Assembly: GCA_008636095.1 (NCBI GenBank)
Contig: VSJD01000129.1
Span: forward strand, 1-15,862
Direction: 5' to 3'
Origin: Kiritimatiellota bacterium
Lineage (GTDB): Bacteria; Verrucomicrobiota; Kiritimatiellia; JAAZAB01
Length of the DNA stretch: 15,862 nucleotides
In this document: in pieces, positions 1 to 15,862 of the stretch
Layout of the letters: every line of letters starts with the position of its first letter
Numbering within the stretch: position 1 is the stretch's first letter
Made by a program: the position numbers and the translations under genes
The notes under the pieces: model-generated
The model's database searches: none
What the model was told of the DNA's origin: nothing
The model's input: only the letters and a program-made list of their open reading frames with translations

Positions 1-311
1 CTATCATTGTGAAAAGCAAAAAAGGCGTTCTCGGTTCCATGACTTCCGCCTTTGTCGCCGGGACAGGCAAAGCGTTCATTGACATTATGGGGCAGAAGGG
101 GGAGATTTTCTATGATTATTGCGACCCCGACAAGGTGAAAATCAAACTCATCAACAAACAGGAATGGGAAATTAAAACTGTTGAGCCCAGCGGCGGGTTT
201 ACCGAACAGATCGCCCATTTCCTTGGCGCTATAAATGGAAAACACAAGCTGAGCTGTACTTCTTTTGACGGATTGAGAGCCGTCGAAATCATTCAGAGCA
301 CCTATAATTGA
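1..311 (+). CDS. Gfo/Idh/MocA family oxidoreductase, C-terminal part (5' end outside window)
   Basis: The frame is open to the left edge of the window (codons from position 3), so this is the end of a longer gene; the GTG at position 9 is only an internal valine codon. The roughly 102 visible residues look like the last strands and helix of the C-terminal alpha/beta domain of Gfo/Idh/MocA oxidoreductases: a glycine-rich strand (FVAGTG), the GQKGEIFYDY turn, an acidic/amphipathic stretch, and the family-typical closing helix FDGLRAVEIIQS. The Rossmann half and catalytic residues are not in the window, so substrate and cofactor cannot be judged. The stop codon is 13 bases before the next gene, whose ribosome site begins at the stop, so the two are very likely co-transcribed. 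DNA here is AT-richer than the rest of the window. Confidence 0.75.
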   Translation, partial: IIVKSKKGVLGSMTSAFVAGTGKAFIDIMGQKGEIFYDYCDPDKVKIKLINKQEWEIKTVEPSGGFTEQIAHFLGAINGKHKLSCTSFDGLRAVEIIQSTYN

Positions 312-324
312 AAGGATTAATAAA

Positions 325-1179
325 ATGAAAAAGATTGGTTTTATTGATTATTATATTGATGAATGGCATGCGAATAACTATCCCAAAATGATCCGCGAGT
401 CCTCGTACAAGGACAAATTTGAAGTCGCGCTTGCCTGGGATGATGTTAAAAAAGAAGGCAAAAAATCCATTGACGAATGGTGCCAGGAACAGAAAGTAGG
501 GAAGGCGGATAGCATAAAACAGGTTATAAAGGAATGCGACTGTATCGTGGTGTTGTCCCCCGATAACACCGAAGAACACGAAAGACTTGCCGGCCTGCCT
601 CTGCGCAGCGGCAAGCCGGTCTACATTGACAAGCCTTTTGCCCCGACGCTTGCCGCGGCAAAACGCCTTTTCGCCAAGGCCGAAAAATATTCCACACCCC
701 TTATGTCGTGTTCGGCCCTGCGTTTCGGCTCGGCCCTTGAAAACGCCATCAAAGACGAGATTGCCGGAGAAAAGGTTGATTTTGCGGCGATTCAGGGCGG
801 CGGCGTTTTTCATATTTATGCCATACACCAGATCGAAATGCTTGTAATGCTAATGGGCGCAGGCGCGCAGAAAGTTATGCAATGCGGCGTGGAAGCCAGC
901 AAACTTATGCTGGTTGACTACGGCAACGGCAGGAGGGCAAGTGTAAACCTCATTCCCGGACAGCCATTCCGTCTGTCTGCCCAGTACGGCAAGGATAAAT
1001 GCAAAGTGATAAACGAAATGCCCGACTTTTTTCCCCGTTTTATTGAAGGCATGCTCAAATTCTTTGACACAGCTATACCGCTTGTCCCCAAAGAACAGAC
1101 ACTTGAAATAGTCGCCCTTATCGAGGCTGGAACTAAAGCCCTCGCAAGACCCGACAAGTGGGTAAAAGTCGGCAAATAA
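325..1179 (+). CDS. Short divergent Gfo/Idh/MocA-type oxidoreductase
   Basis: Protein of 284 residues, shorter than the 330-450 usual for the family. The N-terminal half has a Rossmann-like order: strand MKKIGFIDYYID, a strand ending in ALAWDD (about 35-40), CIVVLSPDN (about 73-81) and KPVYIDKPF (97-105). The last is the position of the conserved EKP motif, here DKP at 102-104. A later FHIYAIHQIEM segment resembles the family's metal/substrate histidine region. The classical GxGxxG loop is absent; the first loop reads GFIDYYIDEWHANNYP, so NAD(P) binding is uncertain. AAAGGA lies 9 bases before the ATG, overlapping the stop of the previous gene. The first 200 bases are AT-rich and later codons GC-richer. 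I infer a sugar or cyclitol dehydrogenase or a non-catalytic relative; the fold assignment is good, the function open. Confidence 0.7.
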   Translation: MKKIGFIDYYIDEWHANNYPKMIRESSYKDKFEVALAWDDVKKEGKKSIDEWCQEQKVGKADSIKQVIKECDCIVVLSPDNTEEHERLAGLPLRSGKPVYIDKPFAPTLAAAKRLFAKAEKYSTPLMSCSALRFGSALENAIKDEIAGEKVDFAAIQGGGVFHIYAIHQIEMLVMLMGAGAQKVMQCGVEASKLMLVDYGNGRRASVNLIPGQPFRLSAQYGKDKCKVINEMPDFFPRFIEGMLKFFDTAIPLVPKEQTLEIVALIEAGTKALARPDKWVKVGK

Positions 1180-1212
1180 ATAATTTCCGAATTTTTCGTG
1201 GTTTATGTCCTA

Positions 1213-1218
1213 TATAAT
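1213..1218 (+). promoter_or_regulatory. Possible -10 box upstream of the hydrolase gene
   Basis: TATAAT occurs in the 104-base gap between the oxidoreductase stop and the hydrolase start. No convincing -35 hexamer stands 15-19 bases upstream (the stretch is AATTTTTC-like), so this is a weak call. It is the only spacer over 90 bases in the window without heptad repeats. Confidence 0.25.
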
Positions 1219-1283
1219 GACTCGCAGGGAAAAACTCACGTAATTTTCGCTTGCAGGCGTTTCTAAGCGCCGGGTGTATTGGC

Positions 1284-2066
1284 ATGAATCATGGATGCAG
1301 GGATGAGGTTAAGACTCACTTTTTAGAATCGGAGTATCAAAACGGCCGGCAGGAAGTGCGCGTTCTTTTACCGGACAAATACGACGGCAAAAAGAAGCAT
1401 AAAGTTCTGTATGTCCTGCCGGTCGAAGCGGGCTTCAACAGGGTATACGGCTACGGACTCGGCGTGCTTCAGGAAATGAACGCGCACAATGGCTACGATC
1501 TGATCATGGTTCAGATGGGATTTGAGAAGGAGCCATGGTTTGGAGACCATGCCGTCAACCCCGGGATCCGTCAGGCCAGCTACTTGAAGAAGGCGGTTGT
1601 TCCCTTCATTGAAACCAATTATTCCGCCTTTGGCTCTCCGGAGGGGCGACTTCTGTTCGGATTCAGCAAGAGCGGCTGGGGTGCGTTCAGCCTTATTCTG
1701 ACTTATCCGGATTTCTTCGGTTACGCGGCGGCATGGGATGCGCCGCTACTCCTCGAAGGATTCCATTTCGGCATGCAGGCTGTTTATGGCACGATGGAGC
1801 AACTAATCCGATATCATCCCGGACTGTTGGTTACAAGACAGCAAATGGCTTTTCAAGATAAGACCCGGCTTGTACTGACCGGGGAAAAGGATTGGGGAAA
1901 AGGAATACCAACGCCGAGCGGTGGCAGTCATACAGTGGAGATGCATGAATTGCTCGAACACAATATGATAAAACACTACTACGACAACAGGTTGAGCGCG
2001 CCGCATTGCTGGCATAAGTCCTGGATGGTACCAACCTTGAAAGCTTTGATGAATCTGACGAAGTAG
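1284..2066 (+). CDS. Alpha/beta-hydrolase of the putative esterase type
   Basis: A 260-residue protein starting at ATG 1284. The frame can be extended to a TTG at 1251, but neither start has a good ribosome site and homology-like sequence begins only after the ATG. It opens with the esterase-D-like pattern of short strands (REVRVLLPDKYDGKKKHKVLYVLP). Near residues 126-133 is GFSKSGWGA, a nucleophile elbow with Ser in GFSKS where many relatives have GFSxGG. GEKD (about 200-203) and HCWHKSW near the C-terminus are plausible acid and histidine positions of the triad. No signal peptide is visible, so it probably acts in the cytoplasm. Lying just ahead of the aldolase gene, it may remove acyl groups from, or open lactones of, the sugars handled by this locus; the substrate is unknown. 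Confidence 0.7.
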   Translation: MNHGCRDEVKTHFLESEYQNGRQEVRVLLPDKYDGKKKHKVLYVLPVEAGFNRVYGYGLGVLQEMNAHNGYDLIMVQMGFEKEPWFGDHAVNPGIRQASYLKKAVVPFIETNYSAFGSPEGRLLFGFSKSGWGAFSLILTYPDFFGYAAAWDAPLLLEGFHFGMQAVYGTMEQLIRYHPGLLVTRQQMAFQDKTRLVLTGEKDWGKGIPTPSGGSHTVEMHELLEHNMIKHYYDNRLSAPHCWHKSWMVPTLKALMNLTK

Positions 2067-2097
2067 AATGCAAAGGACAACCCAAACAGGAGGCTAC

Positions 2098-2751
2098 ATG
2101 GATTCGGTTCGAACAGAACTTGTTCGTTACGGCATCAAAATTGTCCAGGCCCGGCTGGTGGCCGGCGCTGGCGGCAACATCAGCGCTCGGGATGGCGACA
2201 TCATCTGGATGAAACCCAGCGGCCTGGCCCTGGATGAAATGACCCCAGCGGACTTGTGCGGCATGGACCTTAAAACAGGCCGGCAGATCAAGGGGAAGCG
2301 CAGGCCGACCTCGGAAGTGAATATGCATTTGGCGATATATCGCGCGCGTCCGGATGTAAACGCCGTGTTTCATACCCATTCCGCCTGGGCCTCCGGCGTC
2401 ATTACCTCGGGTGTTACCCTGCGGCCGATGTTTGCGGAGTTTGTCAACGATTTGGGGCGCACCGGTACAGTCCCCTACGTGACACCCACTACGCAGAGAT
2501 TAGCTGACGCCATGGGCAAAAAAGCCCGGACTTGCGACACGATTTTCATGGTCAATCACGGCGTGCTGGCGGTTGGCGTGAACCAGAAACAAGCCTATTT
2601 TCGCGTAGTAGTGGTGGAGGATGCGGCCAAATCGCTCGTGGCCGCGTGTGTGGTTGGCCGTCCGCGGTTTTTAAACCAGCGCCAGGCCCGGGAAATTCTT
2701 TCGCTTCCTGCGGTCAAACATCGCACAAAAATGGCGGAAGCCGGCGGGTAG
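2098..2751 (+). CDS. Class II aldolase/adducin family protein (fuculose/rhamnulose-phosphate aldolase type)
   Basis: A 217-residue protein. The ATG at 2098 is chosen because AGGAGG ends 4 bases before it; an in-frame ATG at 2068 lacks such a site. It shows the full class II aldolase signature: GAGGNIS (phosphate loop, about 23-29), MKPSG (38-42), catalytic Glu73 in PTSEVNMH, zinc ligands His92 and His94 in FHTHSAW, and a third His154 in NHGVLA. These positions nearly coincide with E73, H92, H94 and H155 of E. coli FucA. The expected reaction is zinc-dependent retro-aldol cleavage of a ketose-1-phosphate to DHAP and an aldehyde (lactaldehyde for fuculose or rhamnulose phosphate). Sequence alone cannot fix the sugar, but the rhamnulokinase downstream makes rhamnulose-1-phosphate or a close relative reasonable. 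Cytoplasmic. Confidence 0.88.
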   Translation: MDSVRTELVRYGIKIVQARLVAGAGGNISARDGDIIWMKPSGLALDEMTPADLCGMDLKTGRQIKGKRRPTSEVNMHLAIYRARPDVNAVFHTHSAWASGVITSGVTLRPMFAEFVNDLGRTGTVPYVTPTTQRLADAMGKKARTCDTIFMVNHGVLAVGVNQKQAYFRVVVVEDAAKSLVAACVVGRPRFLNQRQAREILSLPAVKHRTKMAEAGG

Positions 2752-2757
2752 GGGGCA

Positions 2758-2820
2758 GATGCCAGACGACAGATGACAGACGCCAGCCCGGAGAAGATGG
2801 AAGACGGATGCCAGACGTGG
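2758..2820 (+). repeat. Heptad array A: nine tandem 7-bp units
   Basis: The spacer 2752-2851 can be read without gaps as nine consecutive 7-base words, starting with GATGCCA and GACGACA and ending with GATGCCA and GACGTGG. Eight of nine begin with GA. It shares CCAGACGACAGATGA (2762-2776) exactly with 6341-6355, and AAGACGGATGCC (2801-2812) exactly with 4210-4221. No coding or terminator function is apparent. Confidence 0.8.
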
Positions 2821-2851
2821 TCCGAATTCAAGACAAATAAAGAAGGGGCCA

Positions 2852-4201
2852 ATGAAAAAGCGATATGTGCAGGTCGGCGTGGGTGGTCGGTCGGAAATGT
2901 ACACAAAGGCCATTTTACAGACGTTCCCGAAGGAATCGGAATTAGTCGGGCTTTGCGACAACAACCGGGGACGGATGGAACTACGCAATCGGTTGATCGT
3001 CGGGAAATATAAGGGCCGGCCGGTGCCGATGTATTCCGACACCGAATTCGACCGCATGATCCATGCACAGAAGCCGGACGTAGTCATTGTCACCACGCGG
3101 GATTGTTTCCACGACCGCTACATTATTCGGGCCATGGAACTCGGCTGTGACGTAATTACCGAAAAGCCCATGACCACCGACGAGAAGAAATGCCAGCGCA
3201 TTATTGATACCGCCCGCCGGACGGGCTGCCGGGTGCGCGTGACGTTTAATTACCGCTACTCGCCGCCGCGCACGCAGGTCAAGGATCTACTGATGCGCGG
3301 CGTTATCGGCAAAGTGCTTTCCGTGGATTTCAGCTGGCTCCTGAATACGAGTCATGGGGCCGATTATTTCCGCCGCTGGCATCGGGAAAAGAAAAATTCC
3401 GGCGGGCTTATGGTGCACAAGGCCACGCACCATTTTGACCTTGTCAACTGGTGGCTTTCGGCCAGTCCCGTGGAGGTGTTTGCCATGGGCGCGCGCCGGT
3501 TCTACGGCGCCGGCAATGGCATGGCCGAAAAGCTGGGACTGAAGGGGCACGCCGAACGCTGTCTGATTTGCCGCTGCCAAAAGCGGTGTAAGTTTTATCT
3601 CGATCTGAAGAAAAAAGTCTGCTTGGAAAACATGTACTCTGGTTTAAAAGCGATGTATTTGGATTGTGAACGCTATGACGGTTATTTTAGGGATCGGTGC
3701 GTGTTCGGCAAGACGATGGATATTGAGGATACGATGAACCTGGTGGTGCGCTACAATACGGGCGCCTTCATGTCGTATTCCCTCAATGCCTTTACGCCGT
3801 GGGAGGGCTATCAGGTTGCATTCAACGGGACCCGGGGTCGCCTGGAGCACGATTGCGTGGAAAGCGTTTACATCAGCGGCGATGGCCGGGTGCAGGGTGA
3901 AACCATTCCGAATGGCACCAAGATCCGGCTGTATCCGCATTTCAAACCGGCCAGGAATATCGCGGTTGCCGTTGCCAAGGGCGGCCATGGTGGCGGTGAC
4001 TACCCGTTGCTGGCGGATATTTTTTCATCGCACCCGCACCGGGATCCCTATATGCGCACAGCGGATGTGGCCGGCGGCGCCATGAGCATCCTGACCGGTG
4101 TGGCCGCGAATAAAAGTATGCGCACGGGCCGGCCGGTCCGGATCGCCAGCCTGGTCAAGCGCCTGCCGACCGTTAAAATGACCTCGATGAAGGAATGGTA
4201 A
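2852..4201 (+). CDS. Gfo/Idh/MocA family oxidoreductase with Cys-rich insertion
   Basis: A 449-residue protein, long for the family. The Rossmann start reads YVQVGVGGRSEMY (5-17). Asp36 in LVGLCDNN is at the second-strand end (favouring NAD). PDVVIVTT (75-82) and the EKP motif at 104-106 (VITEKPM) follow. GGLMVHKATHHFDLVNWW (184-201) carries the conserved Lys190 and His193/194 of the active site. Between about 237 and 283 lies a Cys-rich insert (C237, C240, C242, C246, C257, C272, C283) suggesting a metal site or disulfide clamp; comparable Cys clusters occur in some PVC and Paenibacillus relatives. GAAGGGG just before the ATG is the ribosome site. The likely role is NAD-dependent oxidation of a sugar or cyclitol within the catabolic operon; the substrate is unknown. 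Confidence 0.85.
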   Translation: MKKRYVQVGVGGRSEMYTKAILQTFPKESELVGLCDNNRGRMELRNRLIVGKYKGRPVPMYSDTEFDRMIHAQKPDVVIVTTRDCFHDRYIIRAMELGCDVITEKPMTTDEKKCQRIIDTARRTGCRVRVTFNYRYSPPRTQVKDLLMRGVIGKVLSVDFSWLLNTSHGADYFRRWHREKKNSGGLMVHKATHHFDLVNWWLSASPVEVFAMGARRFYGAGNGMAEKLGLKGHAERCLICRCQKRCKFYLDLKKKVCLENMYSGLKAMYLDCERYDGYFRDRCVFGKTMDIEDTMNLVVRYNTGAFMSYSLNAFTPWEGYQVAFNGTRGRLEHDCVESVYISGDGRVQGETIPNGTKIRLYPHFKPARNIAVAVAKGGHGGGDYPLLADIFSSHPHRDPYMRTADVAGGAMSILTGVAANKSMRTGRPVRIASLVKRLPTVKMTSMKEW

Positions 4202-4222
4202 ACGGCAGGAAGACGGATGCCT

Positions 4223-4250
4223 GACGACAGACGACGGACGACAGACGTCG
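4223..4250 (+). repeat. Heptad array B: four GACGACA-type units
   Basis: Four consecutive 7-base units of the form GACGACA (variants GACGACG and GACGTCG). CAGACGACGGACG (4228-4240) is shared exactly with 6328-6340, in another spacer. The array directly abuts the palindromic module at 4252-4296. Confidence 0.8.
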
Positions 4251-4251
4251 G

Positions 4252-4296
4252 CCTGCCCACCATAGCCCCCGTGGCGACGGCGGGACCGGAGGCAGG
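4252..4296 (+). repeat. REP-like palindromic module
   Basis: Outer arms CCTGCC (4252-4257) and GGCAGG (4291-4296) enclose an inner CCAC/GTGG pair (4258-4261 and 4271-4274). The core CCACCATAGCC followed by GGCGACGG recurs at 6392-6412, again next to a GACGACA heptad array. This suggests a repeated modular element rather than a plain terminator; no T-run follows. Confidence 0.6.
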
Positions 4297-4333
4297 AGAA
4301 AGACAAACGACAAAAAAAAGGAGCTGATTTTTT

Positions 4334-5380
4334 ATGAAAGCGGCTGTGATCAAAAAACCGGGTATGATAGTGGTGGAGGATGTGCCGAATCCGACGCCGG
4401 GCGCCGGGGAGGTATTGTTAAAGATCGAGGCCTGTGCGTTGTGCGGGACCGATCAGCGCGTGCTCTCGGGCGAAAAGCACGTGGATGTCAACATCGTGGG
4501 CCATGAAATCACCGGCACGGTGGCGGGGGTCGGGGTAGGGGTTAAAACGATAAAGAAAGGCCAGCGTTTCATTGTGCAGACGGTCATCGGCTGTGGCCAG
4601 TGCCCGATGTGCAAAATCCATCGCGAGAACCTTTGCGAAAAGGGTTTTGTTGCCATGGGCTACCAGTTTAACGGCGGGTTTGCCGAATACATGGTCATGC
4701 CGAAAGTGGCGGTGGACCAGGGCTGCCTGATCCCGATTCCGGCCGATCTCTCGGCGGAGACCGGCACGCTGATCGAGCCCCTGAGTTGTTGCGTCAACGG
4801 CATGAAATACATTCCCCTGGAACAGATGGAGCATATCGTGATTTTTGGCGGCGGAATTATCGGCGTGCTCAATGGCCTCGTGGCGCGTGCGCGCGGCGCA
4901 AAGCGCATCACCATTATGGACGTGTCCGCGGCGCGGCTGGATCTGCTGAAAAAGTTGGGCTTGCCGTTTGACGATCTGATTAATTCGGGCGTCAATAGTC
5001 CGGCTGAATGGGTCAAGACCGCCACCGGCGGGCGCGGTGTGAATGCCGTGGTCGTGGCGGCTTCCGTGAAAGCGCTGGTGGGGGTCGGTCTGAATTTGTT
5101 GCGTCGCGCGGGGCATCTTTCCATATTTGCCGGCATGCCAAAATCCGACCCGGTGCTTCCATTGGACACGAACCGGATTCATTATTACGAGCTCAATCTG
5201 CATGGCGCCAACAGTTCTTCGCAGGAGGAATATCTGCAGGCGCGCGATTTCCTGGTGGCCGGTAAGATTGACGCTCGTCCGCTGGTAACCCATCGTTTCC
5301 GTCTGGACCAGTTCAACGAAGCCGTCAAAACCCAGGGCGATCCGTCCTGCGGGTCCCTGAAAATCGTTATTATTCCGTAA
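4334..5380 (+). CDS. Zinc-dependent alcohol/polyol dehydrogenase (MDR superfamily)
   Basis: A 348-residue medium-chain dehydrogenase of full length. Catalytic zinc ligands are visible: Cys37 in CALCGTD, His57-Glu58 in GHEITG, and Glu148 in LIEPLSC. The structural zinc site is C87, C90, C93 and C101 (CGQCPMCxxxxxNLC). The nucleotide-binding loop is GGGIIG (172-177), and Asp196 in ITIMDVS at the end of the following strand favours NAD over NADP. The family oxidises secondary alcohols of polyols and sugars (sorbitol/threonine-dehydrogenase-like). AAGGAG stands 10 bases before the ATG. It sits between a Gfo/Idh/MocA enzyme and an SDR, consistent with successive or alternative oxidations of a polyol or deoxysugar; the exact substrate cannot be read from the sequence. 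Cytoplasmic. Confidence 0.9.
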   Translation: MKAAVIKKPGMIVVEDVPNPTPGAGEVLLKIEACALCGTDQRVLSGEKHVDVNIVGHEITGTVAGVGVGVKTIKKGQRFIVQTVIGCGQCPMCKIHRENLCEKGFVAMGYQFNGGFAEYMVMPKVAVDQGCLIPIPADLSAETGTLIEPLSCCVNGMKYIPLEQMEHIVIFGGGIIGVLNGLVARARGAKRITIMDVSAARLDLLKKLGLPFDDLINSGVNSPAEWVKTATGGRGVNAVVVAASVKALVGVGLNLLRRAGHLSIFAGMPKSDPVLPLDTNRIHYYELNLHGANSSSQEEYLQARDFLVAGKIDARPLVTHRFRLDQFNEAVKTQGDPSCGSLKIVIIP

Positions 5381-5398
5381 ACACTTAAGGACCTATGA

Positions 5399-5514
5399 AG
5401 GTGTTCGGTGTTCAGCGTTCGGAGTTCGGTGGAGCAGGACCGATGAATGGCGCGTTGAGTGAGCCACAACAACTGCTGTCTTCCCGAATACTGAACCCCG
5501 AACACTGAAAACCT
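5399..5514. repeat. Inverted pair of heptad arrays C and D
   Basis: The left arm 5399-5430 and the reverse complement of the right arm 5483-5514 agree at 24 of 32 positions. Each arm is itself a tandem 7-bp array: four units of TTCGGTG type at 5404-5431 and four units of CYGAANN type (CTGAACC, CCGAACA) at 5484-5511. An inner AGCAG/CTGCT pair (5433-5437 and 5473-5477) continues the stem. It fills most of the 161-base spacer between the alcohol dehydrogenase and the SDR. It could fold in RNA as a long imperfect hairpin; no T-run follows. Confidence 0.8.
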
Positions 5515-5541
5515 AAATAGCAGTCACGAAAGGAAAATAAT

Positions 5542-6324
5542 ATGCTCAAAGATAAACGGGCCGTGATTACCGGTGGGGCGCAGGGATTGGGCGAAGCCCT
5601 CACCGCGCGCCTGCTGAAGGAAGGCTGTCGTGTCCTGGTGGCCGATATCCAGGATAAGCAGATTGACGTGACGGTAAAAACACTCCGGGCAACATTCGGT
5701 GATAAGATCGAGGGTATGGCATGCGACGTGACCGTGGAGGGCGATGTTGCCGCGCTGGTGGACAAAGCCGTCCAACGGTTCGGCGGTCTGGACGTTTTCG
5801 TGGCCAATGCCGGTATTCTCGTTTCGGGCTCGCTTCCCGAGTTCGATGTCGCCAAATGGCGTAAGGTCATGGATGTCAACCTGGTGGGCCAGATGATCTG
5901 CATGAAGTATGCCTTGCGGGTCATGGCGCGCCAGAAGAGCGGCGCCTACATCCAAATCAATTCCAAGTCGGGCAAAAAGGGCTCATTCAAAAATTCGGCT
6001 TATGCCGCTTCCAAGTTCGGCGGGATCGGGCTTGTGCAGAGCGCGGCGCTGGAAATGGCCGCGCTGGGCGTACGGGTCAACGCCGTCTGCCCGGGTAACA
6101 TGCTGGATTCGCCGTTGTGGGTCAACAGTCTGTTCAAACAGTATGCGCAGAACCAGGGGATTACCGAGGCAGCTGTGCGGCAGAAATACATTGACCAGGT
6201 GCCGATGCGGCGCGGGTGCGTGTATGAGGATGTCTGCAATGTGGTGATGTTCCTGGCCTCGGAACAGTCCGGCTATATGACCGGCCAGGCCATTAACGTG
6301 ACCGGCGGACAGGAGATGCGCTGA
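5542..6324 (+). CDS. SDR family dehydrogenase, sorbitol-6-phosphate dehydrogenase (SrlD)-like
   Basis: A 260-residue classical short-chain dehydrogenase. Visible features: GGAQGLG cofactor loop (11-17), Asp35 (NAD preference), DV at 62-63, NAG (89-91), and the catalytic tetrad Asn113, Ser141, Tyr154, Lys158 (YAASK). INSKSGK, NSAYAASKFGGIGL, the GN..LDSP region, the QYA...G......YID.VP.RRGC.YEDV stretch and the closing TGQAINVTGGQ closely parallel E. coli SrlD, which interconverts sorbitol-6-phosphate and fructose-6-phosphate. A related polyol or polyol-phosphate substrate is therefore likely, but SrlD-like proteins beside sugar kinases can use other substrates. AAAGGA lies 7 bases before the ATG. 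It is one of three different dehydrogenase types in succession in this operon. Confidence 0.88.
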   Translation: MLKDKRAVITGGAQGLGEALTARLLKEGCRVLVADIQDKQIDVTVKTLRATFGDKIEGMACDVTVEGDVAALVDKAVQRFGGLDVFVANAGILVSGSLPEFDVAKWRKVMDVNLVGQMICMKYALRVMARQKSGAYIQINSKSGKKGSFKNSAYAASKFGGIGLVQSAALEMAALGVRVNAVCPGNMLDSPLWVNSLFKQYAQNQGITEAAVRQKYIDQVPMRRGCVYEDVCNVVMFLASEQSGYMTGQAINVTGGQEMR

Positions 6325-6329
6325 AATCA

Positions 6330-6357
6330 GACGACGGACGCCAGACGACAGATGATG
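6330..6357 (+). repeat. Heptad array E: four GACGACA-type units
   Basis: Four consecutive units (GACGACG, GACGCCA, then GACGACA and GATGATG) immediately after the SDR stop codon. It shares exact 13- and 15-base words with the arrays at 4228-4240 and 2762-2776. Confidence 0.8.
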
Positions 6358-6386
6358 GAGAGGCAGAACCGAGAAGCAAACATCGA

Positions 6387-6456
6387 CTTGTCCACCATAG
6401 CCTTGGCGACGGAGGAACATCCAACCCTCCTACGCCCGGGCGCTTCGGAGGGCAAG
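6387..6456 (+). repeat. Palindromic module with the CCACCATAGCC core
   Basis: Outer arms CTTGTCC (6387-6393) and GGGCAAG (6450-6456) pair with one G-U wobble. Inside lie CCACCATAGCC...GGCGACGG (6392-6412, shared with 4258-4280) and a second hairpin, CCCTCC (6425-6430) with GGAGGG (6447-6452), around GCCCGGGC (6434-6441). A further group of 7-base words (CGAACGC, CCAACAT, CGAATGG) follows at 6461-6481. It fills the long spacer before the kinase. No promoter could be identified with confidence. Confidence 0.6.
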
Positions 6457-6533
6457 CCACCGAACGCCCAACATCGAATGGAATAGCGAAGGGCGGAACA
6501 GAGAAACAAACACTATTATGCGGAACGCATGAG

Positions 6534-8126
6534 ATGAAAAATCGAAAATCGAAAACCTGCCCGCAGTGCTTCCGGCCCAGCCGATGCAGGCGGGTCGAAA
6601 ATCGAAAATCAGCCCGGTTTATGGCGGTTGATCTGGGCGCCTCGGGCGGCAAGTGTTTTGCCGGGATATTTGATAACGGCGCCTTCTCCATGCGCGAGGT
6701 TCACCGGTTTGCCTATGAATGTATTTCCTTTCATTTGCCCGACTGCGCGGGCCAGCCCGTGGAGCGTATGGTTTGGGACGATACGCTCATCTATGCTCAT
6801 ATCCTGACCGGCCTGCGCGCGTACCGGCGCGATGTAGGGAAAAGCCTCGATGCCATCGGCATTGATACCTGGGGCGCGGATGGTCAGTTTATCACCGCCG
6901 ACGGTGACATGCTTGGCAAGGTCTATGCCTATCGCGATCACCGCCTGGATACAATGATCGCGCAAGTCAAGGCGCGCATCCCGGCCGAGCGGATTTACGC
7001 CATTACCGGCATCCATTTTCAGCCGTTCAATGTAAGTAACCAAATCCTCTGGTTTATGCAGCACCGGAAACACCTGCTGCTGTCCAAATGCCGGTATGTG
7101 CCGATCCCATCGCTCTTTTATTATTACCTGGGCGGTATCATCAAGGTGGATTCGTCCTGGGCCAGCATTACCCAGTTGATGGACGCCAAGTCGAAAACCT
7201 GGAGCGGCGAGATTCTGGACAAGCTCGGCATCCCGCCGGAGGTCCTGCCGGAGATTGTAGCGCCCGGCACGGTGATCGGTAAACTTCAGGAAAAAATCGC
7301 GGAAGCGATTGGTTTGAACGCGGCCAGCCTGGTTGCCGTCGGTGCCCACGATACCGCCAGTGCCTTTGCCGCCGCGCCGGTGGATGATCCGCGCGAGGCG
7401 CTGATCATCAGCTCGGGCACGTGGTCGCTGGTGGGCAAGCTGGTACCGGAGCCGATTACGACGCCGCGTGCCCTGGCGGCCAATCTCAGCAACGAGGGCG
7501 GGATCGGTAACATCCGCCTCCTGAAAAACTGCATGGGTGGCTGGCTGGTGCATGAACTGCGGCGCACCTGGCGCGATGCCGACGGCAAGGAAACGGAATG
7601 GGCGGAGCTGTACTCTCAGGCGCAGGCAGCGGAGCCATTTGCGGCTTTTATGGATCCGGATGATCCCGGCTTCTACAATCCGGCCAACATGGAAAAGGCA
7701 TTTGTTCAATATTGCCGGAAGACCGGACAACGTGCGCCGACGACCCGTGGCGGCCTGGTGCGCATGGCCTATGAGAGCCTGGCGCTCAAGTACCGGATGA
7801 TCAACGAGGATATTTCCGCCGTGTGTGGTCAGAAGACCCGCCAGGTGCATATCGTGGGCGGCGGCTCGCAGAACGAATTGCTCAACCAATTTACCGCTGA
7901 TGCCCTGGGCCTGCGCGTGGTGGCCGGTCCCGTGGAAGCCACGGCCGTGGGTAATATAATGGTGCAGGCCATGGGCCTGGGTGTTATCCATTCCCTGCGC
8001 GACGCCCTGCCGATCATCAAACAGGCTTTTCCAATCCGAGAATTCAAGCCGGTCAATACCGCCGCCTGGGATCAGGCCTACGCCCGCTTCCGGAAGCTGG
8101 TGCCACCCCGACCTTCCTTGGATTGA
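6534..8126 (+). CDS. rhaB: Rhamnulokinase (FGGY carbohydrate kinase family)
   Basis: FGGY kinase of 530 residues from ATG 6534, or 501 from ATG 6621. It matches RhaB along its length: AVDLGASGGK (phosphate loop), GIDTWGADGQFI, VYAYRDHR, GAHDTASAF with the catalytic base at Asp273 (Asp244 from the second start), ISSGTWSLVGK, AANLSNEGG, LKNCMGGWLV, HIVGGGSQNELLNQFTADALGLRVVAGPVEATAVGN. RhaB phosphorylates L-rhamnulose at C1, giving the substrate of a class II aldolase such as the one at 2098; a close ketose is possible. Start choice is unclear: neither ATG has a good ribosome site. Homologues usually have a few residues before the AVDLG strand, so the SARFM segment looks native. Residues 1-26 are encoded by repeat DNA (6542-6608) that probably replaced or displaced the original start. 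The ATGCG/CGCAT hairpin at 6518-6530 lies just upstream of ATG 6534. Confidence 0.88.
   Translation: MKNRKSKTCPQCFRPSRCRRVENRKSARFMAVDLGASGGKCFAGIFDNGAFSMREVHRFAYECISFHLPDCAGQPVERMVWDDTLIYAHILTGLRAYRRDVGKSLDAIGIDTWGADGQFITADGDMLGKVYAYRDHRLDTMIAQVKARIPAERIYAITGIHFQPFNVSNQILWFMQHRKHLLLSKCRYVPIPSLFYYYLGGIIKVDSSWASITQLMDAKSKTWSGEILDKLGIPPEVLPEIVAPGTVIGKLQEKIAEAIGLNAASLVAVGAHDTASAFAAAPVDDPREALIISSGTWSLVGKLVPEPITTPRALAANLSNEGGIGNIRLLKNCMGGWLVHELRRTWRDADGKETEWAELYSQAQAAEPFAAFMDPDDPGFYNPANMEKAFVQYCRKTGQRAPTTRGGLVRMAYESLALKYRMINEDISAVCGQKTRQVHIVGGGSQNELLNQFTADALGLRVVAGPVEATAVGNIMVQAMGLGVIHSLRDALPIIKQAFPIREFKPVNTAAWDQAYARFRKLVPPRPSLD
6542..6608. repeat. Hairpin module flanked by 14-bp direct repeats
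   Basis: A 39-base centre (6556-6594) has imperfect inverted ends (CCTGCCCGCA and TGCAGGCGGG; 8 of 10 positions pair). It is flanked on both sides by the identical 14-mer TCGAAAATCGAAAA (6542-6555 and 6595-6608), itself two TCGAAAA heptads. The arrangement resembles an inserted palindromic element with target duplication, or a heptad array split by an insert. It is free of stop codons in the kinase frame. Confidence 0.7.
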
Positions 8127-8154
8127 CAAGTGACAAAACAAAAGGGAACGAACT

Positions 8155-9201
8155 ATGGAAAAAAGGGCATGTGGGAAGGCGTCATTGGAGTTGGCGGTGA
8201 TGGGGATCGGGTGTTGGTCATTTGGCGGCGGCGCATACTGGGGCGCGCAAAATCAGAAGGATGTCGAGGCCGTGGTCAAAACTGCCTTGGATGCCGGGTG
8301 CAATTACTTCGATACGGCCGAGATGTATAACAACGGCGAAAGCGAACGGTCCCTGGGCAAGGCGTTGGGACGGCGACGGGCCGAAGCAGTTATCTGCACC
8401 AAGACCGGGCCGCAGAATGCGCATCGCGCCGATCTGCGACGAAAATGCGACGAGGCCCTGGGTCGACTCGGCTCCGATTATATCGACATCTTTATGATCC
8501 ATTGGCCATTGGATCGTCCATCCACCCGCCAACACACGTCCGATCCGGCCGTCTTAAAACGTCCGCCCACGGCGGACGAGGCGTTCGGTGCGTTGATGGA
8601 GTTGCGTGCGGAAGGAAAAATCCGGCATATCGGCGTCAGCAATTTCGGCGTTCAACAGTTGACGGAAGCCCTGGCCACGGGCGCCGATATTGCTGTGAAT
8701 CAGCTCGCCTACAACCTGCTGGCGCGCGCAATCGAAGATCGCATCGCGCCGTTATGCCTTGAGCGGGGCGTGGGGATTATTGGTTATATGCCGCTTATGC
8801 AGGGCTTGCTGTCGGATAAAGTCTCTACTTTGGATGACATGTCGCCCGAACGTACCCGGACGCGCCACTTTTCAAGCCGCCGGGCCGGTGTCCGGCATGG
8901 AGAACCCGGTTTTGAGGCGGAAACCATGAACGCGATCGAGGCCATCCGGCTAATCGCGCGCGACGCGAACCTGTCCGTCAGCCGTCTGGCCATTGCCTGG
9001 GCGGCGGCCAATCCGGCCGTGACGTGCGTGCTGGCCGGTGCGCGGAACAGTCAACAGGTTCAGGATAATATCCGGGGCGCCGATATCCGGTTGTCCGATC
9101 CGATCCTGAGGGCGCTGGATGCGGCCACCCGTCCGTTGATGGAAAAATGGGGGCCCAGTCCGGACTTATGGCAGAACGCCGCCAATAACCGGATCGAGTA
9201 G
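8155..9201 (+). CDS. Aldo/keto reductase family protein
   Basis: A 348-residue TIM-barrel oxidoreductase. The AKR tetrad is seen as Asp53 and Tyr58 (FDTAEMYNNGESE), Lys83 (ICTKTG) and His116 (MIHWPLD). GKIRHIGVSNFG, the NQLAYNLL strand, the IIGYMPLMQGLL strand and the VLAGARNSQQVQDNI cofactor-phosphate region follow in the normal order. The C-terminal tail, about 20 residues after the last helix, is slightly long. AKRs of this type reduce aldehydes or oxidise sugar alcohols with NADP(H). In this position, 28 bases after the kinase, lactaldehyde formed by the aldolase or a sugar aldehyde is a reasonable but unproven substrate. AAAAGGGAA stands about 6 bases before the ATG. It is the last gene of the first operon, converging on exonuclease III with 36 bases between stops. 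Cytoplasmic. Confidence 0.9.
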   Translation: MEKRACGKASLELAVMGIGCWSFGGGAYWGAQNQKDVEAVVKTALDAGCNYFDTAEMYNNGESERSLGKALGRRRAEAVICTKTGPQNAHRADLRRKCDEALGRLGSDYIDIFMIHWPLDRPSTRQHTSDPAVLKRPPTADEAFGALMELRAEGKIRHIGVSNFGVQQLTEALATGADIAVNQLAYNLLARAIEDRIAPLCLERGVGIIGYMPLMQGLLSDKVSTLDDMSPERTRTRHFSSRRAGVRHGEPGFEAETMNAIEAIRLIARDANLSVSRLAIAWAAANPAVTCVLAGARNSQQVQDNIRGADIRLSDPILRALDAATRPLMEKWGPSPDLWQNAANNRIE

Positions 9202-9205
9202 GGAG

Positions 9206-9229
9206 CACAACCTGTCTTGTCCGGCTGTG
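9206..9229 (-). terminator. Possible hairpin between convergent genes
   Basis: In the 36-base gap, the minus strand carries CACAGCC, a 10-base loop, then GGTTGTG. This is a 7-bp stem with one G-U wobble, 8 bases after the exonuclease stop codon. No T-run follows, so it is at best a weak terminator or an mRNA 3'-end stem. Confidence 0.3.
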
Positions 9230-9237
9230 GTCTGTTA

Positions 9238-10011
9238 CTACACCTCAAATTCTGCCACCAGCACAGTATGGTCTGAGGCCTGGGGCTTGAGGCGCGGGGC
9301 CAAATCAATGTAGCTGGCCAAAGACTTTGCGGCCAACGGTTGCGTTGCCAGGATGTGGTCAACCCGCCAGCCCATGTTGCGCTTGACCGCGTTCACGGTA
9401 CGGTAATCGAAGAAGGTGTATTGTCCGCCTTCCGGATGATATTTCCGAAAAACGTCCTCAAAGCCCCATGCCTTGGTGTGTTCAAATGCTTTGCGCACGG
9501 CCTGGTGGTAGCAAACATGATTTGCCTGCTGGTCCGCGTTGTGGATATCTTTGGCCTCCGGGGCCACGTTGAGGTCGCCGACCCAGGCCAGTAACGTCTT
9601 GGGCGTGAAATGCCGGTCAAACCATTTCCGCAACCGCTCGAACCACTGGAGCTTGTATTGATACATTTCGTGCTCGATGGCGCGGCCCTGCGGGACGTAG
9701 GTGTTGACCACCTGGACGGGGCCGAATCTGGCCGCGACTAAACGGGTTTCGTCCGGCGATAGGCCGTCATCCAGACCGAACTGCACGTGGGTGGGTTTAA
9801 CCTTGGAAAGAATCGCCACGCCGTTATACGATTTCTCGCCCCGGAAAACGACTTGGTAGCCGGCAGCCGTGATCTCTGCCGCCGGGAAATCCTGGTCCTG
9901 AACCTTGGTTTCCTGGAGACACAGGACATCCGGCTTGTTGCCGGCCAGCCAGGCGCTAATGGCCGTCATCCGCGAGCGTATCGAATTGACATTGAACGTG
10001 GCGATTTTCAT
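9238..10011 (-). CDS. xthA: Exodeoxyribonuclease III (AP endonuclease, EEP superfamily)
   Basis: A 257-residue protein. The start at 10011 is chosen because MKIATFNVNSIRSR is the family's usual N-terminus; an upstream in-frame ATG at 10050 would add 13 residues unlike the family. Catalytic and metal residues are visible: Glu34 (LQETK), Tyr105 (NTYVPQG), Asp146 and Asn148 (GDLNVAP), Asp218 (WRVDHI), Asp247-His248 (SDHTVL). Length and motif order match ExoIII, which incises DNA at abasic sites and removes 3' blocking groups during base excision repair. It is the only housekeeping-type gene in the window and is transcribed against the catabolic genes, apparently from its own promoter in the 201-base spacer 10012-10212; it probably has no pathway link to its neighbours. 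Confidence 0.95.
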   Translation of the reverse strand: MKIATFNVNSIRSRMTAISAWLAGNKPDVLCLQETKVQDQDFPAAEITAAGYQVVFRGEKSYNGVAILSKVKPTHVQFGLDDGLSPDETRLVAARFGPVQVVNTYVPQGRAIEHEMYQYKLQWFERLRKWFDRHFTPKTLLAWVGDLNVAPEAKDIHNADQQANHVCYHQAVRKAFEHTKAWGFEDVFRKYHPEGGQYTFFDYRTVNAVKRNMGWRVDHILATQPLAAKSLASYIDLAPRLKPQASDHTVLVAEFEV

Positions 10012-10035
10012 GATGATGGCGTAATACCTGCATGT

Positions 10036-10047
10036 CACGCTAGCGTG
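10036..10047. promoter_or_regulatory. Perfect 12-bp palindrome upstream of xthA
   Basis: CACGCTAGCGTG reads the same on both strands and lies 25 bases upstream of the exonuclease start on the minus strand. It could be an operator for a dimeric regulator or a hairpin in the xthA leader. The sequence does not distinguish these. Confidence 0.4.
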
Positions 10048-10098
10048 CAATATTTAAGTTGTATGATGATGGAATCCGACCAAGGCTGGCAAGCTTTA

Positions 10099-10140
10099 TT
10101 AATCGAACGACAATTAGTCGAACACAATTAGTCGAAGCCA
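10099..10140 (+). repeat. Heptad array H: six units forming 14-bp repeats
   Basis: Six consecutive 7-base words, among them ATTAGTC twice, each followed by a GAA-starting word (GAACACA, GAAGCCA). This makes a 14-bp higher-order period. The next seven bases (10141-10147) are GTTGACA, whose last six form the -35 box of the promoter that follows, so the array runs directly into the promoter. Confidence 0.7.
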
Positions 10141-10141
10141 G

Positions 10142-10169
10142 TTGACATTCCGTAGAAATGTAATAAATT
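10142..10169 (+). promoter_or_regulatory. Sigma-70-like promoter for the second operon
   Basis: A perfect -35 hexamer TTGACA (10142-10147), a 16-base spacer, then TAAATT (10164-10169), 4 of 6 matches to the -10 consensus. Transcription would begin near 10176 and lead into the oxidoreductase gene at 10213. This is the best promoter in the window. Confidence 0.6.
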
Positions 10170-10178
10170 AGCCCCTTG

Positions 10179-10198
10179 TTCGTTTGCCACCTAACGAA
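10179..10198. promoter_or_regulatory. Candidate operator: TTCGTT-N8-AACGAA
   Basis: A perfect 6-bp inverted repeat with an 8-base centre lies just after the predicted transcription start and just before the AAAGGA ribosome site (10203-10208). The position suits a repressor operator, or a small hairpin in the leader. No regulator gene is in the window to match it with. Confidence 0.45.
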
Positions 10199-10212
10199 GC
10201 CAAAAGGAAGCC

Positions 10213-11475
10213 ATGAAAACGATTGATGTCACCATTGTCGGCGGCGGCATGATCACGCACGACCTGATTCTGCCGTCCATCTATCAGCTCCAGCGCACGG
10301 GCGTGGTGGGCAAGATCAGCATTTGTGCGCTCAACACGCCGCCTCTGAAAACGCTCAAGGAATCACCGGAAATCTGCCAGGCATTTCCGGGACAGAGTTT
10401 TACCCCTTATCCGGCCCTCACCGAAACACCGGACAGAAATTTCCCGGATCTCTTCAAGCAGGTTCTGGCCAAGATGCCGCCCCGTCAGGCCGTGGTGGTG
10501 GCCATGCCGGACCAGTTCCATTACGCGGTGGTCAAGGAGGCTTTGCTGGCCAATCAGAACGTGCTGTGCGTGAAGCCCCTGGTGCTCAAGCACGAGCAAG
10601 CCGTGGAAATCGAAAAATCGGCATTTGAACGGGGCCTGTTTGTGGGTGTCGAGTATCATAAGCGGTTTGATCGCCGCTCGCTGATTGCCAAGCGGCAGTA
10701 TGGCCTCGGCCATTTCGGCGAGTTCGTCATGGGCGAAGCCAAGATGATCGAACCCTATTACTACCGGTTTTCCAATTTCCAGAACTGGTTCACGGTGGAT
10801 AAAACCGATCCTTTCGTTTATGTCGGTTGCCACTACGTGGACTTGGTGTTTTTTATCACCGGCCTGAAGCCGGTCGAGGTGTCCGTGGCGGGTGTCAAGG
10901 GCAAGTTTCCGAACGGCAACGAGGGCTATCTCTGGGCCAACGGTCGCGTGCGCTTTGAAAATGATGCAATTCTTTCGGTAACCGACGGTCTGGGCTACCC
11001 GGACGACGGCGCCGGCAGTAACGAGCAGTGCCTGACCATGTTCTGCGAGGGCAAGGGCAAGACCGGTATGATCATGCATGACGACCAGTTCCGCGGCGTG
11101 GTGCACAGCTACCTGGAGGGCATCGGCTGTGCCTCTTCGCATTACAATTACATCAACCCTGATTTTTACCGGCTGGTGCCGTGGGAAGGCGAGGGTTTTA
11201 AGCCGATCGGGTACGGGTTCGATTCGGTGGCCGCCACGATCAACACCATCCACCGCATGGAAAATGAGGTGGCGGGCCTGGGCGACGTTCCGTCCCTGGC
11301 CAAGCGGCGCGAGATCATCCAGGCGGTTGATCGCAAGGGCCTTATTGCGACACCGGCCAACAGCTCCATCAACGAACTTGTTGTGGAAGCTGCCCGGATA
11401 TCTATCCTCCACGACGGCGACCGGGTCCGTATTCTGTATGGCGCCAAGCCGCATGTGGAATTATGTCGAGGGTAG
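10213..11475 (+). CDS. Gfo/Idh/MocA family oxidoreductase with altered EKP motif
   Basis: A 420-residue protein. The N-terminal Rossmann domain starts VTIVGGGMITHDLILPS (6-22), and QAVVVAMPDQFHY (92-104) is the conserved strand and loop before the motif normally read EKP. Here that motif is CVKP (119-122), so the usual Glu is replaced by Val while Lys121-Pro122 stay. GVEYHKRFD (145-153) and VGCHYVDLVFF (204-214) correspond to the active-site strand and the conserved histidine/aspartate of the C-terminal domain. A long tail with NTIHRMENEVAGLG and ELVVEAARISI closes the protein. It is the first gene behind the TTGACA promoter, with AAAGGA 4 bases before the ATG. It is probably a sugar or cyclitol dehydrogenase or aldose-type oxidoreductase; substrate unknown. 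Confidence 0.85.
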   Translation: MKTIDVTIVGGGMITHDLILPSIYQLQRTGVVGKISICALNTPPLKTLKESPEICQAFPGQSFTPYPALTETPDRNFPDLFKQVLAKMPPRQAVVVAMPDQFHYAVVKEALLANQNVLCVKPLVLKHEQAVEIEKSAFERGLFVGVEYHKRFDRRSLIAKRQYGLGHFGEFVMGEAKMIEPYYYRFSNFQNWFTVDKTDPFVYVGCHYVDLVFFITGLKPVEVSVAGVKGKFPNGNEGYLWANGRVRFENDAILSVTDGLGYPDDGAGSNEQCLTMFCEGKGKTGMIMHDDQFRGVVHSYLEGIGCASSHYNYINPDFYRLVPWEGEGFKPIGYGFDSVAATINTIHRMENEVAGLGDVPSLAKRREIIQAVDRKGLIATPANSSINELVVEAARISILHDGDRVRILYGAKPHVELCRG

Positions 11476-11528
11476 GAGAGGTTGCCTGCCAATGCTTGGG
11501 GAAGCAGAACCGCAGTCCCAGTAAACGC

Positions 11529-11563
11529 CGAACATCCAACATCGAACGTCCAATGTCGAATGC
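11529..11563 (+). repeat. Heptad array I: five CGAACAT-type units
   Basis: Five consecutive 7-base words alternating CGAA and CCAA starts (CGAACAT, CCAACAT, CGAACGT and so on), directly before the aminotransferase ribosome site. CCAACATCGAA (11536-11546) recurs exactly at 6468-6478. The words also resemble the arm AACATTCCAACATTC of the palindrome at 13798-13833. Confidence 0.8.
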
Positions 11564-11584
11564 TAATAGAAAGGATATGTTCCT

Positions 11585-12952
11585 ATGGCCACGTATGATT
11601 TAACGCCCGTCAGCGTTCCGAAGGTTAACACCAAATACCGCACGATCAAGACCAGCATACCGGTGCCGCAGTCCCTGCCGATTTTTAAAAAACTGCAACA
11701 GTCGGAGCCCCGCTCAATGTCCGGTCAGCCCCCGATCATCTGGCATAAGGCCGATAATTTTATCGTCAGCGACAAATGGGGCAACCGCTGGATTGACTGG
11801 TCCTCGGGTGTGCTGATTGCCAATGCCGGCCACGGTCGCAAGGAAATTGCCATGGCGCTCAAGGACGAGATCGAGCAGGGCCTGCTGGCCTCCTACGTAT
11901 TCGTGCACGAGAAGCGGGCGGAACTGACAACGATGCTGCAGGCGCTCTCACCGGACCCGAAGAACTACAGCGTGTTCCTGCTCAGCACCGGCAGTGAAGC
12001 TACCGAAAACTGCATCAAGATGGCCAAGACCTACGCCGTGGAAAAATACGGGATGCAGAAGCGTTATATCATTTCCTTCCAGAACGCGTTCCACGGCCGC
12101 ACCATGGGCGCGCAACTGGCCGGCGGCATGCCGCGACTGAAAAAGTGGTTGGGACGGTTGGACCCCTCCTTTGTGCAAGTGCCGTTCCCGGACGGCTACA
12201 AGAACGAGGATACCTCGTTCGACCTGTTTGTTAAAACGCTTAAAAATAAGGGCGTCATCTTCAAGGATATCGCGGGCGTGATCACCGAAAGTTATCAGGG
12301 CGTCGGCCCCGACTTCCTGCCGGTGAAATATGCCAAAAAAATGGAGGCGTTCTGCCGCGAGCATGACATTATTATGACCTTTGACGAAGTGCAGGCGGGT
12401 TTCGGGCGCACCGGCAAAATGTTTTGCTACGAGCATTACGGTGTCAAACCAGACCTGATTGCCTGCGGCAAGGGCATTTCCTCATCCCTGCCCATTGCGG
12501 CGGTGATCGGGCGGAAAGACATTCAGGGGCTGTATGCGCCCGGATCCATGACCTCCACGCATTCCGGATCGCCCTTGCCGGTGGTGGCGGCGATTGCCAA
12601 CCTGAAACTCATTCAGAAAGAACGCCTGGTGGCCAAGGCCGCCAAGTTGGGTGAAATCCTGATGCCGGAAGTGCATCGCATCCGGAAAAAATATCCGTCC
12701 GTACTGGGTTGTGCGCAGGGCAAAGGCCTGGTAGCTGGTATCCAGGTGGTTAAGCCGGGGACGAAAGAGCCCGATGCGGTTCTGGCAACGAAGATTAATG
12801 TGGCCTGTTTGCAGAAGGGTCTGCTCATGTTTGCGCCGGTCGGGGTTGGCGGCGAATGCCTGAAGATCGCCCCGCCGCTGACGATCACCGAGGATGCCCT
12901 GCGCGAATCGCTCCAGGTGTTCGAGGAAGCGATTGATGAAACAATTAAGTGA
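11585..12952 (+). CDS. Class III (PLP-dependent) aminotransferase
   Basis: A 455-residue fold-type I enzyme. Features in order: DKWGNRWIDWSSGVLIANAGHG (63-84), the STGSEAT phosphate-binding loop (134-140), FHGRTMGAQ (169-177) with the aromatic/His stacking region, the TFDEVQAGFGRTG motif (265-277) with Asp267 for the pyridine nitrogen, and the PLP-binding Lys296 in IACGKGISSSLP. The THSGSPLPVVAA segment and the GLV..IQVV strand complete the C-terminal side. It is close to the 4-aminobutyrate/ornithine type (GabT-like) and moves an amino group from an omega-amine or amino acid to a 2-oxo acid or aldehyde. In a sugar locus it might act on an amino- or keto-sugar derivative; the family does not settle this. 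AAAGGA lies 9 bases before the ATG. Confidence 0.9.
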   Translation: MATYDLTPVSVPKVNTKYRTIKTSIPVPQSLPIFKKLQQSEPRSMSGQPPIIWHKADNFIVSDKWGNRWIDWSSGVLIANAGHGRKEIAMALKDEIEQGLLASYVFVHEKRAELTTMLQALSPDPKNYSVFLLSTGSEATENCIKMAKTYAVEKYGMQKRYIISFQNAFHGRTMGAQLAGGMPRLKKWLGRLDPSFVQVPFPDGYKNEDTSFDLFVKTLKNKGVIFKDIAGVITESYQGVGPDFLPVKYAKKMEAFCREHDIIMTFDEVQAGFGRTGKMFCYEHYGVKPDLIACGKGISSSLPIAAVIGRKDIQGLYAPGSMTSTHSGSPLPVVAAIANLKLIQKERLVAKAAKLGEILMPEVHRIRKKYPSVLGCAQGKGLVAGIQVVKPGTKEPDAVLATKINVACLQKGLLMFAPVGVGGECLKIAPPLTITEDALRESLQVFEEAIDETIK

Positions 12953-13067
12953 TTGAGCGATTTAGAACCGTTGGAAGACGTTCTTGGTTCTTTGTTAAGC
13001 AGGAACGACGAACGAAGAACGACGAACCTGTAACAATCCGCTTCAATCATAAAATCAATCAATCACA
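12948..13067. repeat. Nested inverted repeats with heptad array J
   Basis: Outer arms 12948-12963 and 13052-13067 agree at 13 of 16 positions (AGTGATTGAGCGATTT against the complement of AAATCAATCAATCACA). The left arm covers the aminotransferase stop codon. Inner arms 12980-12997 and 13003-13020 agree at 14 of 18 with a 5-base loop. The right inner arm is the start of four GAACGAC-type heptads (13003-13030) and the left is of TTCTTGG/TTCTTTG type. It fills the 142-base spacer and could form a long RNA hairpin. No T-run follows. Confidence 0.75.
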
Positions 13068-13094
13068 AAGTCACTCAATATTATAAGGTGTGCA

Positions 13095-14381
13095 ATGTCA
13101 GTCCCGAAGTCAATGCATGCGATAGTTGCCCAGGTGTTTGCCGGCACGCCTGTGACCGACATTCACACGCATCTTTTTGATCCCGCCATGGGTTCGCTCT
13201 TGCTGTGGGGGATTGACGAACTACTGACTTATCACTACCTCGTGGCGGAAGTGTTGCGTGCCCGGCCGGAAATAACCTATAAAGCCTTCTGGACCATGCC
13301 GAAATCGGCGCAGGCGGACCTGATCTGGCAGGAGCTGTTTGTCAAGCGTACGCCGGTGTCGGAAGCCTGCCGGGGGGTGCTGACCGTCCTACAGGCGCTT
13401 GGCTTGAACGCCAACACCGAAAGGCTATCCGATATCCGCGCCTATTTTGCCGCTCAGACTGTGCACGGCTATGTGGACCAGGTGTTCAAGCTGGCCGGGG
13501 TGGAGTGCGTCTACATGACCAACGATCCACTTAATCCGGTGGAACGCGCGGTCTGGGAAAAAGGATTTGAACGCGATCCCCGCTTTCTTGCCGCCCTGCG
13601 GCTGGATAGCTCCCTCAAGGATTGGCCGCAGAGCGTTGCCAATCTCAAAGCCCTGGGTTATGCGGTGGATACGTCGCTCTCTGGCCGGACTTTAAGTGAA
13701 GTCCGCCGTTATCTCAATGACTGGTGCCAACGGATTGAAGCCCGTTATATGGCCATCAGCCTGGCGCCCACGTTCCGTTACCCTGACATGGGGGTTAAAA
13801 CATTCCAACATTCTGCAGAATGTTGGAATGTTTCCAGCCTTACCAATCTGATGGTCAAGGCGGTCATTCCGGTGGCCCGCGAGCGGGGTATTCCGGTGGC
13901 CCTCATGATTGGCGTTCGCAAGGCGGTTAATCCGGCCCTGGGCGACGCGGGCGATTCGGTTGGTTTGGCGGATATGGCCGCAGTGGAAAACCTGGCGCGC
14001 GATTTCGGCGACGTGACCTTCCTGGTGACCCTGTTGGCGCGCGAGAATATGCATGGCCTGTGCGTTGCCGCCCGTAAATTCAAGAACATTGTGCCGTTCG
14101 GCTGTTGGTGGTTTCTCAATAATCCGTCCCTGATCCGCGAGATTACTGCCATGCGCATGGAACTGCTGGGGCTTTCTTTAATTCCCCAGCATTCCGATTG
14201 CCGGATCCTGGATCAGCTCGTTTACAAGTGGGCGCATTCCCGGGCGGTGATCGGAGACGTGCTGGCTTCGAAGTACGATGATCTGGCACGGGCCGGCCGG
14301 CCGGTTTCCGAGGCCGATATCCGCCGCGATCTGGCGGTGCTGTTCGATGGCCGCCTGATCAATCAGCGTCCGCTTGTTTAA
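13095..14381 (+). CDS. Uronate isomerase-like protein (distant UxaC family, amidohydrolase fold)
   Basis: A 428-residue protein resembling the divergent glucuronate isomerases of PVC bacteria. It has VTDIHTHLFDP (20-30) with the two metal-type histidines H24 and H26, an Arg-rich central part, FLVTLLARENMHGL, the GCWWFLNNPS segment (337-345; compare the GWWFND region of UxaC), and PQHSDCRILDQLVYKWAHSR (364-383) with His366 and Asp368. UxaC isomerises glucuronate or galacturonate to fructuronate or tagaturonate. Sequence drift from E. coli UxaC is large, so another aldose/ketose or lactone substrate is possible. Residues 235-246 are encoded by a perfect 36-bp palindrome and look like an insertion between two conserved-looking strands. 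TAAGGTG stands about 5 bases before the ATG. It is the last gene before the intron. Confidence 0.72.
   Translation: MSVPKSMHAIVAQVFAGTPVTDIHTHLFDPAMGSLLLWGIDELLTYHYLVAEVLRARPEITYKAFWTMPKSAQADLIWQELFVKRTPVSEACRGVLTVLQALGLNANTERLSDIRAYFAAQTVHGYVDQVFKLAGVECVYMTNDPLNPVERAVWEKGFERDPRFLAALRLDSSLKDWPQSVANLKALGYAVDTSLSGRTLSEVRRYLNDWCQRIEARYMAISLAPTFRYPDMGVKTFQHSAECWNVSSLTNLMVKAVIPVARERGIPVALMIGVRKAVNPALGDAGDSVGLADMAAVENLARDFGDVTFLVTLLARENMHGLCVAARKFKNIVPFGCWWFLNNPSLIREITAMRMELLGLSLIPQHSDCRILDQLVYKWAHSRAVIGDVLASKYDDLARAGRPVSEADIRRDLAVLFDGRLINQRPLV
13798..13833. repeat. Perfect 36-bp palindrome inside a coding region
   Basis: Each arm is 16 bases (left AAACATTCCAACATTC), joined by TGCA at the centre; all 36 bases are self-complementary, and the next base pair outward does not match. 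It is exactly 12 codons long and inserts KTFQHSAECWNV into the uronate-isomerase-like protein without breaking the frame. The words echo the spacer array at 11529-11563. Confidence 0.95.
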
Positions 14382-14434
14382 TGCGACGCTGACCCCCGCC
14401 ACCCAGTTATGTATCATTCCGGGCAGTGTGGCGA
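14382..14434. other. Intron 3' flank / spacer
   Basis: The 53 bases between the uronate-isomerase-like stop and the predicted intron end. A 6-bp inverted pair (CGCCAC 14397-14402, GTGGCG 14428-14433) with a 25-base loop is present. No heptads and no clear terminator are seen. Confidence 0.4.
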
Positions 14435-14469
14435 GTCGAGTAGACCGGAGGAATCTCACCCCCAGTCCC

Positions 14470-15858
14470 TCACGGAACCGTACTTGAGCCTCTCGACTCA
14501 TACGGCTCTTGTTGTTTAATCGCGGGAAGGAGTCCCATCTGCCAGTGATAAAACAGCGTCGGCTGCCTTTGGGCAATCCCTTTGAGCCACCATGCTGTCT
14601 TCCTTGGCTTCACTCTGAACCGCCGAAACTTGTTCATCGCCCATCGCATAAGGACAAAGTTGAACAGTTTCAGTGTCTTGCGTAACTCCGACCCATAGAA
14701 TTTCCCGTAATAGTTAGCCCATCCTCTCAGCCGGGGATTGACATATTCGGCTATGCTTTCCAAGGTTTGCCCAATTCGTCGATGCACCTGCCACTCGCGA
14801 ATCTGCTGGCGTATGGCTTTGGTCGCTTTGTCGCTGACAGCGGGCAGAAATCCTAGACGCATCTTGCCTTGTTTCGTTCGGACTTGTCTTAGCCTGAATG
14901 TGTAGCCAAGAAAATCAAACGTACCGTTGATGGGCCTTTTCATTCTGTCCCCGTTGTTGCAGTATACCACTTTCGTCTTGTCCGGGTGTAACTGCAATTT
15001 ACACTCACCCAGACGCCCAGCGATTCTGCTCCGCAACTCCTCCGCCTGTTGCTCACTCGAACAGTGAACAATGATGTCATCCGCATATCTTTCAAAGAGC
15101 ACTTCCGGATAATTCCTCTGCATCCACTTGTCAAAGGCGTAATGCAGAAAGAGATTCGCAAGGATCGGACTTACCACCCCGCCCTGCGGCGTCCCTTGAT
15201 CTCTATCCGTTTGCGCGCCCGTTGGCAGTTGTGCCTTTGCCTTCAGCCACCGTTCAACATACAGGATGACCCACTTCTCCTTGGTATGCTTTCGCACCGC
15301 CTTCAGCATGAGCTCATGATCTATCGTGTCAAAGAATCCTTTGATGTCCAGATCCAGAACCCACCGCTGCCGCCAGCATCTTTCTCTGGCTTTCCCTACG
15401 GCTTCAAGCGCGGTCTTGCCCGGACGATACGCATAGGAATCCGTGTGAAATATCGGTTCGACTTCTTTTTCCAGAACCCTACTGCACACTGTCTGGGCAA
15501 CCCGATCGGCAACTGTCGGTATCCCCAGCTTTCTCTTCCCCCCGTCGCCTTTCGGTATTTCCACCACTCGTACCGGCGGAGGTATATAACTCCCGGAACT
15601 CATGCGGTTCCAGACTTTGTACAGGTTCCTTTTCAGGTCCCGTTCAAAGTCAGCTATCGTTTCCTTATCTACTCCCGCGCTCCCCTTGTTGGTTTTCACC
15701 AACTTGTAGGCTTTCCAGACTAACTGCTTGGGAATTCTATATGATTTTGCTTTATCCATTCGGTTCATCCCATTCCTGGTTGGCCTCTGAATAACGCTGA
15801 ACAACATGACCCCTTTGCTCCCTGTCCTTTCGGACAGTTCATTGCTACTACGGGTCAT
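14470..15858 (-). CDS. ltrA: Group II intron reverse transcriptase/maturase
   Basis: Up to 462 residues; the frame remains open beyond 15858, so the true start may lie outside the window or at an inner ATG (for example residue 31, MNRMDKAKSY, about 15768). Motifs in order: NKGSAGVD (57-64, RT0/1 region), RKLGIPTVADRVAQ (109-122), SYAYRPGKTA (141-150), the catalytic strand LDLDIKGFFDTIDH (168-181), QGTPQGGVVSPILANLFL (221-238), YADD (258-261), and the maturase X-domain segment LRGWANYYGKFYG (377-389). No HNH endonuclease follows. The reverse transcriptase copies the intron RNA and the maturase helps splicing. The last about 13 codons run into domain V, so the stop codon (14470-14472) lies just past that helix. 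Confidence 0.93.
   Translation of the reverse strand: MTRSSNELSERTGSKGVMLFSVIQRPTRNGMNRMDKAKSYRIPKQLVWKAYKLVKTNKGSAGVDKETIADFERDLKRNLYKVWNRMSSGSYIPPPVRVVEIPKGDGGKRKLGIPTVADRVAQTVCSRVLEKEVEPIFHTDSYAYRPGKTALEAVGKARERCWRQRWVLDLDIKGFFDTIDHELMLKAVRKHTKEKWVILYVERWLKAKAQLPTGAQTDRDQGTPQGGVVSPILANLFLHYAFDKWMQRNYPEVLFERYADDIIVHCSSEQQAEELRSRIAGRLGECKLQLHPDKTKVVYCNNGDRMKRPINGTFDFLGYTFRLRQVRTKQGKMRLGFLPAVSDKATKAIRQQIREWQVHRRIGQTLESIAEYVNPRLRGWANYYGKFYGSELRKTLKLFNFVLMRWAMNKFRRFRVKPRKTAWWLKGIAQRQPTLFYHWQMGLLPAIKQQEPYESRGSSTVP
14475..14508 (-). ncRNA. Group II intron domain V
   Basis: 34 bases on the minus strand beginning GAGCCGTA and ending TACGGTTC (an 8-bp outer stem with one G-U pair), then a bulge, a 5-bp inner stem GAGTC/GGCTC and a GAGA tetraloop. 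Length, AGC near the 5' end, two-base bulge and GNRA loop match the catalytic domain V of group II introns. Confidence 0.92.
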
Positions 15859-15862
15859 TCCG

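Follow-up and report, generated by a model that had tools for sequence, protein, structure and literature searches.

REP and REPIN sequences are short dispersed palindromes that flank one linked gene, that of the RAYT transposase. For short palindromic elements without a transposase of their own, such as the Rickettsia palindromic elements (RPEs) and similar repeats, the questions of how copies spread and how they stay uniform are, to our knowledge, unsolved. The part of the published account on which we draw describes RPEs as sequences of about 150 bp, in ten families from Rickettsia species, that are tolerated in metabolic genes which are unrelated to one another and which they have entered in frame, and it describes MITEs as short inverted-repeat elements that are able to fuse in frame with host open reading frames (ORFs) (PMC10969869). 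We analysed a 15,862-nucleotide stretch of a Kiritimatiellota genome (the window) that contains a much shorter palindrome within a gene. We found no description of this element in the open-access library searched, a scope outside which most subscription papers and preprints lie.

The window palindrome (AAACATTCCAACATTCTGCAGAATGTTGGAATGTTT; Table 1) is perfect and spacer-free, with arms of 18 bp, and a sequence-only reading of the same DNA had judged such a structure to be far beyond chance. Our measurements agree: the next longest spacer-free palindrome of the window has an arm of only 6 bp, and the longest arm in 200 dinucleotide-preserving shuffles was 11 bp, which rules out a chance origin. 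The palindrome spans parts of codons 235–247 of a 428-aa ORF, and its RNA is predicted to form a hairpin (−20.4 kcal/mol, z −8.4). The sequence-only reading had also likened the arm words to heptad spacers elsewhere in the window and had derived the palindrome from them. The likeness is superficial (period 8 in the arm and 7 in the heptads, by eye), and we reject the spacers as a source because the 14-base arm word is found in the genome solely within palindromes. The spacers themselves are degenerate short intergenic repeats at 2744–2817, 4208–4247, 6323–6365, 6460–6478 and 11528–11560 whose period, again by eye, is unrelated to that of the palindrome arms. Just downstream of the palindrome-bearing gene, on the minus strand at 14470–15858, lies a reading frame with reverse transcriptase and group II intron maturase domains (RVT_1, GIIM).

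Table 1. The palindrome, the insertion and the host gene in the window.
Feature	Position	Strand	Remarks
Perfect palindrome, one of six copies in the genome	13798..13833	.	34-bp core AACATTCYAACATTCTGCAGAATGTTRGAATGTT plus one variable terminal pair, often mirrored
Stretch holding the 39-bp in-frame insertion	13791..13832	+	Absent from 8 of 8 orthologues found; exact edges not placeable
Host gene, uronate isomerase	13095..14381	+	Closest solved structure, Bacillus halodurans BH0493

The host ORF gave no Pfam or NCBIfam match at 0.001; its earlier description as uronate-isomerase-like is borne out by its predicted structure, which matches BH0493 with 50% identity in the Foldseek alignment. By protein search the gene is present in nine of the ten genomes of this Kiritimatiellota family, the window genome included, and none was found in the tenth (G007, 70% complete). 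All eight orthologues found (seven of which were aligned again separately) show a gap of 13 residues where the sequence-only reading had expected one, at residues 235–246: between YP(D/A) and an SSLTNL-like motif there are 2 residues in the orthologues and 15 in the window genome. That reading had been right that the gain is in frame, and had put its size slightly too low, at 36 bp and 12 residues; the net gain over the orthologues is 39 bp, or the palindrome plus about 3 bases. The same residues written in non-palindromic codons, the outcome that would have told against an insertion, were not seen among the eight orthologues, and the absence of the segment from all of them rules out that it is ancestral. 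Since the nearest relative, G008, is without the insertion and is nevertheless 87.8% identical over 2775 bp at this locus, the window palindrome is a recent in-frame insertion that entered the gene after the split from the nearest sampled relatives. In an AlphaFold model of the host protein (mean pLDDT 68.9, built from an alignment of 8 sequences) residues 234–246 have pLDDT below 50 and form a loop between a strand (219–223) and a helix (247–264), in line with the surface loop that had been foreseen. The earlier proposal of a palindromic element tolerated in frame in the RPE manner thus holds for this gene, given the orthologues without it, the preserved frame and the loop. As a separate observation, the G002 orthologue (L211) has one in-frame TGA within uronate isomerase.

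A search of the genome for the arm, which the sequence-only reading had proposed, yielded five further near-identical copies, and three of the six are identical across the 34-bp core. Three of the six have similarly flanked counterparts in G008, one in prmC and two at intergenic sites, at one of which the flank similarity is merely 191 bp at 77%. At a fourth, similarity to G008 and G009 is confined to the palindrome and roughly 60 bp from the end of a regulator gene (below); the window copy is missing from the G008 orthologue, and for the sixth (C11) the loci that we compared gave no counterpart. Seven of the ten genomes of the family carry the palindrome, with 31 copies in total, and in a sample of 387 genomes of the phylum it was found in five, all within the family, and in none outside it. 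A wider scan of one genome per species (84,980 species) gave at least 110 palindrome stretches, 80 of them with titles among the matches listed. Among these matches, the titles that name a lineage name either the window genome's family or Patescibacteria and candidate groups (Liptonbacteria, Sungiibacteriota, Brennerbacteria, Giovannonibacteria, Taylorbacteria and Nomurabacteria), and many say just "bacterium"; we take the candidate groups to belong to Parcubacteria. Fourteen genomes from the wider scan have 1–11 copies each, the highest number being that of G396. Near-identical copies are dispersed, then, across the window genome's Kiritimatiellota family and many Parcubacteria-type genomes.

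We collected 150 unique sites, 31 from the family and 119 from the listed stretches of the wider scan, and called the genes around them as long ORFs without a gene finder. The arms are perfectly matched over the 34-bp core at 110 of these sites, and mismatches are limited to arm positions 1, 2, 8 and 9. The inner dinucleotide varies among genomes and is largely uniform inside some of them (in six of six copies in G401 its second base is G, four of five in G402 have TG, and all four in G403 have CC or CT). At 59.5% of the solo sites the two bases that flank the core are complementary (29.4% with shuffled flanks), and from the second pair outward complementarity is near background; long mirrored flanks are therefore not the rule. 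A second hairpin-like repeat, GAATACGCC..GGCGTATTC, occurs after or before the palindrome at L137 2216–2260, L167 6476–6530, L100 816–870 and L080 940–967.

Most sites (116) are solo, and the others lie upstream (16) or downstream (18) of a small gene. Thirty solos are within ORFs of at least 158 aa, seven of them in the window genome's family (prmC counted four times) and 23 elsewhere, some of these in-ORF assignments being doubtful (at L063, for example, the gene probably starts downstream of the palindrome). The remaining solos are between tandem genes (44), between convergent (19) or divergent (7) genes, at contig edges (11) or in other ORFs (5). Housekeeping genes are among the hosts: TGT, TsaD, PGK, aldolase, MnmA and prmC. 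When 20 of the 23 ORFs from outside the family were scanned, 18 had a Pfam family, and in nine one Pfam match encloses the palindrome (PGK, class II aldolase, TGT, the MnmA C-terminal domain, PGA_cap, a glycosyltransferase, an FAD oxidase, TspO and NUDIX); in TsaD twice, and in TGT a second time, it lies between or beside matched Pfam stretches. Five comparisons with PDB structures placed the palindrome-encoded residues in or beside a gap or unaligned stretch, of a length that varies from 4 and 7 residues (MnmA and aldolase) to about 50 (TGT and TsaD), with no clean 12-residue insert. Fifteen of the 20 scanned ORFs read the palindrome in one and the same frame (HSNILQNVGM-like), which suggests selection on the encoded peptide.

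In prmC (L062, L040, L048 and L056) the insertion is a net 51 bp relative to G006, about 15 bases beyond the palindrome, and the palindrome is missing from G006 and from five other genera. Both the window gene and prmC, when compared with their orthologues, are thus coding genes that have received a palindromic insertion in frame, and from these two cases we conclude that new sites do acquire copies. The comparison of filled with empty sites is not a clean one: both insertions come with extra bases, the bases to the left of the window palindrome are unlike those of its relatives, no clear target-site duplication can be read, and the empty sites of both genes are too diverged to fix the exact insertion edges. 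As to a vehicle, the palindrome had no match in plasmids ("near" mode), and its exact pattern had none in viral contigs; phages gave partial matches only (29 of 36 bases among the matches listed, E 0.03–0.4, 282 records, often in a T4-type helicase gene), which we take as chance, and we accordingly reject a plasmid or virus carrier.

The small gene beside some copies encodes 88 aa and is enclosed by ten palindrome pairs 314–327 bp apart and by three more at 370, 418 and 455 bp; close pairs at 176, 292, 311, 384 and 390 bp enclose no such gene. In many of these cassettes the stop codon is within the downstream palindrome (AAAACATTCTAA). HTH_5 scored above its Pfam cut-off in three of four proteins scanned and MarR above its own in two of the four; PDB profile matches were to HlyU, Lmo1102, CadC and ArsR, and there is a resemblance to the HTH_metalloreg and SdpR models that falls below the NCBIfam cut-offs. 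The protein is modelled as a winged helix (mean pLDDT 92), for which Foldseek ranked MarR types first, closely followed by ArsR/SmtB types. By its domain the linked gene is a member of the ArsR-type winged-helix family. PHROGs and PADLOC gave weak winged-helix matches only, and we make no claim of a phage or defence role.

Twenty-two other aligned relatives are 52–85% identical to the Kiritimatiellota reference protein. Among 39 unique relatives above 60 bits a long palindrome is present upstream of 31, downstream of 31 and on both sides of 27, as compared with 155 of 2000 random 180-nt stretches from the same loci. Twenty-six of the 39 came from loci that had been fetched for their palindrome; the 13 fetched by protein search have one upstream in nine cases and downstream in eight. 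The main scan detected no palindrome at L193, L195, L196 and L197; with looser settings one appeared downstream of L193. Many diverged paralogues stand between palindromes of another sequence, and the two palindromes of one cassette agree with each other (e.g. AACATTATGACATTAGCAATAATGTCATAATGTT in L198). In 18 of the 21 proteins with Q at profile column 50, all detected arms combine the centre TGCA with the inner pair CA or TA (the exceptions are L100, L105 and L151); where the protein has E (16 proteins, four of them with no palindrome detected), a Q-type arm is found in none of the 12 with a palindrome. Two proteins have another residue at this column, and all these counts ignore shared descent. 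Palindrome and protein vary together among the paralogues.

The protein family is present in three of 126 genomes of the class, all of them palindrome-bearing members of the window genome's family. Four palindrome-bearing drafts, G000, G003 (94% complete), G006 and G007, had no member at E 1e-12, and G006 had one weak match at 8e-6. By comparison, a search at E 0.001 gave a relative in 13 of the 14 palindrome genomes that the wider scan had supplied (weak ones only in G401), and this uneven distribution suggests that the regulator gene and its palindromes may have been transferred horizontally between the groups. An unrooted FastTree tree of 23 proteins, in which the three Kiritimatiellota sequences stand together among the others (support about 0.8), is compatible with such a transfer and gives no direction. 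The window genome yielded no intact family member, only a remnant of the regulator gene's 3' end next to one of its palindromes, which therefore appear to be orphans.

Upstream cassette copies have a −10 box 16–18 nt from the right-arm TTRGAA in 9 of 16 cases (8% at control spacings), and this excess indicates that the upstream copy is part of the regulator gene's own promoter, an overlap that fits autorepression. A −10 box is found with in-gene copies in 8.3% (4.7% at control spacings) and at promoter spacing from intergenic solos in 6.0% of 168 orientations (5.4% in the control), and on the latter figures we reject a promoter role for solo copies. The sequence is nonetheless maintained away from the cassettes. 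The prmC copy has no variable column among its 36 in G000, G007, G008 and G009, four species whose prmC flanks differ by 11–18%, and each of 229 flank windows of 36 columns has at least 5 variable columns (mean 8.9). Two orthologous pairs of intergenic copies show a single difference each, and another pair is identical. Orthologous palindromes are conserved beyond their flanks, and so some process maintains the palindrome sequence. The simplest candidate is binding by the regulator, which the co-variation supports indirectly, although the window genome itself yielded no intact gene for it; homogenisation by conversion between copies may be another source of the uniformity.

We consider it reasonably probable that the palindrome is a mobile element, much like an RPE in its behaviour, whose sequence is maintained by an ArsR-type autorepressor that is linked to it and probably binds it. 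The 88-aa protein would bind the palindrome as a dimer and repress its own gene, and this binding would keep the palindrome uniform. Copies would spread within genomes through some recombination or transposition activity, presumably that of a mobilising enzyme. Insertions of a net length that is a multiple of three would be tolerated in loops, because the C variant of the palindrome is open in all six frames, and the gene and its palindromes would have crossed horizontally between Parcubacteria and the window genome's Kiritimatiellota family.

The solo copies might instead be scars of palindrome-gene-palindrome cassettes from which recombination between the two palindromes had removed the gene, in the manner of a solo LTR. 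The cassette structure is recurrent, the window genome keeps the remnant described above, and the C versus T mismatch between the arms at position 8, found in 13 of 150 copies, is what would result if half of an upstream palindrome (C) had been joined to half of a downstream one (T). Point mutation explains the mismatch equally well, however, no intact cassette was noticed within a reading frame, and a gene remnant that touches the palindrome (E <0.01) was found at only one of 116 solos (L063, E 0.004; L126, at 0.25, is doubtful), so we reject decayed cassettes as a general source of solos and think the scar explanation unlikely. Nor does the L063 remnant mark the locus of the intact gene of G008 and G009; similarity ends at 97 bp around the palindrome.

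Lower still we place the proposal that all of the palindromes are ordinary operators in the regulon of an ArsR-type repressor. It would accommodate the promoter overlap of the regulator's upstream copy, the co-variation of protein and palindrome, and the TTGA or CTGA that directly precedes the palindrome in 7 of 172 intergenic solo orientations, as it does in some upstream copies. Against it, intergenic solos have −10 boxes at about the control rate and are more often convergent than divergent, and 30 solos are within long ORFs, so that we regard it as very unlikely. We give slightly less credence again to the view that the palindromes are mainly transcription terminators or RNA hairpins that were spread and maintained for that function: 27 of 82 measured 3' gene ends lie at −10 to 20 nt from an intergenic solo (9 of 58 for 5' ends), T runs follow some copies, and the predicted RNA fold of the window copy is strong, but the stem is AT-rich, a quarter of the solos are in long ORFs, and a terminator would not need an exact core that is kept across distant groups. 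Least probable of all is that a RAYT-like Y1 transposase moves the copies as REP-type palindromes, since, for all the likeness of layout (scattered short palindromes and one gene linked to them) and the Y1_Tnp match in 15 of 21 palindrome-bearing draft genomes, the bracketed gene is not a transposase and six genomes (G007, G392, G393, G398, G400 and G404) have no such match, four of them holding the ArsR-type gene.

A broader and distinctly more tentative idea is one to which we would give only limited weight: Parcubacteria may have a whole class of protein-addressed mobile palindromes, in which many ArsR-type paralogues are bracketed by a palindrome of their own and copying depends on the regulator, also in frame into housekeeping genes, and one such pair may have jumped to the Kiritimatiellota family. 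In the 995 kb of loci examined we saw another 64 long perfect palindromes that differ in sequence (arms of at least 14, loop of at most 2), in several recurrent types that include TTCTCATTCGCGCGAATGAGAA and CTATTCN..TTTTGCAAAA; examples are L110 2512–2553, L115 5731–5772, L162 4594–4631, L140 3785–3818 and L144 5972–6013. Some of the 64 flank paralogues and a few are in the window family's own loci; they could include other members of the class. A protein that co-varies with its palindrome offers a direct handle on binding, repression and copying, the in-gene copies show one way in which core enzymes gain new peptide segments, and the distribution makes it probable that an exchange took place between ultra-small Parcubacteria and a phylum not related to them.

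How does the element compare with known systems? It differs from REP/REPIN-RAYT in that the gene flanked by its palindromes is an ArsR-type winged-helix regulator and not a transposase, and in that 6 of the 21 genomes with the palindrome gave no Y1 match. We know of no parental transposon for it. With MITEs, as far as the part of the account cited above describes them, it shares the form of a short inverted-repeat element and the ability to join host ORFs in frame; it differs in having no internal sequence between its arms and no clear target-site duplication (the edges are diverged). It resembles the systems of the ArsR/SmtB and SdpR autorepressors in the HTH_5 domain (three of four proteins), in the likeness to HTH_metalloreg and SdpR, and in a palindrome over the gene's own promoter, but the protein falls below the NCBIfam cut-offs, two members also pass that of MarR, a second palindrome closes the 3' end of the gene, and copies are dispersed in other genes. 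By behaviour, our analysis makes RPEs the closest known kind, inasmuch as a palindromic insertion is tolerated in frame in coding genes. RPEs as that part of the source presents them are about 150 bp long and belong to described Rickettsia families, whereas the present element is a perfect palindrome of 34–36 bp, found in two distant groups (Kiritimatiellota and Parcubacteria-type hosts) and accompanied by a specific regulator gene; because size, perfect symmetry, host range and linked regulator all differ, we place it apart from the RPEs.
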